Virus record (IMG/VR): IMGVR_UViG_3300042307_001176
Span: 62,001-126,000 of that record
DNA: 64,000 nucleotides
Reading direction: 5' to 3' (one strand)
DNA from: a virus
Both the position numbers and the translations under genes were made by a program. The notes beneath the pieces are model-generated. The model was given only the letters and a program-made list of their open reading frames with translations, was not told the origin of the DNA and ran no database searches. Below, piece by piece: positions 1 through 64,000 of this stretch (positions are counted from its first letter, which is position 1; each line of letters opens with the position of its first letter).

Positions 1-63
1 TCAGGACTAAAAGATCTTAAAGATATCTTATCTGAAATCCAGGATTCTTCAAATGGTAAATAA
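1..63 (+). CDS. C-terminal end of a gene cut by the window edge
   Basis: Frame +1 is open from the first base and ends with TAA at 61-63, encoding about 20 residues (SGLKDLKDILSEIQDSSNGK). The start lies outside the window. It faces the minus-strand gene ending at 187; the 120 bases between hold no convincing gene or terminator. Function cannot be judged from this fragment. Confidence 0.5.
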   Translation, partial: SGLKDLKDILSEIQDSSNGK

Positions 64-186
64 TTATTCATATTTTATATATTAGAAGAAACACAATGGA
101 ATAATAATACGTGATTGTAATATTAGAATTTATCTGTATACCTAATAAATAAGACAGCAATTTAAAAGGATTAAAATAATATTTAG

Positions 187-741
187 CTACCCTTTTTCGT
201 GCCTTTTCTTTGCAGCTACTGCATCTAAATACTCTAATAAGGTCATTTCATTAGAATCGTCAATAACGACAAAATTAGTAACTCCTAAATCACAATTAGA
301 ATCGGTAGTTTTATCAATAATAGATGCACCTAAGATGTATTCTATTTCTTGCTTCATGCTATTTCTAGTAGAAGTCTCGTTAAACTCAAATTCATATTTT
401 TCTAATACACCAGTGACTCTTTCTCTAAGTAAATGAGCTTCCACTGAAGATGGCAGAAGATTGTTTATGACATTAGAGTTGTATAGGTATTTTGCTAATT
501 CTTTATTTGGAATCATTCTCATCATTACTACCGGTGAAAATGTTTCTTCGTCTATCCACGTATCAAATTCAATATCTTCAATTTTGTCTTTGTGTTGTTC
601 AAGATAATCTTCTATTACTTCTATACATCCTTCTGGATCGTGTTTTAAATCCTCTAATGTGAATACGAAGAATTTATTTATTGTTGCGGGTTTATTTAAA
701 AGCGATTCTATCTTATTAAATATCAGTTTCTTTACTTCCAT
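187..741 (-). CDS. Hypothetical acidic protein, 184 aa
   Basis: I do not recognise this family. The protein begins MEVKKLIFNKIESLL, is acidic, has no signal peptide or membrane segment, and has predicted helices around residues 100-135. Its start overlaps the end of the upstream glycosyltransferase gene by 26 bases, so the two are probably co-transcribed with the gene at 1526-2410. Confidence 0.7.
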   Translation of the reverse strand: MEVKKLIFNKIESLLNKPATINKFFVFTLEDLKHDPEGCIEVIEDYLEQHKDKIEDIEFDTWIDEETFSPVVMMRMIPNKELAKYLYNSNVINNLLPSSVEAHLLRERVTGVLEKYEFEFNETSTRNSMKQEIEYILGASIIDKTTDSNCDLGVTNFVVIDDSNEMTLLEYLDAVAAKKRHEKG

Positions 742-1525
742 CTTTTATTTTATATTTTTCTTCTAGTGGTAAAAGTATTCTCCAGTTCTTTGGCAGGAAT
801 TCATTTTTTTCTGGATCTATATGTACAAACTCTCTCCATTCTCCAAAAAGATCTTTGCCATTTTTTATTTTGTCAAATATATAATTCTCGTCTTTGTAAT
901 AATCGGTATTATATTCTTGATGTGAAAAATCATTTAGCTTTGCTGATATCCTAGAAGGACCTCCAAAATAAGTAAAATGCCATCCGCCCTTTTCCCACCA
1001 TTGACAATCGAAAGTTAATCTACATCCTTCTATACTCCTAGATTTAAGATTTCCCCAGTTTATAACCTTAGGGTGATACCATTTATCCTTTTGCTTATTT
1101 GAAAGAGAACCGAAGTAGTTATCCATTTCTAATTTAAAAATGCCATTAAGATTGTATTCTTTTTTGATGTGTGATATTATTTCAGGATTAGGAATTTCAT
1201 CTAGGTCTGTGATAATAACTACTGAATTATCATTAAGACACATTGAATGAAGAAATGGTAATGAAGAATTTCTTTGATATTTTTCTCTGCTCCACGCATC
1301 AGTAAGATTATCAGGAATATAGACTTTTATGTGTGCTACTTTGTCCCACCACTTTTCAAATCTCCATTTGTTTTCTTCGAGTATAAAAGGCTTAAAATCT
1401 CCCTTAAATGTTTTGTTTGCCTCAACTATAATAAACTTGTCTACTACATCGTAAAGCTCCATAAACCTTAGCTCAAGAATCTCTAGTTCATTATAAAAAG
1501 TAAAACAATCTACTACAGTCTTCAT
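716..1525 (-). CDS. Glycosyltransferase family 17-like protein
   Basis: The 269-residue protein opens with VDCFTFYNELEILELR and continues through a VDKFIIVEANKTF motif, the pattern of GT17 enzymes (beta-1,4-N-acetylglucosaminyltransferase type). An acidic metal/nucleotide-sugar motif TDLDEIP lies near residue 107. It is complete for a short GT17 domain and has no membrane anchor, so it should act in the cytoplasm. In a phage it could modify virion protein, modified DNA bases or host glycans; the sequence does not decide. It directly follows the capsid-like gene at 1526-2410 with no gap, suggesting one operon. Confidence 0.8.
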   Translation of the reverse strand: MKTVVDCFTFYNELEILELRFMELYDVVDKFIIVEANKTFKGDFKPFILEENKWRFEKWWDKVAHIKVYIPDNLTDAWSREKYQRNSSLPFLHSMCLNDNSVVIITDLDEIPNPEIISHIKKEYNLNGIFKLEMDNYFGSLSNKQKDKWYHPKVINWGNLKSRSIEGCRLTFDCQWWEKGGWHFTYFGGPSRISAKLNDFSHQEYNTDYYKDENYIFDKIKNGKDLFGEWREFVHIDPEKNEFLPKNWRILLPLEEKYKIKDGSKETDI

Positions 1526-2410
1526 TTATATAGATATAATTTTTTCCCATAGAGGTTTCTTAGTAAAAGAAACCTCAAATTTTATAAAATTCTTTTCCGA
1601 ATTTTCTGTGTGTACAAAAGACAATCTTTCATGAAGTGATTTCGATTTAATCATTCTATTATCTTCTATCATAGCAGTTTCTATAACCTCTCTAGCTCCT
1701 TTATTTTCTATAATATAAACACCAGGCTCATTCTCTTGCGTTTTTCTTCCTATTATTATAGTGTTATCAGTGAATCTTTGGAATGGGTTAATAAATACTT
1801 CCATATTTTCTCCTATACTTCCTATAGATCTGATTTCATCTGATGTCTTGTTGTATACATTATTTTCTAAATAAACAAAAGATGGATGTGTCTGTATTAA
1901 TGAGCCAACTGACCCATTACATATAATAAAATTTGCAGGTCCTCTTCTGCTTCTAGCACCGATTAGATTTGATTTAGTTATAATACTTGAAATTAATAAT
2001 TTTGAACCATCTATTCCACCATTCATTAAATATGATTTATATCTAATTTTTGGGAATATTTTCTTAATTGTTTTTTTCCATGGATTCATAATTTCTTCTG
2101 CAGATTCTTCTCCTAAAATATTATAGATATCTAATAGCCTCTTCTGTCTTTGTATTAGTGATTCTGATTCTAATACGGATCTTACAATTTCATCCCCATC
2201 TACAGCATGAAATACTTTTAAATCTGCTATTGTGTCCTCGTTAATTTTACACCTTACTTGGTATGTCTCTAATTGAATATGCTTAGTTTTCGTGGTTAAT
2301 TTTAAATGAGGATAATCCGGATTATCTGGGTGTGAGGTAAAATCTAAATATGTAATAATATTATGACCAGATGTTGTTTCTGAATGTTTTGCTGTGTCTA
2401 AAAATTTCAT
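1526..2410 (-). CDS. Possible capsid-fold protein (T4 gp23/gp24-like C-terminal half)
   Basis: The 294-residue protein has a central segment ARSRRGPANFIICNGSV followed by a region with EVFINPFQRFTDNTIIIGRK and PGVYIIENKG. This spacing recalls the C-terminal half of T4-type major capsid or vertex proteins: an arginine-rich RGxxNF strand, a 'VGYKG' strand, then a 'DAGIxYCPY' strand. The identification is by pattern only. It could be a vertex protein, a decoy paralogue or another virion protein. It heads the minus-strand operon running to 187. Confidence 0.4.
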   Translation of the reverse strand: MKFLDTAKHSETTSGHNIITYLDFTSHPDNPDYPHLKLTTKTKHIQLETYQVRCKINEDTIADLKVFHAVDGDEIVRSVLESESLIQRQKRLLDIYNILGEESAEEIMNPWKKTIKKIFPKIRYKSYLMNGGIDGSKLLISSIITKSNLIGARSRRGPANFIICNGSVGSLIQTHPSFVYLENNVYNKTSDEIRSIGSIGENMEVFINPFQRFTDNTIIIGRKTQENEPGVYIIENKGAREVIETAMIEDNRMIKSKSLHERLSFVHTENSEKNFIKFEVSFTKKPLWEKIISI

Positions 2411-2564
2411 ATTATATTTATTATTTATATCTTACTCAGATTTATGCCCGATTGTTTCGTTTTTTTGTGAATGTTTATAATAAAACCACAAATTATTTTG
2501 TAATATTAAAAAATTATTATTGGTTAAAAATGATTTAATATATACATTATTAAAAAATAAAATT

Positions 2565-2771
2565 ATGAATCATAATTACAATGAATATTTAGAAAGTATT
2601 AAGAAAAAACTTGATGCTATGAATAAAGCAGCAGGAGTAGATCCGGAAGCTAGCAAAGAGTTCCAAAAGCATATGCAACAATCAGAAATGCCTTCAAATG
2701 ATATCTTTGATATGCTTGGAAATGGAGCTAAAATGTGGATGGAAAAAAATCAAAATCAAAATCCTATGTAA
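2565..2771 (+). CDS. Small hypothetical protein, 68 aa
   Basis: I chose the ATG at 2565 (MNHNYNEYLESIKKKL) because it has the usual AT-rich start context; the frame also opens upstream at a TTG at 2520, with poorer context. The protein is helical and charged, with a Met/Gln/Asn-rich tail. It lies 47 bases upstream of the sigma-factor gene on the same strand and may share its transcript. Function unknown. Confidence 0.6.
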   Translation: MNHNYNEYLESIKKKLDAMNKAAGVDPEASKEFQKHMQQSEMPSNDIFDMLGNGAKMWMEKNQNQNPM

Positions 2772-2818
2772 CTAAATGGGTTTCTAACAATAAGATTAGG
2801 AACTTTAAAACATAATTG

Positions 2819-3694
2819 ATGAGGGAATTTAAGATTATCAATAGGATTACAAATACTACCGATAATATATCTAGATATTTTGCCGAAATAAGTAAGTACG
2901 AAATATTAACCCCAGAAAAAGAAGCAGAATTAGCAGTTAAATCAAAAAATGGAGATACTAAAGCTAAAGATCTTATATTAAAATCCAATTTAAGATTTGT
3001 CGTATCAGTTGCTAAAGCTTATTCTTCACCACAAAACCCTTTAGAGGACCTAATATCAGAAGGTAATAAAGGTCTAGTAGAAGCTATAGAAACATTTGAT
3101 CCTTCTACAGGTTTTAAATTTATTAGTTATGCTGTATGGCACATCCGAAAGAATATATTTCTGTATATGCAAAATAGTTCAAGATCAGTTAGAATACCGA
3201 CTAATGTAACACAGCAATTAAGGAAATATCAATCATTAGAGGAGAGCTTTATTTCTTATAACGGAAGAGAACCTTCAGTAGATGAGATGTTATTATTAAT
3301 AGAAGAAAACACAGATATCAAATTATCAGAATCAGCTATTGAGGCTATTAAAAATACACCGAGATCAATTCCTTTAGAAAGCAGTACAAATCCTAGCGAT
3401 GATGAATCGTTCAGTCCTATCAATTGGATAGAATCTGAAAATAGCACTGATAGTAATATAATAAGCGAGGATTTAAAAAAATCTATAGCAAGTATTCTTT
3501 CAGAGCTTAAACCAATGGAAAGGGAAATTACTATACTTAAATATGGACTAGGAGAAAATAAAGAACCACAAACATTTGGACAAATTGGTGAATCGTTTGA
3601 AAGAAGCCCAGAATGGGCTAGAGGCGTATCTAATATGGCTGAAAGAAGAATAAGGGCTATTATTAATCGAAGAAATTTAAAAGGAAGTATTTAG
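2819..3694 (+). CDS. Phage-encoded sigma-70 family factor (RpoD-like)
   Basis: The 291-residue protein starts MREFKIINRIT, close to the N-terminus usual in Bacteroidota RpoD (MRQLKITKSIT), which supports the ATG at 2819. Region 1.2 (ISRYFAEISKYEILTPEKE), region 2 (LKSNLRFVVSVAKAY, DLISEGNKGLVEAIETFD, GFKFISYAVWHIRKNI), region 3 (RIPTNVTQQLRKY) and a region 4 helix-turn-helix (ILKYGLGENKEPQTFGQIGE) are all visible. It should direct host RNA polymerase to a subset of phage promoters. It could be a late factor replacing T4 gp55, but the sequence does not show which promoters it uses. Confidence 0.93.
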   Translation: MREFKIINRITNTTDNISRYFAEISKYEILTPEKEAELAVKSKNGDTKAKDLILKSNLRFVVSVAKAYSSPQNPLEDLISEGNKGLVEAIETFDPSTGFKFISYAVWHIRKNIFLYMQNSSRSVRIPTNVTQQLRKYQSLEESFISYNGREPSVDEMLLLIEENTDIKLSESAIEAIKNTPRSIPLESSTNPSDDESFSPINWIESENSTDSNIISEDLKKSIASILSELKPMEREITILKYGLGENKEPQTFGQIGESFERSPEWARGVSNMAERRIRAIINRRNLKGSI

Positions 3695-4005
3695 ACAAGA
3701 TCTAATACTTCTATTTTAAATGGCATTTTAGTTCCATATCTATAAATACAAAACTTTTCAAATTCTTCATCAGTCATATTATCTGTACTGAATTCCATTT
3801 TACCCCATTCTAATTCTTCAGATCCTTCTTTAGTGTACTTATCAAATATTTCTTTTGATATGATAATCTCAGATTCTAGTGAATGATTTAATTGAGCTTT
3901 TATTTTATTTGCTCTTTCTTTAGAAGCTGTTATTGATTCTATCCATTCTTTCTTTCCTCCGGAATCTAGCGATGAACCTCTAATAAGATAAACTTTTTTA
4001 CTCAT
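3691..4005 (-). CDS. Hypothetical protein, 104 aa
   Basis: The product begins MSKKVYLIRGSSLDSGGKKEW and is mixed alpha/beta without recognisable motifs. Its stop overlaps the tail of the convergent sigma-factor gene by 4 bases. Its ATG overlaps the stop of the small gene at 4002-4178 (ATGA), so the two are translationally coupled. Function unknown. Confidence 0.7.
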   Translation of the reverse strand: MSKKVYLIRGSSLDSGGKKEWIESITASKERANKIKAQLNHSLESEIIISKEIFDKYTKEGSEELEWGKMEFSTDNMTDEEFEKFCIYRYGTKMPFKIEVLDLV

Positions 4006-4178
4006 TTTTTTCTTCTTGATTTAATACGTGATTCCATTATTAAAATCTCTATCTCTTCTAATCTTAATCTTTCCGCCCAAGATAATTGTTTTCTTCCGTT
4101 TATAAAAAACCACCCGAATGTTTTATTAAACAGGAATATTATTTTTCTAATCCTAAATTTTATATAATATGATTTCAT
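4002..4178 (-). CDS. Small basic protein, 58 aa
   Basis: The frame starts at ATG 4178-4176 (MKSYYIKFRIRK) and ends at a TGA overlapping the next start. The product is strongly basic, with an aromatic/hydrophobic middle (FGWFFINGRKQLSWAERL) and a C-terminal RIKSRRKK. The ATGA overlap and typical start context support it as real. Function unknown; RNA or DNA binding is possible from the charge. Confidence 0.6.
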   Translation of the reverse strand: MKSYYIKFRIRKIIFLFNKTFGWFFINGRKQLSWAERLRLEEIEILIMESRIKSRRKK

Positions 4179-4242
4179 ATTGTTACTGCTAAATTAAAAA
4201 TTAATATACTATAATAAATAAAAAGTTTTAAACAATCATTGG

Positions 4243-4842
4243 TTAATCCCACCAATGTCCCATTCCTGATCCATCGTACCAATTATCCCAAACCCCTTCC
4301 TTTCTCTGTTCAGGAGTCGTTTTATCTAATAGCATTATATAATGAGAGTGTTCTTGTCCGTGGAAAATAGTCCATAGCTCTTTCCATTCTTTATCCTCTA
4401 TTTCTTGAGAAAGATCCCTAATTATATTATTTGCTCCTTTTATTTCCTCTGGCTCATCGTCACAAAAAGTATAGTCATAGTTCATTTCACATCCTAGTTG
4501 AGACTCTGCAATTTCCATGTATTTGTCTTCTGTGATATTATTAAGAATTTCTATTGCTCTTTCTATCTTTGCAACTTTCTTTAATCTAGGCACATCAACT
4601 TCTCTACCTTTGATTATAGAATCTCTCAAAGGTTCTAAAGATTTTGAAAGGATCTTTAAATTATATGTGTGATCCCAAGGCCTAAAATTCCATATCACTT
4701 TCCAAAAGAAAATTATATTCTTTACTCCTTTAGGTATATCATATCTTAGGAAATACCAAGTTTTCCAATACCATCTTTCTCTTTTGGATATACGTTCTAA
4801 GCTTTCCCAAAAGCTATCTGCAAATTTTACTTTCATAATCAT
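4243..4842 (-). CDS. Hypothetical phage protein, 199 aa
   Basis: The protein is rich in Trp and Tyr and ends DNWYDGSGMGHWWD. It has an N-terminal KFADSFWESLERISKRERWYWKTWYFLRYDIP segment and a central helical region. No catalytic motif or membrane segment is convincing. It is divergent from the lysozyme gene at 4901, with 58 bases of shared promoter region. Start could be ATG 4842 or ATG 4836. Confidence 0.65.
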   Translation of the reverse strand: MIMKVKFADSFWESLERISKRERWYWKTWYFLRYDIPKGVKNIIFFWKVIWNFRPWDHTYNLKILSKSLEPLRDSIIKGREVDVPRLKKVAKIERAIEILNNITEDKYMEIAESQLGCEMNYDYTFCDDEPEEIKGANNIIRDLSQEIEDKEWKELWTIFHGQEHSHYIMLLDKTTPEQRKEGVWDNWYDGSGMGHWWD

Positions 4843-4900
4843 TATACATATAAATCATTTAATGTTTTCAAAATAGGATATATATTAAATATTAATCAAC

Positions 4901-5761
4901 ATGAAGCATTTAAAATCTATAGAAGAATTCAAAGCAGTTAATGAACAGCTTTTTGGAAATTTTGGAAAAAGATTATCCGATGCAATATTCGGAGATCCTA
5001 ACGATACTACAAAAACGAGCGAATCACCAATATCTGGATCAATAACTAATATTCCAGTATCTGGAGATAAAGCTAAGAACGTTCAAGCTCTTATGGATGC
5101 AATGAAAAGACATGGAATAACTAACCCATATACTCAAAGAGCAATTCTTGGATGTGTAGGAAAAGAGTCAGGGTTTATTCCGCAAGACGAAACAAGTTAT
5201 AGAAACACTTCTAATGATAGAATACGTAAAATATTTGGCAAAAGAATTACTGTTAGTGATGCTGAGCTTGATACAATAAAAAAAGATGATGTTAGATTCT
5301 ATGATATGGTTTACGGAAAAGAAGCAGCAAAATCTTTCGGTTGGGATACGGGTAATACAGCACCTGGCGACGGTTACAAATATAGGGGTCGAGGATTTAA
5401 CGGTATAACTTTTAAAAGTATTTACCAAAAATATCAAGATATATTGAATAAAGACGGTAAATTAGGTAAATCTGTAGATATAGTGAATAATCCAGATCAA
5501 TTAAATGAAATTGATGTAGCAGCAGAAGCAGCAGTATTATTCTTTATTAATGGCGCAAAAAGTGATACAATGCAAAGAAAATATGGTACTAAAGATATCA
5601 ACACATTTGCTGATCAAAATACAGCTTTAAAAGGAATAGTTAATATTAATGCTGGATTAGGTAACGATGTTACTAGTACATATTTAGGAGGCTTACAAAA
5701 AGCTACAGATATAGCAAATCAATTTAATATTACTGCTACTGGAGCATCTAATATGGCTTAA
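4901..5761 (+). CDS. GH19-type lysozyme/chitinase-like protein with capsid-targeting-like leader
   Basis: Residues 1-16 (MKHLKSIEEFKAVNEQ) match the leader shared by many proteins here and resemble the T4 capsid-targeting sequence. The rest is a GH19 fold: a likely catalytic glutamate in GKESGF near residue 90, and the YRGRGFNGITF motif near residue 165 that corresponds to the substrate-binding strand of GH19 lysozymes. There is no signal peptide. A packaged lysozyme could help DNA entry, but it could also be the lysis endolysin. A TATATA-type promoter motif lies about 20 bases upstream of the start. Confidence 0.82.
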   Translation: MKHLKSIEEFKAVNEQLFGNFGKRLSDAIFGDPNDTTKTSESPISGSITNIPVSGDKAKNVQALMDAMKRHGITNPYTQRAILGCVGKESGFIPQDETSYRNTSNDRIRKIFGKRITVSDAELDTIKKDDVRFYDMVYGKEAAKSFGWDTGNTAPGDGYKYRGRGFNGITFKSIYQKYQDILNKDGKLGKSVDIVNNPDQLNEIDVAAEAAVLFFINGAKSDTMQRKYGTKDINTFADQNTALKGIVNINAGLGNDVTSTYLGGLQKATDIANQFNITATGASNMA

Positions 5762-5788
5762 TTTCTAACGATTTAGATAAATACGCTA

Positions 5789-6130
5789 TTATTTTTTAAA
5801 CTTATTTGGATACATGATTCTTAGAGGGTGTCCATGAGGAATATCTTTCACCCTAATTCCTGCTACTTTTTCCTCTGGACATGTGTCTTCTTGTCTAACC
5901 ATTCGGTTATTCATCCACGTTTCAATTTTAATAAAGTTGTTTCTACAAGCCCAAGTTTCTATTGATCTGTTCCATGAAGATCCCACGCCGAATGGAAACA
6001 TAACATTGGAATTGTTTACCACATCCATTATTTGACTTCCTTGGAGTTCGATTTTAATCTCTCCAAAGTTTCTGTGTTTAATAATCATTGTTCTTTGATT
6101 AAAATTCTCGTATAATTCTATATGTTCCAT
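5789..6130 (-). CDS. Hypothetical protein with capsid-targeting-like leader
   Basis: I chose ATG 6130-6128 (MEHIELYENFNQ) because it overlaps the stop of the upstream gene by one base (TAATG) and restores the leader motif; an in-frame GTG lies two codons upstream. The 113-residue product is otherwise unrecognised, with two Cys and conserved-looking PHGHPLRIMYPNKF at the C-terminus. It is third in a minus-strand run of three leader-bearing genes (7436 to 5789). Confidence 0.7.
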   Translation of the reverse strand: MEHIELYENFNQRTMIIKHRNFGEIKIELQGSQIMDVVNNSNVMFPFGVGSSWNRSIETWACRNNFIKIETWMNNRMVRQEDTCPEEKVAGIRVKDIPHGHPLRIMYPNKFKK

Positions 6131-6702
6131 TACCACGGGTTACTTGATTTAATTCCTAAAAGCTTTCTGTATCTTGCCACGTTGCAAGACCAGTATTTAG
6201 CACTCCATTTAGGCCCTGGATTATCACATCTCATTCTTTTCTGAAATGATCTTGCTTTTTTAGGATCGCTGTTGTTAACTCTCATACCTGGTTGACCAAA
6301 TCCCACTTTAACAACATTGCCTTTTTCATTTTTGGTGTATACACCAAATTTCCTAGGTCCCGAAGGTGTTCTGAATGGCCGATTGAGATCTACTTTTCTA
6401 CCTCTATACTCTGCCTCGTGTAGCTCTTCTACATCTTCAAAAGGTATGTCAAGAAGAACCTCTCTTCCTTCATATATTCCCTTTTTGCCAGCGTCTGTTC
6501 CGACCAACCAAATTTCATCTTCGGTTAGACCAATTTTTCCTGAATAATATAAATCTCTTGATTCGTTGACTAGATCTAACCAACTTTCCGATTCTAATCT
6601 AAAAACGCTCTCTAATATACCTATACCTTCATTTAGATGGTATGATAAATTTTCAGATAATGTATAGTTTTTAAAGCCGTTAAAATCGCTTATATGCTTC
6701 AT
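6130..6702 (-). CDS. T4-like virion-associated protein with capsid-targeting-like leader and YWSC domain
   Basis: Residues 1-24 (MKHISDFNGFKNYTLSENLS) match the neighbouring phosphatase leader almost exactly, so one leader was copied from the other. The C-terminal 80 residues (KFGVYTKNEKGNVVKVGFGQ ... YWSCNVARY) form a domain I associate with T4-like and marine myoviruses, of unknown function. Contains (L/I)xE sites (LSE, LNE) after the leader that would suit a gp21-type prohead protease. Confidence 0.72.
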   Translation of the reverse strand: MKHISDFNGFKNYTLSENLSYHLNEGIGILESVFRLESESWLDLVNESRDLYYSGKIGLTEDEIWLVGTDAGKKGIYEGREVLLDIPFEDVEELHEAEYRGRKVDLNRPFRTPSGPRKFGVYTKNEKGNVVKVGFGQPGMRVNNSDPKKARSFQKRMRCDNPGPKWSAKYWSCNVARYRKLLGIKSSNPW

Positions 6703-6710
6703 TATATTTT

Positions 6711-7436
6711 TTATTTAATCAGATTATTTTGTGATATAATATCAGCAATCATTCTTGATATTTTAGTATCTGATGGATAATGTATCCCTGTTACCTCTCT
6801 GCTATTTGCAATTTTTTCACCTAATTTTTTTAAATCTTCTGAAATTTCTGGATGTTTCTTTGAATAATGATCAGCCATTACAAAACCAGTAAGTGCGTGA
6901 CCACTGGGATATGCTGCTGTCATAGCATCAGTACGCATAAGTGGATAAAGGGATAAATTATAAGCTTTAGCAAGTTGATATGGTCTTGGACGATTTATAA
7001 CATTCTTAAGAAAATTTAGTATCACGTCAGTTTGATTATCTACCATGAAATATTCTTCCATAGTTTCATTGTATCCTTTAGATTGTAAAAGATCTATAAA
7101 CAAGTTAGGAAGATTATTTTGATCGTCTGCATATCTAGCAAAAGTTAGATCATCTCCAGTTGCCTTGCTAGTTTTTTCTATTAAAATAGAGAGATCTTCT
7201 TTTGTCGTTTCACTACTGTTAAGTGGCGCTTCTTCTATGATTTTTTTAATAAGCCCCTCTTTTTGAAACCATTCTTTTATTGAATCATTATTATCCTCTA
7301 TGATTTCTTTAAATTCTATAGGTGAATTTCCATATACTATTTCATCTAAATTATCTGACATATCATTAATATAATATGACGTTTTTTCGGATAGTGAAAT
7401 GTTTTTAAATGCGTTAAAATCGCTTATATGCTTCAT
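6711..7436 (-). CDS. PAP2 / class A acid phosphatase with capsid-targeting-like leader
   Basis: The three PAP2 signature motifs are present: KNVINRPRP (KxxxxxxRP), YPSGHA (PSGH) and SREVTGIHYPSD (SRxxxxxHxxxD). Together these build the vanadium-haloperoxidase-like active site. The family hydrolyses phosphate monoesters or lipid pyrophosphates, usually in the periplasm. No signal peptide is visible; instead the N-terminus is the packaged-protein leader MKHISDFNAFKNISLSE. I infer delivery with the virion DNA. Starts 9 bases from the next gene of the same operon. Confidence 0.85.
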   Translation of the reverse strand: MKHISDFNAFKNISLSEKTSYYINDMSDNLDEIVYGNSPIEFKEIIEDNNDSIKEWFQKEGLIKKIIEEAPLNSSETTKEDLSILIEKTSKATGDDLTFARYADDQNNLPNLFIDLLQSKGYNETMEEYFMVDNQTDVILNFLKNVINRPRPYQLAKAYNLSLYPLMRTDAMTAAYPSGHALTGFVMADHYSKKHPEISEDLKKLGEKIANSREVTGIHYPSDTKISRMIADIISQNNLIK

Positions 7437-7467
7437 ACAAAGTATATATCTAAAATCTATTTTTAGA

Positions 7468-7890
7468 TTATTCCTCTTCGTCTAGATCTTCCTCCACGTC
7501 TAAATCTCCTCTAAGATACATTACATAAAGGTCGTTAGTGTTTTGAAGTGTGGTAGTATCTTTATTGTTAATTACCCAATATGAAATTCCTTCTTCGTTT
7601 TCCGAAAGAGATATTTTATGTGACAATATCCATTCTGCAAAATCAATAGCATGTTTTCTTTTCTTAATCGTCTCTTGTACTACTTGATGTGTTTTTTTAG
7701 CTTCAAGATTAAGCTTCACTTTATTCCATTTTTGGTCAGGAATACTATCTAAAAACTCTTCTAACCTAATATCTAGGTTTCTAATTTCACTCCGGAATTC
7801 TTTATCGTTTATAGTTTTTGAATCCTGCCAAGCTTCCTTAGCATCTTTCCAAATTATCCAGAGCCTAAAGAAATCATAGATTCTTCTCAT
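7468..7890 (-). CDS. Hypothetical protein, 140 aa
   Basis: ATG 7890 is preferred (MRRIYDFFRLWIIW) because it overlaps the upstream stop as ATGA. The protein has a Trp-rich amphipathic N-terminus, a helical middle and a very acidic end (DVEEDLDEEE). It belongs to a three-gene overlapping unit (8622 to 7468). Not recognised. Confidence 0.65.
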   Translation of the reverse strand: MRRIYDFFRLWIIWKDAKEAWQDSKTINDKEFRSEIRNLDIRLEEFLDSIPDQKWNKVKLNLEAKKTHQVVQETIKKRKHAIDFAEWILSHKISLSENEEGISYWVINNKDTTTLQNTNDLYVMYLRGDLDVEEDLDEEE

Positions 7891-8162
7891 TTTATTTTTT
7901 CTAACCAATTAACAAAGTGCTGCTCAGGAGTTAGTTCGTCCCATTCATAGTCAGTAAAACCTTTCTTGCAGTATTCTCCAAAGTTGATCATATCAACAGC
8001 AGTAAATCCTGGTGTTCTTTTAAGCACATCCTCGACTCTTTCTGGTGTTGCATTTTCACCTTCTTTTTCGATTAATTTCCATTCCTGTTCAATAGCATCC
8101 GAGTCCATACTATTAAATTTCTCTGCTAACATTGCAGTTAGTTTCATTTCATTTAGATTCAT
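7887..8162 (-). CDS. Hypothetical acidic protein, 91 aa
   Basis: Small helical protein starting MNLNEMKLTAMLAEKF. Its start overlaps the end of the gene at 8149-8622 by 14 bases and its stop overlaps the next start, so it is a middle gene of a coupled operon. No known motif. Confidence 0.7.
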   Translation of the reverse strand: MNLNEMKLTAMLAEKFNSMDSDAIEQEWKLIEKEGENATPERVEDVLKRTPGFTAVDMINFGEYCKKGFTDYEWDELTPEQHFVNWLEKIK

Positions 8163-8622
8163 ATTCTTTTATTTGTTTTATATAAGGTGCATAAACTGAT
8201 GTTCTTACTGATCCTGATCCTTCGTAAGAATCTATAGGTATCCAACGAGTAACTATTGTTTCATCTTCTTTGCTTTCACAAGGAAATGCTATAACTGTGG
8301 TGTCTTTGATATCTTCTCCCTGACAAAATAACTCTTTCCACGTTGACACATCTAAATAATTTCTTAATGCACTCCATGGCTCCATATCCGTTTTTAACCA
8401 CATATTATCATCTGTCCTTATAGCATCTTCGATTTGTTTTTGTACTTCTTCAACCAACGCTCTTTTTTGATCAGCTGATAATCTTTTTCCAAAGTTCATA
8501 AGTAATTCAGTGGGATATGTTGCAGAAGCTATCGAGTATCTTCCGCAGAAATATCTTAAAGAAGACCAAGTGAGTGTCCATTCCCAATCACTTAAAGGCT
8601 GAATTTTCTTTTCTTTTTTCAT
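8149..8622 (-). CDS. Conserved phage hypothetical protein, 157 aa
   Basis: The N-terminal stretch DWEWTLTWSSLRYFCGRYSI resembles a family common in large phages, in which a Trp/Tyr-rich helix is followed by GR and a long helical region. I cannot name a function. First gene of the minus-strand unit 8622-7468; divergent from the GIY-YIG-like gene at 8685. Confidence 0.7.
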   Translation of the reverse strand: MKKEKKIQPLSDWEWTLTWSSLRYFCGRYSIASATYPTELLMNFGKRLSADQKRALVEEVQKQIEDAIRTDDNMWLKTDMEPWSALRNYLDVSTWKELFCQGEDIKDTTVIAFPCESKEDETIVTRWIPIDSYEGSGSVRTSVYAPYIKQIKEYESK

Positions 8623-8684
8623 GTCTGTTATATTTTAATTATGTGTTTAAGTTTCTTCGTATAAAAAGAAAAGATAAATATAAT

Positions 8685-9017
8685 ATGATAGAAGGCTATG
8701 TTTATCTTATTGTAGAAGGAGATCAGTACGGAGAGGAGAAGTATAAAATTGGAATCACTAAAAATGACCCTCAAGAAAGATTAAAGAAATTAAAAACTGG
8801 TAATTCCGGAGATCTATCTGTGCTTAAAACATATAGAAGCAGAAATTATAAAAAGATAGAAAGATGGCTTCATAGAAAATATAAATTGCAGAGAACATTA
8901 TCTAATAATGAATTCTTCCATCTGACTGATTCTGAAGTTATTGGTTTTACCGAGGATTGCAAAAAAATAGATGAGATTGTTTCAACACTAAGCGAATTGA
9001 ATCCTTTCTTTAAGTAG
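8685..9017 (+). CDS. T5orf172/GIY-YIG-like nuclease-domain protein
   Basis: The ATG at 8685 is preferred over the longer frame opening at 8574 because the family begins at YVYLI. The 110-residue product shows YVYLIVEGD, then YKIGITKNDPQERLKKL, the pattern of the T5orf172/Mug113 branch of the GIY-YIG superfamily. Arg and His residues in the following helix (ERWLHRKY) fit the family. Usually stand-alone or fused to DNA-binding domains; biological target unknown. It may be a mobile endonuclease or a DNA-processing enzyme. Confidence 0.8.
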   Translation: MIEGYVYLIVEGDQYGEEKYKIGITKNDPQERLKKLKTGNSGDLSVLKTYRSRNYKKIERWLHRKYKLQRTLSNNEFFHLTDSEVIGFTEDCKKIDEIVSTLSELNPFFK

Positions 9018-9018
9018 T

Positions 9019-9603
9019 TTATTTTTTATCTTTTCTATTAGCTTTAGCTTGCTTGTATAAAGCTTTATCACCCATCTTTGTTGTTTTACCTCCTGTTACA
9101 AAAGAATTAACTCTAGCCATTGCCCATTGTTGTGGTGTTGTTCCTGGAATATGACCTATTTTCCAAGCTGCATAACCCCTTTTCCATACCTGAGTTAATA
9201 TACCTTGGGGAAATCCAGTCTTATCTGATTTATTCTTTAGAGCTTTTTTTACTGGGCTACCAGCAGAAGTTACTCCCTCATTTAAGAATCCCTCAATTTC
9301 AAGGATCTCATCTTCTGATAAAGATTCTAATAAATCTATAAACTCATTTTCTATTTCTTCTAAGACACTCATGAATTGATAAGGGTCTGTCATTAAATTT
9401 TCCCCAAACATTTCTTTGTATTTTTTAGTGTATTTGCTTGTTTTGGTTTTTACTGGCTTACCCTTTCCTGCTTTGCGCGATTTATAATCAGCATCCCATG
9501 GACCATAAGCAGAAGAATCAGAATCATCTTTGCCACCATGTTTTTTTATCTCCCTTTTCATCACATTAGGATTAGTAGACAAGTATTTTTTTGGGTATTT
9601 CAT
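9019..9603 (-). CDS. Phage protein with a domain of unknown function (GTTPQQWAMARVNSF)
   Basis: The C-terminal half contains WKRGYAAWKIGHIPGTTPQQ then ARVNSFVTGGKT, a motif I have seen in uncharacterised phage and large-virus proteins (the DUF5824/DUF5872-type family; exact name uncertain). The N-terminus is basic (MKYPKKYLSTNP) and the middle is acidic and helical. It ends 2 bases from the convergent gene at 8685-9017. Function unknown, possibly virion-associated. Confidence 0.65.
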   Translation of the reverse strand: MKYPKKYLSTNPNVMKREIKKHGGKDDSDSSAYGPWDADYKSRKAGKGKPVKTKTSKYTKKYKEMFGENLMTDPYQFMSVLEEIENEFIDLLESLSEDEILEIEGFLNEGVTSAGSPVKKALKNKSDKTGFPQGILTQVWKRGYAAWKIGHIPGTTPQQWAMARVNSFVTGGKTTKMGDKALYKQAKANRKDKK

Positions 9604-9629
9604 TCAATATATATTCAATTTTGTTAAAA

Positions 9630-9663
9630 CATTTTTTTAATTAATAAGAAATTTCTATCTTTA
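9630..9663 (+). promoter_or_regulatory. Bacteroidota-type promoter (T-run / TATCTTTA)
   Basis: CATTTTTTTA begins at 9630 and TATCTTTA, one mismatch from TAnnTTTG, begins 26 bases later at 9656. The same pair at 25-26 base spacing occurs at five other sites in the window. It lies 16 bases before the gene at 9679. Confidence 0.6.
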
Positions 9664-9678
9664 CCTAAAATTAAGATA

Positions 9679-10098
9679 ATGGAGTTCCAAAGGAGCAAAT
9701 ACAGCAGAAGAATTAGAAAGAAAAAGAGGGTCGGCGAATTCAGACAATATGGATTTTGTATTGATGTTTACTGTGGTCCAGATCCAGATGGAAAAATTGT
9801 AGATGAGATAATCAATATTGTCATATCTAGAGGAATGGATTGTACAGGTGGAGGTGATCAGGAGAAATACCAATTCTTTTTTGATAGTCTAAAAAACGAA
9901 TCAGATAAAGAATGGGTTTCTAATGAAATTAAAAAAATCGAGGAAGTAGAAGATGTAGTTTATTACGGAACTGTTGATGTGTGGCACGATGATGCAGATC
10001 AATATTTTGAAGAAGTCGATAAAATCAGAAAAGAATATGTCGAGAATTATTTAAAAAAACAAGAGGATGAGAAAACTAGCGACAATTCAGAAAATTAA
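9679..10098 (+). CDS. YggL-like 50S ribosome-binding protein
   Basis: The 139-residue protein begins with SRRIRKKKRVGEFRQYGFCI, closely matching the RRLRKKxHxxEFQELGF start of Escherichia coli YggL (DUF469). It also keeps the C-terminal VDVWHDD that parallels VDVWW. YggL binds the 50S subunit, so this may tune host ribosomes during infection. The C-terminal 40 residues are an acidic extension absent from YggL. It overlaps the RNA ligase gene by 32 bases and is preceded by a Bacteroidota-type promoter. Confidence 0.75.
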   Translation: MEFQRSKYSRRIRKKKRVGEFRQYGFCIDVYCGPDPDGKIVDEIINIVISRGMDCTGGGDQEKYQFFFDSLKNESDKEWVSNEIKKIEEVEDVVYYGTVDVWHDDADQYFEEVDKIRKEYVENYLKKQEDEKTSDNSEN

Positions 10099-11086
10099 AG
10101 AAATCCTTCCAATTGAAGGAGCAGATGCTATTGAGTTAGCAATTGTAAACGGATGGAAAGTAGTAGTGGGAAAAAACGTAGAACACAAAGAAGGTGATTA
10201 TGTTATTTACTGTGAGATTGATTCGTTTCTTCCTATAAAAGAAGAATTTGAATTTCTTAGAAAGTCATCATATAAAAAAATGGCAGATGGCACTGAGGGA
10301 TTCAGATTGAGAACAATTAAACTTAGAGGACAAGTTTCTCAAGGTCTAATTATTCCTATAAATGTTCTTATGAGATATAAGAATTTTCAAGTTGAATTTG
10401 AAGAAGGATCTGACGTATCTGAAATTTTAGGTGTCGTTAAATATGAACCACCTATACCTGCAGAGTTATCTGGAATAGCTAAAGGATTATTTCCTGGATT
10501 CATTCCAAAGACTGATGAGGAAAGGATTCAGAATCTTTCTGAAGTATTTGAGACATGGAAAGAAGAACATAAATTCTATGTGACAGAAAAGCTAGACGGA
10601 AGTTCTGCTACATACTATTACAAAGATGGAGAATTTGGAGTATGCTCTAGAAACTTAGAGCTTTTAGAAACTGAAGGAAATTCATTCTGGAAAGTTGCAA
10701 GAAATCTAGATCTAGAGAACAAAATGAAATCTTTAGGATACAATGTGTGTTTCCAAGGTGAATTAATTGGCGAGGGTATACAAGGTAATCCTTATAAAAT
10801 ATTAGGACAGACGGTTAAGTTCTTTAATGTGTTCAATATTGACACCCGTGAATATGTGGGATTAACAGAATTTGTTAATACTATTCATGGATTAGGACTT
10901 GATACTGTACCTAAGATTGAAACAGAATTTACTTTACCAGATACAATAGAGGATCTTTTATCTTATGCAGATGAAAAATCTTCATTAAATTCAAACTTTG
11001 ATCGAGAAGGCGTAGTTATAAGAAGTATAGACAGAACAATATCATTTAAAGTGATTAGTAATAAATTCCTACTGAATGAAAAATAG
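10067..11086 (+). CDS. RNA ligase of the DRB0094/Rnl5 family
   Basis: Nucleotidyltransferase motif I is EKLDGSS with the adenylated lysine at residue 175. Motif III-like FQGELIGEGI, motif IV REGVVIR and motif V SFKVIS follow in order. The 160-residue N-terminal part (KEGDYVIYCEIDSFLP, LRTIKLRGQVSQGLI) is the OB-like domain placed before the catalytic domain in Deinococcus Rnl5 (339 aa fits that family). Such enzymes seal 3'-OH/5'-phosphate nicks with an RNA 3' end. Overlaps YggL upstream and the AAA gene downstream, so one operon. Confidence 0.9.
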   Translation: MRKLATIQKIKEILPIEGADAIELAIVNGWKVVVGKNVEHKEGDYVIYCEIDSFLPIKEEFEFLRKSSYKKMADGTEGFRLRTIKLRGQVSQGLIIPINVLMRYKNFQVEFEEGSDVSEILGVVKYEPPIPAELSGIAKGLFPGFIPKTDEERIQNLSEVFETWKEEHKFYVTEKLDGSSATYYYKDGEFGVCSRNLELLETEGNSFWKVARNLDLENKMKSLGYNVCFQGELIGEGIQGNPYKILGQTVKFFNVFNIDTREYVGLTEFVNTIHGLGLDTVPKIETEFTLPDTIEDLLSYADEKSSLNSNFDREGVVIRSIDRTISFKVISNKFLLNEK

Positions 11087-12083
11087 AAAAGTTCCAAAAA
11101 ATAATGTGGAGGTTACGGAAAGAATAAACAATTTAATTAATATAAATAGAAAAATGAGAGATAGACACATATCATTTGAGGATGATGATTTAGAATCAAT
11201 AGACACGCAAAAACACACACAATGGTCAGTATTACAAAGTGGTCAATTTGCTCCATCTTATGTTTCAATATCACAAGTACCTTCTGGGCTTTATGAAATG
11301 AAATGGAATAGTTCATTACAGACTTGGGTTATTGCTAAGCAAGCTTTAAATATTGATGAACTTTACGAGCTTCCATCGCCAGAGATTGAAAGCATTCTAA
11401 GTGATATAAAAATATTCTGGAGAAAAAGAGAAACCTATAGGGAGTATAACTTCGTACACAAAAGGGGTATTTTACTTTACGGAGATCCTGGGTGTGGTAA
11501 ATCTGGAATTATACAGCTTTGCGTTAAAAACCTAATAGAGGAAGAGAATGGTATTGTTATTAATATCAAAGAAGATGAGGATTTTAAAGCATTTGTTGAA
11601 ATGGTTCCCACTATAAGATCTATTGAACCAGAAAGACCTCTTATTGTAATACTAGAAGATATTGACTCATTAGCAGGGGAAGACAGATATTCAACAACAA
11701 AATTGCTTAATATTCTAGATGGGGTTAAGCAGATAGAAAATGTTGTTTATATAGCAACAACAAACTATCCGGAAAAACTACAAGAACGTATTACTAATCG
11801 TCCATCAAGATTTGATAGAAGATACGAGGTGCAAATGCCTTCAGGCGAAATTAGAGAAGCTTATATAAAAAATAAGCTTACTGACGAAGATCTTAAAAAA
11901 ATAGATATTAAAAAATGGATAGAGCTTACTGACGGAATGTCTCTTTCACACTTAAAAGAATTAGTAATTTCTGTTGTAGTAATGAGTAAAGACTTTGATG
12001 AATCAATTGCTACCCTTAATAGTATGGGAGAAAAACCTAAGGTTACAAGCAGGAAGAAATCTAAATTAGGATTTGGAAATTAA
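11076..12083 (+). CDS. AAA+ ATPase
   Basis: Walker A GDPGCGKS lies near residue 135, Walker B VILEDIDS near 190, sensor-1 IATTNYPE near 228, and an arginine finger in RPSRFDRR. The architecture (N-terminal about 120 residues plus one AAA module) resembles BCS1/FtsH-type ATPases without a protease domain. It is probably a protein or complex remodeller; the substrate is unknown. It overlaps the RNA ligase gene by 11 bases. Confidence 0.88.
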   Translation: MKNRKVPKNNVEVTERINNLININRKMRDRHISFEDDDLESIDTQKHTQWSVLQSGQFAPSYVSISQVPSGLYEMKWNSSLQTWVIAKQALNIDELYELPSPEIESILSDIKIFWRKRETYREYNFVHKRGILLYGDPGCGKSGIIQLCVKNLIEEENGIVINIKEDEDFKAFVEMVPTIRSIEPERPLIVILEDIDSLAGEDRYSTTKLLNILDGVKQIENVVYIATTNYPEKLQERITNRPSRFDRRYEVQMPSGEIREAYIKNKLTDEDLKKIDIKKWIELTDGMSLSHLKELVISVVVMSKDFDESIATLNSMGEKPKVTSRKKSKLGFGN

Positions 12084-12084
12084 T

Positions 12085-12972
12085 ATGGAAAGATCATTAA
12101 TAAGAATATGTTCCGGATCCCTTGGTGATACTATAGGAGCAATGGCAGTAATAGACTCGTATCGTTCTAAAAATAATAAAAATGTATCTGTTATTTGCAA
12201 TCTCCATAGCGAGTATTTTTGTAATAGCTATCCAGACATTAAAAAAATATATCCACATAATTCCGTTCCTAATTATGCGCCAGATATCGATAAATGGGTA
12301 ATAGACGGAATAGAATATGACGAGTACAAGCAGATCGTATACAAATTTGATAAGCCGTTGATGAAAGGATACGCACAACAGCTTGATGTAAAAGAATGGA
12401 ATAGACCAATGATAGATTCTTTTGTAAAAGAAAGACCAATAAAAGGTAAATATGCGTGTTTTTCTATGCACTCAACAGCTCAATCTAAACATTGGAATTA
12501 TGAAGAAGGCTGGGATCAATTGTGTAAAATGCTCAGAAAAAAAGGAATAACACCAGTTTGTATAGATGTTCACGAAAGCTTCGGTACTGATGGGAATTGG
12601 AATACTGTACCTAAGTCATGTGTCAAAAGAAATGGAATGAATCTTAAAGAGATGTCCAACTACATACACCATTCTGAATTCTTTATAGGCTTAAGTAGCG
12701 GTTTAACATGGGTTGCTCACGCTTTAGGTAAACCAGTAGTTATGATATCAGGGGTAACTTCGGAAGATAATGAATTTACTGAAGACACAGTTAGGTTAAT
12801 AAACAAAGATGTTTGTCATGGATGTATAAACAATCATCAACATAAATTTGATTCGGATGACTGGTTCTGGTGTCCTTTACATAAAGGAACAGAAAAACAT
12901 TTTGAGTGCACAAAGACAATCACACCGGAGCAGGTTTTCAATTCCTTATCCCATTTATTACCCAAAGAATAA
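12085..12972 (+). CDS. Heptosyltransferase-like glycosyltransferase (GT9 / BAHT type)
   Basis: ATG 12085 follows the previous stop by one base and suits the family start RICSGSLGDTIGAM (GT9-like). The C-terminal half keeps FIGLSSGLTWVAHALGKPVV, then VCHGCINN, DWFWCPLH and FECTKTITPEQV. This Cys/His set is typical of bacterial autotransporter heptosyltransferases (TibC/Aah family), where it binds iron. Likely transfers a sugar to protein or nucleotide acceptors in the cytoplasm. Acceptor unknown; it could decorate virion proteins or interfere with host surface synthesis. Confidence 0.8.
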   Translation: MERSLIRICSGSLGDTIGAMAVIDSYRSKNNKNVSVICNLHSEYFCNSYPDIKKIYPHNSVPNYAPDIDKWVIDGIEYDEYKQIVYKFDKPLMKGYAQQLDVKEWNRPMIDSFVKERPIKGKYACFSMHSTAQSKHWNYEEGWDQLCKMLRKKGITPVCIDVHESFGTDGNWNTVPKSCVKRNGMNLKEMSNYIHHSEFFIGLSSGLTWVAHALGKPVVMISGVTSEDNEFTEDTVRLINKDVCHGCINNHQHKFDSDDWFWCPLHKGTEKHFECTKTITPEQVFNSLSHLLPKE

Positions 12973-13012
12973 TTTATATAAAATCCTGCTGATATATAAT
13001 CTATAGTTATTT

Positions 13013-14086
13013 ATGAAAAGCTTTAGAAACAAATATCCAGGTCTGTCAGAGAATCAGCTACTTATAAAGTATAAAATATGGCAGAGAGAAAAAGAAACTC
13101 AAAGACTTCTAAATGAAGCAGAGGAGAGGAAGAAATACAAAGATCCGTTTAGTAAAAAAAATGATACAGGTGAAGATGGTGCTTATGATGGAGCTTTAGA
13201 TGTAGATGGAAGTCACGGGGTTGTTTCTGATGCTGCTTTAGTTGGTGCTAGAGTAAATTTTTTGTATGCAAATAGTGGGGGTTTAATAAAAACAGCTATC
13301 ACTGATTTTGAAGGAAGATTTAATATACCCAGAAGTTTTGGATCGGGAGAAATATATATTAATGGCGGAATAGATGCTGTTAATGGATTACCATATAGAG
13401 GTGGATTTAGAATAGATCCTCCGTTTTTTCATCAATATAGGGCAATTACACCTTTAACACATATTACTAGTCACATTTGGACAAATACAGCAACTAGAAT
13501 TCCACAAGAAGCCTTAACAATAGTACTTGATTATTTGCCTGAATTTTTTGGAATACCAACGGATAATATAGATCATTCAATATTTGGTAAGGATCACGTA
13601 AGATCAACTTTAGAGGGTCTAAGAGGAGCTAAAGAGATACAAGCCATAAATACCCTTATTGAAATATATTCAGAGCTTATAAGCGGACTAAAAGCAAATC
13701 ATTCAAGTGAATTAGAAGGACTAAAAATTCAAACATACAGAGAAATAGGTGATGCTTTACTAACAAAAATAAATGGACAGGAAACGGAAAAATATTTTGA
13801 GAATATTTTTAAATTCCATATTAGCGGACAGAAAAAAAATCACGATGCCTGCTGTACAGAACTCATAAACAAAGCATCAGATATTATTAAAGACTCTTTA
13901 GATTTAGGATCATTGGAATGTACATCAAATATACAGTCAATAAATTTAGCTGTTAAATCCGAATGGACGGAGAAGGCTTTAATTATGACAGAGGATAATG
14001 GAATTACGAAATCCGATGTTTGGAAAGATATAGAGAATAAAAAACCGGAAAATTTAATGGATCAGATTAATATACCTACGGTTTAA
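13013..14086 (+). CDS. Putative virion protein with carboxypeptidase-regulatory-like beta domain
   Basis: Residues about 60-130 (ALVGARVNFLYANSGGLIKT, TDFEGRFNIP) form a CarboxypepD-regulatory/SD-repeat-like beta sandwich, common in surface and tail proteins. The N-terminus is a charged helix (MKSFRNKYPGLSENQLLIKY) and the C-terminal 150 residues are helical. No enzyme motif. A TATATA-type promoter motif lies about 20 bases upstream. A tail or baseplate decoration role is inferred. Confidence 0.6.
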   Translation: MKSFRNKYPGLSENQLLIKYKIWQREKETQRLLNEAEERKKYKDPFSKKNDTGEDGAYDGALDVDGSHGVVSDAALVGARVNFLYANSGGLIKTAITDFEGRFNIPRSFGSGEIYINGGIDAVNGLPYRGGFRIDPPFFHQYRAITPLTHITSHIWTNTATRIPQEALTIVLDYLPEFFGIPTDNIDHSIFGKDHVRSTLEGLRGAKEIQAINTLIEIYSELISGLKANHSSELEGLKIQTYREIGDALLTKINGQETEKYFENIFKFHISGQKKNHDACCTELINKASDIIKDSLDLGSLECTSNIQSINLAVKSEWTEKALIMTEDNGITKSDVWKDIENKKPENLMDQINIPTV

Positions 14087-14691
14087 TCTTTCTCATGGTG
14101 ATCTAAAGCTTTACCGAATTTATCCAACTTGTTCATTATCTTCTTAAGTTCATTAAAAGACCAAGGCTTAAGAGAGTTTGTATCCAATCCAATATCCATG
14201 GTTCTTCTTCTTTCATTTGCTTTTGATGAAGTCCACCATTCGTCTGGCTGAAGATTATTATGGCAATGTCCATGTAATTGCCAAGATCCTTTATGGCATT
14301 TGTTCCACATCTTCATCGGCCAATGACTCATGATTATTCGGATTCCATCAATCTCAATTTCTAAATAATGTTGTACACTGGAAAAATAATCATGACAATC
14401 ATCTCTATTATTCTCCAAATGATGATCGTGATTCCCTAGTATTAAATGTATGTTTGAACAATTTAACCTGTCTCTGAATTTCTTAATATTATCGAATCCA
14501 CCAAAACTCCAGTCGCCTAAATGATAAAGTGTGTCTTCGTATCCTACAGTGGAATTTATTGATCTAACTATAAATTCGTCGTGTTCAGAAAGGGAGCTAA
14601 ACTTTCTGCATCTTTTGTCATTGTCCCAAGAGGTACATCCGGAAACTAAATTCTTATGCCCGTAATGAGTATCTGAAGTGAAATATATCAT
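14083..14691 (-). CDS. Calcineurin-like metallophosphoesterase
   Basis: ATG 14691 (MIYFTSDTHYGHKNL) is chosen because the metal motif comes at once; a longer frame to 14799 would run over the divergent gene's start. Motifs SDTHYGH, LGDWSFGG, LGNHDHH, MSHWP and HGHCH give a complete two-metal site. At 202 residues it is a minimal single-domain enzyme. Substrate unknown (nucleotide, cyclic nucleotide or RNA end). Overlaps the convergent gene by 4 bases. Confidence 0.88.
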   Translation of the reverse strand: MIYFTSDTHYGHKNLVSGCTSWDNDKRCRKFSSLSEHDEFIVRSINSTVGYEDTLYHLGDWSFGGFDNIKKFRDRLNCSNIHLILGNHDHHLENNRDDCHDYFSSVQHYLEIEIDGIRIIMSHWPMKMWNKCHKGSWQLHGHCHNNLQPDEWWTSSKANERRRTMDIGLDTNSLKPWSFNELKKIMNKLDKFGKALDHHEKD

Positions 14692-14764
14692 GAAAATTAT
14701 ACGCTTTTTTTGTTTTTTGTTCCGGAACTTTTGTTCTTTTTTTCTGTAAAATAATAAAAATAAT

Positions 14765-15316
14765 ATGGATTTTAAAGACTTTAAAGAGTGTATAGACAAT
14801 TTAATTGAAATGCACAGAAAAAGTGACGAAGCTTATAAATTAAAAATAGACATCCTTGATTACCATGATGAATACGAGAAAGCTGTTACTATATTATGGA
14901 GTCAAATATTAACTGATACTGGACAAGACTGGTTATACTGGTATCTTTATGATAAAAATGGAATATCAGGAAAGCCTAGAAAAGATATGCAGGCTTGGGA
15001 TGAGGACAAGAAAGAAATTTGTAAAAATCTTAAGGGCCTTCATAGCTTTCTTGTAGAAAGTAATTACTTTCGAATCCAAGGTAAAAATGAAGAGGAAAAA
15101 ATAATAGACGCTAATAATATTACAGAAGTGAATAATCTTACCGATGAGAAGATGCCATGTATAATAAACTGGGATTTACACCAAAAGCTTAAAAAACCCA
15201 CTGAGATTAAAACCGAATTTGACTTTAAAAAAGAGCCAGGTAAGAAAAAAAATAAAATTAAAAAAGAAATAGTTCCTAAGAAAAAATCAAAGGACGGAGA
15301 AGATTCTAATAAATAA
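14765..15316 (+). CDS. Hypothetical protein with lysine-rich tail, 183 aa
   Basis: The N-terminal 110 residues are helical (MDFKDFKECIDNLIEMHRKS ... QDWLYWYLYDKNG). The C-terminal 35 residues are a low-complexity basic tail (KKEPGKKKNKIKKEIVPKKK). No known domain. Followed after 6 bases by a small gene on the same strand. Confidence 0.7.
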   Translation: MDFKDFKECIDNLIEMHRKSDEAYKLKIDILDYHDEYEKAVTILWSQILTDTGQDWLYWYLYDKNGISGKPRKDMQAWDEDKKEICKNLKGLHSFLVESNYFRIQGKNEEEKIIDANNITEVNNLTDEKMPCIINWDLHQKLKKPTEIKTEFDFKKEPGKKKNKIKKEIVPKKKSKDGEDSNK

Positions 15317-15322
15317 AAATAT

Positions 15323-15514
15323 ATGTCAGGAAAAATAAATCCAAAAATAATATTAGAAGATAAAGAGTATGAATTAGAAAAAATTCATATATCTGAACTA
15401 AATTATCTAATGGTGAGATTATTTAATCCAATAGAGAAGAATTATATTACTTACAATCTTGGTGATTATAATCCCGAGAATAATTTTATAAAAGATGCGA
15501 TCGAAAAAATCTGA
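15323..15514 (+). CDS. Small hypothetical protein, 63 aa
   Basis: Begins MSGKINPKIILEDKEYEL; its end overlaps the next gene by 20 bases. Short, probably beta-rich and without recognisable motifs. Supported by AT-rich start context and tight packing. Confidence 0.6.
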   Translation: MSGKINPKIILEDKEYELEKIHISELNYLMVRLFNPIEKNYITYNLGDYNPENNFIKDAIEKI

Positions 15515-15971
15515 CGAGATAGTACTTCTAAATAGTGAAGGGCCAATACTTAAAGCTAAAAAAACAGATTCTGATGAATATGTATTGTATGATAAAGAAG
15601 ACACAATAGTTGATATACTATCCACTAGCCAATTTACTGACTTCATATACAACAATGTTCCATTGACAGGAACTGATGGCAAAGAAATATATTATGATTC
15701 ATATTCACGAGATATGAAACCAGAGAAGGAAGATTTAGAGATCTTTATTAAAGGAGTACAAACTTTTGTTGCTTTTAATTCGGAAGATGGATCATGGATT
15801 TCTCCTGTTAAATCAGAGAAGGAATGGCAAGAATCGGTTCTAAAAGAATTATTTCCAAGCTATCCACACGGAGCTCCTAAATGGCAATATCTAAATGGGC
15901 TTTTACATATAGCACTAGAATATAAAGAAGGATTAGAAACGGAAGAAAACTACGAAGATGAAAACGGATAA
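15495..15971 (+). CDS. Hypothetical protein, 158 aa
   Basis: The protein begins MRSKKSDEIVLLNSEGPIL and contains SYPHGAPKWQYLNGLLHIAL. It is acidic overall, with no membrane segment or known catalytic motif. It overlaps genes on both sides, so it belongs to the 14765-16597 run. Confidence 0.68.
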   Translation: MRSKKSDEIVLLNSEGPILKAKKTDSDEYVLYDKEDTIVDILSTSQFTDFIYNNVPLTGTDGKEIYYDSYSRDMKPEKEDLEIFIKGVQTFVAFNSEDGSWISPVKSEKEWQESVLKELFPSYPHGAPKWQYLNGLLHIALEYKEGLETEENYEDENG

Positions 15972-16308
15972 GGAATTAATTTATATTGCTTCTCCTTATA
16001 CTAATCCAGATAATAACATTAGGATTCAGAATTATTTAGAAGTTACAAAAATAGCTGCAGATCTTGTATCTAATGGGCATGTTGCTATTTCACCTATAAC
16101 ATACGGACACGTTCTATCGGAATGCAAAGAAATGGCAACTGATTGGGGATTTTGGATGGATTTCTGTTTGGTTCTACTTAATAAATGTGATAAACTCCTA
16201 GTGTGTAATACTATCCCTGGATGGGAAAATTCTAAGGGTGTTGCAGCAGAGATTGAATTTGCAAAACAGAATGGGATAAAAGTTGAATATTTAAAACCAT
16301 TGGAATGA
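15958..16308 (+). CDS. Nucleoside 2-deoxyribosyltransferase-like protein (DUF1937 type)
   Basis: The protein shows IYIASPYTNPD near the N-terminus, GHVAISPITYGHV, a WGFWMDFCLVLLNKCD helix, and PGWENSKGVAAEIEFAKQNG. This is the arrangement of DUF1937/nucleoside deoxyribosyltransferase-like Rossmann proteins. They may exchange or hydrolyse nucleobases on deoxyribonucleosides, which would suit phage nucleotide salvage. Activity is not proven by the motif alone. Overlaps neighbours on both sides. Confidence 0.75.
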   Translation: MKTDKELIYIASPYTNPDNNIRIQNYLEVTKIAADLVSNGHVAISPITYGHVLSECKEMATDWGFWMDFCLVLLNKCDKLLVCNTIPGWENSKGVAAEIEFAKQNGIKVEYLKPLE

Positions 16309-16502
16309 AAAGAATATTTCTGATACAAAATATTAAAGGTAGATACTATTCAAAAAATAGTAAAAGGTTTGGTGGTATAGAATTTGCTACCAGATTTTAC
16401 ATAAAAGAGCAAGCAGATACCACCGCAGAACTTCTAACAGATACTGATTTAGAAGGACCTTTTTTTATAATTGAAGGATTTGAAAAATTTAATAAAGACT
16501 AA
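16305..16502 (+). CDS. Small hypothetical protein, 65 aa
   Basis: Starts at an ATG overlapping the preceding stop (MKRIFLIQNIKGRYYSKNSK). Short alpha/beta protein without known motif. Its stop overlaps the ATG of a 31-residue gene. Confidence 0.6.
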   Translation: MKRIFLIQNIKGRYYSKNSKRFGGIEFATRFYIKEQADTTAELLTDTDLEGPFFIIEGFEKFNKD

Positions 16503-16597
16503 TGTGTTCACTTAAAAAGAAAATACAAAAACTTATGCTATGGATCTCTTATAAATTTCCAAAAAAAGGCAAAAAAAGTATTTGGGATTTTGATTAA
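16502..16597 (+). CDS. Very small basic protein, 31 aa
   Basis: The frame starts at an ATG sharing a base with the upstream stop (TAATG) and encodes MCSLKKKIQKLMLWISYKFP then a Lys-rich end and SIWDFD. It is an amphipathic, basic peptide. The stop-start coupling is the main support for a real gene. Confidence 0.45.
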   Translation: MCSLKKKIQKLMLWISYKFPKKGKKSIWDFD

Positions 16598-16612
16598 ATA
16601 TTAATAAAAAAT

Positions 16613-16861
16613 ATGGAAAAAAAAATAACAGCAGATACTCAATCAAATAGACTAAAAGATGACATTCGAACTGAGTTTGATAAGATAAAGTGGATGATCG
16701 ATGAACATACACGAGTACAGGATAATCAAATTAAATTTAGAGATGAATTAATTAAAGTATTATACTCCCAAGTAGTAGATCTAACTATGATGTCCAAAAT
16801 CGAATTGGGAGATGATGTGATAGCAGAAATTAAACGACTAAAAGATATTATCAATGAATAA
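16613..16861 (+). CDS. Small coiled-coil protein, 82 aa
   Basis: Begins MEKKITADTQSNRLKDDIR and is helical throughout with heptad-like spacing, suggesting an oligomerising coiled coil. Overlaps the thymidylate synthase start by 8 bases. Function unknown. Confidence 0.62.
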   Translation: MEKKITADTQSNRLKDDIRTEFDKIKWMIDEHTRVQDNQIKFRDELIKVLYSQVVDLTMMSKIELGDDVIAEIKRLKDIINE

Positions 16862-17879
16862 TCTAGATAAACAATATATAACTTTACTCCAAGATATTCT
16901 AGATAATGGAGTAACAAAATCAGATCGTACTGGTACTGGAACACTTTCAGTATTTGGTAGACAAATCAGACACAAGATGAGTGATGGGTTTCCGTTACTT
17001 ACAACAAAGAAAATGCCATTCAAAACAATCACAACGGAATTACTATGGTTCTTACGTGGAGATACAAACATTAAATTCCTTGTTGATAATAATTGTCATA
17101 TTTGGGATGGTGATGCTTATAAGAACTATTGTATATCTTACAAAGACGGTCACGAGTTTTATGAAGATGAAGAAGTAAAACGTTCATACACACAAGAAGA
17201 ATTCATTAATAAAATCAAAACAGATGATGACTTTGCTAAGAAGCGGGGAGAATTAGGACCAATCTATGGGGCACAATGGAGAAATTGGACATTACATAGC
17301 GTAGGACCAAATGACTCTTTCCCTATATATGTAGACCAAATTAAACTATTGATTGAACAACTTAAAACAAATCCAGACTCAAGACGATTAATGGTTAATG
17401 CTTGGAATGTAGGTGAATTAGACCAAATGGTTCTTCCCCCGTGTCATTATGGATTTCAAGTTTATACAAGACCAACAACCAGAGAAGAAAAAATAACAAA
17501 TCCTGGAAAATACAGAGCAATTTCTTTAAGCTGGAATCAACGTTCAGCAGATACATTCCTAGGTTTACCTTTTAATATTGCTTCTTATGGTCTACTACTT
17601 GAAATCATTGCAAAAGCAGTGGATATGGTTCCAGATGAATTGATTGGTAATTTAGGTGATACGCATTTGTATTTGAATCACATCGAACAAGCAAAGGAAC
17701 AGATTACTAGAGAACCTATGAAATTAACAGAATTAAATATTAATACTGAATTCTGGGAACCTAAATATTTGTTAGATTTATTAGAGAAAGGAACATTTAT
17801 AAAATGTTTAATAGAAGAAGATATACAAATGCTTAATTACCAATCACATCCGGCAATTAAAGCGCCTTTGTCTAATTAG
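16854..17879 (+). CDS. thyA: Thymidylate synthase (ThyA)
   Basis: Converts dUMP to dTMP with methylenetetrahydrofolate. Conserved parts are SDRTGTGTLSVFGRQIRH, the catalytic cysteine in LPPCHYGFQVY near residue 194, SWNQRSADTFLGLPFN and GDTHLYLNH. At 341 residues it is longer than the usual 264 because of an insert around residues 97-140 before GPIYGAQWRNW. It uses more CGT arginine and different codons from most neighbours, hinting at separate acquisition. A second, divergent thymidylate synthase-like gene lies at 38751. Confidence 0.97.
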   Translation: MNNLDKQYITLLQDILDNGVTKSDRTGTGTLSVFGRQIRHKMSDGFPLLTTKKMPFKTITTELLWFLRGDTNIKFLVDNNCHIWDGDAYKNYCISYKDGHEFYEDEEVKRSYTQEEFINKIKTDDDFAKKRGELGPIYGAQWRNWTLHSVGPNDSFPIYVDQIKLLIEQLKTNPDSRRLMVNAWNVGELDQMVLPPCHYGFQVYTRPTTREEKITNPGKYRAISLSWNQRSADTFLGLPFNIASYGLLLEIIAKAVDMVPDELIGNLGDTHLYLNHIEQAKEQITREPMKLTELNINTEFWEPKYLLDLLEKGTFIKCLIEEDIQMLNYQSHPAIKAPLSN

Positions 17880-17913
17880 TAAAAGATAAAAATAAACATC
17901 AAATATAAATATA

Positions 17914-18159
17914 ATGGGGAAAATAATATTGGAATTTGATTCAAACGAAGAATCGCAAGAGGCAAGAGTGGCTCTTGATGGTTATAAATGGAAATTGGCA
18001 ATGTGGGATCTTGACCAAAAGTTAAGGTCAACAACCAAACACGGAATTAAGTTTTATTCAAACGAAGAAGCGTCAAGTGAGGAAATAGATATTTGTCAAA
18101 AAATCAGAAATGAAATCAGAGAGACTCTTGATAGCTATAATTTAAACTTAGAAGATTAA
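17914..18159 (+). CDS. Conserved small phage protein, 81 aa
   Basis: The product begins MGKIILEFDSNEESQEARVA and contains YKWKLAMWDLDQKLRSTTKH, then a helical acidic end. This pattern recurs in small proteins of many phages, but I know no function. It stands 34 bases after thyA. Confidence 0.68.
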   Translation: MGKIILEFDSNEESQEARVALDGYKWKLAMWDLDQKLRSTTKHGIKFYSNEEASSEEIDICQKIRNEIRETLDSYNLNLED

Positions 18160-18184
18160 GTTATGAGTAAAGAAAAAATAATCG

Positions 18185-18388
18185 ATGGAAGATAAAAAAT
18201 ATCCACCTATTACACCAGAAAAAAGCGAGGGAAAACATATGGGTGCACTTGCGGGTAGAGCTGAAGATGAAAGGAAAAGAAAAGAAGAGGCGCTGAAACA
18301 GTCAATGAGTATAGGTATTTCCTTAGATCCTGAAATCAATTGGATTGTAAAGACTATAAATGGTAAAAGCTATCTGTCTATTAAATAG
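18185..18388 (+). CDS. Small hypothetical protein, 67 aa
   Basis: Begins MEDKKYPPITPEKSEGKHMG, with a highly charged middle (RAEDERKRKEEALKQ) and a short beta end. No known domain. Confidence 0.55.
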   Translation: MEDKKYPPITPEKSEGKHMGALAGRAEDERKRKEEALKQSMSIGISLDPEINWIVKTINGKSYLSIK

Positions 18389-18412
18389 TAATTTTATAAT
18401 AATAAATAAAAA

Positions 18413-18469
18413 ATGATAAACGTATATTTGGATGAAGTAAGAACACCTAATGATGAAAGATGGATATAG
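18413..18469 (+). pseudogene. Truncated copy of the start of the gene at 19293
   Basis: The 18-codon frame encodes YLDEVRTPNDERWI, matching YLDDIRTPNDERWI at the start of the receiver-domain gene at 19293; DNA identity is also clear. It ends in TAG where the membrane-protein gene (ATG 18460) begins in another frame. I read it as a recombination scar where genes 18460-19289 were inserted into, or a duplicate was trimmed from, the receiver gene. Confidence 0.7.
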
Positions 18470-18807
18470 GAAAACTTATAATAGGAATATTTTTCGGTAT
18501 TATAGCTCAAATATTAGTTTTCTTCCAGTTGCAGGGATCTCTGAAGTATGATTGGTTTAGGAATAATTATTGGTTAGTTGTTCTTTTAGGTATACCTGCT
18601 TCTATGTTTTTTATGTATTCAGTTAAGAATATGGTAATTGCTTATAACGGACAAATGTGGCCATCGAGATTAATAGGATTTTCAATTGGTGCTATTGTGT
18701 TTACTTACTTTAGTTTGTCACTATTTAATGAGCCGCTAACTACAAAAACACTTATCTGCTTATTCTTGTCATTTACTATATTAGGAATTCAATTATTCGT
18801 AAAATAA
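18460..18807 (+). CDS. Small integral membrane protein, 115 aa
   Basis: Four hydrophobic segments are visible, for example IIGIFFGIIAQILVFF, YWLVVLLGIPASMFF, GFSIGAIVFTYFSLSL and LICLFLSFTILGIQLFV. No signal peptide cleavage site or catalytic motif. It could be a membrane effector or holin-like protein, but context does not support a lysis role. Confidence 0.65.
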   Translation: MDIGKLIIGIFFGIIAQILVFFQLQGSLKYDWFRNNYWLVVLLGIPASMFFMYSVKNMVIAYNGQMWPSRLIGFSIGAIVFTYFSLSLFNEPLTTKTLICLFLSFTILGIQLFVK

Positions 18808-18839
18808 AAGAAATGAGTAAAAAGATATCACTGAAATAA

Positions 18840-19289
18840 ATGCAACCGAAGATAAATTTGAAAAATATGGAAATGATATCGCAACATCCTATTAAAAAAT
18901 CTGATCTCGGATTTCATGGAAATCTTTTTGGCGGGCAATTATTAAAATGGATAGATTCTGCTGCAGCTAGTTATTCAATGCAGTTATGTGATACACCTAG
19001 AATGGTAACTGTATCAATAGATAAATGTAATTTTGAAAAACCAGCAAGAGAAAGTCAATTACTTAAAATATATGGTTACCCAACAACAGTTGGTAATTCA
19101 TCAGTAACATTATATATGGAAGCTAGAGCACATAATGTATATAATGGTAAACAAGTACTTGTTCTAAAGACCCATATTAAATTTGTACACATTGACGAGG
19201 AAGGTAATCCTATTCCTATTGGAGAGAAAGGAAGAAATAGAATAAATAGAATGATCGAATTGCAATCTAGCGAAGAGACTAACAATTAA
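18840..19289 (+). CDS. Acyl-CoA thioesterase (hotdog fold)
   Basis: The sequence SDLGFHGNLFGGQLLKWIDS is the catalytic HotDog motif of YciA/BFIT-type acyl-CoA hydrolases (N and G-rich segment, then D). It is followed by MVTVSIDKCNFEKPAR and the long hydrophobic strand. At 149 residues it is a normal single hotdog domain. It should hydrolyse acyl-CoA to free acid and CoA. This is unusual for a phage and probably host-derived, perhaps remodelling lipid or acetyl-CoA pools. Confidence 0.88.
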   Translation: MQPKINLKNMEMISQHPIKKSDLGFHGNLFGGQLLKWIDSAAASYSMQLCDTPRMVTVSIDKCNFEKPARESQLLKIYGYPTTVGNSSVTLYMEARAHNVYNGKQVLVLKTHIKFVHIDEEGNPIPIGEKGRNRINRMIELQSSEETNN

Positions 19290-19292
19290 AAT

Positions 19293-19706
19293 ATGGAAAA
19301 AGTAAGCATATATTTAGATGACATAAGAACACCTAATGACGAAAGATGGATAATCTGTAGGGATTATAATGAGTTTGTCAATAAAGTGAATGAGATAGGA
19401 TTAGATAATATTGAGACTATTTCATTGGATCATGATCTTGGCGAGACTGCAATAAGAGAATATTTCAAAAATGTCACAAATAATTACATTCTTGATTATG
19501 CTAATATACACGAAAAAACAGGATACGATTGTGCTAAATGGCTTGTTGAGAAAAGCATAGACACTGGAGTAAATCTTCCAACTATTTTAACACATAGTGC
19601 AAATCCTATAGGTTCTGCAAACATAATGGGATACATAAATAACTATCTGAAAAATAAAAGACTAACACAAAATTGTATAAGAGTTCAGATACCGCATTCA
19701 GCTTAA
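19293..19706 (+). CDS. Receiver-like protein of the cyclic-phosphate-processing family
   Basis: The 137-residue protein shows IYLDDIRTPNDERW at the start, ISLDHDLGE in the middle and ILTHSANPIGSANIMGYIN at the end. This is the pattern of the predicted cyclic-phosphate processing receiver domain (cpREC), a REC-fold family linked by comparative genomics to RNA end repair. The acidic pairs DD and DxD would bind metal. Starts 3 bases after the thioesterase gene. A truncated copy of its start lies at 18413. Confidence 0.78.
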   Translation: MEKVSIYLDDIRTPNDERWIICRDYNEFVNKVNEIGLDNIETISLDHDLGETAIREYFKNVTNNYILDYANIHEKTGYDCAKWLVEKSIDTGVNLPTILTHSANPIGSANIMGYINNYLKNKRLTQNCIRVQIPHSA

Positions 19707-19724
19707 ATATATAATATAAAGAGT

Positions 19725-20045
19725 ATGGATTTATTTAAAAGAATATCATCAGCAGTCCTTTTAGCGCTATTGATAGCGTTACCTTTAACACTATTAGAAT
19801 CTCTAATGGTTTACTCGATTATTAATCTTTACCAAATACCATATCTTATTAATTTTCAATATTGTCAAGTTCTAGGAATCAGCTTTATTATGATGATGAC
19901 TAGAAATAGAATAAGAATGCAAGAGGAAAAAGAGGATAAGAAAGATTTTATAAAAGATATCAGTTATCCCAGTTTAAATAGATTATTCAGAGTAGGTTTT
20001 GTATGGTGTATTGCTTTAATTATTCATGAAATATTTTTAAGATAA
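19725..20045 (+). CDS. Small integral membrane protein, 106 aa
   Basis: Two strong hydrophobic segments near the N-terminus (AVLLALLIALPLTLLESLMV, and QVLGISFIMMM) and one at the C-terminus (GFVWCIALIIHEIFL) flank a charged cytosolic loop. No known motif. Neighbour of a GT2-like gene. Confidence 0.62.
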   Translation: MDLFKRISSAVLLALLIALPLTLLESLMVYSIINLYQIPYLINFQYCQVLGISFIMMMTRNRIRMQEEKEDKKDFIKDISYPSLNRLFRVGFVWCIALIIHEIFLR

Positions 20046-20049
20046 TATT

Positions 20050-20592
20050 TTGATCAATTCCTTATTAACCATAATAATACCATGTAAAAACTCCTTATAT
20101 GGATTAAAAGACACCATAGAAAACCTATTAGATCAGTTTAAGATCACAGGAACTAGAGTGTTAATATTAGATCTTGGATCTGATGACGGATCATACCAAT
20201 ATGCAGCTCAAGCATCATTTGAGCATTTTAAAAAATTAAAAATTGAATCAATAAAAATAGATGACGATCTTAATCTGTTTAAATTTATTGACGAATTAAG
20301 AACACCCTACTCAATGGTTATTACACCAGGCTCTATTTCCAAGAATCCCGACTTTATTTTTAATTCTATTAATAATATTTCCATAAAAAAAGTTCCTAGT
20401 GTATATTTAAAAAAATATCCAATAGTGAAAAGAATTTTACCCCTTAGAAATATAAGAAATAAAGTATTAGAAATAAATTGTATCGTTTCAGAAAAGAATT
20501 TCCTATGGGAAATTGGATTCAAAAATAATACTCTCTCTATTCACACATCTCAAATATCTAGGGGTAAAATTTCAATAGAAGGAAAATTGTAA
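20050..20592 (+). CDS. GT2-like glycosyltransferase fragment
   Basis: The start LTIIIPCKNSLYGLKDTIEN then VLILDLGSDDGSYQ matches the nucleotide-binding half of GT-A family 2 enzymes, with DDGS as the usual acidic motif. At 180 residues it lacks most of the acceptor half, so it may be a degenerate or minimal enzyme. No ATG is available; TTG at 20050 is the likely start, five bases after the preceding stop. Confidence 0.6.
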   Translation: MINSLLTIIIPCKNSLYGLKDTIENLLDQFKITGTRVLILDLGSDDGSYQYAAQASFEHFKKLKIESIKIDDDLNLFKFIDELRTPYSMVITPGSISKNPDFIFNSINNISIKKVPSVYLKKYPIVKRILPLRNIRNKVLEINCIVSEKNFLWEIGFKNNTLSIHTSQISRGKISIEGKL

Positions 20593-20596
20593 TATT

Positions 20597-20803
20597 TTAA
20601 GAAGCAAACACCCTTTTAAGTGTTTTTTCTTTCTGTTCAGATGAACTAATTTCTGAATTTACACTTCTCCAAAGGATATCCAATGGTCTATTTATATCGC
20701 CTCCGTCTTTTTGTACTGATGCAATAAATTTAACCCAAAGCTTAAATTCTCTTTCGTCTCTTACGTTAATTCCCTCTTTTTTTGAGGAATTTCTTGTTGA
20801 CAT
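20597..20803 (-). CDS. Small hypothetical protein, 68 aa
   Basis: Charged helical protein beginning MSTRNSSKKEGINVRDEREF, convergent with the GT2-like gene. No known domain. The 114 bases upstream of it hold AT-rich intergenic sequence only. Confidence 0.6.
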   Translation of the reverse strand: MSTRNSSKKEGINVRDEREFKLWVKFIASVQKDGGDINRPLDILWRSVNSEISSSEQKEKTLKRVFAS

Positions 20804-20917
20804 CTTTTTTAAATTTTAATTAAACTTAGTAATGTTTATGACGCTAAATTAACAATAAGATGTTAATAAAAAAAATAAACTTAAGTAAATTGTAAGTTTT
20901 TTTAGAAAAAAATAGAA

Positions 20918-21220
20918 TTATTTAGAGATTTCGAATAGATCTTTCGCTTTTTTTGCCTTTACTGCATATTCATATAACTCTTTATCTACAAAATATTCTA
21001 TTGCTTTATCCATTGCAGTAGGAATGTCGCTTTTTTTCATATATAATTTAGAGTATATCTCATTATCCCAATAGAACTCTAAGAATGCTGACTCTAATAA
21101 ATTTTCACTCTCCATAAGTTTTAATGCAGTTTCTACAGACCTCACATAAACCTTATCTGGGTTTCTTATCAACCAATCTTCTAAATGGTCTGGATTAACT
21201 TTGTTTATCATTTCAATCAT
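20918..21220 (-). CDS. Hypothetical helical protein, 100 aa
   Basis: Begins MIEMINKVNPDHLEDWLIRN and is entirely helical by pattern, with an acidic character. No motif recognised. It is divergent from the small gene at 21310. Confidence 0.62.
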   Translation of the reverse strand: MIEMINKVNPDHLEDWLIRNPDKVYVRSVETALKLMESENLLESAFLEFYWDNEIYSKLYMKKSDIPTAMDKAIEYFVDKELYEYAVKAKKAKDLFEISK

Positions 21221-21309
21221 ATATAAATTTCATACCAAATAAAAAGGGTTTTGTTCCGAAACTAAAGGCGAATAGATTGATAAAAAAAATAATTAAAAAA
21301 TCATAAATT

Positions 21310-21459
21310 ATGTCAATAATCAAATTACCAAAATCGTTAGATCATTTAGAAAATGAGATTAAAATAGATACATTAGCAGATGTAATGAAATTTGAATTCC
21401 TTATGGAATTATATAAGAATCATACATTAGAAGAAATAGAGAAAAAGATAAAAGATTAA
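21310..21459 (+). CDS. Small hypothetical protein, 49 aa
   Basis: The frame MSIIKLPKSLDHLENEIKID ... ends with TAA at 21457-21459, 5 bases before the phosphoesterase start. The product is amphipathic and helical. Position and codon usage suit a real short gene at the head of this operon. Confidence 0.5.
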   Translation: MSIIKLPKSLDHLENEIKIDTLADVMKFEFLMELYKNHTLEEIEKKIKD

Positions 21460-21464
21460 TAGAA

Positions 21465-22148
21465 TTGAAAAAACTTATTTTTATATCAGATACACACAAT
21501 CAGCATAATAAGATAGAGATCCCTGATGGTGATATTATTATACATTGTGGTGACGTTTCTGGAAGAGGTGATAGAAGGGAAGTTGAATCTTTCCTTGATT
21601 GGTTTTCTGCTTTACCACATAATCATAAAATAATGATACCAGGAAATCATGATTTCTTTTTTGAAAAAGATTATGATACAGCTAAAAATATGGTGGATTC
21701 CAGAGGTATTACATGTCTAATTGATAGCGAAGTAGAAATAGAGGGAATAAGATTTTGGGGATCTCCAATAACACCTTGGTTTAATAATTGGGCTTTTAAT
21801 AGATTTCGAGGATCTGAAATAGAACATCATTGGAATAAAATACCAGACGGAATAGATGTTCTGTTAACACATGGACCACCCGCTTATTTACAAAATCATC
21901 TATCTATGGTATTGGAGGGAGAAGATGTCGGATGCGAGGATCTATATAAAGCAATACAAAGAGTAAAACCAAAAATTAATGCCTTTGGCCATATTCACGA
22001 GGGATATGGTACATCTGAGGAGGAGGGAGTATTATATATGAATTGTAGTGTTGTAAACAGAAGATACTCAATTCAAAATAAACCAATAGAAGTAATATAT
22101 TTAGATGGAGAATTTTCTATTTATAGAGGAGCTACAGAAGGGAACTGA
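21465..22148 (+). CDS. Metallophosphoesterase (MPPED/UPF0046-like)
   Basis: The start codon is TTG at 21465, giving MKKLIFISDTHNQHNKIEIP as in the family; no ATG fits. Motifs SDTHNQH, HCGDVSGRG, PGNHDFFF, LTHGPP and FGHIHEGYG complete the two-metal site. The 227-residue length is normal for MPPED-type enzymes, which act on cyclic nucleotides in vitro; the substrate here is unknown. This is the second stand-alone phosphoesterase in the window. Overlaps the next gene by 44 bases. Confidence 0.88.
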   Translation: MKKLIFISDTHNQHNKIEIPDGDIIIHCGDVSGRGDRREVESFLDWFSALPHNHKIMIPGNHDFFFEKDYDTAKNMVDSRGITCLIDSEVEIEGIRFWGSPITPWFNNWAFNRFRGSEIEHHWNKIPDGIDVLLTHGPPAYLQNHLSMVLEGEDVGCEDLYKAIQRVKPKINAFGHIHEGYGTSEEEGVLYMNCSVVNRRYSIQNKPIEVIYLDGEFSIYRGATEGN

Positions 22149-22503
22149 TCCTTCTGGCTTCTTTAGAAAACTTTTAGTTTTTAAGAAGTATATAAAATTT
22201 GATGGTAAAAAAATCAAAGGAGAAGTGTGCTATGACGCATATTATAAGGACTTCGAGAACGAAAAAGGACTAAAGTATACTATCTATTGTTATTGCTATG
22301 ATTACAAAGATCTTGTAGATAATCCAGAAAATTTTGAGTTCTGTTTTGAAGTGCAATTAAATACAGGAAGAGGAATTATAGGAGTAGAAGCTATACAGTG
22401 GGATTTTGGAACAAATCCGGATTCACTTATTAATATAGAATTCTTCGAAAAGAAAATAGAAGAAATATGGGAAAAATTTGATTCGTTAAATTTTCCGACT
22501 TAA
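22105..22503 (+). CDS. Hypothetical protein, 132 aa
   Basis: Begins MENFLFIEELQKGTDPSGFF within the end of the phosphoesterase gene. Aromatic and beta-rich middle (YTIYCYCYDYKDLV) and acidic helical end. No known family. The long overlap makes the exact start uncertain. Confidence 0.6.
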   Translation: MENFLFIEELQKGTDPSGFFRKLLVFKKYIKFDGKKIKGEVCYDAYYKDFENEKGLKYTIYCYCYDYKDLVDNPENFEFCFEVQLNTGRGIIGVEAIQWDFGTNPDSLINIEFFEKKIEEIWEKFDSLNFPT

Positions 22504-22515
22504 AATTTAAAAACT

Positions 22516-22761
22516 ATGGATTTAAAAAATTATCTAAACATCTACGAAGAAGACACACAGTCTCTCAAAAAAGCAATCGTTAAAAAAGGCGTAGGAGATA
22601 TGTCTTGGATGAAACACACATTTGTTCCTCTACAGAATGGAGATGAGATTTATCTTCATCCAGATCAAAGCGATGTGTCAGGACATTATCTAAAGATTAT
22701 ACATTCAGAAAATAAATGTATATCTGTTTTTAATAAAACATATTTTGAAATAGTAGATTAG
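22516..22761 (+). CDS. Small hypothetical protein, 81 aa
   Basis: Begins MDLKNYLNIYEEDTQSLKKA; probably a small beta barrel in the second half (NGDEIYLHPDQSDVSGHYLK). Overlaps the convergent flavoprotein gene by 4 bases. Confidence 0.6.
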   Translation: MDLKNYLNIYEEDTQSLKKAIVKKGVGDMSWMKHTFVPLQNGDEIYLHPDQSDVSGHYLKIIHSENKCISVFNKTYFEIVD

Positions 22762-23516
22762 AATTCGAAGAGTCTTTTAATACCTCTATAGCGATTTGAT
22801 AAAGACTCTTTTAATCTTGTAATTGAGATTTCAAATTCTCTACCAAAAACTTTAGGGGCTTCTTTGTAGGATTCTTGTGATTCGTCATTAGAATCTTGAG
22901 TGAATTGCCAATAGAAAGACATTTCTTCTGGTACATTAAATCCATAAAATTCATATACTTGCATTTGTGTCTCTAGAACTGTTTCTCCGTTCCAGTTTTG
23001 TCCTATAATAACACATCCTGCATCTATACCTTCTACAACGTTAATATCTTCCAGTGTTGTTTTTCTATTCTCTATCCAGTTTAATCTTTCAATTAGTTTC
23101 TGATAGAATGCGTTTGCTTGACCCCATCTAACACTTATAAAGAAAACTACCGCATCGGATTCAAAAAGTTCTTTAGTAACTTTCCAAAGTTCATCTTCCT
23201 TGTTATTAAGAGAAGCCCAGCATCTATGATTTCCTGATGGATCTTTTTCTTCGTCTTTTAGTTGTGCACCTTCTACACCACAATTATTACCTTCTACACC
23301 AGATACGTTACCTTCACAAGGAAATATTTTTAATTTAGGTATTTCCAATAGGACAACCTCAGTTGATTCCGCTAATTTTTTCTGTATATCCATTGCAAGA
23401 AGAGTAGACTTAGGTATCTCTTTACTCCCCTCCCATCTATTAGATGTGGTTAAAAATAGTACCTTCTTTTTACCAGAAAGATACTCCATTAATTTTTCTA
23501 ATTGTTCATTTGGCAT
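22758..23516 (-). CDS. NADPH-dependent FMN reductase / flavodoxin-fold protein
   Basis: The protein shows VLFLTTSNRWEGSKEIPKST, the phosphate-binding loop region of flavodoxin-fold FMN reductases, and FFISVRWGQANAFYQKLIER, the second FMN-contacting segment. The 252-residue length includes a Cys-containing insert around residues 65-95 (PCEGNVSG, RCWASLNN). It should be a cytoplasmic oxidoreductase, possibly a quinone or flavin reductase acting as an auxiliary metabolic gene. A TATATA-type motif lies 4-13 bases upstream of the start. Confidence 0.78.
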   Translation of the reverse strand: MPNEQLEKLMEYLSGKKKVLFLTTSNRWEGSKEIPKSTLLAMDIQKKLAESTEVVLLEIPKLKIFPCEGNVSGVEGNNCGVEGAQLKDEEKDPSGNHRCWASLNNKEDELWKVTKELFESDAVVFFISVRWGQANAFYQKLIERLNWIENRKTTLEDINVVEGIDAGCVIIGQNWNGETVLETQMQVYEFYGFNVPEEMSFYWQFTQDSNDESQESYKEAPKVFGREFEISITRLKESLSNRYRGIKRLFEF

Positions 23517-23519
23517 GTA

Positions 23520-23529
23520 TTATATATCC
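23520..23529 (-). promoter_or_regulatory. TATATA late-promoter-like motif
   Basis: The minus strand reads GGATATATAA just before the flavoprotein ATG at 23516. It belongs to the (G/A)ATATATAA motif set found 4-20 bases upstream of many virion and leader-bearing genes here, resembling the T4 late promoter TATAAATA. Confidence 0.45.
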
Positions 23530-23563
23530 TATCTTTTTAAATACCTTCATGAATATATAGAAT

Positions 23564-23818
23564 ATGAATCATATCCAGATATTTGAAAATTTTATACAAG
23601 GAGGAAGAAAAGAATTTACTGATTCTGAAATTGAATACTACCAGAAATTGTGGGATTGGCTCCATGATAAGTACAGATACAATAAATTCTTTCTAAGTCT
23701 TTGGGATCAGGCTAAGAATAAAAGGTCACTTAGTAATAAACAATGGACTCAGTTAGAATTCCTTCTTAAAAACGGAAAATCTCAATACGAAGCTGGTATT
23801 CTACCTAATAATTATTAA
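23564..23818 (+). CDS. Small protein with capsid-targeting-like leader, 84 aa
   Basis: The N-terminus MNHIQIFENFIQ carries the shared leader. The rest is a compact helical domain (SEIEYYQKLWDWLHDKYRYN, QWTQLEFLLKNGKSQYEAG) with no known family. I infer a head-packaged small protein. A TATATA motif precedes the start. Confidence 0.65.
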   Translation: MNHIQIFENFIQGGRKEFTDSEIEYYQKLWDWLHDKYRYNKFFLSLWDQAKNKRSLSNKQWTQLEFLLKNGKSQYEAGILPNNY

Positions 23819-23856
23819 TCTTACGAAACAAACTTTTTAAAACTGATATAAAAAAT

Positions 23857-24459
23857 ATGTCAACTAATAGAAATTGGGGTAAATCTAATCTTTTTTCGGA
23901 GGGTCATAGAACACATCTTCCTAGAAATTTCTGTTTATTTGATGTTGATGGTATTCTTCTAGACGATAAAAGAAATCCTAAATTTATATACGAGGGAAAA
24001 TATAAAAAAGTATCAAAAAGCAATGGGGACTTTATAGATACATTTTATCAACCAACCAATCTACAAGCTTCATTTCTAAGAAAAATTTCAGAAAAAATAG
24101 GTGTTTATATTCACGAAGAAACAACTAATTCATGGTGGTTTATTAATGACCGCACTTTAGAAGAATGTGAAAATCCCAATCTTGATAAAATAAAAACGGA
24201 GGATAGAGTCTACATTGAGGATATTGTTAATGGATATTCACATAACATTTCTGGCGTATTTGTAAGAACTGAAGGGGAGAAACCTTCTGAGATGGAAAAA
24301 TATGGCGAGCTTATAGCCGATTTAATATCTGTTCCTAAGGTATTAGTTAATGATGTGTTTGAAAGCGATTTTATACACTTTAAAAGAGAAGATAAACAAG
24401 TTAAATGTGAATCTGAATCCCTTTGGGATACCACATGGAAGGATTTAGAGTTAATCTAA
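23857..24459 (+). CDS. Hypothetical protein, possible PD-(D/E)XK nuclease-like fold
   Basis: Around residues 25-50 the sequence reads RNFCLFDVDGILLDD then FIYEGKYKK. An acidic residue followed by an ExK would fit a PD-(D/E)XK nuclease core, while DVDG alone recalls HAD motif I. The later HAD motifs are absent, so I lean to the nuclease fold with low confidence. The 200-residue protein is otherwise unrecognised. It overlaps the convergent gene by 9 bases. Confidence 0.55.
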   Translation: MSTNRNWGKSNLFSEGHRTHLPRNFCLFDVDGILLDDKRNPKFIYEGKYKKVSKSNGDFIDTFYQPTNLQASFLRKISEKIGVYIHEETTNSWWFINDRTLEECENPNLDKIKTEDRVYIEDIVNGYSHNISGVFVRTEGEKPSEMEKYGELIADLISVPKVLVNDVFESDFIHFKREDKQVKCESESLWDTTWKDLELI

Positions 24460-25200
24460 ATCAAACTGGCCATCTAAGAAATCATTAAAATATTCATTAG
24501 AGTTATTCCAAAAATCATCTATAGATTTTTTAACCTTAATTAGGTGAGTTTCTAATACATTCAATTCTTCAATCAGTAATTCTAGATTAGGCTTACATGT
24601 ATTGAATTCTTCTTCTAAAATTTGAATATCTTCGGGTATTGGAGTTTTTATATTGAATGACTTTAGCATTCTTAATCCTTTTCCTCCTTTTTTTTGGAAT
24701 TCTTTCCACTCATTAAAATCTTCATCATCTACCCGATTTGCATATAAATTATAATCTGTTATGTCATCATCTATTGTTTCCTCAGTGTATTTAATTATTC
24801 TTTCGTTATATTTTAGAATTAACCATCCTCCACTTCTGCCTCCTTGTGACCAATCATCAAAGATATTATCGTTTTCTATTATATCATCTCCGTACATTTC
24901 TAATTGATCACTTAAGAAAAGATACCAAAGATCTTCTATCTCCTCTTTTGTAGTATTATATTTTTCAGCAAGATTATCTAGATCTGGCCAAGATCTTGTT
25001 TTTATATCAAACTCAAATCCGTCATCACTTCTTCTACCATATCCGTATGTTTCTTTTAATTCATTAGATTTATCTAGAATATTTTCTGCTAATTCACCAA
25101 GTTCTTTACTCCATTCGAACCTTTCATCTAAACCAAAATATTTCATAGTTTGATCAACAGATTCATTTAGAAATTCTGAGAATTTTAGTATTCTTAGCAT
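24451..25200 (-). CDS. Acidic protein with capsid-targeting-like leader, 249 aa
   Basis: I prefer ATG 25200 (MLRILKFSEFLNESVDQ), which gives the leader motif and lies after a GATATATAG promoter-like stretch; the frame also opens at 25215. The body is acidic with Trp-containing helices (EDLWYLFLSDQLEMYGDD) and a coiled-coil-like C-terminal part. No known domain. Inferred to be packaged in the head. Confidence 0.65.
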   Translation of the reverse strand: MLRILKFSEFLNESVDQTMKYFGLDERFEWSKELGELAENILDKSNELKETYGYGRRSDDGFEFDIKTRSWPDLDNLAEKYNTTKEEIEDLWYLFLSDQLEMYGDDIIENDNIFDDWSQGGRSGGWLILKYNERIIKYTEETIDDDITDYNLYANRVDDEDFNEWKEFQKKGGKGLRMLKSFNIKTPIPEDIQILEEEFNTCKPNLELLIEELNVLETHLIKVKKSIDDFWNNSNEYFNDFLDGQFDLD

Positions 25201-25245
25201 GAAACTATATATCATCTTTTTGTCTATGATAGAGAAAAAATTATT

Positions 25246-25620
25246 ATGCCTAAGAGTAAAGTAAGAAAGAAAAAAGGTAAGCCAGTAAAATATACACCAA
25301 AACCTACTGGCATTTCTAAAACAAAAATGAAAAAATTAATGGAGTTAATTGCACAGCAGCAGGAATTAATGAAAGAAGCTCCAGAAACTCCAGAAATTAG
25401 AGAAGGTAAAGGTGCTTTGCACATTTCAGAAGACTTCACAAAGAAATTAAATGTTCTAGCTACGGATCAAATTAATGAAGGTCCCGAATTACAAGAAAAT
25501 GAAGATTCGAATAATAAATTTTCTGATGAATCAGGGGATTTACCAACAATTGTTGTGGAAAATGAAGACTTAGAAATTTCTGAAGAAAATGAAGGACCAG
25601 TTTCTTCAGAAAGTGAATAA
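25246..25620 (+). CDS. Low-complexity acidic protein with basic N-terminus, 124 aa
   Basis: The first 30 residues are strongly basic (MPKSKVRKKKGKPVKYTPKP), then a helix (KMKKLMELIAQQQELMKEA), then a disordered acidic tail ending SSESE. No domain is recognised. The charge split suggests nucleic-acid or protein scaffolding. Confidence 0.6.
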   Translation: MPKSKVRKKKGKPVKYTPKPTGISKTKMKKLMELIAQQQELMKEAPETPEIREGKGALHISEDFTKKLNVLATDQINEGPELQENEDSNNKFSDESGDLPTIVVENEDLEISEENEGPVSSESE

Positions 25621-25669
25621 TTTTTTATTCTGCTAATGGTTATATACCATAAAGAAATAATCTATAAAA

Positions 25670-25987
25670 ATGACAATTAATAGTGATGAACAATTAAATG
25701 AAGCAATAAATAATGATAAGGAGACTTTAATTCTTTTCTCTGCAGATTGGTGTGGACCATGTAAAATTCTTAAACCCACTCTAGCAAAAGTCGAAGAATC
25801 TCTTTCTGAATCATATAATTTCATTAAAGTTGATATTTCAGAAGTGGAAGAAAACACAAAAAAATTTAATATCAGAAACATTCCCACTTGCATTTTAACT
25901 AAAGGGGGAAAAGAAATTTCAAGATTCTCTGGCGTAAAAACTGAAGATCAAATAAAAAAATTCTTAGAGGAATATATAATAAATTGA
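25670..25987 (+). CDS. Thioredoxin
   Basis: Redox-active WCGPC lies at residues 27-31 and the cis-proline motif IPT at 71-73, in a full-length 105-residue thioredoxin fold. It reduces disulfides; in T4, thioredoxin-like proteins serve ribonucleotide reductase. No reductase gene is in this window. The next 518 bases hold the non-coding RNA locus rather than another gene. Confidence 0.95.
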   Translation: MTINSDEQLNEAINNDKETLILFSADWCGPCKILKPTLAKVEESLSESYNFIKVDISEVEENTKKFNIRNIPTCILTKGGKEISRFSGVKTEDQIKKFLEEYIIN

Positions 25988-25996
25988 AACTTTTAG

Positions 25997-26004
25997 TATA
26001 TTTG
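25997..26004 (+). promoter_or_regulatory. Promoter -7 element (TATATTTG) of the ncRNA locus
   Basis: TATATTTG matches the Bacteroidota -7 consensus TAnnTTTG exactly. It lies 18 bases before a boxA-like sequence and the first structured RNA. The T-run element seen at other promoters is absent, so it may be weaker or differently regulated. Confidence 0.55.
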
Positions 26005-26022
26005 CGAATATTATTAAAAACA

Positions 26023-26036
26023 CGTTCTTTAACATA
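26023..26036 (+). promoter_or_regulatory. boxA-like antitermination site
   Basis: CGTTCTTTAACATA closely matches the E. coli rRNA boxA (TGCTCTTTAACA) bound by NusB/NusE. It follows the promoter by 18 bases and precedes the three structured RNAs, as in stable-RNA operons. Similar sites stand before all three tRNA arrays. Confidence 0.65.
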
Positions 26037-26041
26037 CTTAT

Positions 26042-26264
26042 TTTCTTGAAGCGGTTTAGAGGGTTACTTCATATAATCGATGAAAAGATTAGTTCTCCGG
26101 TTCTAATCTACATAGGTTCTCAGTACTGCTATAGATGAGACGCTTTTATTTTCGTAAGGATTTAAAAGAAGAATACAGTAGCTCGGTTCAATTCACTGGA
26201 CTAGAAATAAAGGAATGATTACCTCCCATAAGGAGGGACCACCTTTTAAAGATTTCTCAAGAAA
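26042..26264 (+). ncRNA. Structured RNA 1, candidate Y-like RNA (long member)
   Basis: P1 pairs TTTCTTGA (26042) with TCAAGAAA (26257). The conserved AGCGG follows, then P2 TTTAGAGGGT (26055-26064) pairs with ACCTTTTAAA (26241-26250), then TACTTC. The 3' junction is GATTTC. Between the P2 strands lies a roughly 175-base insert with further hairpins (AGATTAG/CTAATCT, CCTCC/GGAGG) and a tRNA-like stretch TAGCTCGGTTCAATTC that recalls the tRNA-mimic modules of bacterial Y RNAs. A 27-codon ORF (26135-26218) lies inside the insert but has no other support. Confidence 0.7.
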
Positions 26265-26285
26265 GTATTATTAATAAAATAAACT

Positions 26286-26348
26286 CCGACGCGGGAATAA
26301 GGATTACATCATACAGGAAATAAAAACATCCTTATTTAATATTCTCGG
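26286..26348 (+). ncRNA. Structured RNA 2, candidate Y-like RNA
   Basis: P1 pairs CCGA (26286) with TCGG (26345). CGCGGG follows, then P2 AATAAGGAT (26296-26304) pairs perfectly with ATCCTTATT (26328-26336), with TACATC directly after the 5' strand. The 3' junction is TAATATTC. This is the same layout as RNAs 1, 3 and 4 but with different helix sequences, which is covariation evidence for a functional RNA. P1 is the shortest of the four. Confidence 0.68.
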
Positions 26349-26360
26349 TTTTTAAATTAT

Positions 26361-26436
26361 TATTCTGAAGCGGGGTAAAGAGTTACTTCTTATAAATTTG
26401 CACGAAACAACACTCTTCATCAATATACTCAGAATA
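26361..26436 (+). ncRNA. Structured RNA 3, candidate Y-like RNA
   Basis: P1 pairs TATTCTGA (26361) with TCAGAATA (26429). AGCGG follows, then P2 AAGAGT (26378-26383) pairs with ACTCTT (26412-26417), with TACTTC after the 5' strand and the junction CATCAATATAC before P1'. The apical loop is about 28 bases. This 76-base RNA ends just before an intrinsic terminator and 70 bases before the Ro60 gene. Confidence 0.75.
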
Positions 26437-26443
26437 TAACTTT

Positions 26444-26479
26444 AAGGGGTTTGGACGCTATGCGACTGAACCCTTTTTT
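26444..26479 (+). terminator. Intrinsic terminator after the ncRNA locus
   Basis: AAGGGGTT at 26444 pairs with AACCCTT before a run of T residues (26473-26478), with a large loop and one bulged G. It would end the ncRNA transcript 26 bases before the Ro60 ATG. Confidence 0.55.
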
Positions 26480-26505
26480 ATTGCGTAACGATTAAAAATA
26501 AATAT

Positions 26506-28152
26506 ATGTCAAGACTAGGCGAATTTGCTGACAAAAAAACAGCAATGCAAATTTTACAAAACTCCTCTTACGGAGCACTAGGAGTAGAGAACTTCATGGG
26601 TGGAACATCTTATTCTTTATCCCCACTGAACACATTAAAGATTGTTGCTGCGTCTTCAATCTTTGGAGAACCACAGTATTATAGAGATGGACTTGGATCA
26701 CCTAAAAATCTTAGTACAATTTTAGAGTATTCAATACTTTCACCGCTGTTCAAAAAAGAATCAGGAGAAGTTATAGACAATATGACTTCATTGGACATAT
26801 TTGAAATTGCCATACAAGCAGCTTTAGACTTTGACTTTAAAGCAACATTAGATTTGACATTAGAACTTCGTAACGAGTACTACATGCGTCTAAATCCTGC
26901 TGTAATATTCATGAAAGCGAGTATGCACGAAGGACGTCAGGAGTTCAACGAGAAAAATCCAGGTTACATGAAAAAGATAGGTAAATCTATTGCTCTACGT
27001 CCAGACGATTTGACCAACCAATTCGAATACTACATGTATAAGAATTCGTCTAAAAAAGGTCTTTCATCATTAGTGAAAAGAACTTGGGCAGAAAAACTTG
27101 CAGAATTCTCTCGTTACCAATTAAACAAATACAAAGGTAAAAGTCTAATTGATCTTGTTCGTATCTCGCATGCTAAGAGTGAAGATATTAACGAGCTAAT
27201 GACAACAGGAGGATTAAAAGTATCTGACGCAGAGAAAACTTGGGAGAATCTAAAATCAGAAGGAAAAAACTGGAGAGATATCACAGACACAATCTTGATT
27301 CCCCATATGGCTCTTTTAAGAAACCTTAGAGGTATTTTTACTGAGATCGAAGATCCTTCAACTACAGCAAGAATCTTAGCTCAATTAAAAGCTGGAGTTA
27401 TTAAAGGTAAACAATTTCCTTTCAGATATTGGTCAGCTTATAAAGCAGTATCAAATTCTCAAATACATCACAAACAACTTGTATTGGATACATTAGAAGA
27501 GTGTCTAGATATTTCAGTTGAGAACATGCCTAAATTAGGAGGTAAAACTGTGTGTCTTTCTGATAACTCAGGATCTGCATGGAGTGCTTTCAATAGCGAA
27601 TATGGATCAGTTACTGTTGCCGAAATTGCTAACTTGTCATCTTTGATCACTTCACTCCAATCTGATTCAGGGGAAGTTGGAGTATTTGGAGATAATCTTT
27701 CGTTAAAAGGAGTATCTAAAAGAAATGGGCTTCTTACACAATTGGAAGAGACATCAGAAAGAGGTAGAGCTCAAGGAGGTGGTACAGAAAATGGTATTTG
27801 GGTATTCTTTGATGATGCTATCAAAAAAGGAACACAATATGACAATATCTTCATCTACTCCGACATGCAAGCAGGACATGGTAATCTTTATGGACACAGA
27901 GAAACAGTAGGGAGAACTAATTTTGTTCATTCAACGAAAGGAGGGACATACATTGACGTACTTGCAATGGCTCAAGAATATAGAAACAAAGTTAACCCTA
28001 AAGTGAATTTATTCACTGTACAAGTTGGTGGTTATAATAACAGTGTTCTACCAGAATCATTATACAGAGGAGCAATTTTAGCTGGATGGACAGGTAAAGA
28101 GCCGGTTTTTGCTAAAGCAATTATAGATGCTTGGGATTCAGAAGAAGCATAA
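26506..28152 (+). CDS. Ro60-like TROVE-domain RNA-binding protein (Rsr homologue)
   Basis: The 548-residue protein (human Ro60 is 538) has an N-terminal HEAT-like TROVE ring of about 340 residues (TYYMRLNPAVIFMKAS-type repeats; RDITDTILIPHMALLRNLRG) and a C-terminal von Willebrand A domain. The VWA MIDAS begins DNSGSA near residue 352 and continues with IYSDMQAGH. Ro60 family proteins bind Y RNAs on the outer ring and the 3' ends of misfolded RNAs in the ring cavity, and in bacteria work with PNPase in RNA decay. Three structured RNAs and a boxA lie directly upstream; the nearest tRNA array lies downstream. Confidence 0.9.
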   Translation: MSRLGEFADKKTAMQILQNSSYGALGVENFMGGTSYSLSPLNTLKIVAASSIFGEPQYYRDGLGSPKNLSTILEYSILSPLFKKESGEVIDNMTSLDIFEIAIQAALDFDFKATLDLTLELRNEYYMRLNPAVIFMKASMHEGRQEFNEKNPGYMKKIGKSIALRPDDLTNQFEYYMYKNSSKKGLSSLVKRTWAEKLAEFSRYQLNKYKGKSLIDLVRISHAKSEDINELMTTGGLKVSDAEKTWENLKSEGKNWRDITDTILIPHMALLRNLRGIFTEIEDPSTTARILAQLKAGVIKGKQFPFRYWSAYKAVSNSQIHHKQLVLDTLEECLDISVENMPKLGGKTVCLSDNSGSAWSAFNSEYGSVTVAEIANLSSLITSLQSDSGEVGVFGDNLSLKGVSKRNGLLTQLEETSERGRAQGGGTENGIWVFFDDAIKKGTQYDNIFIYSDMQAGHGNLYGHRETVGRTNFVHSTKGGTYIDVLAMAQEYRNKVNPKVNLFTVQVGGYNNSVLPESLYRGAILAGWTGKEPVFAKAIIDAWDSEEA

Positions 28153-28170
28153 TAAATACTACTAATTATT

Positions 28171-28197
28171 AAAATCCCTAGAGATAGGGATTTTTTT
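28171..28197 (+). terminator. Intrinsic terminator after the Ro60 gene
   Basis: AATCCCTA and TAGGGATT form an 8-base-pair hairpin with loop GAGA, followed by seven T residues. Confidence 0.85.
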
Positions 28198-28219
28198 GTG
28201 TGCTTTGGATAAATAGTAT

Positions 28220-28468
28220 ATGAAAAATATAAGAACTTTTGAAAATTATGATGTACAGGAAATTCATGATAACTCACCAATTAAACCATATGGTGTTCCT
28301 TATTCTTTAACTAATCTTAATATTGGGGATAAAGTGACTTATTTAGGAATGCCTGGTGAAGTTAAAAGTGTTGATGAATATTTATTAATTCTTACCTTAT
28401 TAAAAACAGGAAAACAGATAAGGATTAATCAATCTATGTTTAATCAAAGGGGATTTATTGGTAAATAA
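28220..28468 (+). CDS. Small protein with capsid-targeting-like leader, 82 aa
   Basis: Leader MKNIRTFENYDVQE is followed by a small beta-barrel-like domain (LNIGDKVTYLGMPGEVKSVD, LLILTLLKTGKQIRINQ), perhaps SH3-like. No family name. Inferred to be a packaged protein. GGATAAATAG lies just upstream of the start. Confidence 0.65.
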   Translation: MKNIRTFENYDVQEIHDNSPIKPYGVPYSLTNLNIGDKVTYLGMPGEVKSVDEYLLILTLLKTGKQIRINQSMFNQRGFIGK

Positions 28469-28490
28469 ATCATAAAATAATAATAATAAA

Positions 28491-28637
28491 ATGGCTAAAG
28501 CTAAATCAATAGACTCTTCAAAGAATCATATGCGTAAAGCTAAGACAAAAAGACCTGGCGTGCATTCTAAATGTAAGAATAGCATCAGCAAAAAAGCCAA
28601 GCATTATAATAAGCCTTATAAATCTCAAGGAAGATAA
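28491..28637 (+). CDS. Small highly basic protein, 48 aa
   Basis: The frame starts MAKAKSIDSSKNHMRKAKTK and ends with a Lys/Tyr-rich KPYKSQGR. The KRPGVHSKCK segment and QGR end recur, to my recollection, in small proteins of T4-like and Bacteroidota phages. Charge and length resemble small ribosomal or nucleoid proteins. It sits between two leader-bearing genes with normal start context. Confidence 0.62.
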   Translation: MAKAKSIDSSKNHMRKAKTKRPGVHSKCKNSISKKAKHYNKPYKSQGR

Positions 28638-28641
28638 TAAA

Positions 28642-28651
28642 GATATATAAA
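28642..28651 (+). promoter_or_regulatory. TATATA late-promoter-like motif
   Basis: GATATATAAA ends 9 bases before the ATG at 28661. Same motif and spacing class as upstream of the tail tube, sheath and other leader-bearing genes. Confidence 0.5.
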
Positions 28652-28660
28652 ATAAAACAA

Positions 28661-29023
28661 ATGAGACACATCAGAATATACGAACAATTCGACATGGCAG
28701 CAGCTCCTGAAATGATAGAATCTCCAGAATTAGTAAAAGATGCTCATTTTGAAGCAGAAACTACAGAGTTCAGACCAACTGAAGACAATGAAGAAGGAGA
28801 ATATGTAGTTAATTTTACAAATCCAGAGGGCGAAGAAACAACAATTAATATTGGGTTTGCTAATGAACCGGAATACGTAGGTAATTCTATGATCAGTTCA
28901 ATTGATATGGTAGCAGATTCAAGTTCGGATGGTAAACAATATTCAATAATAGGATACTATGACGAACTTACAGGTACTGGAGGAGCTTATGAACTTAAAA
29001 AGGTACTAATAGAAGAGATATAA
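28661..29023 (+). CDS. Acidic protein with capsid-targeting-like leader, 120 aa
   Basis: Leader MRHIRIYEQFDMAAAPEMIE is followed by an acidic linker and a beta-rich domain (EGEYVVNFTNPEGEETTINI, KQYSIIGYYDELTGTGG). No known family. Inferred packaged protein. Directly followed by the gene at 29028. Confidence 0.65.
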   Translation: MRHIRIYEQFDMAAAPEMIESPELVKDAHFEAETTEFRPTEDNEEGEYVVNFTNPEGEETTINIGFANEPEYVGNSMISSIDMVADSSSDGKQYSIIGYYDELTGTGGAYELKKVLIEEI

Positions 29024-29027
29024 TATT

Positions 29028-29306
29028 ATGTCGGTTTCGATCTATTCCACTTATAATGAATTTAAATTTGCAGATACAGAATCATGTGAATACTTAGAAT
29101 CTGTTGAATCAGACTATGAAGACGATTCAGATAAGGATGTGTTCTTTTATACAGAAAGCAAACTAGATCCTATAGATGACGCATCTTTTTATGTTGTAGC
29201 TGATACAGAGGACGAGGATATTGCCGAAGATATTTCTAATTACCTAGGAAAGTTTAGTAAGTTTTTTCTTATTGATCTACACAAGACTATTTTCGTTATA
29301 AAATAA
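29028..29306 (+). CDS. Acidic hypothetical protein, 92 aa
   Basis: Begins MSVSIYSTYNEFKFADTESC and is very acidic (DYEDDSDKD, DTEDEDIAED), possibly a DNA-mimic-like charge pattern, with a hydrophobic end. No recognised domain. Confidence 0.6.
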   Translation: MSVSIYSTYNEFKFADTESCEYLESVESDYEDDSDKDVFFYTESKLDPIDDASFYVVADTEDEDIAEDISNYLGKFSKFFLIDLHKTIFVIK

Positions 29307-29314
29307 TCTAAAAA

Positions 29315-29347
29315 CATTTTTTTTATAATAGAAAAGTTCTATATTTG
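29315..29347 (+). promoter_or_regulatory. Promoter of tRNA array A
   Basis: CATTTTTTTT at 29315 and TATATTTG at 29340 (25-base spacing) form the T-run/TAnnTTTG promoter shared by six sites. The leader ORF starts 37 bases after the -7 element. Confidence 0.75.
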
Positions 29348-29383
29348 TGAAACAAAATAACAAAGAGAACATATAATACTCAA

Positions 29384-29443
29384 ATGAACAAAACAATTAA
29401 CATATTACCTATATCATTAAGACCGTCGTCAAGACGATCCTAA
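29384..29443 (+). CDS. Leader peptide A (19 aa) controlling tRNA array A
   Basis: A 19-codon ORF begins MNKTINI and ends ILPISLRPSSRRS, stop TAA 29441-29443. Eleven of its last thirteen codons specify Ile, Pro, Ser or Arg (including ATA, TCA, AGA). The array downstream encodes Ser(TGA), Arg(TCT), Pro(TGG) and Ile(TAT). Its final codons lie in the strands of the attenuator described next. I infer that ribosome stalling here controls transcription of those tRNAs. Confidence 0.72.
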   Translation: MNKTINILPISLRPSSRRS

Positions 29444-29503
29444 AGGTCCTATGTTAATAAAAAATAATCATTAACTAAACCGGGACCTTTAAAAGTCTCG
29501 GTT
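29421..29503 (+). promoter_or_regulatory. Transcription attenuator A (protector, antiterminator, terminator)
   Basis: TAAAGGTCC (29441-29449, containing the leader stop codon) pairs perfectly over 9 bases with GGACCTTTA (29483-29491), which overlaps the 5' arm of the terminator. GACC (29421-29424) with CGTC/GACG inside can instead pair with GGTC (29445-29448), freeing the terminator. These mutually exclusive helices are the layout of amino-acid operon attenuation. Confidence 0.72.
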
Positions 29504-29511
29504 TTTTTTTG
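29478..29511 (+). terminator. Attenuator terminator A
   Basis: AACCGGGAC (29478-29486) pairs with GTCTCGGTT (29495-29503), one G-U pair, followed by eight more T residues. It lies upstream of, not after, the tRNA array and runs directly into boxA. Confidence 0.85.
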
Positions 29512-29525
29512 TGTTCTTTGACATG
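29512..29525 (+). promoter_or_regulatory. boxA-like site before tRNA array A
   Basis: TGTTCTTTGACATG matches the boxA-type element I associate with Bacteroidota rRNA leaders. It lies 15 bases before the first tRNA, immediately after terminator A. Confidence 0.68.
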
Positions 29526-29540
29526 TTGGATTATAAAATT

Positions 29541-29630
29541 GGAGAGTTGCCAGAGCCAGGCTTAATGGATCAGTCTTGAAAACTGACGTAGCGAAAGTTA
29601 CCGGGGGTTCGAATCCCTCACTCTCCGCCA
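29541..29630 (+). tRNA. tRNA-Ser(TGA)
   Basis: Class II tRNA with acceptor GGAGAGT/ACTCTCC, anticodon loop CTTGAAA (TGA, reads UCA), a long variable arm, T loop TTCGAAT, and encoded CCA at 29628-29630. Confidence 0.93.
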
Positions 29631-29633
29631 ATT

Positions 29634-29707
<74 letters not shown>

Positions 29708-29874
29708 CACAAAGCCCTCTGCCTAGCGCTGGGTATGGATCGAAGATAGAATATGCCTCTACAACGTAGACAGTTAGAATATTTCGGTATTCTTTAATGA
29801 TATGCACACTTATTCTCTAAATCGTGGGTTAGCACAGTTTGTATGTTCTGGGGATATTTAAAGACATACAATTT
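29708..29874 (+). other. Unassigned 167-base spacer inside tRNA array A with hairpins
   Basis: No tRNA is recognised here. Two clear hairpins are present: AGAATA/TATTCT around a TTTCGG-like loop near 29778, and TTGTATGT/ACATACAA near 29848-29872. The minus-strand reading frame over it is a tRNA-antisense artefact. It may be a decayed tRNA or a separate small RNA. Confidence 0.4.
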
Positions 29875-29947
29875 CGGGATGTAGATCAGTTGGTAGATCG
29901 CCTGGTTTGGGACCAGGAGGCCGTCAGTTCGAGTCTGGCCATCCCGA
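29875..29947 (+). tRNA. tRNA-Pro(TGG)
   Basis: Acceptor CGGGATG/CATCCCG, anticodon stem CCTGG/CCAGG with loop TTTGGGA (TGG), discriminator A, T loop TTCGAGT. Confidence 0.93.
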
Positions 29948-29954
29948 CATCAAT

Positions 29955-30028
29955 AGAGGCGTAGCTCAATTGGTTAGAGCACATGCCTTATACGCATGCG
30001 GTCACGAGTTCGACTCTCGTCGTCTCTA
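29955..30028 (+). tRNA. tRNA-Ile(TAT)
   Basis: Acceptor AGAGGCG/CGTCTCT, anticodon stem CATGC/GCATG with loop CTTATAC (TAT, reads AUA). AUA is common in this AT-rich genome and occurs twice in leader peptide A. Confidence 0.9.
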
Positions 30029-30032
30029 CTTA

Positions 30033-30106
30033 GGTCCCTTAGCTCAGTAGGTTAGAGCAACTGACTCATAATCAGTAGGTCCACGGTTCGAGCCCGTGAG
30101 GGACCA
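30033..30106 (+). tRNA. tRNA-Met(CAT), elongator type
   Basis: Acceptor GGTCCCT/AGGGACC, anticodon stem ACTGA/TCAGT with loop CTCATAA (CAT). The stem lacks the three G:C pairs of an initiator. An Ile-CAT (lysidine) identity cannot be fully excluded. Confidence 0.88.
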
Positions 30107-30189
30107 CTAAATTTTAAAGTCTTTAGGAGAACAAAAGTTCATGCTGGTTCAGATCCAACCTCTTGTATTTTTTGGATATATAATAAATC
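30107..30189 (+). other. Possible decayed tRNA tail after array A
   Basis: CTGGTTCAGATCCAAC resembles a damaged T arm (GGTTCGAATCC form), without a recognisable anticodon arm upstream. A GATATATAATA promoter-like motif (from about 30174) leads into the gene at 30190. Confidence 0.3.
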
Positions 30190-30561
30190 ATGAATGATCA
30201 TATTAGAATATCCGGACTCGGTATAGAAATATACAAAAATGATATACCAGGAGTGAGATGGAATAAAGCTCAGACTTTTGCAGAATTTCTTAAAGATGGG
30301 TGGAGGTTGCCTACATTAAAAGAACTTGCTTTAATAAAAACACTAAGGGATGTTGGAGGCATAGGAAGATTTCCTGCGGAATATTCGGATTTTTCTGATT
30401 CATATTATTGGAGCGGAAAAGAAGGAGAAGCTGCCACTCTAAGAACTCAATTAAAAGACGGAAGTAGTAGTTATGCTTATTACTTTGATGTGGCTAAAGG
30501 AATTTCTTCACATAGTAAAAAAGCATACGATCTTAGGGTTAGGTTTGTCAGAGATATATAA
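30190..30561 (+). CDS. DUF1566/Lcl-type domain protein, 123 aa
   Basis: Contains GWRLPTLKELALIK, SYYWSGKEG and a C-terminal LRVRFVRDI, the WRLPT...YWS...VRxVR pattern of DUF1566 (Lcl C-terminal-like) domains, which fold like C-type lectins and occur in adhesins. It directly precedes two tail adhesin-like genes (30565 and 31422), so a virion or tail-tip role is likely. Confidence 0.72.
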   Translation: MNDHIRISGLGIEIYKNDIPGVRWNKAQTFAEFLKDGWRLPTLKELALIKTLRDVGGIGRFPAEYSDFSDSYYWSGKEGEAATLRTQLKDGSSSYAYYFDVAKGISSHSKKAYDLRVRFVRDI

Positions 30562-30564
30562 TGT

Positions 30565-31416
30565 ATGGCAACAACAAGACCTTTTTCGTATAATCCAACG
30601 CAATCAACAATTGCTGGAACTACTAATTTAGGTACCATATGTATAGGAGTATCTGATTTAGACTATGCTGCTAGCCCTGGAGGATTAACGTGGTGGATGG
30701 GACCGGATGAAGATAATTCTTATGTAGTATGCAAGGATGTACCAGCTCAAAATTTCCCTACTCCGTTAGGAAATATAGGCAATGTACAATTTTGGAGATG
30801 CACTAATACAGATTTAGCATTTAGAGATATGGTATCTACAATAAGTGGTACTACACAAGCATCGGCTTCAGCAGCTAGTGATTGGTTAGCATCTAATAAC
30901 TATTGGACTAACAGAAATCCATATCTTGCAGGTCTATATAAAACAACTTACTCTGGATATTTCGCAGATTCAGTTAGTTTCTTTGCAACTGCAACTCCTC
31001 AAGCATTTGGAACAAACCCAGCTACTTCTGTACAAACTACTGCAATATCAGAAGCAGCTAGTGGTGATGGTGATTATTTTAGTTGTCAATGGTTGGGTTA
31101 TTTCAGTCCGACTACTACTCAAACTTATACATTTTACACCAACTCGGATGATGCATCTTATGTGTGGGTTGGAGCAAATGCGATATCTGGATTTACTACA
31201 GCAAACGCAACAGTCAATAATGGAGGTGCTCATGGTCCTATAGAGGCATCAGGTTCTATAGATCTAACTGCAGGAGTTTATTATCCTATAAGAATTCAAT
31301 TCGGTGAAGCCGGCGGAGGTGATGTACTTACTTTCAATTATTCAACACCAACGATAGCAAAAACAACTAATGTAACAGGATTAGTTTTCTATAATACATC
31401 AACTAACGGATTCTAA
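30565..31416 (+). CDS. Tail adhesin-like protein with PA14 domain
   Basis: Residues 1-115 (MATTRPFSYNPTQSTIAGTT ... LTWWMGPDEDNSYVV) are shared with the next gene. Residues about 115-275 form a PA14-type carbohydrate-binding beta barrel (YFSCQWLGYFSPTTTQTYTF, NSDDASYVWVGA, YYPIRIQFGE). Likely a distal tail or fibre protein binding host glycans. First of a tandem family; a third copy survives only as fragments at 32438-32517. Confidence 0.8.
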   Translation: MATTRPFSYNPTQSTIAGTTNLGTICIGVSDLDYAASPGGLTWWMGPDEDNSYVVCKDVPAQNFPTPLGNIGNVQFWRCTNTDLAFRDMVSTISGTTQASASAASDWLASNNYWTNRNPYLAGLYKTTYSGYFADSVSFFATATPQAFGTNPATSVQTTAISEAASGDGDYFSCQWLGYFSPTTTQTYTFYTNSDDASYVWVGANAISGFTTANATVNNGGAHGPIEASGSIDLTAGVYYPIRIQFGEAGGGDVLTFNYSTPTIAKTTNVTGLVFYNTSTNGF

Positions 31417-31421
31417 AACAT

Positions 31422-32198
31422 ATGGCAACAACAAGAGCATTTTCATATAATCCAACACAATCAACAATTGCGGGAACTACGAATGTGGGTACTCTATGTA
31501 TAGGTGTATCTCCTTTAGCATATAGTACTAACCCTGGTGGATTAACCTGGTGGATGGGACCAGACGAAGATAATTCTTACGTGATAGCTAAGGATGTATC
31601 AGCTGGAAATTTTCCCACTCCTGTAGGGAACGTAGGTAATGTACAATTTTGGAGATGCACTAATACGGATTTAGCATTTAAAGATTTAGTATCTATAATA
31701 AGTGGTACTGCACAAGCATCGGCTTCAGCAGCTAAATCATGGCTAACAACAAATAATTATTGGACTAATTATACCAGTGGTGTAACTTTCTCTCGCCCTT
31801 TCGTTAATGGTATTGCACCAGGAGCTACCACAGAAACTGCTTGGAATACATTCAGAGCAGCATTAACGGGATCTTATACACAATTTGTTATATCAAATTC
31901 ATTAGGATTTAGTCTAACCGTAAGCCATGCTACTTCGGTCCAAACTTTGGCAGATGCTTTAAAAAATGCAACAAGCAATACCTCAGTAACTATAAACAGC
32001 GTAGTTTGGAGAGTGGGAACAGCTTGTGGAACTCCTTCTATTGGTGGAGTTGCTGTTGAATTTTCTAATGTAGGAAGCTGTACTGGATCAAGTACTATAG
32101 CATTTAGACCTATGATTAATAACTTAAACTGGGGAGGTATGGGTACAGGGTCTACTGTAAGCCAGGCTTCTCAAACAATGACACTAACATTTAGCTAA
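31422..32198 (+). CDS. Tail adhesin-like protein, paralogue of the preceding gene
   Basis: The N-terminal 115 residues closely match the previous gene, while the C-terminal half differs (Ser/Thr/Gly-rich, with VVWRVGTACGTPSIGGVAVE). Shared attachment end plus different tip is typical of exchangeable host-range proteins. Its stop overlaps the ATG of the small gene at 32198. Confidence 0.72.
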   Translation: MATTRAFSYNPTQSTIAGTTNVGTLCIGVSPLAYSTNPGGLTWWMGPDEDNSYVIAKDVSAGNFPTPVGNVGNVQFWRCTNTDLAFKDLVSIISGTAQASASAAKSWLTTNNYWTNYTSGVTFSRPFVNGIAPGATTETAWNTFRAALTGSYTQFVISNSLGFSLTVSHATSVQTLADALKNATSNTSVTINSVVWRVGTACGTPSIGGVAVEFSNVGSCTGSSTIAFRPMINNLNWGGMGTGSTVSQASQTMTLTFS

Positions 32199-32359
32199 TG
32201 GAAAATTATAGAATAATGAATATAACAGTAACACCATATATTGTTGTTCCTGGTAAAGAATCGCTAACTCTAGAAGAATGCATATTGTGGATAAATGAAA
32301 ACGGAGGAGATTGTCCTTTATGTAATTACACCATACAGCCATCGGAACATAATATATAG
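32198..32359 (+). CDS. Small protein with CPLC motif, 53 aa
   Basis: Starts in a TAATG overlap with the adhesin gene (MENYRIMNITVTPYIVVPG) and ends HNI. Contains CPLC near residue 39, plus one earlier Cys. Possibly a beta-rich virion accessory protein. No family known. Confidence 0.55.
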   Translation: MENYRIMNITVTPYIVVPGKESLTLEECILWINENGGDCPLCNYTIQPSEHNI

Positions 32360-32362
32360 TCA

Positions 32363-32372
32363 GATATATAAG
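32363..32372 (+). promoter_or_regulatory. TATATA late-promoter-like motif (duplicated)
   Basis: GATATATAAG immediately before the chimeric ORF at 32375. The same motif with about 70 following bases is repeated at 32631. Confidence 0.45.
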
Positions 32373-32374
32373 TA

Positions 32375-32473
32375 ATGAAAACATTTAAAGATTTTATTTA
32401 CGAAAAAATTAATGAAGACACATTATCGTATAGGGGATTAGTTTTCTATAATACATCAACTAACGGATTTTAA
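32375..32473 (+). pseudogene. Chimeric ORF: packaged-protein leader fused to adhesin C-terminus
   Basis: Twenty-one codons identical to the start of the gene at 32643 (MKTFKDFIYEKINEDTLSYR) run in frame into VFYNTSTNGF, the end of the adhesin at 30565. The junction falls at a shared GGATTA. It is intact as a 32-residue frame but is most simply a recombination scar. Confidence 0.65.
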
Positions 32474-32478
32474 AACAT

Positions 32479-32517
32479 ATGGCAACAACAAGAGAATTTG
32501 CATATAATTTACAATAA
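32479..32517 (+). pseudogene. Remnant start of a third adhesin copy
   Basis: Twelve codons MATTREFAYNLQ then stop match the shared start MATTRxFxYNPTQ of the two adhesins. The 37 bases before it also match the intergenic DNA between those genes. The rest of the copy has been deleted. Confidence 0.6.
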
Positions 32518-32545
32518 ATTAAATAAATAGAGAATATTAAAAATT

Positions 32546-32629
32546 AGGCAAAGTAACCACAAACCCACTGGTAATAGGCAGTTCTTGAGATGGAATGCAA
32601 TATAAAACGTAAGTCCTGCTTTGCCTTTT
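32546..32629 (+). ncRNA. Structured intergenic RNA of unknown type
   Basis: AGGCAAAG (32546-32553) pairs over 8 bases with CTTTGCCT (32619-32626), followed by TTTT. The enclosed 65 bases contain GTTCTTGAGATGGAATGCAA, similar to a segment at 40910-40929. It does not carry the GCGG/TAC motifs of the Ro60-linked RNAs. It may be a small RNA, a riboswitch-like element or an elaborate terminator. Confidence 0.45.
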
Positions 32630-32630
32630 A

Positions 32631-32640
32631 GATATATAAG
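32631..32640 (+). promoter_or_regulatory. TATATA late-promoter-like motif
   Basis: GATATATAAG two bases before the ATG at 32643; second copy of the motif at 32363. Confidence 0.45.
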
Positions 32641-32642
32641 TA

Positions 32643-33227
32643 ATGAAAACATTTAAAGATTTTATTTACGAAAAAATTAATGAAGACACATTATCGTATA
32701 GGGGATTAAAATTTAATTTTAATTCAACTATCGATGGGTATGTTAAAGTAAAAGAAGATGATCCAACTATATCATTTGATAGTGAAACCTCGTTTGATAA
32801 ACTTATAATAACCGATCCTCGTGAATTCTTTAACTTTAGATATGATAATGAAAAGGATAATAAGAACTTATCTTCTATTGATTCAGAAAATGTTCTTAGA
32901 ATTAGAATTGGATCTAAAGATTTTAAGGGAAGATCCGGCGGGGTTACTCATGTATCTGTAAGAGTCCCTGAAAATTTTGACTATAATAAATTTCAATTAG
33001 AGTTACCTAATATAAAGATAGCGCTTACAGATAGAACTGAAGTAGACAGAGTTATTAAAGAAGTTGAGGCTCTTGTAACTAAATGTGCAGGGGAAGAACC
33101 TAATGCGTATTCAGATAATAAACCAGATTACAGACAGGACATCGTAAATTTTATTAAATCTATAGAAGAAAAGCTAGGTAAAGAAGATACCAAAAGAATA
33201 TTTATTGATATTATTAATAAATTGTAA
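32643..33227 (+). CDS. Protein with strongest capsid-targeting-like leader, 194 aa
   Basis: The leader MKTFKDFIYEKINED is nearly superimposable on the T4 internal-protein targeting sequence MKTYQEFIAEA. The body is beta-rich (LRIRIGSKDFKGRSGGVTHV) with a helical C-terminus (DIVNFIKSIEEKLGKED). No known family. Its first 70 bases are duplicated at 32375. Confidence 0.7.
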   Translation: MKTFKDFIYEKINEDTLSYRGLKFNFNSTIDGYVKVKEDDPTISFDSETSFDKLIITDPREFFNFRYDNEKDNKNLSSIDSENVLRIRIGSKDFKGRSGGVTHVSVRVPENFDYNKFQLELPNIKIALTDRTEVDRVIKEVEALVTKCAGEEPNAYSDNKPDYRQDIVNFIKSIEEKLGKEDTKRIFIDIINKL

Positions 33228-33248
33228 AATTTAATTTACATAGATAAG

Positions 33249-33258
33249 AATATATAAA
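33249..33258 (+). promoter_or_regulatory. TATATA late-promoter-like motif
   Basis: AATATATAAA ends 7 bases before the ATG at 33266. Confidence 0.45.
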
Positions 33259-33265
33259 ATAAAAA

Positions 33266-33544
33266 ATGAAACATCTTAAAAAATATCAATCTAATAATTC
33301 AGAAATTAACGAAGGATTTTGGGATTCTCTTTTTGGCAAACCCACTGTTGATGATGCTGCTCATGACCAAATGAGAGGTCAAGGATGGAGCCACAGAGGT
33401 AAAGACGAAGAAAATTATATCATGTTTCAAGGACAAAAGTTCTATCCAGAACAGATCCAATATGATGATGCTTATTCAACTAAACAAATACCAAGAGTTG
33501 AAGGTGGTATGCTAATCGTAGCTAACCCAGCTTGGAATTTATAA
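33266..33544 (+). CDS. Small protein with capsid-targeting-like leader, 92 aa
   Basis: Leader MKHLKKYQSNNSEINEG is followed by FWDSLFGKP and a compact region rich in aromatic residues. INE after the leader fits a gp21-type cleavage site. Unknown function; inferred packaged protein. Confidence 0.65.
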   Translation: MKHLKKYQSNNSEINEGFWDSLFGKPTVDDAAHDQMRGQGWSHRGKDEENYIMFQGQKFYPEQIQYDDAYSTKQIPRVEGGMLIVANPAWNL

Positions 33545-33568
33545 TAAAAATAAAAAAATATCAGAAAT

Positions 33569-33601
33569 CGTTTTTTAATGAGAAACTTTTCTGTACATTT
33601 G
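33569..33601 (+). promoter_or_regulatory. Promoter of tRNA array B
   Basis: CGTTTTTTAA at 33569 and TACATTTG at 33594, 25 bases apart, form the shared promoter type. Leader ORF B starts 33 bases after the -7 element. Confidence 0.7.
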
Positions 33602-33633
33602 GAGTATATAATAAAAAAGGAACAAAACTTTCA

Positions 33634-33723
33634 ATGAAACACTTTTTAAATATCGCAACAGATTTTCAACTTCGTAAAGAGGATGACCTTCTAGAGGATA
33701 GATTTAAGTGTCAGAGGAAATAA
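33634..33723 (+). CDS. Leader peptide B (29 aa) controlling tRNA array B
   Basis: The ORF begins MKHFLNIATDF and contains seven consecutive codons EDDLLED (33679-33699; GAG GAT GAC CTT CTA GAG GAT). Array B encodes Glu(TTC), Asp(GTC), Leu(TAG) and the initiator tRNA. Leu codons CTT and CTA are those read by the encoded Leu tRNA. The stop TAA (33721-33723) lies in the antiterminator strand, as in leader A. Confidence 0.7.
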   Translation: MKHFLNIATDFQLRKEDDLLEDRFKCQRK

Positions 33724-33773
33724 ATTTATATAATGATATAATTTAAACCTCTGATAACCTCAGAGGTTTTTTT
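33711..33773 (+). promoter_or_regulatory. Transcription attenuator B
   Basis: TCAGAGG (33711-33717) plus TAAATT (33721-33726) pair with AATTTA (33740-33745) plus CCTCTGA (33748-33754), sequestering the terminator 5' arm. An earlier CCTTCT (leader Leu codons) can pair with AGAGG as a protector with one bulge. Translation state would choose between the structures. Confidence 0.65.
33745..33773 (+). terminator. Attenuator terminator B
   Basis: AAACCTCTG (33745-33753) pairs perfectly with CAGAGGTTT (33761-33769), followed by further T residues. It stands before the tRNA array and nine bases before boxA. Confidence 0.85.
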
Positions 33774-33781
33774 GTTTTATA

Positions 33782-33795
33782 CGCTCTTTGAAATT
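33782..33795 (+). promoter_or_regulatory. boxA-like site before tRNA array B
   Basis: CGCTCTTTGAAATT keeps the GCTCTTT core of boxA but diverges at the 3' end (GAAAT instead of GACAT). Same position as at arrays A and C. Confidence 0.55.
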
Positions 33796-33797
33796 AC

Positions 33798-33869
33798 GCT
33801 GCCATCGTCTAACGGTTAGGACCTATGGTTTTCATCCATAAAATCGGAGTTCGATTCTCCGTGGCAGTA
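33798..33869 (+). tRNA. tRNA-Glu(TTC)
   Basis: Acceptor GCTGCCA/TGGCAGT, anticodon stem TATGG/CCATA with loop TTTTCAT (TTC), T arm CGGAGTTCGATTCTCCG. Confidence 0.92.
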
Positions 33870-33880
33870 CAAAAAATTAA

Positions 33881-33955
33881 GGTCCCGTAGTTAAACGGCT
33901 ATAATGCTGCCCTGTCACGGCAGAGTTCGGAGTTCGATTCTCCGCGGGACCGCCA
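33881..33955 (+). tRNA. tRNA-Asp(GTC)
   Basis: Acceptor GGTCCCG/CGGGACC, anticodon stem CTGCC/GGCAG with loop CTGTCAC (GTC), discriminator G, encoded CCA at 33953-33955. Confidence 0.93.
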
Positions 33956-33963
33956 AATTATAT

Positions 33964-34036
<73 letters not shown>

Positions 34037-34040
34037 CTAA

Positions 34041-34121
34041 GCCCAGGTGGTGAAATGGTATACACGCTAGTCTTAGAAATTAGTGACGTAAGTCGTGAGG
34101 GTTCGAGTCCCTCCCTAGGTA
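34041..34121 (+). tRNA. tRNA-Leu(TAG)
   Basis: Class II tRNA; acceptor GCCCAGG/CCTAGGT has one mismatch. Anticodon stem CTAGT/ATTAG with loop CTTAGAA (TAG, reads CUN). The HAD gene starts three bases after its discriminator. Confidence 0.85.
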
Positions 34122-34123
34122 CT

Positions 34124-34693
34124 ATGAAAATTATATTTTTAGATCATGACGGTGTAATTTGTCTTTCCCAACAATTTGGAGGACGTTACAAAAAGCAGGC
34201 TAAAGCTAGAAAAAAGCTTTCTCAGGATCTGATGACTTTTCCTGTTGGAGCTAGGTTTGATAATTTTGATAAGAAAGCAATAAAGGTTTTAAATACAATC
34301 TTAGAAGAAACAGGAGCTGAAATAGTGGTTTCTTCAGATTGGAAAAACTGGGCAACTGTAGAAGAAATGGGTGAATACTATAAAGAGCAAGGAATTATTA
34401 AAACTCCTATAGATTTCACTCCTAGAGAATACACGTTACCAGAGAAACAAGAATGGCATCCAGATTGGGATTTAGAAGCATCAAGAACTTTAGAAATCCA
34501 AGAATGGTTGAAAGATCATCCAGAAGTCTCTCATTGGGTAGCAATAGATGATTTGGATATGAGTTTTAAAGAAGTATCTTCTAATAGAAGCGGTACCGGA
34601 TGGGGATTAATAAATTTCGTACACACTCCAAGCCTTAATGAAGGTATTAAAAAATGTGGAATTAAAGAAAAAGTTTTAAAATTTTTAAAATAA
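34124..34693 (+). CDS. HAD-like phosphatase of the RNA-repair (SAK) type
   Basis: ATG 34124 is used because the frame upstream overlaps tRNA-Leu. Motif I is FLDHDGVI, motif II IVVSSDWKNW, and a late acidic motif AIDDLDMSF, as in the HAD family found in 'Swiss army knife' RNA-repair proteins. WLKDHPEVSHWVAIDD fits its C-terminal half. It may act on RNA 3' or 5' phosphates before ligation. DHD in motif I (rather than DxD) keeps both Asp positions. Immediately follows tRNA array B. Confidence 0.75.
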   Translation: MKIIFLDHDGVICLSQQFGGRYKKQAKARKKLSQDLMTFPVGARFDNFDKKAIKVLNTILEETGAEIVVSSDWKNWATVEEMGEYYKEQGIIKTPIDFTPREYTLPEKQEWHPDWDLEASRTLEIQEWLKDHPEVSHWVAIDDLDMSFKEVSSNRSGTGWGLINFVHTPSLNEGIKKCGIKEKVLKFLK

Positions 34694-34703
34694 TTTAAGA
34701 AAT

Positions 34704-34737
34704 CATTTTTTTATCCCGTTACATTTGGTTATCTTTG
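34704..34737 (+). promoter_or_regulatory. Bacteroidota-type promoter (T-run / TATCTTTG)
   Basis: CATTTTTTTA at 34704 and TATCTTTG at 34730, 26 bases apart. Drives the gene at 34791. Confidence 0.7.
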
Positions 34738-34790
34738 TAATATAAATTAACAAACTTTATTTACAATTTACAATTTACAAAAAACCTATT

Positions 34791-35168
34791 ATGAAAAATC
34801 AAAAATTAAAAAGAGTTACTATGAGTGTATCTCACGAGAATCCTGATGCACAGGTAAATTTTAAATCAATCGGAATTGGAAAAGATCAAAGAGAAGCAGC
34901 TATTTTTGCTTTAGGATCTTTCTTAAATGTTATAGATGGAGTAAGCCAAGAAGGTATATCAGATTACAACGAAGCTTTGGAAATGGTTAATGCTCAATAT
35001 TCGGAAGCTGAAATAGTATCATTTACTGAAACCCAATTGGAAAGGGCAAAAGATGCTTTTATTACTACTTACGAAACAACTAAAGTTGATTATGTTTGGG
35101 ACGAAGTAGAAGATGGAATGGCTTTGGGCTTGATCGAAGGATTAGAAATAATCGAAGAGGAATATTAA
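34791..35168 (+). CDS. Hypothetical acidic protein, 125 aa
   Basis: Begins MKNQKLKRVTMSVSHENPDA and is helical and acidic after residue 40. No domain is recognised. It has its own shared-type promoter and lies between tRNA arrays B and C. Confidence 0.68.
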   Translation: MKNQKLKRVTMSVSHENPDAQVNFKSIGIGKDQREAAIFALGSFLNVIDGVSQEGISDYNEALEMVNAQYSEAEIVSFTETQLERAKDAFITTYETTKVDYVWDEVEDGMALGLIEGLEIIEEEY

Positions 35169-35182
35169 AAAATATCAAAAAA

Positions 35183-35216
35183 CATCTTTTTATTCAAAAA
35201 AGATATTGTACTTTTG
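35183..35216 (+). promoter_or_regulatory. Promoter of tRNA array C
   Basis: CATCTTTTTA at 35183 and TACTTTTG at 35209, 26 bases apart. Leader ORF C starts 39 bases after the -7 element. Confidence 0.72.
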
Positions 35217-35254
35217 CGAAACTATTCTGGAAACAGGATATATAATTAAGAAAA

Positions 35255-35362
35255 ATGAAAAACTGTAGTAAACATAACATCAATCGCATGATCAGTCAGA
35301 TTAATGGCTGCTATCAAACGGTGGCGTTTTGGGCAAAGGGGAAAGAACCCGATCGAAGCTAA
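35255..35362 (+). CDS. Leader peptide C (35 aa) controlling tRNA array C
   Basis: The ORF begins MKNCSKHNINRMISQINGCY and ends WAKGKEPDRS. It contains all sixteen amino acids whose tRNAs are encoded in array C (F K W R C S I V N Y G A M H T Q) and no Leu. Ser is AGT/AGC and the first Arg is CGC, the codons read by the encoded Ser(GCT) and Arg(ACG). Only E, P and D, near the end, lack a tRNA in this array. This composition is hard to explain by chance. Confidence 0.72.
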   Translation: MKNCSKHNINRMISQINGCYQTVAFWAKGKEPDRS

Positions 35363-35424
35363 TACAGGAAATCATATTTAGATATTTTGGAAAAGGCTTT
35401 GATTCACATCAAAGCCTTTTTTTT
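35351..35424 (+). promoter_or_regulatory. Transcription attenuator C
   Basis: GATCGAAGC (35351-35359), ending just before the leader stop, pairs with GCTTTGATT (35396-35404) over nine bases with G-U pairs, disrupting the terminator 5' arm. No protector helix is as clear as in leader A. Confidence 0.55.
35391..35424 (+). terminator. Attenuator terminator C
   Basis: AAAAGGCTTTG pairs with CAAAGCCTTTT around loop ATTCACAT, followed by more T residues; runs directly into boxA. Confidence 0.88.
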
Positions 35425-35437
35425 GTTCTTTGACATA
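35424..35437 (+). promoter_or_regulatory. boxA-like site before tRNA array C
   Basis: TGTTCTTTGACATA, identical to the array A site over 13 bases, lies 11 bases before tRNA-Phe. Confidence 0.7.
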
Positions 35438-35448
35438 CTGGAAAAAAT

Positions 35449-35521
35449 GGTACCGTAGCTCAGTCGGTAGAGCACTAGACTGAAAATCTAGGTGTCGCCG
35501 GTTCGATTCCGGCCGGTACCA
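35449..35521 (+). tRNA. tRNA-Phe(GAA)
   Basis: Acceptor GGTACCG/CGGTACC, anticodon stem CTAGA/TCTAG with loop CTGAAAA (GAA), discriminator A. Confidence 0.94.
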
Positions 35522-35531
35522 CAATTAAAAT

Positions 35532-35604
35532 GATCTCGTAGCTCAGCTGGTAGAGCACCGCACTTTTAATGCGGGAGTCGAGGGTTCGAGCCCCTCCGGG
35601 ATCA
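35532..35604 (+). tRNA. tRNA-Lys(TTT)
   Basis: Acceptor GATCTCG/CGGGATC, anticodon stem CCGCA/TGCGG with loop CTTTTAA (TTT), T arm GAGGGTTCGAGCCCCTC. Confidence 0.93.
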
Positions 35605-35610
35605 CTACAC

Positions 35611-35683
35611 ACATCAGTAGCTCAATTGGTAGAGTGTTGGTCTCCAAAACCAAAGGTTGTAGGTTCGATTCCTACCTGGTGTG
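35611..35683 (+). tRNA. tRNA-Trp(CCA)
   Basis: Acceptor ACATCAG/CTGGTGT, anticodon stem TTGGT/ACCAA with loop CTCCAAA (CCA), discriminator G as expected for Trp. Confidence 0.93.
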
Positions 35684-35689
35684 CTAAAA

Positions 35690-35762
35690 GGCTCTGTAGT
35701 TCAAGGGATTAGAATGGATCACTACGGATGATCTGATCCTGGTTCGAATCCAGGTGGAGTCT
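35690..35762 (+). tRNA. tRNA-Arg(ACG)
   Basis: Acceptor GGCTCTG/TGGAGTC (several G-U pairs), anticodon stem GATCA/TGATC with loop CTACGGA (ACG, reads CGN after A-to-I editing). Discriminator U is unusual for Arg. Confidence 0.82.
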
Positions 35763-35773
35763 CAAACAAATAG

Positions 35774-35844
35774 GGTCGTGTGGTCGAGTGGTTAGGCACT
35801 AGTCTGCAAAACTAGTTATACTGGTTCAATTCCAGTCACGACCT
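35774..35844 (+). tRNA. tRNA-Cys(GCA)
   Basis: Acceptor GGTCGTG/CACGACC, anticodon stem CTAGT/ACTAG with loop CTGCAAA (GCA), discriminator U typical for Cys. Confidence 0.93.
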
Positions 35845-35861
35845 CAAAAAAATTTAAAAAT

Positions 35862-35999
35862 ATGATGATAGAAAGTAAAATAGTAGCCAGAGGAAGTTTC
35901 CCCTCAAGCAGAGAAAACTTAAGAAGAGAAACATTAAAATTTAATAGAGCCAAAATATTGATCGGAAGAATTAAAAGACTAATTAACAAAGGAAAGTAA
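35862..35999 (+). CDS. Small basic protein inside tRNA array C, 45 aa
   Basis: The frame starts MMIESKIVARGSFPSSRENL and ends KRLINKGK. It is strongly basic with alternating Arg/Lys, suggesting RNA binding. Its last three codons overlap the acceptor stem of tRNA-Ser(GCT). The only protein gene within the array; start context is typical, but the overlap makes it less certain. Confidence 0.5.
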   Translation: MMIESKIVARGSFPSSRENLRRETLKFNRAKILIGRIKRLINKGK

Positions 36000-36076
36000 T
36001 CTCAGATGGTGACGGGGCTCGCCTGCTAAGCGAAGCGTACCTTAATTGGTATTTGGTTCGATTCCAATTCTTTCCG
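35991..36076 (+). tRNA. tRNA-Ser(GCT)
   Basis: Class II tRNA: acceptor GGAAAGT/TCTTTCC (one mismatch), anticodon loop CTGCTAA (GCT, reads AGC/AGU), long variable arm CGTACCTTAATTGGTAT, discriminator G. T stem has one mismatch. Confidence 0.82.
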
Positions 36077-36082
36077 CAACAT

Positions 36083-36159
36083 TGACATATAGCTCAGTTG
36101 GTTAGAGCGTTGATCTGATACGTCAAAGGCCGAAGGTTCGAATCCTTCTATGTCAACCA
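36083..36159 (+). tRNA. tRNA-Ile(GAT)
   Basis: Acceptor TGACATA/TATGTCA, anticodon stem TTGAT/GTCAA with loop CTGATAC (GAT), encoded CCA at 36157-36159. Confidence 0.93.
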
Positions 36160-36164
36160 CATTT

Positions 36165-36237
36165 AGTCTCTTAGCTCAGTTGGCAGAGCGTTTGGTTTAC
36201 ATCCAAAATGTCGGGGGTTCGAATCCCTCAGGGACTA
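36165..36237 (+). tRNA. tRNA-Val(TAC)
   Basis: Acceptor AGTCTCT/AGGGACT, anticodon stem TTTGG/CCAAA with loop TTTACAT (TAC). Confidence 0.93.
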
Positions 36238-36239
36238 CA

Positions 36240-36321
36240 AGATTAGAAGCGGCGAATGGGGTTACTTCTCAGAACTTTTAAATTTGACCAAAAAACACCT
36301 CGCTCAAATATTCTCTAATCT
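36240..36321 (+). ncRNA. Structured RNA 4, candidate Y-like RNA within tRNA array C
   Basis: P1 pairs AGATTAGA (36240) with TCTAATCT (36314). AGCGG follows, then P2 GCGA..GGGGT (36252-36262) pairs with ACACCTCGC (36295-36303, one mismatch and a two-base bulge), with TACTTC after the 5' strand and TCAAATATTC before P1'. It is the same design as the three RNAs upstream of Ro60, 10 kb away, and shares TAAATTTG in its loop with RNA 3. Confidence 0.75.
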
Positions 36322-36326
36322 AAACT

Positions 36327-36398
36327 GGGGATGTAGCTCAGCGGTAGAGCTCTCGACTGTTAATCGATAGGTCGCTGGTTCGAATCCAGCCTTCCCCG
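36327..36398 (+). tRNA. tRNA-Asn(GTT)
   Basis: Acceptor GGGGATG/CTTCCCC (one mismatch), anticodon loop CTGTTAA (GTT) on stem TCGA/TCGA, discriminator G. Confidence 0.9.
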
Positions 36399-36403
36399 CA
36401 ATT

Positions 36404-36485
36404 CGGAGTGTTGAGCAATTGGCTGCTCAGCTGACTGTAAATCAGCCGCCTTAAGGCATTGGGGGTTCGAATCCCTCCGCTCCGA
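36404..36485 (+). tRNA. tRNA-Tyr(GTA)
   Basis: Class II tRNA: acceptor CGGAGTG/CGCTCCG, anticodon stem GCTGA/TCAGC with loop CTGTAAA (GTA), long variable arm, discriminator A. Confidence 0.92.
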
Positions 36486-36506
36486 CACAGTGTATCTGTA
36501 AGATAT

Positions 36507-36558
36507 AGAGACGGACAGTCCGACGGTTGAAGTGGATGCGTAATTCCACACGTCTCTA
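36507..36558 (+). other. Minimal tRNA-like element, unclassified
   Basis: A perfect 7-base acceptor-like stem AGAGACG/CGTCTCT with a following A encloses only 37 bases, containing one T-arm-like hairpin GTGGA/TCCAC. Normal D and anticodon arms are missing. It sits between tRNA-Tyr and tRNA-Gly in the same transcript. It could be a decayed tRNA or a processing decoy. Confidence 0.45.
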
Positions 36559-36561
36559 AAT

Positions 36562-36637
36562 GCGATAGTAGCTCAGTTGGTAGAGCACCGTCCTTCCAAG
36601 TCGGGGGTCGCAGGTTCGAATCCTGTCTATCGCTCCA
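36562..36637 (+). tRNA. tRNA-Gly(TCC)
   Basis: Acceptor GCGATAG/CTATCGC, anticodon loop CTTCCAA (TCC), discriminator U as usual for Gly, encoded CCA at 36635-36637. Anticodon stem has one mismatch. Confidence 0.9.
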
Positions 36638-36638
36638 C

Positions 36639-36711
36639 GGGGTAGTAGCTCAATTGGCTGAGCGCTTCCTTTGCAAGGAAGAGGATGTGGGTTCAAGTCC
36701 CATCTACTCCA
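36639..36711 (+). tRNA. tRNA-Ala(TGC)
   Basis: Acceptor GGGGTAG/CTACTCC, anticodon stem CTTCC/GGAAG with loop TTTGCAA (TGC), discriminator A. Confidence 0.93.
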
Positions 36712-36718
36712 CTTATAT

Positions 36719-36791
36719 GGCGAGTTAGCTCAGTTGGTAGAGCGTTGGAATCATACCCCAAAGGTCGGCAGTTCGAACCTGCCACTCGCTA
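36719..36791 (+). tRNA. tRNA with CAT anticodon (Met or Ile-lysidine)
   Basis: Acceptor GGCGAGT/ACTCGCT, anticodon loop ATCATAC (CAT). Third CAT tRNA of the window; the stem has one A-C mismatch next to the loop. Identity as elongator Met or Ile2 cannot be fixed by eye. Confidence 0.85.
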
Positions 36792-36793
36792 CT

Positions 36794-36870
36794 GTGACGG
36801 TAGCTCAGTTGGTTAGAGCGTCTGATTGTGGTTCAGAAGGTCGGGGGTTCGATTCCCCTCTGTCACCCCA
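36794..36870 (+). tRNA. tRNA-His(GTG)
   Basis: Acceptor GTGACGG/CTGTCAC, anticodon stem TCTGA/TCAGA with loop TTGTGGT (GTG), discriminator C typical for His, encoded CCA. Confidence 0.92.
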
Positions 36871-36871
36871 T

Positions 36872-36944
36872 GCCTTTGTAGCTCAGTTGGTAGAGCACTT
36901 CACTTGTAATGAAGATGTCGCAGGTTCAATCCCTGTCAAAGGCT
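36872..36944 (+). tRNA. tRNA-Thr(TGT)
   Basis: Acceptor GCCTTTG/CAAAGGC, anticodon stem CTTCA/TGAAG with loop CTTGTAA (TGT). Confidence 0.93.
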
Positions 36945-36950
36945 CTAAAT

Positions 36951-37023
36951 TGTCCTGTGGTGTAATTGGCAACACGTCTGGTTTTGGACCAGAAGAGTCC
37001 AGGTTCGAGCCCTGGCGGGACAT
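36951..37023 (+). tRNA. tRNA-Gln(TTG)
   Basis: Acceptor TGTCCTG/CGGGACA, anticodon stem TCTGG/CCAGA with loop TTTTGGA (TTG). Last tRNA of array C. Confidence 0.92.
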
Positions 37024-37070
37024 CTAAAAAATAAGATAAATAGATTGACCAGTGTGTAAAAAATGTAGTT

Positions 37071-37559
37071 ATGAAAGTGCTAGTTCTAAATAATGACTTT
37101 ACTCCTATAAGTGTTACCGACTTTGCTCGTGGATTTAAGCTTGTGTATAAAGGTAAAGCAGAAGTTTTAGAGCACGATGAACAAAATCCAATTGTTACTG
37201 AACAAAGCACTTACAAAAGACCTTCTGTTATCAGACTTTTAAAATATGTTGTATTGCCTTTTAAGAAGTTAAAACCGACTAGGGAAAATATCTTTAGAAG
37301 AGATGGGATGAAATGTGTTTATTGTGATACTACTAAGAACCTAACAATAGATCACGTTCTACCTAGATCTAGAGGTGGAGTTAATACATGGGAGAATCTA
37401 ACAACATGTTGTTCAAAATGTAACAATAAAAAAGATGACAGGACTCCAGAAGAAGCTGGAATGAGAATGAGACAGAAACCATTCAAGCCAGGATACGGAT
37501 ATTTTATACGCAATTTCGCAAAAGGATTGGAGGTATGGACAGCATATCTCCCTGATTAA
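37071..37559 (+). CDS. HNH endonuclease-family protein
   Basis: The HNH core is complete: CVYC near residue 83, LTIDHVLPRSRGG, NLTTCCSKCNNKK, with four Cys for a structural zinc. The N-terminal part (MKVLVLNNDFTPISVTDFAR) is typical of stand-alone bacterial and phage HNH proteins of about 160 residues. May be a homing-type or packaging-related nuclease. Directly follows tRNA array C. Confidence 0.9.
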   Translation: MKVLVLNNDFTPISVTDFARGFKLVYKGKAEVLEHDEQNPIVTEQSTYKRPSVIRLLKYVVLPFKKLKPTRENIFRRDGMKCVYCDTTKNLTIDHVLPRSRGGVNTWENLTTCCSKCNNKKDDRTPEEAGMRMRQKPFKPGYGYFIRNFAKGLEVWTAYLPD

Positions 37560-37565
37560 AAATTA

Positions 37566-37597
37566 ACCCCGGATTTATCAATAATCTGGGGCTTTTT
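37566..37597 (+). terminator. Intrinsic terminator after the HNH gene
   Basis: CCCCGGATT (37567) pairs with AATCTGGGG (37583), one G-U pair, followed by CTTTTT. Ends the array C/HNH transcript. Confidence 0.85.
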
Positions 37598-37644
37598 GTG
37601 GAAATCTTTATCGTCACATAATCTATAAGAAGTAAACTATTATT

Positions 37645-38709
37645 ATGTTATTTGATTTTGACGATATCTTAATTGAACCTGAAATACAAACCCACATTAG
37701 ATCAAGAAAACAGGTCGATGTAATGGACGAAAAACAAATGCTTCCTCTCTTTACTGCACCTATGGATACAGTTATAAATGAGGATAATATAAATATATTT
37801 AATAACAATAAAATATATGGAATTATTCCCAGAAAAGCCAATCCTGGATTAGATTACTTCTCAACTAATTATAAGGTATGGTATTCCTATGGTTTAGATG
37901 ATTTTAAGAAGATATTTATTGAAAATGATATAAACCTAAAGATAGGTGAAAGATCGTTTGTCTTAATTGATGTAGCAAATGGTCATATGAAATATGTTAA
38001 GGACTTAGTTAAAGAATCAAAAGAAAAATACGGAAGATCTTTAGTGCTAATGGTGGGAAATTGTGCTAATCCATCTACATTTTTATCTCTGTCACAAGTT
38101 GGAGCGGATTACGTCAGAATGGGAATAGGTAACGGAGCTGGGTGTCTAACCACCGTTCAAACTGGTATCGGTTACCCTATGGCATCTTTAATTCATGAAA
38201 CAGTTAAGATACAACAAGAAAGAAACCTCACAACAAAGATAGTAGCAGATGGAGGTTTTAAAAAATATGCAGATGTTATTAAAGCATTGGCTTTAGGAGC
38301 TGACTATGTTATGCTTGGTAGTATTTTTAATAAAACATTAGAAAGTTGTGGCGAAACATATGAAGGTAATAAAAAATATGATTCATGGACCGAGCCTGGT
38401 GACAAAGTAGACCAATACTCTTTAGATGTTCTAATACAATTTGAAGCTGGTAAAAAATTCTATAAAAAATTTAGAGGCATGTCAACTAAGGATGTGCAGA
38501 AGAGTCTAGGCAAAACAGAATTAAAAACATCAGAAGGAATTTCTAAAATGCAACCAGTTGAATATACTCTTACCGGATGGATTGAGAACTTTACTGATTA
38601 TTTAAAATCTGCTATGAGTTATACTGATTGTTTAACTATTGGTGAATTTATTGGAAAGGTTAGATTCAATAAAATTTCAAAAAATTCAATGGAAAGATTC
38701 AATAAATAG
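37645..38709 (+). CDS. GMP reductase / IMP dehydrogenase family enzyme
   Basis: The catalytic loop GIGNGAGCLTTVQTGIGYP carries the essential Cys near residue 166, followed by IVADGGFKKYADVIKALALGAD and VMLGSIF, all from the IMPDH/GMPR barrel. At 354 residues and without CBS domains it fits GMP reductase length better than IMPDH. It would interconvert GMP and IMP for phage purine supply. The N-terminal FDDILIEP is also typical. Confidence 0.88.
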   Translation: MLFDFDDILIEPEIQTHIRSRKQVDVMDEKQMLPLFTAPMDTVINEDNINIFNNNKIYGIIPRKANPGLDYFSTNYKVWYSYGLDDFKKIFIENDINLKIGERSFVLIDVANGHMKYVKDLVKESKEKYGRSLVLMVGNCANPSTFLSLSQVGADYVRMGIGNGAGCLTTVQTGIGYPMASLIHETVKIQQERNLTTKIVADGGFKKYADVIKALALGADYVMLGSIFNKTLESCGETYEGNKKYDSWTEPGDKVDQYSLDVLIQFEAGKKFYKKFRGMSTKDVQKSLGKTELKTSEGISKMQPVEYTLTGWIENFTDYLKSAMSYTDCLTIGEFIGKVRFNKISKNSMERFNK

Positions 38710-38750
38710 GAAACTAGATCAGGTTTTTTAGTATAATAAAGAAAAAAATA

Positions 38751-39536
38751 ATGAAAAAGTTTGGGCGTTTTAATGATGTGATCCGTTGGACTGCACAACA
38801 AATGTACGATTACTCATATGAGGTACATACAGAAAAATGGCAGGGTAAGGAGATTAAACATGATCCTAAGTACACAATGATTGAAACATTAAACCTTTCT
38901 TTTTCGTGTCAGATGTCACCGGATATTAAAGAGATAGGTGAACAGATTAAACCAAATTTTGCATGGGCAGACGAACACTTTGAAGAAAGAGTTAGCGGAT
39001 TACCATTGAACCCTCCTCCCTCACATGTGAGATGGCCTTATGCTCAAAAGAATAATGAGGAATTTGGAGGACTTGAAAAATTTTCACATACTTATCCAGA
39101 AAGAATCTGGCCCAAATTTGCATCAGAAATTCCTAACAGTAAGATGTCAGGAATAAGATATGAATACGGGGATTTTAATGATGTTGTTGAATTAATGTCA
39201 AGAGAACCTTTCACTAGACAAGCATTCCTTCCTATTTGGTTTCCTGAAGATACTGGATCAGTTACAGGAGAAAGAGTTCCTTGTACTATTGGATATCATT
39301 TCATTAGGAGAGGAGATTGGGTACATGTTGTTTATTATATTAGATCTTGCGATTTCTTTAGACACTTTAGAGATGACATTTATCTTTGTGCTAAAAAAGT
39401 ATTCTGGTTAATTGAAAAACTAAAAGAAAAAGATCCAGAGAATTGGAATAATGTAAAACCTGGTATGCTTACTATGCACATTACTTCTTTACATGCTTGG
39501 GCAGTAGAAAAGTCTTTGCTAAAGAAATTAATGTAA
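38751..39536 (+). CDS. Thymidylate synthase-like enzyme (possible pyrimidine hydroxymethylase)
   Basis: The C-terminal half keeps RQAFLPIWFPEDTGSV (phosphate-binding Arg), ERVPCTIGYHF with the catalytic Cys near residue 177, and YYIRSCDFFRHFRDDIYL where ThyA has RSxDxxxGxPFN. The N-terminal half is divergent. Since a normal ThyA is at 16854, this copy may be a deoxypyrimidine hydroxymethylase, as in phages with modified bases. That step is an inference. Confidence 0.78.
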   Translation: MKKFGRFNDVIRWTAQQMYDYSYEVHTEKWQGKEIKHDPKYTMIETLNLSFSCQMSPDIKEIGEQIKPNFAWADEHFEERVSGLPLNPPPSHVRWPYAQKNNEEFGGLEKFSHTYPERIWPKFASEIPNSKMSGIRYEYGDFNDVVELMSREPFTRQAFLPIWFPEDTGSVTGERVPCTIGYHFIRRGDWVHVVYYIRSCDFFRHFRDDIYLCAKKVFWLIEKLKEKDPENWNNVKPGMLTMHITSLHAWAVEKSLLKKLM

Positions 39537-39549
39537 TGATATATATTGG

Positions 39550-40380
39550 ATGCTTAAACATCTAAAAGATTTTAAAAATTTTAGTCTATTCGAATCGATT
39601 AGAATAGAAAAAATGGATCCTTCCACATACGAAAAAGAAACAGTTACTGCTTTACCTTATGTTGATAAGATAGAGGAAAATAGACAATTATTTCTTAAAA
39701 AACTTTGTAAAATTTCAGAAGAGCTAGATATAAAACCAGAATGGCTTTTACATACAATATTTCATGAAAGTAGGTTTGATCCTAAGTACAGAGATCAAAT
39801 GTCACGTGCAGTAGGACTTATTTCTTTTCTTCCTAGTATTTTAAAAATATTTATCAACGATGAAACAGGTAAAACAATAACGCCTAATGACGTTTTACAA
39901 ATGAGCAATATTGATCAATTGGACTTAGTTGCGGAATTTTATAAAATGTGGTTCGAAAAAATGAAATTAAAATCACCAATTATTGCTGGAGATTTTGCAG
40001 CTTTAACTTTCTATCCTGCAGTAATACAAAAGGATTGGGGGTGGAAATTCCCTGATTATGTAGTGGATTTAAATATAGAAATGTTTAATAAGTTCCCTTC
40101 TGGTGTTGGTAGAACTAAAAAAGATTATTATGATTATATTGATCAAGTATTAAATAACAATACTGAACAAGATGATGATAATGATTATATACTAGGTAAT
40201 TTTGGTGGTGCTTTTGCAGAGCCAGGAGTATATAGTAATAAGAAACCTTTAGAATTTTATAAAGATCTTTTATTTGCTATACAAGATCCAGCACAAAATC
40301 AAGAGCTACAAGCTCAGGACATAGAAAATACAGAGAAATCCAAGCAGATTGGTACACTAGGAATAAACAACGTAAAATAA
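39550..40380 (+). CDS. Lytic transglycosylase-like protein with capsid-targeting-like leader
   Basis: Leader MLKHLKDFKNFSLFESIRIE precedes a lysozyme-like domain at residues 50-180 (KPEWLLHTIFHESRFDPKYR with the catalytic Glu in HES; AVGLISFLPS). This SLT-type fold cuts peptidoglycan glycan strands. A tail-type transglycosylase would not need the leader, so I infer packaging in the head. The C-terminus is Asn/Asp-rich. Confidence 0.78.
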   Translation: MLKHLKDFKNFSLFESIRIEKMDPSTYEKETVTALPYVDKIEENRQLFLKKLCKISEELDIKPEWLLHTIFHESRFDPKYRDQMSRAVGLISFLPSILKIFINDETGKTITPNDVLQMSNIDQLDLVAEFYKMWFEKMKLKSPIIAGDFAALTFYPAVIQKDWGWKFPDYVVDLNIEMFNKFPSGVGRTKKDYYDYIDQVLNNNTEQDDDNDYILGNFGGAFAEPGVYSNKKPLEFYKDLLFAIQDPAQNQELQAQDIENTEKSKQIGTLGINNVK

Positions 40381-40388
40381 AATATAAA

Positions 40389-40571
40389 ATGAAAGCTATT
40401 ATTAATTTTTTTAAATCTTTATTTACAACTAAAAAAGAAGAGATGTTTTGTGAGATCGTGAAAAAAGAAGCTACTCCTAAAGCTAAAAGAGGAAAAAAAC
40501 CTAAAACTGAAAAAGCGATAGGAAAGGAAGTTAAAGCTCCTGCTAAAAAATCCAAAAAAAGTGAAAATTAA
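40389..40571 (+). CDS. Lysine-rich small protein, 60 aa
   Basis: After MKAIINFFKSLFTTKKEEMF the rest is low-complexity KAKRGKKPKTEKA/KAPAKKSKK, like histone H1 tails. Could bind DNA or RNA nonspecifically. Overlaps the next gene by 11 bases. Confidence 0.62.
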   Translation: MKAIINFFKSLFTTKKEEMFCEIVKKEATPKAKRGKKPKTEKAIGKEVKAPAKKSKKSEN

Positions 40572-40848
40572 GAAGCTAACCGAATTCCTTATAGAAACTA
40601 ATAGTCAATTAGAATATAGCGGAGAAGACGTTACAAAAATGCCAATTATAGGTAAGATTATTACCTATTCTATTGGTCCTTTTGAAGAGGGAGAATATGA
40701 TGTAGTAGAAATAATAGATTCTCCAGACGGGAAAGATATTTATGTTACAGATAAATGGTATAAAGAATACAAAAGAATACCACAGATCATACATTCTGAT
40801 TTAGTAAAAGAATATATTCCAGTAGAAAAATTGGGAAACTTTTATTAA
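40561..40848 (+). CDS. Protein with capsid-targeting-like leader, GTG start, 95 aa
   Basis: GTG at 40561 gives MKIKKLTEFLIETNSQ, which fits the leader pattern. The rest is beta-rich (GKIITYSIGPFEEGEYDVVE) with a helical end. No domain known. Confidence 0.6.
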   Translation: MKIKKLTEFLIETNSQLEYSGEDVTKMPIIGKIITYSIGPFEEGEYDVVEIIDSPDGKDIYVTDKWYKEYKRIPQIIHSDLVKEYIPVEKLGNFY

Positions 40849-40867
40849 TAAGGTTATATAATAATAG

Positions 40868-40945
40868 AACTAGAGGTTTCTAGTCACTTCCCGGTCAACA
40901 AACCGTAGAGTTTTCAGAAATGGAAGCAAAGGAAGGGGCCAAATA
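40868..40945 (+). promoter_or_regulatory. Structured 5' leader of the zinc-ribbon gene
   Basis: A hairpin ACTAGA/TCTAGT (from 40869) is followed by CGGT/ACCG with loop CAACAA, and by GTTTTCAGAAATGGAAGCAA (40910), similar to a segment of the RNA at 32546. It ends 12 bases before the ATG at 40957, a position suited to a riboswitch or protein-binding leader. No known class is recognised. Confidence 0.4.
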
Positions 40946-40956
40946 AAATAGTCTTT

Positions 40957-41712
40957 ATGTATTATTCAACGCCAAGCGTAATGTCGGCATGTACTGCTAA
41001 CATTACAAAAAACAGAAATAGATCTAAGATCTATGAGAATTCCGTCTATCTAAAAGACGGTGAAAATTTCGAGATTGAGTTATTCAATCCAACAACGTCA
41101 AGGGTACTTGCAAAAATCACTATCAACGGTAATAGCATTTCTAATTCAGGAATTGTTCTAAAACCAGGAGAGAGAGTTTATCTGGAAAGATTTATTGATT
41201 CAAACAACAAATTTGTTTTTGAAACGTATGAAGTCGAAGGATCAAATGAAGCTTTAAATGCTATCAGAAATAATGGAGGTGTAGAAGTTTCTTTCTATAC
41301 TGAAATTACAACTTCCACTTACTCGTCATTTCCAACTAGCCATACTGGATATGTGTCGGGTACATTGAATGATACCTACAGCTATCCATTTGGTGGTACT
41401 ACAGTAAATAATCTTTTTACAATGTCCAGTGTTACTAATAGTTCTATAGGAGTTAATTCTAGTGTATTAACTAGTTCAACAAAAAGTATTGAAACTGGTA
41501 GAATCGAAAAAGGTGATTCAAGCGATCAATTATTCGAAACAGTAAATGGGAATTTTAGCACATTTGCTACAAGTTCTATTACTATCAAATTACTTCCTGA
41601 GTCACAAAAACCAGTTGAGGTTTCTACACTTAGAAACTACTGTGCAAATTGTGGAACAAGATCTAAAAAGCAATCTTGGAAATTCTGTCCAAATTGTGGA
41701 GAAAAAATCTAA
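40957..41712 (+). CDS. Zinc-ribbon protein, 251 aa
   Basis: The N-terminal 150 residues look beta-rich (YLKDGENFEIELFNPTTSRV, GIVLKPGERVYLERF) with a Ser/Thr-rich linker. The C-terminus carries a zinc ribbon, CANCGTRSKKQSWKFCPNCG. Possibly a virion or host-interaction protein. The preceding leader is structured and a bidirectional terminator follows. Confidence 0.7.
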   Translation: MYYSTPSVMSACTANITKNRNRSKIYENSVYLKDGENFEIELFNPTTSRVLAKITINGNSISNSGIVLKPGERVYLERFIDSNNKFVFETYEVEGSNEALNAIRNNGGVEVSFYTEITTSTYSSFPTSHTGYVSGTLNDTYSYPFGGTTVNNLFTMSSVTNSSIGVNSSVLTSSTKSIETGRIEKGDSSDQLFETVNGNFSTFATSSITIKLLPESQKPVEVSTLRNYCANCGTRSKKQSWKFCPNCGEKI

Positions 41713-41727
41713 ACCCTACTACACAAA

Positions 41728-41751
41728 AAACCCAAGAGCGATCTTGGGTTT
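41728..41751. terminator. Bidirectional intrinsic terminator
   Basis: AAACCCAAG and CTTGGGTTT pair over nine bases around AGCGAT. T-rich runs follow on the plus strand and six T residues follow on the minus strand, serving both convergent genes. Confidence 0.8.
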
Positions 41752-41761
41752 GTAGTTTTTA

Positions 41762-42574
41762 TTAATTAAGGTAAGTATCCCAATCCTGAGCCATTTCTGC
41801 TTGAGAAATTTCAGTATCTGTATAAGGTCTAATATTTTTTAAAGGAGTACCTTGATAGTTCATGTAAGCTTCTTTAGGTACTGGAATTTGTGATTGCTGA
41901 GGTGTTTCTGATCCGTATCCAGCATATGTAGGTTGAGTTGTAACATCGCTTTTTGTAGGAGCTCCTGTTACCCAACTAACTGCTTTAACTCCAGATTTAA
42001 TTTCAGTTGTTACTCCTCTTAAAGCTTTAATTTTTCCAGCGTCTTTACTAAGAGCTACTAATTTAGATCCCCCATTAAGTACAAATGATTTTAAAGATCC
42101 TAGCATTTTTCCAACAAATGGTGCAATACCAGAGAATTTAGCTAAAAATTTAGAACCTTTTAAGAATTTAGCAATTTTAGGAAAGAATTTAGCAACTCCA
42201 TTAATTAATGGCTTAAGAATCCCCGCTCCTATTCCTACACCTTTTCCTAGTGCTTTAACTAGAAGAGTTCCTCCTGCTCCAATGTATTGTCCAAATAATG
42301 GGATTAAACCAATTGCACAAAGTCCAGCAAGAAGAAATTCGCCTTGCTTAGCATAAGAAACTAAATTAATACCTTCTGCTACTGATCCTACTCCTGGTAT
42401 AAGAGCTGCAAAATCTAAAATTGTATTATACCATGCCTCTAGTAATTGATCATCATTAGAATTTAGATATTCTATAGATTCAATAATTTGTTCATGTGAA
42501 AAATCGTTCTGGTTGAAATTAAAGCTATTCTCATCTTCGAATAGAAATCCGTCCATTGATAATATGTGATTCAT
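41762..42574 (-). CDS. Hydrophobic glycine-rich, toxin-like protein with capsid-targeting-like leader
   Basis: Leader MNHILSMDGFLFEDEN is followed by ILDFAALIPGVGSVAEGINL and GLCAIGLIPLFGQYIGAGG, a pattern found next to toxin domains in polymorphic toxins and in some ejection proteins. Then come Gly/Lys/Phe-rich amphipathic repeats (FFPKIAKFLKGSKFLAKFSG). It could form a membrane channel during DNA entry. No catalytic domain is seen at the C-terminus. Confidence 0.65.
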   Translation of the reverse strand: MNHILSMDGFLFEDENSFNFNQNDFSHEQIIESIEYLNSNDDQLLEAWYNTILDFAALIPGVGSVAEGINLVSYAKQGEFLLAGLCAIGLIPLFGQYIGAGGTLLVKALGKGVGIGAGILKPLINGVAKFFPKIAKFLKGSKFLAKFSGIAPFVGKMLGSLKSFVLNGGSKLVALSKDAGKIKALRGVTTEIKSGVKAVSWVTGAPTKSDVTTQPTYAGYGSETPQQSQIPVPKEAYMNYQGTPLKNIRPYTDTEISQAEMAQDWDTYLN

Positions 42575-42588
42575 ACTATTATTTTTAT

Positions 42589-42598
42589 TTTATATATC
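42589..42598 (-). promoter_or_regulatory. TATATA late-promoter-like motif
   Basis: The minus strand reads GATATATAAA followed by AT-rich sequence to the ATG at 42574. Confidence 0.5.
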
Positions 42599-42638
42599 TG
42601 ATTCAAGGAAACTTTTGATGTTTTTCACTATAATTAGC

Positions 42639-42992
42639 ATGTTATATAGATCAAGTAAAATATATGTAGATGATTCTGATATTCATGGACGTGGAGTATT
42701 TGCATCGGAATTTATAAAATCGGGTGAAATTCTAGAGGAATGTCATTTTTTAGTATTAGAAAATGGATTACAATATCCAGAAATTTTACATAATCATTTT
42801 TTTTCGTGGCCAAAAGGCGCAGGAGACAAATTAGCTATATGTCTTGGATATGGAAGTATCTTTAATAACTCAGACGAATCTCCCAATGCAGATTGGCAAA
42901 CAGACACAACAAAAAACAAAATAATATTCTTCTCAATCCGAGATATTAATCAAGGAGATGAAATATTTACGAATTACCGAAAAAATGATTAA
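42639..42992 (+). CDS. SET-domain protein (putative l lysine methyltransferase)
   Basis: DIHGRGVFASEFIKSGEILE, then YGSIFNNSDESPNADW (the NHS-like knot) and RDINQGDEIFTNYRK are the three conserved parts of a minimal SET domain. Such enzymes transfer methyl from SAM to lysine. Start could be ATG 42618 or 42639; the later one (MLYRSSKIYVDD) places the domain at the N-terminus as usual. Rare in phages; the target is unknown. Confidence 0.85.
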   Translation: MLYRSSKIYVDDSDIHGRGVFASEFIKSGEILEECHFLVLENGLQYPEILHNHFFSWPKGAGDKLAICLGYGSIFNNSDESPNADWQTDTTKNKIIFFSIRDINQGDEIFTNYRKND

Positions 42993-43005
42993 TTTTTTAA
43001 AAAAT

Positions 43006-43039
43006 CGTTTTTTATAACAAAGCAGTATCATTAAATTTA
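43006..43039 (+). promoter_or_regulatory. Bacteroidota-type promoter (T-run / TAAATTTA)
   Basis: CGTTTTTTAT at 43006 and TAAATTTA at 43032 (one mismatch from TAnnTTTG), 26 bases apart, 20 bases before the gene at 43059. Confidence 0.55.
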
Positions 43040-43058
43040 TCCTATAAACAAAAACAAG

Positions 43059-43325
43059 ATGGACACGGAAGACAGGAAAAGATTAGAAGAAATAGAGAAA
43101 AGTATAGAAAAGCTCTATGATGAACAATCAAGAAAACTTTACGATTACATTGCTCAAATGGGTGAAGATGCTTTTATGGAAGGACAACCTTTATATAAGT
43201 TTAGAGACACCGATCTTTTTGATAAACTTATAGCACACTTTGAATCTATTGAAGAATACGAAAAATGTGCATTCATTCTAGAGCAATCTACAAAAATTAG
43301 ACAAGCAATTATAGAAAGGATGTAA
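43059..43325 (+). CDS. Small helical protein, 88 aa
   Basis: Begins MDTEDRKRLEEIEKSIEKLY; coiled-coil-like N-terminus and a second helical part. No family known. Has a shared-type promoter. Confidence 0.65.
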   Translation: MDTEDRKRLEEIEKSIEKLYDEQSRKLYDYIAQMGEDAFMEGQPLYKFRDTDLFDKLIAHFESIEEYEKCAFILEQSTKIRQAIIERM

Positions 43326-43367
43326 TACAGAAGAAACTTTTCCAAGTTCATACAATATAAATAGTGT

Positions 43368-43622
43368 ATGGGAAAAGGACGAAGATACATAAAAAAATCT
43401 GCTGATGGCAGATTTTTTTTGCATATAGAGAAGCCAGAGTATCAGATAGATCTTGATAAGAAAACAAAATTATGGACCTCTTCAGATTATCTGTTCTCAG
43501 AGGCTCTTAAAGAAGATTTAGAAAACACAAAAAATACTCTGGACGTATTAATAAGGTGGAATGAGATTCAACAGAATTTTGAAGCTTGTAATAAGCTTCT
43601 ACTTTTAAGAAAAACTTTCTAA
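43368..43622 (+). CDS. Small hypothetical protein, 84 aa
   Basis: Begins MGKGRRYIKKSADGRFFLHI; basic N-terminus, helical C-terminus. Followed by a strong terminator. Function unknown. Confidence 0.62.
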   Translation: MGKGRRYIKKSADGRFFLHIEKPEYQIDLDKKTKLWTSSDYLFSEALKEDLENTKNTLDVLIRWNEIQQNFEACNKLLLLRKTF

Positions 43623-43630
43623 AATAAAAA

Positions 43631-43655
43631 AAAAGAGTGGATTCACTCTTTTTTT
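43631..43655 (+). terminator. Intrinsic terminator
   Basis: AAAAGAGTG and CACTCTTTT pair around GATT and are followed by further T residues. Confidence 0.85.
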
Positions 43656-43699
43656 GTGAACCTAAATTAAAAAATCGAGTATAATAATAAAAAGAAATT

Positions 43700-44005
43700 A
43701 TGGAATCGATTTTTGAAAACGAAAAATTATTATCGGGAAGAATGCTTTCCTTATCTAAATCTGGATATAGAGAAGAATTCCCAGATAATGAGGTTTATTT
43801 CAATGCAAACATTTTTGTTTTAGAAGAGGGTAAAATTTGGTATGGTGATATTGATGTCACTAAAGAAAAAGAACAATTAGAAAATGTAGCAAGAGAAATT
43901 GGAAAAGATTTGTACATCCTTAGGGAAATGGACGGAAGATTTGGAAATGAAGAATTAAAGGATTCTGAAATTATTACTAGAGCAATGTGTAAAATAACTA
44001 AATAA
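43700..44005 (+). CDS. Hypothetical protein upstream of uvsX, 101 aa
   Basis: Begins MESIFENEKLLSGRMLSLSK; acidic, with no known domain. It lies 14 bases upstream of uvsX and may be co-transcribed with the recombination genes. Confidence 0.66.
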   Translation: MESIFENEKLLSGRMLSLSKSGYREEFPDNEVYFNANIFVLEEGKIWYGDIDVTKEKEQLENVAREIGKDLYILREMDGRFGNEELKDSEIITRAMCKITK

Positions 44006-44019
44006 TAAAAATAATAAAT

Positions 44020-45183
44020 ATGGCAAAGAAAGAATTTTCGTTCGCGGAATTAGACAAATCACTTTCAAAAATTGAAGGATTTGAAATGGGATCAATTTTA
44101 GAAACTAATGAGTTTTCTAAAACAACAGAATGGATCTCAACAGGTAATTATCTTTTAAATGCTCAACTTTCAGGAAGTTTATTTGGAGGAATAGCAAATA
44201 ACAGATCAATAGGAATTGCGGGTGATCCTTCTACAGGTAAGACTTTTCTGGCAATGAATATTACAAGAGAAGCTCAGAAGCAAGATTATGATGTTATTTA
44301 TTGTGACACAGAAGGTGCTATAGATAAAAGCTCAGCCAAAAAATTCGGAGTTGATCCAACAAGAGTTAGATACCAGCCTATTAAAACTATTAATGACTTT
44401 AAAATATTCACAACAAATATTTTAGAAAAAGTTAAGAATGCAAGAAAAGAAGGGGCAGAACCTAAAATCATGATCATTTTAGATTCTCTTGGTATGCTTA
44501 GTACAGATAAAGAAACAGGTGATGCTATTAAGGGTAAGAGCGCAATGGATATGGGATTAAGATCTAAAGAAATGAGATCACTATTCCGTGTTATAACATT
44601 AGACTTAACAGGTGTTAGAATTCCATTGGTTTGTACTAATCACACAACAACAGGAGGAATAGGCGGATTTATGCCAACGAAAGAAGCATCAGGAGGTGAT
44701 GGACCAATTTTCTCAATGAGTAATGTTATTATGCTTTCTAAAGCACAATTAAAAGAGAATGACACAAAAACCGGAATTATTGTAACATCTACACCTAAGA
44801 AAGCAAGATTCACCAGACCTTATCCAGTTAAATTCCATATCTCATTTATGAATGGTATGAATCCTTATGTGGGATTACAAGATTTTACTTCCTGGGAAAT
44901 TTGCGGAATTGAAAGAGGTAAATTAGAGGTTGATAAAAAAACAGGAGACATGGAATTTACCGCTAATGCTACTTCTACAAGATGGGCAATTAAACATTTA
45001 GGCAAGACCGTTACTTCTTCTCAATTATTTAATGGAGAAATATTCACTGATGAAGTATTAAGTATGATCGATGAGAAAGTAATTAAACCTCATTTCTTAT
45101 TACCCGATCTTTTTGACGATGAAGAATTAGCAATACTAGCTGAACCTGAAGCAGACACTGAAGAGGAAGATGGAGAAGAATAA
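44020..45183 (+). CDS. uvsX: UvsX-type RecA recombinase
   Basis: Walker A GDPSTGKT near residue 68, the Walker B region IMIILDSLGML, and L2-type KEASGGDGPIFSMSN identify a RecA-fold strand-exchange protein. The overall layout (387 aa, acidic C-terminus EEEDGEE) matches T4 UvsX (391 aa). It would load on ssDNA to drive recombination-dependent replication with the gp41 helicase and gp46/47 encoded next. Overlaps the next gene by 14 bases. Confidence 0.95.
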   Translation: MAKKEFSFAELDKSLSKIEGFEMGSILETNEFSKTTEWISTGNYLLNAQLSGSLFGGIANNRSIGIAGDPSTGKTFLAMNITREAQKQDYDVIYCDTEGAIDKSSAKKFGVDPTRVRYQPIKTINDFKIFTTNILEKVKNARKEGAEPKIMIILDSLGMLSTDKETGDAIKGKSAMDMGLRSKEMRSLFRVITLDLTGVRIPLVCTNHTTTGGIGGFMPTKEASGGDGPIFSMSNVIMLSKAQLKENDTKTGIIVTSTPKKARFTRPYPVKFHISFMNGMNPYVGLQDFTSWEICGIERGKLEVDKKTGDMEFTANATSTRWAIKHLGKTVTSSQLFNGEIFTDEVLSMIDEKVIKPHFLLPDLFDDEELAILAEPEADTEEEDGEE

Positions 45184-45463
45184 ACTTAAAATGAAATATC
45201 TGCTAGGTATCTGGAAAGATCTTCCCGAATATCCAACAAAAGAAGATGTTATTTATGAGCTTAACTCATATTTAATTAAGGATGGAAGACCTGATGGAGA
45301 GTTTTCAGACCAGACTTTTAATTCTTTTCTTCCTGAAGGATGGGAAGAAAATAAATTTGCAGAAGCAGTTAATGAACTTATAGAGACAGACATTTTTGAA
45401 AAAACTGAAAAAACATTAGGAAATAAAAATTGGTATAAAATAAAGGATAATCCACACTATTAA
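45170..45463 (+). CDS. Hypothetical protein between uvsX and helicase, 97 aa
   Basis: Begins MEKNKLKMKYLLGIWKDLPE (an internal ATG at 45191 is also possible). Acidic, with mixed structure. The position suggests a replication accessory role such as helicase loading, but no motif supports it. Confidence 0.62.
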   Translation: MEKNKLKMKYLLGIWKDLPEYPTKEDVIYELNSYLIKDGRPDGEFSDQTFNSFLPEGWEENKFAEAVNELIETDIFEKTEKTLGNKNWYKIKDNPHY

Positions 45464-45465
45464 AA

Positions 45466-46767
45466 ATGCAAAATCAACACTTAGAAAATATTTGGTTTAA
45501 AGCGGTAATTGACAATCCAGCTTATATTGAAGCAACAGAATCTAGTTACTTCAAAAATGCAGATTTCCAAGAAGCTTTTAAAGTCGTAAAATCATTTTGG
45601 AAAAAATATCAACAGGTCCCTAGCAAAAATCAAGTCAGAGAATCTGCAAAACTTTTGAAATTAGAAGATAAACTCACAGATTCTTTACTTGAATCTATGT
45701 GGTCAATATCTCTTAATGATTACGATACTGATTGGTTACAACAGAATACCGAATCTTGGATTGAATGGAAGACATTAGAAAAAAGTGCGGTAGATTCAAT
45801 AAATTATATCAAAAGTACTGATGTAACTCCAGATAATATTAAGGATGTGATTAACACTTACAAATCGATAGTTGTTGATCGTAATAAAGTGGATTTCTCA
45901 TTTGATATGGGGCTTAACTTTAAAGATCCAGAAGCTCACAAGCAGCCAAGCAGCTTAACATTCTCTAGTGGATATGATTACATAGATCATTGCCTTGGTG
46001 GAGGATTTTCAGCTAAATGTCTATATGTTTTATTAGGACAGCCTAAAGTTGGAAAAACTCTTTGGCTTGGTAATATAGCAACACAAGCTATTAGAGCAGC
46101 AAATAATGTCGCTATTGTTACATTAGAATTAGGAGACAGAAAATACATGAAAAGATTAGGATCTAATCTTTTGGGAATCAAGATGTCAGAATATAAAGAC
46201 TCAGCGGAGAATGACTCACAAATTAAAAAGAAAATAACAAATCTTGGATTTGATAATTTAAGAACCCCCGGTGAATTAGTAGTGAAAGAATTTGCCACAT
46301 CTCAAGCATCTGCAATAGACGTAGAAAATTGGTTAACTAAGGTTGAACAAGTAATGGGAATTAAATTCAAAATCGTTATTATTGACTATATTAATATTAT
46401 GAAGAACTGGAGAAATCCAAATTCAGAAAATACATATATGAAAATTAAACAGATTGCAGAAGATCTTAGAGCTGCAGCACAAAGAAATGATTGGGCAATA
46501 GTGACAGCAACTCAGACAAAACAAAGTGAATTTGATGCTACGGATCTCAGTATGAATTCAGCATCCGAATCATCAGGACTGGTAGCAACAGTTGATGGTA
46601 TGTTTGGTATTATTCAAGATCCTATGATGCTTACTAACAACGAATACAAGCTAAAATTGCTTGCAAATAGGGACGAAGGCTATAAAAACTCTTACAAAAA
46701 GTTTATAGTTGATTACACCTTCATGAGAATATCTGAAGATCCCAACTCTCAAATAATAAATGATTGA
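45466..46767 (+). CDS. 41: Replicative DNA helicase, gp41/DnaB type
   Basis: The RecA-fold helicase domain has Walker A LGQPKVGKT near residue 190, a Walker B IVIIDYINIM near 305, and the glutamine motif VTATQTKQ. The first 130 residues form the helical N-terminal domain. At 433 residues it is close to T4 gp41 (475). It should unwind DNA at the replication fork. No primase gene is obvious in this window. Confidence 0.92.
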   Translation: MQNQHLENIWFKAVIDNPAYIEATESSYFKNADFQEAFKVVKSFWKKYQQVPSKNQVRESAKLLKLEDKLTDSLLESMWSISLNDYDTDWLQQNTESWIEWKTLEKSAVDSINYIKSTDVTPDNIKDVINTYKSIVVDRNKVDFSFDMGLNFKDPEAHKQPSSLTFSSGYDYIDHCLGGGFSAKCLYVLLGQPKVGKTLWLGNIATQAIRAANNVAIVTLELGDRKYMKRLGSNLLGIKMSEYKDSAENDSQIKKKITNLGFDNLRTPGELVVKEFATSQASAIDVENWLTKVEQVMGIKFKIVIIDYINIMKNWRNPNSENTYMKIKQIAEDLRAAAQRNDWAIVTATQTKQSEFDATDLSMNSASESSGLVATVDGMFGIIQDPMMLTNNEYKLKLLANRDEGYKNSYKKFIVDYTFMRISEDPNSQIIND

Positions 46768-47243
46768 TGAAAAAACAGCAAAAACTGATCGAAGATGAAA
46801 AAACCGACCTTGACATAAATCAAGAACTAGCAGAAAAAAAGAACGAAAAAGATACTGTTGATGAAGAGTTTGAAATGGATTCAAGTACAGATTATAGAAG
46901 CTTACAGTCTATAGTAACTTATGAAGATGAAGACTATATTCATTCGTGTAATTTAAATGATAAAATAGACGAGATCTTTCAAGTATCTAGATGGACTATC
47001 ATAAGTCCAAGTAAAAAAATACCAAAGGATCTTATCCCTTTAATATTTCAAGACATATTAAAAGAATTGGAAGAGACAGAATTTACAATGGTAGAGAAAT
47101 TTGTTGCTATTTGTGATTATACAGCAATAAATTATCAAAAAGCTTATGAATCTATTCATATGAAGTATAAAGAAATTATAGTTCAAGAGATGGATCAAAA
47201 ATATGGTATTTTAAGTAAAAAAGGAATTAAAAAGATATTTTAA
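46767..47243 (+). CDS. Hypothetical protein between helicase and gp47, 158 aa
   Basis: ATG 46767 overlaps the helicase stop (TGATG). The first 50 residues are charged and probably disordered; the rest is helical (KKIPKDLIPLIFQDILKELE). No known family. The tight spacing ties it to the recombination operon. Confidence 0.66.
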   Translation: MKKQQKLIEDEKTDLDINQELAEKKNEKDTVDEEFEMDSSTDYRSLQSIVTYEDEDYIHSCNLNDKIDEIFQVSRWTIISPSKKIPKDLIPLIFQDILKELEETEFTMVEKFVAICDYTAINYQKAYESIHMKYKEIIVQEMDQKYGILSKKGIKKIF

Positions 47244-48355
47244 TGGAAAAATTCTCAGATATTAAGAGAGTAATTTTTATTACAGATACTCATTTAGGTG
47301 TAAGGAACAATTCTAATGATTGGATAGACATTCATGATGATTATTTTAAAAATTGGTTCATTCCCCTTTGTAAAAAAATATACAGACCAGGAGATTGTTT
47401 AGTGCATCTTGGTGATGTTTATGATAGTAGACAATCACTTAATCTTCGGGTTCTTAATCTTGGTATAGAAATATTTGAAGATCTTTCGCAAATTTTTAAA
47501 GATGGTATTTTTATAATATGTGGTAATCACGATATTTACGGAAAAAATACAAATGAAGTAAACTCTTTAAAATCTCTTAAATGGATACCAGGAATAAAAA
47601 TATACGAAGAACCTGAATCTATACAACTAGGTAACAGAAAGATTTTTCTTATGCCTTGGAGAAAAGATCATGATGCGGAGAGAGAAACATTAATGACAGT
47701 AAAAGAACCACATGATTATATGTTCTGTCATACAGATCTTAAAGGTCTAATGTTTAATAAGTTTGTGAGAATTGATGCAGGATTAGATTATGCAGATATG
47801 GATAAATTTGAAAGAGTTTATTCTGGACATATACATTATTCACAGACATTTGGAAAAATGAGAATGCTAGGATCTCCTTTTCAGTTAACAAGATCCGATA
47901 CTGATAATGCAAAAGGGATAACCATACTAGATTTAGAATCTGGAGATGAGGAGTATTACGAAAACAATTACTCCCCTAAATTTGTTAGAATCACTTTTGA
48001 TAAAGTTTTAAATTCAACGCCTAATGAATTAAATCCTATATTCAAAAATAATTTTATAGACATATTAGTTGATCCAGAATTAGCAGTAAAAGCTCCTCTC
48101 GGATTATTAACAGAATATGTAGTTCCCCCATTAAAAATATCATTCACACCTATAACTAATCCCGGAGAGGAATTAGTAGATGAAGGATTTCACGATCTAG
48201 AAGGAAAAAGCTTTTCTATTTTAGATCTAACTAAATTATACTTAGATAAGTGTAACTATGAAGATGATAAGAAAAGTAAGATCTATAAAGCGATAGAAAA
48301 ATTATTACACAAAGTTTCAGTACAAGTTAAAGAAGATGAAGATCAAGAAGATTGA
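47243..48355 (+). CDS. 47: gp47-like Mre11/SbcD nuclease
   Basis: Phosphoesterase motifs TDTHLGVRN, LGDVYDSR, CGNHDIYG, CHTDLKG and SGHIHYSQ form the Mre11 active site; the C-terminal part carries the capping domain. At 370 residues it matches T4 gp47 (339) well. It forms a complex with gp46 that resects DNA ends for recombination and degrades host DNA. It overlaps gene 46 by 20 bases. Confidence 0.93.
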   Translation: MEKFSDIKRVIFITDTHLGVRNNSNDWIDIHDDYFKNWFIPLCKKIYRPGDCLVHLGDVYDSRQSLNLRVLNLGIEIFEDLSQIFKDGIFIICGNHDIYGKNTNEVNSLKSLKWIPGIKIYEEPESIQLGNRKIFLMPWRKDHDAERETLMTVKEPHDYMFCHTDLKGLMFNKFVRIDAGLDYADMDKFERVYSGHIHYSQTFGKMRMLGSPFQLTRSDTDNAKGITILDLESGDEEYYENNYSPKFVRITFDKVLNSTPNELNPIFKNNFIDILVDPELAVKAPLGLLTEYVVPPLKISFTPITNPGEELVDEGFHDLEGKSFSILDLTKLYLDKCNYEDDKKSKIYKAIEKLLHKVSVQVKEDEDQED

Positions 48356-50003
48356 ATGGAGAAATGTTGCTTCATACGGTAACAAAATCCAAAAATTAGA
48401 ATTACCAGATAAATCTGGTCTAATCCAAGTAGTTGGTGAAAATGGTGTAGGTAAGTCCACAATATCCGATGTTATTACATTCGGGCTATATGGAAAGCTT
48501 GAAGGAAAGAAACTTAAAGATATACCAAATAGATCTAATAAATGTGCTTGGATGAAGATAGAATTCGAGCAGGATGGAAAAATTTATGAAGTAGAGAGAG
48601 GATTAGAGCCTTCACTTTTTCAATTAACTATAGATGGTAATATTTACGATCAAGCTGGTAAAAATAATGTGCAAGATTTTTTAAGCGATGACATATTAAA
48701 AATACCTTATTATGTTTTTAATAATACAATTTCGTTATCAATAAATGATTTCAAAAGCTTCCTTAAAATGAGCACAACAGATAAGAAATTGATTATTGAT
48801 AAGATATTCGGATTCTATATTCTCAATGAGATGAGAGACATTTTAAAAGAAGAATCAAAGACTATAAAATCATCAATTGATAGATTATCCGGTGAAATAT
48901 TTGCTACTGGAAGATCTATAGCAGCATCACAAAAAGAACTAGAGGATTTACAACAAAAAATACTAGAAAATTCAGGGTCAGAAATAGAAAGTAATAAAGA
49001 GCAATTAGAAAACTACAAAGAACTTTTAAAACTACACGGAGATAAACTAAAAGATTTTAGGTCTAAAGAAAATGAAGCAACTAGGAACGTAACAAAATCA
49101 TACGAATTGTATAGTGATCTTTCTTCTAAAATCAAAAATATAGATTCTAAAATGAATTTATATAATAATGAAAAATGCCCGACTTGCTCATCCGATTTAT
49201 CTACAGAATTTCATAAAAATTTATTCGACGATCTTTCTGATACGAAGATTAAATTAACAGAAGATCTAGCTGATTTAAAAAAGAATTATGAGGATGCTAA
49301 GAAGGTTCAAAGTAATATTGCTACGATTAAGAATGACCTATTTACAAAAGGTGGTAAAATCGAAAGTGCAATTAGAACATTACAAGATAAAATTAAAACT
49401 CTCAAGACTTCAAAAAATAACGACCAGGTTAATTCGGTAAGGAAACTTTTAAATGGAGCTAATGAAGATCTTTCCGATTTTAGTCAAGAAAAGACTGTTT
49501 GGGAAGAAAGACAGATTTGGATTAAGACTTTAGATGAAGTGCTTAGTGAGAAAGGGGTTAAACAATTAGCTATTAAGTCCATATTACCGTCTCTAAACAA
49601 CGAAATACTAAATACCTTATTATCCCTTCACTTACCTTACAAAGTCGTTTTTAACGAAGAATTTAATGCCCAGATATTCCACTTGGGAGAAGAGATATCA
49701 ACACAGACATTATCCACAGGAGAAATGAAGAAAGTGGATTTTGCAGTTCTTGTTGCTATAATAAAGCTAATGAAAATAAGATTCTCTTCAGTTAACATAC
49801 TTTTCCTTGATGAAATATTTAGTTCAGTAGATCCTGATGGAGTTCATAGTATATTAAACACATTAAGAAAATTAACGGACGATCTAAGCATGAGCATTTT
49901 TGTAATAAATCATGCTCCAATGCCAACAGAAATATTTGATTATAAGATAGAAATATCAAAAAAGAATAATTTCTCAGATATTGCTTTCGATAAAATGGTG
50001 TAG
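48336..50003 (+). CDS. 46: gp46-like Rad50/SbcC ATPase
   Basis: Walker A GENGVGKST is near residue 33, the zinc hook CPTC near residue 281 within the coiled coil, ABC signature LSTGEMKK near 458 and Walker B ILFLDEIFSSVD near 487. The length of 555 residues equals T4 gp46 (560). It works with gp47 as an ATP-gated end-processing complex. Confidence 0.94.
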   Translation: MKIKKIEWRNVASYGNKIQKLELPDKSGLIQVVGENGVGKSTISDVITFGLYGKLEGKKLKDIPNRSNKCAWMKIEFEQDGKIYEVERGLEPSLFQLTIDGNIYDQAGKNNVQDFLSDDILKIPYYVFNNTISLSINDFKSFLKMSTTDKKLIIDKIFGFYILNEMRDILKEESKTIKSSIDRLSGEIFATGRSIAASQKELEDLQQKILENSGSEIESNKEQLENYKELLKLHGDKLKDFRSKENEATRNVTKSYELYSDLSSKIKNIDSKMNLYNNEKCPTCSSDLSTEFHKNLFDDLSDTKIKLTEDLADLKKNYEDAKKVQSNIATIKNDLFTKGGKIESAIRTLQDKIKTLKTSKNNDQVNSVRKLLNGANEDLSDFSQEKTVWEERQIWIKTLDEVLSEKGVKQLAIKSILPSLNNEILNTLLSLHLPYKVVFNEEFNAQIFHLGEEISTQTLSTGEMKKVDFAVLVAIIKLMKIRFSSVNILFLDEIFSSVDPDGVHSILNTLRKLTDDLSMSIFVINHAPMPTEIFDYKIEISKKNNFSDIAFDKMV

Positions 50004-50013
50004 GATATATAAA
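50004..50013 (+). promoter_or_regulatory. TATATA late-promoter-like motif
   Basis: GATATATAAA at the end of gene 46, 2 bases before the ATG at 50016. It marks the boundary between replication and structural genes. Confidence 0.5.
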
Positions 50014-50015
50014 TC

Positions 50016-50435
50016 ATGGCAGATACATTTCCAGCAGGCACAGAATCTATAAGAAATTTAACACCCAAATTTAATTATTTTTTAGTAGTTAAAGAAGATT
50101 CTATTGCAGACGATATTCCACAAAAAGAATATTTTGTTTATAGATTTAAAGTGGCACTTAGTGCTAGCGATGGAATTAGTGAATTAAAAAAATACTTTAA
50201 ATTCATTCTAAATTCCCAGGTTTTTGTTTGTAACGAACTTAGCGATGTTGAATATGCTACTGGAATTTTTTATCATCCATACTACAAGAATAGTAAAAAA
50301 GAACCTTTATCTTTCAGATTAAAAGAAATCCCTATTTATATGCAATCTGAAATAAGAGTTATTGATTTTAATAAGGATCTATACCAATACGGGAGTAAAC
50401 CTATAATAAAGGATAATACATCTGTTATAATATAA
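50016..50435 (+). CDS. Probable virion protein, 139 aa
   Basis: Begins MADTFPAGTESIRNLTPKFN, beta-rich, with no known motif. By position (between gp46 and the terminase block, with a late-type promoter) it is probably a head-completion or neck-region protein, but sequence alone does not show which. Confidence 0.6.
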   Translation: MADTFPAGTESIRNLTPKFNYFLVVKEDSIADDIPQKEYFVYRFKVALSASDGISELKKYFKFILNSQVFVCNELSDVEYATGIFYHPYYKNSKKEPLSFRLKEIPIYMQSEIRVIDFNKDLYQYGSKPIIKDNTSVII

Positions 50436-50444
50436 TAATAAAAT

Positions 50445-51281
50445 ATGAATTTTTTAGAAAAATATAACACCGACGACGTATTCTTTAGAGGTATAATACT
50501 AGGTCTATTAACTGAGTTAAATCAAATAATAACTTATGAACAAACTGATAATAACCAAGTAACCACTAAAATTTACATACCATTCTTTTATTCTATGGTA
50601 GGGGATGAACCATTCCTACAAGACTTCTATCTTTCTTATGAAGACTGCAATGGTAAGCCAGCATTTGCTGAAGGAAATTATGATGTTATACCAAGAGGAA
50701 TTATCGAAATAGGATCAACAAGAATTGACTCAGGATCGGCAACTACTAAATTTGTTAGAGGTTCTTATGTTAAGGAAGTCGAAAAAGAAGAGGGAAGTGA
50801 AATGGTTACTTTTTCTTCTTATTTTAATCCAATTCCATTAAGTATACAAATTACTGCAAAAATAAAAGTTGATACCACTCTTGATGCTTTTAAAGTCCAA
50901 CAAAGTGTTCTTGAAATTCTTTATAAAAGGTTTATATACTATTTTTACTATAAAGGATTCAGAATACCAGTACAAGCGGTTCTCCCAGATGCACCACCAG
51001 ATAAGCAGCCTAATAATTTCCAAATGTCTTATGGATCTCAAAGAGGAGAAGCAATAACCCTTTCTTTCTCTATGGAGCTAGAAACATATCTTCCTGATTT
51101 GGATTTAACTACTGAAAGATTCAGAGGTAATTTAATGCAAGGAGGAATAAAATTAAATGCTGAATTTGGTACAGCTCCTGCAGATAATAGCCAAATAATA
51201 TCAGGATTAGGAGTTTATGCTATTAATAGCGACATAAAAGGGGAAACGGGTGCAACAGGATCTGGTCCAGCTAATCCTTAA
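50445..51281 (+). CDS. Probable neck/tail-completion virion protein, 278 aa
   Basis: Begins MNFLEKYNTDDVFFRGIILG. The beta-rich body and length (278) recall T4 gp14/gp15 (256 and 272 aa), which precede the terminase genes in T4. The C-terminus has a collagen-like GETGATGSGPANP. The specific assignment is not secure. Confidence 0.6.
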   Translation: MNFLEKYNTDDVFFRGIILGLLTELNQIITYEQTDNNQVTTKIYIPFFYSMVGDEPFLQDFYLSYEDCNGKPAFAEGNYDVIPRGIIEIGSTRIDSGSATTKFVRGSYVKEVEKEEGSEMVTFSSYFNPIPLSIQITAKIKVDTTLDAFKVQQSVLEILYKRFIYYFYYKGFRIPVQAVLPDAPPDKQPNNFQMSYGSQRGEAITLSFSMELETYLPDLDLTTERFRGNLMQGGIKLNAEFGTAPADNSQIISGLGVYAINSDIKGETGATGSGPANP

Positions 51282-51589
51282 GAATTTAAAGGCTGATCAT
51301 CTTTTACTTCTTCTTCTTCTTTTACTTCTTCTAGATCAGTAACTCCAGAATCTTTAGATTTTCTATAACCTAAAAGAGTTGCACCTATTGATATAAGAAT
51401 AATAGATTGAGTTAGTATATCTGCACTTTTATCTAAAAACATTTTATCGATACAGCCAAGTAAGAAACAAATACCCCCAATAAAAACTATATATAGACCC
51501 GATGTGCCACTCCCAGAAGTTTTTCCATCTGAGTTAGAAGTAAGTTGCGCGAAGCTAAACCTCTCCATAGTTGCTCTGAATTTTTTCAT
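51278..51589 (-). CDS. Small membrane protein, possible holin, 103 aa
   Basis: ATG 51589 (MKKFRATMERFSFAQLTSNS) is chosen over the longer frame, which would overlap the divergent gene further. Two hydrophobic segments (GLYIVFIGGICFLLGCI, ADILTQSIILISIGATLLGY) are followed by a very acidic tail. It is the only minus-strand gene in the structural block. The layout fits a class II holin or a virion membrane protein. Confidence 0.6.
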   Translation of the reverse strand: MKKFRATMERFSFAQLTSNSDGKTSGSGTSGLYIVFIGGICFLLGCIDKMFLDKSADILTQSIILISIGATLLGYRKSKDSGVTDLEEVKEEEEVKDDQPLNS

Positions 51590-51627
51590 ATTGTTTTTTC
51601 TGATATATATTACAAACAGTAGCCAAA

Positions 51628-53817
51628 ATGGCAGAGACACTAATAGATTTTACTTCAATAGGAAATTACAGAATAATTTCTTGGAGCCAGCCATGGAAAA
51701 ATGTTCAATCATTTAATGGGTGGATAATTGATACAACAGGAGAAGATCCTCCACACATTTTTTTATATCTAGAATATAGATGGAGTATTAACGGGTCTAA
51801 TTGGTCTTTATGGAGTCAATTGACAGAAGCATCAGTTCAGGCATTATCTATATCACCCGATAATCCATTATGGTTAGAGGCGAGAATGACTGCTACGTCG
51901 GATGAAAATTCTAGTCCTTATTACCCGCCAGGAACACCTTTAAGCCCACCAATAGAATTATTAGACTTCGAATTTGATTTGACATATGTAACAGTAGATC
52001 CTAGAGATTTAATGGGAAATCCGCCTGCACCTATGTGTAGTAAAGAATTAACAAATTATCCCATAGTATTTTCAGATTGTAATTATACATTTAGACCATA
52101 TGATATCAATAGGGCTATAAATCTATATCAGGATTTAAGCAAGATCGTAAATAATGTTTTTGGACACGAGGTTGTTTATTATTCAGTACAGCCACAAGGT
52201 AGAGGTAAAGATGTTGTATTAAAAGAGTATACATTATTTGATGTAGTAGAAGAAAAATGTGTGAAGGTAATGGTACCCAATAATACATTCCCTGATGCAG
52301 CTTTAACTTTCGATACCTACGGATTAAACTTTAATCAACCATTTGAAATCCATATTGATAGAAAATATTTTGAAAGCATATTTGGAAAAGCATCACAGCC
52401 AAGAAAAAGAGATATCATTTTCTTTCCCTTAACTAATAGAATTTATCAAATAGATTCAATGTATGTGTTTAGGGATATAAATAATTATCCTGTATATTTT
52501 AAGATTCAGTTAGTTAAATATGAGATTAAGAAAAACACATCTTTTGTCAATCCTGCTGCAGAAACTGAATTATTAGATTACACGGTAAACACCCAAAAAT
52601 TATTTGGAGAGGAAATAGAAAACCAAGAGATTGAATTAACCAAACCCCAACAATATGCAGTGACGTCGCAAAGAAGATTGGAAGATCCTATAAGATCATA
52701 TATTAGCAAAGAACTTCCTATAATAGAATATGATCTAAATAATAACTGGACGATAGTTTTTAATAATTATTATGATTTAGATAAATTATTTATTGACTCA
52801 CAAAATGCAGTAGATCCTGCATCTCCTGCATTATTAGATTTTGAAAGAGATGCTGTTAGATGGAAATCTGATCCAGTTTTAACAGCTACAGACGAAAGAT
52901 CATTTATGTGCTGGTTTAGAACAAGAAATTTCTTAGATAGAAGTAGATTAGTTCCTAAGCCCGCTCCTAAATTGTCAATAACTATTGATACAATAGGAAC
53001 AAATGAAATAACTTACACAACTTATCCAATACCACATAAATTAAGTCTTGGAGAAAATCCTAATGGATTTATATCAATACTCGGGGATGGAATAAGATCT
53101 GGCGGATTTGAAATACTAGAAATAGTCGATCAATTCAGATTTAAAATAAAAGATGATGGAGCAGCAGCACCAGGTACTACTGCAGGATGGAAAGCTCAAA
53201 AAGCTCAAACAAGAATTCTATTCGATGGATATTACGGGGGACAAGGATTACGTATAGATTTCATATGGAGCGGATCAAATGCAGTCGCTAGTCCAACAGA
53301 TAATAATTATATAGAAACAGGAAGTTTTAGAATAAAGATAAATAACTTAGAAGTATACTCTCCGTTTGGGGCTGGAATAGCTAGTACCATAGGACAATTT
53401 ATACCTTCTGTAGATGATTGGTACGGATTTGTTTTTAATTTTTCTAACATATTCAGACAATATTCACTAAAGGTTTGGCAATTGACTTATGATCCTGATA
53501 ATCCGCTAGCTCAAACTTCGGATTTGAGTCTAATACATTCAACGGATGGAGTTACTTCACAGGCTTATACTTTTAATATTACGCCTGTAATTGATAATAA
53601 TTATGATAGTCCATTTTACGGAACTAATAATTATTCATATAAAACTAGTTCTTGTCCACTTTGGGCAACTAACTATAGATTTTTTAAACATATGGTAGAA
53701 GAGGAAAAACAGTCAACAATGCTAAATCAGAATATAATAGGAGATGCGCATCTTGCTATTATAATAGATAATGCTAAACCTATATTAAAACTTCCTAAGG
53801 TCGCCAGAAACAGATAA
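51628..53817 (+). CDS. Large virion structural protein, 729 aa
   Basis: The protein begins MAETLIDFTSIGNYRIISWS and is beta-rich throughout, with a C-terminal concanavalin-like region (ERSFMCWFRTRNF, YGFVFNFSNIFRQYSLKVWQ). It precedes the small terminase-like gene. It could be an enlarged neck protein (gp13 position) or a decoration protein carrying a lectin-type domain. Confidence 0.68.
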   Translation: MAETLIDFTSIGNYRIISWSQPWKNVQSFNGWIIDTTGEDPPHIFLYLEYRWSINGSNWSLWSQLTEASVQALSISPDNPLWLEARMTATSDENSSPYYPPGTPLSPPIELLDFEFDLTYVTVDPRDLMGNPPAPMCSKELTNYPIVFSDCNYTFRPYDINRAINLYQDLSKIVNNVFGHEVVYYSVQPQGRGKDVVLKEYTLFDVVEEKCVKVMVPNNTFPDAALTFDTYGLNFNQPFEIHIDRKYFESIFGKASQPRKRDIIFFPLTNRIYQIDSMYVFRDINNYPVYFKIQLVKYEIKKNTSFVNPAAETELLDYTVNTQKLFGEEIENQEIELTKPQQYAVTSQRRLEDPIRSYISKELPIIEYDLNNNWTIVFNNYYDLDKLFIDSQNAVDPASPALLDFERDAVRWKSDPVLTATDERSFMCWFRTRNFLDRSRLVPKPAPKLSITIDTIGTNEITYTTYPIPHKLSLGENPNGFISILGDGIRSGGFEILEIVDQFRFKIKDDGAAAPGTTAGWKAQKAQTRILFDGYYGGQGLRIDFIWSGSNAVASPTDNNYIETGSFRIKINNLEVYSPFGAGIASTIGQFIPSVDDWYGFVFNFSNIFRQYSLKVWQLTYDPDNPLAQTSDLSLIHSTDGVTSQAYTFNITPVIDNNYDSPFYGTNNYSYKTSSCPLWATNYRFFKHMVEEEKQSTMLNQNIIGDAHLAIIIDNAKPILKLPKVARNR

Positions 53818-53820
53818 TTT

Positions 53821-54591
53821 ATGCCAAGAAGAAAACCAAAAATACCGAATCTTTCAAAAGAGGCAGAGCTTAATCTTAAAGATAAGCTTGATGGAATTGT
53901 TTTAGCAGATGAAATGCTAGCAGGACTAAGTACACCGGATATCCCGGCAATGAAGCCTCAGAGATTCATAAATGTAGATTCAGTAAAGAATGAGGTAGAA
54001 ACAGAAGCTAGAGCTATACTAGATTCATTATCTAGATTCTATGCCGATTTAGAAGATATTCCAGAAGACAGTTATTTAAAACACAAACAGAAAATAGATG
54101 CTCTTAATATATCAACTATGGCATTTCAGATAAGAACTGCACAGCATGCTATATCGAAGCTTGTAGAAGAAATAGATTCAGGAAGAATGGAGCCTAGGCT
54201 TTTTGAGGTTCTAGCACAGCTTCAAAATCAGATCATGCAAATGCCTAAAAATTTCTCTAACTACATGTCACAAATGGAGAAAAATTACAAACAGCTTAAA
54301 AATGAATCAGAAGAGATTAAAAGAGGCGGTAATATCCAATTAGATGAACACGGAAATGTTATACAAACTGACGAAAATATGGATCTTTTAAAAGTAAGAG
54401 GTACTAAAAGTTTAATGGAAAATTTACAATCTGTAATAAAATCTGGTAATCTTGTTAAAGACGCAGAAATAGTACCGCCTAACGATGATCTAATAAATCC
54501 ACGAACAAAATTCGGAACAGGATCAGGCGATTTATCTTTAGGCGGAGATGATGATATTGACTTTGTAATAGAAGATGATATTTTCGAATAA
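53821..54591 (+). CDS. Putative small terminase subunit (gp16 position)
   Basis: The helical, charged 256-residue protein sits 10 bases upstream of the large terminase, the place of gene 16 in T4. It has a central coiled coil (LEVLAQLQNQIMQMP-type helices) and a disordered acidic C-terminus (GGDDDIDFVIEDDIFE). Would recognise phage DNA and regulate gp17. Assigned mainly by position. Confidence 0.6.
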   Translation: MPRRKPKIPNLSKEAELNLKDKLDGIVLADEMLAGLSTPDIPAMKPQRFINVDSVKNEVETEARAILDSLSRFYADLEDIPEDSYLKHKQKIDALNISTMAFQIRTAQHAISKLVEEIDSGRMEPRLFEVLAQLQNQIMQMPKNFSNYMSQMEKNYKQLKNESEEIKRGGNIQLDEHGNVIQTDENMDLLKVRGTKSLMENLQSVIKSGNLVKDAEIVPPNDDLINPRTKFGTGSGDLSLGGDDDIDFVIEDDIFE

Positions 54592-54601
54592 TTAATTTAT
54601 T

Positions 54602-56407
54602 ATGGCACTTAAAGAAGATAAAATAGGTAATTTTTGGTCGACTGAAAAAGTTGATCAATTAAACTATAATGCAGAAGAAAATGGTATAGACTATAAAGAT
54701 GTTGATAATCCTTATCATGAGAATGATCCAGAATTAAGAAAGGGACAAATTCTATTCGAATACACTGAATGGGAATTAGAGGAGATGAGAAAATGTGCAG
54801 AGAATGTTGTTTATTTTGCAAATAAGTATTGTAAAGTAATGACAGATGATGGTATACAGAAGATAAATCTTAGGGATTACCAGATACAGATCCTAGATCA
54901 ATATCAAACTCACAGAAAAAATATATTCGTTTCTCCAAGACAATCAGGTAAAACTATAACTTCCTCCATATTTCTTTTATGGTATTTACTTTTTAATTTT
55001 GAAAAGAATGCTATGATTATGGCAAACATTGGAGATACTGCTGCGGAATTAATGGATAAGATCAAAGTTATTATGAAAGGACTTCCTTTCTTCTTAAAGC
55101 CAGGTCTAATCGTCTATAATGTAATGACCATGAAGTTTGATAACGGATGTAGAATAATGGCTAAGACGACAACTAAAACATCGTCTATCGGTTACACAAT
55201 TCATATGTTATACATGGATGAGTTCGCACACATTAACCCTAACTTTATCAATCAGTTCTTTAAATCAGTTTACCCTACTATATCTTCTTCACAGATAGCC
55301 AGAGTTATTATAACTTCCACTCCTAACGGAATGAATAAATTCTGGGAACTTTATAAAGGAGCAATAGAAGGGGAGAATGAATTTAATCCAATCAGAGTTG
55401 AATGGTGGCAAATTCCAAATAGGGATGAGGAATGGAAAAGGAAAGAAATTGCAGCATTAGGGTCTGAGGAGGATTTTAATCAAGAATATGGCTGCCAATT
55501 CCTTTCATCATCAAGACTTCTATTGGATTCTTACACATTAAAAAGATTAAAAAATAGTGAAGAACAATTCATTTTTCACGAACTCTCCCCGTTCGAAAAT
55601 AGTCCAATAGATTATTCTAGCCTTATATGGCATCCTAAATTCGATCCCACATCAATTTTTGAAAAGGATGGTCAAAGATTTTATGTTTCAATAGATACAG
55701 CAAGTGGTGGAGGAGGAGATTATTCAGTAGCAAATATATTTAAGGTTGCTCCTATGCCATCTAATGTCATTAAGAATAAAAAATTCTTTGAGGATGAGAG
55801 CGATTTCTTCTGTCTTTTACAAGTTGGTATTTTTAGATCTAACACAATAGAGATAGACGAATTTAAAGCTTTGTTAGAGATATTAATAGGAAGTATATTA
55901 GGTGTTGATAATACAAGAATAGTTCTAGAGCTTAATTATAAAGGGGAAATTCTAATGGATAAACTTTTAGATTGTGAAGAATTCTTTGACGAAATGTTTG
56001 TTTATACAAAACATTCTGAAGCTTCGAATAGATTAAAGCCTGGAATTAAACTAACCGTTAAGAATAAAGAAAAATTCTGCTACGATTTAAAAATAAATAC
56101 AAGATCTTCTAAAATAATTCCATGTAGTAAAAACGGAATACACGAATTAGCTAACTTTGGAATAAATCCAAATGGGAGTTTTTCTAGTCAAATAGGTAAA
56201 GATGATGAGGCAATGACACTGGTAAATATAAATTGTATATTTGATAACGGAGATTTTCAAGAGACAGTTTCTGACCTGTATGATATAATACCAGAAAAAT
56301 TCAGAAAATTAATGGAAGAAAGGTTAACTGAAAATGTAGAATCCATTCAAAACAAGACTAATGACCTTTCAAGTTATACTTTCTTAAACGGACTCCTTGA
56401 TTCTTGA
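54602..56407 (+). CDS. 17: Terminase large subunit (gp17)
   Basis: ATPase motifs: Walker A SPRQSGKT near residue 113, Walker B MLYMDEFAHI near 202, and coupling motif TSTPNG. The RNase H-like nuclease follows with SIDTASGGGGDYS near 365 and later acidic residues (LELNYKGEIL). The 601-residue length matches T4 gp17 (610). It translocates DNA into the prohead and cuts it. Confidence 0.96.
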   Translation: MALKEDKIGNFWSTEKVDQLNYNAEENGIDYKDVDNPYHENDPELRKGQILFEYTEWELEEMRKCAENVVYFANKYCKVMTDDGIQKINLRDYQIQILDQYQTHRKNIFVSPRQSGKTITSSIFLLWYLLFNFEKNAMIMANIGDTAAELMDKIKVIMKGLPFFLKPGLIVYNVMTMKFDNGCRIMAKTTTKTSSIGYTIHMLYMDEFAHINPNFINQFFKSVYPTISSSQIARVIITSTPNGMNKFWELYKGAIEGENEFNPIRVEWWQIPNRDEEWKRKEIAALGSEEDFNQEYGCQFLSSSRLLLDSYTLKRLKNSEEQFIFHELSPFENSPIDYSSLIWHPKFDPTSIFEKDGQRFYVSIDTASGGGGDYSVANIFKVAPMPSNVIKNKKFFEDESDFFCLLQVGIFRSNTIEIDEFKALLEILIGSILGVDNTRIVLELNYKGEILMDKLLDCEEFFDEMFVYTKHSEASNRLKPGIKLTVKNKEKFCYDLKINTRSSKIIPCSKNGIHELANFGINPNGSFSSQIGKDDEAMTLVNINCIFDNGDFQETVSDLYDIIPEKFRKLMEERLTENVESIQNKTNDLSSYTFLNGLLDS

Positions 56408-56459
56408 GAGACGAATGATATATACATAGAAAAAGAAGTCTAAAGCAGTATACTTCTTC

Positions 56460-56469
56460 GATATATAAA
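56460..56469 (+). promoter_or_regulatory. TATATA late-promoter-like motif
   Basis: GATATATAAA lies 16 bases before the tail sheath ATG at 56486. Confidence 0.5.
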
Positions 56470-56485
56470 AAAATAAAAATTAAAG

Positions 56486-59400
56486 ATGGCCAAACAAGTT
56501 AAACTTGACTTATCCCAATTCAAAGCATCGGGTGTTTACACATTAGAATTTGATGCTTCGGAAAATATTATCATTAATCCTCAGACGATTAGATTAGTAA
56601 TAGGTTACTCTAATATTGGACCTTTCAATACTCCAGTATATTGTCCCGATATTACAACTTTCCAGTCAGTATTTGGGAGTACTGATAAAGCTTTAGAGAA
56701 AAAAGGATCATTCTTTCATAGATCTGTTTTAACATGTTTAGGGAGTGGACCTGTATTTGCTTTAAATCTAAGATCACTTAACAATACCGTAGATACTAAC
56801 GGAGATCCTGATTACGCTGCTGGTGCTGACGTTGCTAGATATCGTGCTTTCTCTATGGATTCAGAAGAGCAAAATGGTGCTAATGCAACAGGAGCATATT
56901 CAGATCCTTTGACAAATCAGGATAAATTAGTTTCTTCTTATTACAACAAAGAGAAATTCTGGTTCCCAGACACTAATTATTTCTTAGCAACTGAAGATTC
57001 TGCTGGTGCACAACCAGATACAAGAAAATTATTCAGCCTTGTTAACTTAGGTCAAAATCCAGTAAGTATTATAGTAAGAAAATCTTTAGATTCTAGATTT
57101 CCTTTAAGAGGATTTGATATTACAGCTAGAGAATATTTTGGAGCTGATAATGTACCTTCTTATATGAATCAATACGATTATCTTTCAGATTGGTTTATTG
57201 ATGTAATCGTAATTAGTGGAAATTGGACCGATTATCAAGCTTTAGCTAATGACCCAGTTTATAACACATATTTCACTTCTAAAGGATTTATTAAATCACA
57301 AATAGATAATTTCTTATCACAAAATGGAGTTAATACTTTATTAACTGTTACTGGTACTATTATTCCTAACTTTACAGACCAAAACGGTACTCTTAGATAC
57401 ATTCAGACATTAATTAACAACCAAACACCAACTACTGGTATATTCTGTGCAGTTAATGAAGAAGCTTTAGATGATTTATTAGTAAACTCTTCAGTTTTTG
57501 ATCTAGTTGGTCATCACTTAGTTGATGAAACTACTCCTGATGCTGATATCACTTCAGTTCCTAGGAATTTAAATTTCTTATCTTATAGCCAAAATCTATT
57601 TGCAGATTACACTTACGATAGAAATGTAGACGGTTCTACTACAGGTACAGAGATTTCTGATTCTGGAGTTTCTCCTTCTACTGGCTTTGATATATTACCA
57701 GAAACTGGTACATTATTAATAGATACTAACTACAATGTTATAGGAGACGCTGGAATACCTTTCACTGAATTTGATACATATTCTACTACTGCTAGAGATG
57801 GGGGATCTATTTATTTAGATACTAAATTTCAAAACCCAACTCTACACGATACACAAATTACAACTTTAACACAATTCTTAGATACTACGCCAGATTCACC
57901 TGCTGAAAGATGGGTATTAGGTAAAGTTACATCTACCTTACCAACAGCTGGTTATTTAGGATTCTACGTTGGTGACTTAGTTAAGATTAAGGTAACTGAA
58001 GCTAAATTTATTACTAATAACACTTTACCAACAGGTCTAAAACAACAGGTAAGAATCAGAATGAATCACCCTTTAGTTGGTTCTACTGCTTCTACAACAT
58101 ATGTTGAACCTTGGTACGAAACAAATAAAAGTACAGTGGATGCTTACCAGATTGGTACTCCAGATTACTTTGATAATGATGATGTTTTCTTCTCACCAGA
58201 TATCCCAGTAGGTACAGATAGCTATTTAGCTTATGAAAACTCTCTTATGTACAGAGACTGGACTAAGGGAAATATTGGAGATGGTGATCAAGACTGGAAA
58301 GATGATACTGGATCTCTTAAACAATACTTAAAATTTGAAGTAAATGTAGATAGAGACGGTTATAAAATCCTAGTCTGTAGAGCGTTTTCAGAGGATACCC
58401 TCACAACTCCTGAAGCAATTGAAGGATTTGGCGATACTTTTATTAGTTCTTTACCTACTGGTACTAATGCAGTTGGAACATACCAATTTAATATCGTTTC
58501 AACAACAGGTAACATTAGTGATTATATTGATATTGTTACTCAATTACAGCCTAACGTTATTGAATTAACTACAGCAATTGCTAATTCTTCAGGAATTAAA
58601 GTGGGAGATCTATTAGTTTCTACTGACACTCAAATTTACGATAATCCATTAACTGAGAATCTTCAGTCAAGATTAACTAGAGTACTTGAGGTTAAAACAG
58701 TATCTTCTGCTTCTTCCCCTGGTATTTACACAGTACAAGTTAAAACTGAAAGACCTATTAAATTGTATCCAGGTACAACAACAAGAGTTTTGAGCTTTAA
58801 AAATATACAAGAATTTGTTACATCTTTCAATTTCACTTATCTACCAGGAGCTCAGATTAAAGCTGCTTCTGTACCAAACGGAACAGATACAAGAATGAAT
58901 GAGATCTTGGACGTACTTTCTAATACAAACTTAGCAAGAACATTAGCTGATACTGACGTAATCACATTCAGATACATCGTAGATACATTCGACGGAGGTA
59001 TTCAACCAAACTGTAAATTCCAACTTACTAGACTTGCTAAAAACAGACAAAAATGTTTAGCAATTTGTAATGTGCCTTCAATGAAGAAATTCTCTGATTC
59101 TATTGATCCTAGATTTACTTCAGCACCTACAGCAACAGATCCAGCTCCAATTTTACAAGCTAGATATATTGCAGACGGAGGTAACTTAAGTTTGAATCCT
59201 TCATTCACGTTCTCTTTACCTGATGAAGACTTAGGAGCAAAATTCTCAGGATTCTTCTCTCCTTTCTTAACAATCAGAGAGAATGGTAAGAACTTAAACG
59301 TTCCACCATCAGCATACGTTTCTAACAACTTCATTCGTAAATTTATTACAGGTGAACCTTATTCAATCGTAGCTGGTCTTAAAAGAGGTATTATCTCTGC

Positions 59401-59887
59401 TGGTAACTTAGTTGGTCTTGAGTATGATTTCGATATTGAAGATAGAGAATACTTAGAGCCATTCGGTATCAATCCAATCATCAGAAAAAGAGGTGTTGGT
59501 ATTGTTATCTACGGTAACCAAACAAGCTACCAAAGAACTAACTCAGCATTTAATAACTTACACGTTAGAGACTTATTAATCACTATTGAATCTGCAATAG
59601 AGCAAATACTTTCTAACTATGTGTTTGATTTTAACGAAGACAATGTAAGACTTGAAATTAAAACATTAGTAGACAATTATTTAACTGGAGTAAGATCTGT
59701 TGGAGGTATTTATAACTACTTATCTATTATGGACTCTTCTAATAATACACCTGCAATCATTGATCAAAATATTGGTATTATTGACGTAATTATTGAACCT
59801 GCAAGAGGTATTCATAAGTTTATTAATAGAATGACAGTTACTAGAACAGGTGGTATTGCTTCTGGAGGATTTTTGCAATTTAGTTAA
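56486..59887 (+). CDS. 18: Tail sheath protein (gp18), enlarged
   Basis: The N-terminal 300 residues (NPQTIRLVIGYSNIGPFNTP, YLSDWFIDVIVISGNW) and the C-terminal 250 residues (GIVIYGNQTSYQRTNSAFNN, LHVRDLLITIESAIEQILSN, IVDVIIEPARGIHKFINRMT-type end) match contractile sheath proteins. At 1,133 residues it is far longer than T4 gp18 (659), with extra beta-rich insert domains in the middle, probably exposed on the tail surface. Followed by two tube genes. Confidence 0.93.
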   Translation: MAKQVKLDLSQFKASGVYTLEFDASENIIINPQTIRLVIGYSNIGPFNTPVYCPDITTFQSVFGSTDKALEKKGSFFHRSVLTCLGSGPVFALNLRSLNNTVDTNGDPDYAAGADVARYRAFSMDSEEQNGANATGAYSDPLTNQDKLVSSYYNKEKFWFPDTNYFLATEDSAGAQPDTRKLFSLVNLGQNPVSIIVRKSLDSRFPLRGFDITAREYFGADNVPSYMNQYDYLSDWFIDVIVISGNWTDYQALANDPVYNTYFTSKGFIKSQIDNFLSQNGVNTLLTVTGTIIPNFTDQNGTLRYIQTLINNQTPTTGIFCAVNEEALDDLLVNSSVFDLVGHHLVDETTPDADITSVPRNLNFLSYSQNLFADYTYDRNVDGSTTGTEISDSGVSPSTGFDILPETGTLLIDTNYNVIGDAGIPFTEFDTYSTTARDGGSIYLDTKFQNPTLHDTQITTLTQFLDTTPDSPAERWVLGKVTSTLPTAGYLGFYVGDLVKIKVTEAKFITNNTLPTGLKQQVRIRMNHPLVGSTASTTYVEPWYETNKSTVDAYQIGTPDYFDNDDVFFSPDIPVGTDSYLAYENSLMYRDWTKGNIGDGDQDWKDDTGSLKQYLKFEVNVDRDGYKILVCRAFSEDTLTTPEAIEGFGDTFISSLPTGTNAVGTYQFNIVSTTGNISDYIDIVTQLQPNVIELTTAIANSSGIKVGDLLVSTDTQIYDNPLTENLQSRLTRVLEVKTVSSASSPGIYTVQVKTERPIKLYPGTTTRVLSFKNIQEFVTSFNFTYLPGAQIKAASVPNGTDTRMNEILDVLSNTNLARTLADTDVITFRYIVDTFDGGIQPNCKFQLTRLAKNRQKCLAICNVPSMKKFSDSIDPRFTSAPTATDPAPILQARYIADGGNLSLNPSFTFSLPDEDLGAKFSGFFSPFLTIRENGKNLNVPPSAYVSNNFIRKFITGEPYSIVAGLKRGIISAGNLVGLEYDFDIEDREYLEPFGINPIIRKRGVGIVIYGNQTSYQRTNSAFNNLHVRDLLITIESAIEQILSNYVFDFNEDNVRLEIKTLVDNYLTGVRSVGGIYNYLSIMDSSNNTPAIIDQNIGIIDVIIEPARGIHKFINRMTVTRTGGIASGGFLQFS

Positions 59888-59914
59888 TAGATTTGTAAAT
59901 AAATCAGGGAGAAA

Positions 59915-59924
59915 AATATATAAA
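59915..59924 (+). promoter_or_regulatory. TATATA late-promoter-like motif
   Basis: AATATATAAA lies 8 bases before the tail tube ATG at 59933. Confidence 0.5.
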
Positions 59925-59932
59925 ATAAAAAC

Positions 59933-60505
59933 ATGGCAGGATTACCACATTATTCAAGTTCGAAAGCTTCGGTTAATAAATTCGAACCCGTTTTCCTTAA
60001 TCAGTTTGAGGTGACTATTTCACCTCCTGCTGGTGTTATATCAGTTCAAGGAAATCCTGGTAGCGGAAATATTCTTTTAGAGCAGGTGACCAATATTTCA
60101 GGTTTACAAGTGGATCAAAATGCTGGTGAGATCACTCAACAGTACAAATTTGCTAAAAGATACTATGCTGGAGCAGCTCCACAAAGAACTGGTTTAGATG
60201 TTTCAATATCATTCGAAGTTAACCTTGATGATGACAATTCAATGTATGTTTTTAAAATACTTCGTCAATGGTCTGATTTAATTTATAATCCTATTACAGG
60301 AGCAATGGGTCTTAAGAAAGATTACACAGGAAATATTTTAATTAATGTTTTTAATAAACAAGGGGATATTTTCAGAAAGATTAATCTTAAAGATTGTTTC
60401 CTTATGTCACCTATAACAGATATGGGATTAAACTATACTCAAGCATCTATTTATAAAATTGATGTACAATGGGCAGTAGATTATTTCGAAGACGTATTTA
60501 TATAA
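59933..60505 (+). CDS. 19: Tail tube protein (gp19), copy 1
   Basis: The 190-residue protein has NQFEVTISPPAG, a central KRYYAGAAPQRTGLDVSISF and a C-terminal YKIDVQWAVDYFEDVF, the T4 gp19 tube fold (163 aa in T4). It would polymerise inside the sheath. The next gene is a paralogue with the same layout. Confidence 0.9.
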   Translation: MAGLPHYSSSKASVNKFEPVFLNQFEVTISPPAGVISVQGNPGSGNILLEQVTNISGLQVDQNAGEITQQYKFAKRYYAGAAPQRTGLDVSISFEVNLDDDNSMYVFKILRQWSDLIYNPITGAMGLKKDYTGNILINVFNKQGDIFRKINLKDCFLMSPITDMGLNYTQASIYKIDVQWAVDYFEDVFI

Positions 60506-60517
60506 ATATAAAAGAAA

Positions 60518-61096
60518 ATGGCAGGATTACCACATTTTAGCTCAGCAAAAGCAGCAGTTCAATTATACGAACCAGTATATCTTAATCAATTCGAGGTTAT
60601 TATTCAACCTCCTGTTGGTGTAACTCTTCCTCAAGGAAACGGCGGAAGGTCTTTATTGGTAGAAAATGTACTTTCTGTTTCTGGCTTATCAGTTGATAAA
60701 AACCCAGGTGTAATGGAACAAAGGTATAAATTCTCAAGAAGAAGATATGCAGGTGGTGCAGTTGATGATACTGGTGTAAAATTCAGAATTGAATTTGAAA
60801 CCAATTTGGATGATAACAACAGCAACTACGTATTTAAAACTATGCGTCAGTGGTCAGATTTAATCTATAATCCTTTAACAGGTGCTACTGGTATTAAATC
60901 TACATATGCTGGTGGAACTTATGTACTTGTATCAATATTCAATAAAGAAGGCGATGTATTTAGAAGAATTAAATTAGTAAATTGCTTTCCTACAGATCAA
61001 ATAAAAGCAATGGATTTAGATTATACTAACGGAACAACTCCGTACAAAATAGCACTTTCATTTAGAGCGGATTATTTCGAAGACGTTTTTAACTAA
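60518..61096 (+). CDS. 19: Tail tube protein (gp19), copy 2
   Basis: About half identical to copy 1 by eye, with MAGLPHFSSAKAAVQLYEPV at the start and ALSFRADYFEDVF at the end. Two adjacent tube genes suggest either a mixed tube or a specialised tube-end protein (as gp54/gp48 cap the T4 tube). Twelve bases separate the genes. Confidence 0.88.
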   Translation: MAGLPHFSSAKAAVQLYEPVYLNQFEVIIQPPVGVTLPQGNGGRSLLVENVLSVSGLSVDKNPGVMEQRYKFSRRRYAGGAVDDTGVKFRIEFETNLDDNNSNYVFKTMRQWSDLIYNPLTGATGIKSTYAGGTYVLVSIFNKEGDVFRRIKLVNCFPTDQIKAMDLDYTNGTTPYKIALSFRADYFEDVFN

Positions 61097-61118
61097 AAAA
61101 AATCAAGGGAATATATAA

Positions 61119-61147
61119 ATGGAGACTCAACAAAGTCTCCATTTTTG
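61119..61147 (+). terminator. Intrinsic terminator after the tube genes
   Basis: ATGGAGACT and AGTCTCCAT pair perfectly around CAACAA and are followed by TTTTG. A TATATAAAT motif lies just before it. Confidence 0.82.
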
Positions 61148-61201
61148 TTTGATCTTATTTCTTACAAGAATGTCGATATTAAAATAATATGGACGACGAT
61201 T

Positions 61202-61417
61202 GTGACTCAGAAACAGAAAAGAAGACTTGCCTCAATCTGCTTAATCCTAGCAACATTTTTCAATCCTTTCGGATTCGATATCCTTTTTGCAGCTTTAATG
61301 AAATGGACACATTCCTATTGGCATACTGTCGCAATTTTTTATTTCCTTTCGGGATTGTTCTTTGGTCTTTACTTTTTTTTATCGTCTAATAGGAAACTAA
61401 AAGAAAAAAAAGAGTAA
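61202..61417 (+). CDS. Small membrane protein, start uncertain
   Basis: The frame encodes two hydrophobic segments (LASICLILATFFNPFGFDIL, WHTVAIFYFLSGLFFGLYFF) and a Lys-rich tail. No ATG precedes them in frame. I give GTG 61202; the frame also opens at TTG 61145 inside the terminator. A well-placed ATG at 61189 lies in another frame, so a frameshift is possible. Might be a virion-assembly or lysis membrane protein. Confidence 0.55.
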   Translation: MTQKQKRRLASICLILATFFNPFGFDILFAALMKWTHSYWHTVAIFYFLSGLFFGLYFFLSSNRKLKEKKE

Positions 61418-61438
61418 AAGAAATATAAGAAAAAAAAT

Positions 61439-62470
61439 ATGATTGACAATTTTGACGATGAGCTTCTAAATGAACTCAACCAAAAAGAAGCTAAATCTAA
61501 GTTCGAGTATGATGCTCAACAAAGGATTGAAGAACAAGATCCAGATGTAGAAAATGTAACAATTCCCGATTGGATACCAACAGAAGATAATATAACACCG
61601 AGAAATTTAGGAAAAGTTAACGTCAATAGAACTCCACTTGGAATGGAGGCGGAATGGAAAAATATACCAGCAGACACTTTACCCTCTAAAGGATTTGGCT
61701 ATCCTGATGGATTTGAAATTGCAATAAAATCAGCTAAGGTTACTGAAATTAGGCAATTCTCCACAGTAGACGATAGCGATAGATTAGATCTAGATGACAA
61801 ATTAAATACTATCATTGAAAAATGTATGAAAATACGTTGGAATGGTGGTATTCTTGAATCATACGATTTATGGTACGAAGATAGATTCTTTATTATTATG
61901 TCAATAAGAGATATGACTTTCTTAAAAGGAGAGAATAGAATCTTATTACCTATTACAAAAAACTGTACTAAAGAAGAATGTAACATTCCTGATATGATAG
62001 AATTAAAATCTAATCTATTAGATAGTTTTGTTGTTGATCAGGAGATATTAAAAAGATACAATAAAGATTCATATTCATTCAAATTTATACCTAAAGACGG
62101 AAGTGCAGAAATGGATTTGTATATTCCCACCATTGGTGTTACCACAGTATGTAGAAGAATTATAGCAGATAAAAGAAAGAAGGGTAAAAAATTCGACGAT
62201 AGCTTTGCAAAGGTTGCAACTTTTATAATTCCAGACTGGAGAGGTCTAGATGAAAGATTATATGATCAATATGAAAGAGCGTCGTTAGAATGGACTCCAT
62301 TACAATTCTCAATAGCAGATCAAATCAGTGAAAAAATTAATTTTGCAACAAAATCAAGAATTTATACAAAATGTGAAAGCTGTGATGGGGAGGTCACAGC
62401 AGAAATTTCCTTTCCCGGAGGATACAGATCCCTTTTCATTATTTCAAATATCCTTGAGCAACTATTTTGA
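61439..62470 (+). CDS. Baseplate hub protein, T4 gp26-like
   Basis: Contains ADTLPSKGFGYPDGFEIAIK then TEIRQFSTVDDSDRLDLDDK and an ending CESCDGEVTAEISFPGGYRS, the general layout of the T4 base-plate protein family to which gp26 belongs (LPS/N-G start; C-terminal zinc-like CxxC). At 343 residues it is longer than gp26 (208). Located after the tube genes, suitable for hub assembly. Confidence 0.65.
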   Translation: MIDNFDDELLNELNQKEAKSKFEYDAQQRIEEQDPDVENVTIPDWIPTEDNITPRNLGKVNVNRTPLGMEAEWKNIPADTLPSKGFGYPDGFEIAIKSAKVTEIRQFSTVDDSDRLDLDDKLNTIIEKCMKIRWNGGILESYDLWYEDRFFIIMSIRDMTFLKGENRILLPITKNCTKEECNIPDMIELKSNLLDSFVVDQEILKRYNKDSYSFKFIPKDGSAEMDLYIPTIGVTTVCRRIIADKRKKGKKFDDSFAKVATFIIPDWRGLDERLYDQYERASLEWTPLQFSIADQISEKINFATKSRIYTKCESCDGEVTAEISFPGGYRSLFIISNILEQLF

Positions 62471-62648
62471 TATTAAATTTAGACTTTGGGAAGAATTTAA
62501 ACTCTCAATAGATAATTTAGAATCTCTTCCATTTTATGAATATCAACTATATGTAGATAAGCTTAATGAAAAAATAGAACGAGAGAATAAGAAATCCGAA
62601 CAGGGAGATTTAGTAGAAGCATTTTCATTTTCAAAGCCAAAAAGTTAA
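62385..62648 (+). CDS. Hypothetical tail/baseplate accessory protein, start uncertain
   Basis: The frame overlaps the gp26-like gene by 86 bases from ATG 62385 (MGRSQQKFPFPEDTDPFSLF); starting at a TTG near 62454 would remove most overlap. The later part (FRLWEEFKLSIDNLESLPFY, then EYQLYVDKLNEKIEREN) is helical and resembles chaperone-type small proteins encoded after gp26 in T4-like phages. Confidence 0.58.
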   Translation: MGRSQQKFPFPEDTDPFSLFQISLSNYFDIKFRLWEEFKLSIDNLESLPFYEYQLYVDKLNEKIERENKKSEQGDLVEAFSFSKPKS

Positions 62649-62662
62649 CTTTTTGGCTTTTT
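62633..62662 (+). terminator. Intrinsic terminator
   Basis: AAGCCAAAAAGTT is followed directly by its complement AACTTTTTGGCTT and more T residues, overlapping the end of the preceding gene. Confidence 0.8.
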
Positions 62663-62663
62663 A

Positions 62664-62673
62664 GGTATATAAA
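62664..62673 (+). promoter_or_regulatory. TATATA late-promoter-like motif
   Basis: GGTATATAAA follows the terminator, 12 bases before the TTG start at 62686. Confidence 0.5.
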
Positions 62674-62685
62674 TAAAAATACATT

Positions 62686-64000
62686 TTGGCAGGAGAAACA
62701 GGAACACAAGGATCAGAATTTCCAATTTTTAAATCTGGAGAAGGTGCTTTCGATAGAGCTAAATATAAGCAAGAAGAAAGTGCAATGATAACCCCTACGG
62801 GGCAATTAACGGGAAAGGAAATAGACGAAGATTTAAAAAAGAAGAAGAAATCTGCAGATGAGGTTATAAAAGAAGCTAAAGCATTCTATAATGAATCGTT
62901 TGAAAAAAATCTAAAAGCTTTAGATCCTGCTTATGATCCTAAACTTATTTATTATTCAGAAGCTTACGATGAAAGCGGAACTGATAGAATGGATATTGGT
63001 GAAAAAATAGACAATGGAGAGGCATTAGACGGTAAGGAAATTTTTGAAATGTCCAAAGGATCTGCTCAAAATAAGATAGGAAATGCACAAAAGCTTAAAA
63101 CTGGTAGTGTAACTCAGATAGTAGAAAATTTAGGGCTTAGAAATATAAAAGAGTACGAAAAGTACGATACAATCAAAGGAGAATTTGATAGTAAAGTAAA
63201 AGATGATAAACTTAAATTTGATCCATTATTGGATAAATTTTTAGATATTCTATCATATTTTAATGGGGATGGTGGCCCAATGACTGTACAAAAATCTGCA
63301 ATTCTTTTTACACCAGAGAATAACGCTATAATATCTGCATTTGCTAAAATACTAGAAGCTGAAGGGTTTGCTAGTGAAAGCGTTGTAAACATGTCCAAAA
63401 GATATGATGATAATTTAGCTAAGCTTATAGATAAATCTAAAGGCGGATCCATAGAGTCAATGAAAATGACTAAAGAGGGAGATGTTGTACCAGCTACAGG
63501 ACCTACAGGAGCATCTACAGAAACTAAGTTAGTAGAAAAAACAAGTACTACAGAAGGCACAGGAGGAACTACAGGACCAGCAGTTTCATCAACAGAAACT
63601 AAATTAGAAGAAGCAAAAAACACTACAGGAACTACTGGTGGAACTACTGGACCAGCAGTTTCATCAGCAGAAACTAAATTAGAAGAGACAAAAAACATTA
63701 CGGGAGGTACAGGTACAGTAAACTCTGAACCAGCAAAAATAGATACTGTAAATAATAATAAAGAAAGTAAAGTTAATAATTTGCTTAAGGATTTATTTGG
63801 TATAGATTCAGGAGCTTCCAGTGGAACTGGAGGAACTGGAGGAACTGGAGGAACTGGAGATAGTAAAGCTAAGACTGAAACAGAAAAACTTACAGAAAAA
63901 AAAGCAGAAGATATTACAGGCGCTCCTAAAGGAGTAACGGGATCTACTGTGGGAACTGAAAAAAAAGAACCGGAGAAAAAAAATGAGGAGACTAAGTTAG
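62686..64000 (+). CDS. Large virion protein with Thr/Gly repeats, cut by the window edge
   Basis: The frame is open from TTG 62686 to the last base (over 438 residues) with no stop. It begins LAGETGTQGSEFPIFKSGEG and is helical and charged to about residue 260. A repetitive region follows: two near-copies of GTTGPAVSSTETKLEE (about 63567-63690), then tandem GGT triplets at 63823-63850. Position after the gp26-like gene suggests a baseplate or tape-measure-type protein. An ATG at 62788 is an alternative start. Confidence 0.68.
   Translation, partial: MAGETGTQGSEFPIFKSGEGAFDRAKYKQEESAMITPTGQLTGKEIDEDLKKKKKSADEVIKEAKAFYNESFEKNLKALDPAYDPKLIYYSEAYDESGTDRMDIGEKIDNGEALDGKEIFEMSKGSAQNKIGNAQKLKTGSVTQIVENLGLRNIKEYEKYDTIKGEFDSKVKDDKLKFDPLLDKFLDILSYFNGDGGPMTVQKSAILFTPENNAIISAFAKILEAEGFASESVVNMSKRYDDNLAKLIDKSKGGSIESMKMTKEGDVVPATGPTGASTETKLVEKTSTTEGTGGTTGPAVSSTETKLEEAKNTTGTTGGTTGPAVSSAETKLEETKNITGGTGTVNSEPAKIDTVNNNKESKVNNLLKDLFGIDSGASSGTGGTGGTGGTGDSKAKTETEKLTEKKAEDITGAPKGVTGSTVGTEKKEPEKKNEETKL

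Follow-up and report, generated by a model that had tools for sequence, protein, structure and literature searches.

What does a protein of the YggL family do in a phage, and does the RNA ligase encoded beside it take part in that function? The gene lies in a 64-kb stretch of DNA (the window) out of a 154,411-bp virus record (genome G000, to which contigs L061, L062, and L063 also belong), where it overlaps the ligase start by 32 nt on the same strand:

9679..10098, + strand: gene for a YggL-family (PF04320) protein of 139 aa, identified by ATG start, Pfam match, AF2 model, and dN/dS
10067..11086, + strand: RNA ligase of the DRB0094 type (TIGR02306, 200.5 bits, cut-off 151.15; Pfam PHA02142 OB fold and RNA_ligase), a neighbour not counted in the system

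Judged from its sequence, the window ORF is genuinely of the YggL (DUF469) family, though diverged and adapted to the phage. The original prediction had recognized a YggL-type N-terminus in this ORF, and this is borne out: the coordinates are exact, and the protein matches Pfam PF04320 (YggL_50S_bp) over profile positions 1–102 of 102 (31.9 bits, E = 2.6e-7; curated cut-off 27), with RRIRKKKRVGEF at residues 10–21. On the NCBIfam YggL equivalog PRK11702, it scores 26.3 bits, below the cut-off of 115 bits, and it is thus a family member far from the level of an orthologue. Three further IMG/VR contigs, L002, L010, and L011 (genomes G001, G002, and G003, respectively), carry a phage yggL; the encoded proteins are 80, 69, and 47% identical to the window protein and score 37.0, 34.4, and 44.1 bits with PF04320, all above the cut-off. 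Among the ORFs of the loci examined, a profile built from the four phage proteins only retrieves bacterial YggL from Rheinheimera (E ~1e-13), Pseudomonas (5e-10), and E. coli (9e-6), and a profile–profile comparison of phage with bacterial YggL gives a probability of 98.2 (E = 4.8e-14). A chance match through the basic stretch is ruled out by a profile without the basic N-terminus, which still retrieves Rheinheimera YggL (E = 6e-6) and no non-YggL protein. The motif (S-)RR-x-x-KK...EF...GF is invariant in 14 phage and bacterial sequences, and the phage proteins have a GG-D hairpin in common with YggL of Rheinheimera and Pseudomonas. Among the phage relatives, the gene is under purifying selection (dN/dS 0.15–0.21 where computable).

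The AF2 model of the phage protein (pLDDT 83, pTM 0.70) comprises a basic N-terminal helix (residues 10–17), a ferredoxin-like b-a-b-b-a-b core (24–100), and a long C-terminal helix (106–137). A model from bacterial YggL alone, of modest confidence (pLDDT 65), shows the same b-a-b-b-a-b order when compared by order of elements rather than by superposition. The N-terminal 25 residues have a net charge of +8, and the remainder of the protein is acidic. A Foldseek search of the PDB with the phage model returned generic ferredoxin-like folds only (bS6, ACT, and NikR; TM <0.5 by query length), and a sequence search of the PDB for a YggL chain or a YggL–ribosome structure found none.

Compared with cellular YggL, the phage protein differs in its identity of only about 25–35% and in the helix from residue 106, which is common to the phage proteins and forms the only real extension past the end of the Pfam family. 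E. coli YggL (b2959, PF04320, IPR007416, "putative ribosome assembly factor") is alike in the RR-x-x-KK...EF...GF motif, a VD-x-W end, and the b-a-b-b-a-b fold; its gene adjoins trmB, whereas the phage yggL does not. The nearest cellular relatives found are those of Rheinheimera (L037–L046), with 33–35% identity overall and as much as 40% in the N-terminal half, which have the motifs GEFTEYGF and AGGGD in common with the phage protein. Unlike the latter, they are products of a single chromosomal gene of 112 aa that ends at the family boundary.

The original prediction knew of no phage members. One, NVP2058O_105 of Vibrio phage 2.058.O, is already annotated as DUF469/IPR007416, and a diverged YggL is present in Salmonella phage Munch (CPT_Munch_333), Klebsiella phage fENko-Kae01, and their kin (PF04320, 26 bits, E = 2e-5). 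Homologues of this diverged gene were found in 68 phage records. These annotated homologues surfaced only with E. coli YggL as the query; tblastn of the window protein against annotated phages gave no match. NVP2058O_105 and CPT_Munch_333 resemble the window protein in being phage-borne and in their N-terminal YggL motif, but they belong to another diverged lineage with proteobacterial hosts and score just below the cut-off (25.8–26.1 bits). The homologues in the 121Q, XbC2, and BF jumbo phages have no PF04320 match on their own, so that their kinship rests on Munch_333. Three records retrieved with the E. coli query at 95–96% identity (OR845408, AGRM01000002, and OR851124) look like bacterial chromosomal DNA and were set aside, as were L012 and L013, which hold Pseudomonas-like host yggL genes at prophage ends.

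In the window and its relatives, yggL lies between two conserved boundary genes and behind a candidate promoter:

9019..9603, − strand: DUF5824 protein, divergent, left-hand slot boundary (Pfam, 58.4 bits); also in L002, L010, L011, and L020
9626..9663, + strand: candidate phage promoter AAAACATTTTTTTA-N16-TATCTTTA, 53 nt before the yggL ATG, probably of an early class
11076..12083, + strand: AAA ATPase, right-hand slot boundary (Pfam AAA, 57 bits); same boundary in L002, L010, and L020

The DUF5824 protein is 82–94% identical in L002, L010, and L011. A further gene, ORF2, encodes a conserved phage protein family of ~180 aa found in ~18 viral contigs and in the huge phage LR756500; it has no Pfam match and no clear PHROG match, and its strongly conserved C-terminal motif reads DPTDGDFS...HWWIQDEAVIIIADYI.

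L010 5359–5907, L002 5356–5889, L011 5317–5895: ORF2; also in L018–L036

The content between the boundaries changes from genome to genome. In L010, yggL is followed by ORF2, a PRPP-synthetase-like gene, a macro-domain-like gene, the ligase, and AAA; in L002 by ORF2, a 26-residue ligase stub, and AAA, with yggL retained and the ligase deleted; and in L011 by ORF2, a PRPP-synthetase-like gene, one gene of no named family, macro, YqeY, and NADAR. L020 reads DUF5824, promoter, ORF2, one gene of no named family, and AAA, without yggL and without ligase, and a search for YggL throughout this 206-kb record found none. As yggL is missing from 13 of the 17 searched records of such phages, many of which are fragments, it appears dispensable. 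The space between the DUF5824 and AAA genes is a variable slot, and yggL is therefore an optional cassette. Beyond the right-hand boundary, the window encodes a phage glycosyltransferase (12073–12972) that scores above the cut-off for autotransporter O-heptosyltransferases (TIGR04414, 216 vs. 200 bits) and is missing at the corresponding place in L002.

The promoter belongs to a class with the consensus AAATCATTTTTTTA-N16-TAnnTTTR, of which 144 kb of G000 contain 12 sites at two or fewer mismatches, as opposed to none in five order-2 Markov simulations. The same element with identical N16 spacing precedes yggL in L002, L010, and L011, and in L020 it stands directly before ORF2, with no yggL between. 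Further copies are located in the window (34700–34737 and 35179–35216) and in L061, L062, and L063. Genes behind this class include those for a phage sigma-70 factor, a NADAR protein, and a DNA ligase, and for PTH2 in relatives. What is new at this locus is the status of yggL as an accessory cassette, with a phage promoter of a repeated class in front of it. The right half of the element equals the Bacteroidota −7 element TANNTTTG (PMC6847099), and the repeated motif looks like a Bacteroidota-type early promoter set; given this consensus, yggL is probably made early by the host RNA polymerase. The phage genome encodes two separate sigma-70-like factors, at window 2816–3694 and L062 7116–7979.

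Shine–Dalgarno motifs precede a fraction of 0.04 of the genes, below the 0.12 expected by chance. Tenacibaculum phage PTm1 is alike in this respect (0.06), unlike T4 (0.53), Munch, and Vibrio phage 2.058, and the best named relatives of the terminase include Tenacibaculum phages. Because of the promoter −7 element, the scarce Shine–Dalgarno sites, and the kinship of the terminase, the host is very probably a bacterium of the Bacteroidota. By contrast, the YggL family has been described from many gamma- and betaproteobacteria (PMC8058203). PF04320 was found in E. coli only among 14 control genomes and in just five of the 274 genomes sampled from the class to which Rheinheimera belongs. In a short-pattern scan, as distinct from a census, of 84,980 species genomes, the phage profile met gammaproteobacterial relatives only (ten loci, of which eight bear the name Rheinheimera). 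The phage might have brought in a ribosome factor family absent from its host, expressing it early to remodel or mark the host 50S for phage use. We put this forward tentatively and would sooner expect it to be wrong; if true, a foreign 50S maturation factor would serve as a takeover tool.

What the protein may do is suggested by its family. The original prediction held that the family binds the 50S subunit, in agreement with its best-studied member, E. coli YggL, which co-sediments with 50S and 70S and whose deletion alters 50S levels (PMC8058203); E. coli YggL is the only member for which this association is known, and the bacterial function is itself putative. By homology, phage YggL probably binds the host 50S too. 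The context is one of translation, with 24 tRNAs in the window and, in relatives, PTH2 and YqeY genes close to yggL. In our proposal, certain T4-like phages, probably infecting Bacteroidota, have the gene as an optional cassette, and one copy of a repeated promoter of few members drives its transcription, probably early and by the host RNA polymerase. The basic N-terminal helix, together with the conserved GGxD hairpin on the ferredoxin-like domain, would bind the large ribosomal subunit of the host, where the protein would most likely act like YggL, as a factor in late 50S maturation or in subunit association. During infection, it would thereby tune how host ribosomes are supplied or behave; neither the RNA ligase downstream nor the acidic tail at the terminus would play a part. 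We infer both the early timing and the consequence for translation; the whole account, an early YggL-family protein that modulates the maturation or use of the host 50S, is in our estimate evenly balanced between right and wrong.

A precedent for such a role is phiKZ014 of Pseudomonas phage phiKZ, which binds the host 50S early in infection (PMC10914614). Similar to the role that we infer for the window protein, phiKZ014 acts early on the host 50S and has a basic N-terminus; it differs in being much larger, in binding 5S rRNA, and in having no detectable homology to phage YggL, and its family (PHROG 16056; PMC10914614) is not among the PHROG matches of the window protein. Only a few phage proteins are known to bind the host 50S, all of them recent finds such as phiKZ014, and YggL is without a settled function. 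A diverged phage YggL, selected in a host lineage that is probably without YggL, would be a natural variant with which to find the key residues, and could also show what 50S binding buys a phage. If it binds Bacteroidota ribosomes, it would offer a way into the study of how phages take over translation in hosts that skip Shine–Dalgarno sites.

The protein could instead have kept the fold and left the ribosome, using its basic N-terminus to bind another RNA (phage mRNA, tRNA, or a processing intermediate). With an identity this low to cellular YggL, the binding surface could have drifted, and the surroundings fit such a role: genes with RNA or nucleotide functions (RNA ligase, PTH2, Prs, and macro) are found near yggL in the relatives, and the window contains 24 tRNAs. 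Against this, the retained residues (RR..KK...EF...GF and GG-D) are those common to bacterial YggL, an argument that the ancestral partner has been kept, and we consider binding to another RNA unlikely, though the strongest of the alternatives. The tRNAs form an array at window 29541–37024, and none was found elsewhere in the four 20-kb flanking stretches searched. A PTH2-type peptidyl-tRNA hydrolase is encoded behind the same promoter class in L010 (1238–1645, − strand) and G003 (22585–22989, − strand), and was not found in G000.

YggL could also be one half of a two-part system with ORF2, of which the window would retain only YggL. ORF2 is conserved and begins within or right after the 3′ end of yggL in all three yggL-bearing relatives, which speaks for a pair. 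Yet ORF2 occurs without yggL in 13 records, and a search for ORF2 in the genome of the window found it missing there, so that each is kept alone; a joint system is thus improbable. Still less probable is a role as a virion component, as suggested by the label "virion structural protein" of phrog_16130, which is matched by NVP2058O_105 as well as by Munch_333 (E = 8e-35), the latter also being a PF04320 match. The window protein itself has no match to phrog_16130. In the five jumbo phages examined (of the 121Q/RaK2 kind), the gene is part of a conserved nucleotide-metabolism run (nrdB-x-x-YggL-mazG) rather than a structural block, and the promoter class of the window group is common to sigma factor, NADAR, and PTH2 genes. 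Possibly the label is mistaken; traces of a ribosome-bound protein in virion preparations would account for it.

The original prediction further drew attention to an acidic C-terminal extension. An acidic stretch does exist (residues 105–139, net charge −6), but a functional role of its last ~15 residues is not supported:

10033..10098, + strand: deletion junction in the last ~15 yggL codons, with the end of ORF2 (LKKQ) followed by the out-of-frame start of the ligase (DEKTSDNSEN)

At the DNA level, window 10033–10143 aligns with the ORF2 end and the ligase start/stub of L002. In L010, the same out-of-frame ligase overlap closes the macro-domain-like gene, reading DEKTSNDSEN. YggL of L002, L010, and L011 terminates without these residues, and ~125–139 are unique to the window protein. 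As ORF2 supplies LKKQ and the ligase start, read in another frame, supplies DEKTSDNSEN, we interpret this segment as a deletion scar plus overlap reading and reject the acidic tail as a functional domain.

The remaining proposal, also from the original prediction, is that YggL recruits the ligase encoded next to it to ribosomes; in this model, the acidic tail would serve for docking. The 32-nt overlap of the two genes on one strand of the window speaks for it, but it is hardly tenable, given that G001 has lost the ligase by deletion, that three genes separate the two in G002, that in G003 the ligase lies on the opposite strand at a distance of ~14 kb, that the end of the tail is a scar found in the window alone, and that the ligase is 94% identical between the window and L010 while YggL is 69% identical. 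The RNA ligase beside yggL looks like an accidental neighbour rather than a part of its function.

The relatives display one further feature around yggL, a cluster of PRPP-synthetase-like, macro-domain-like, and NADAR genes (L010 5882–7565 and L011 5885–9072), which possibly constitutes a phage set for NAD+/ADP-ribose handling. In G000, the NADAR gene (L063 10842–11333) is located behind the same promoter class as yggL.
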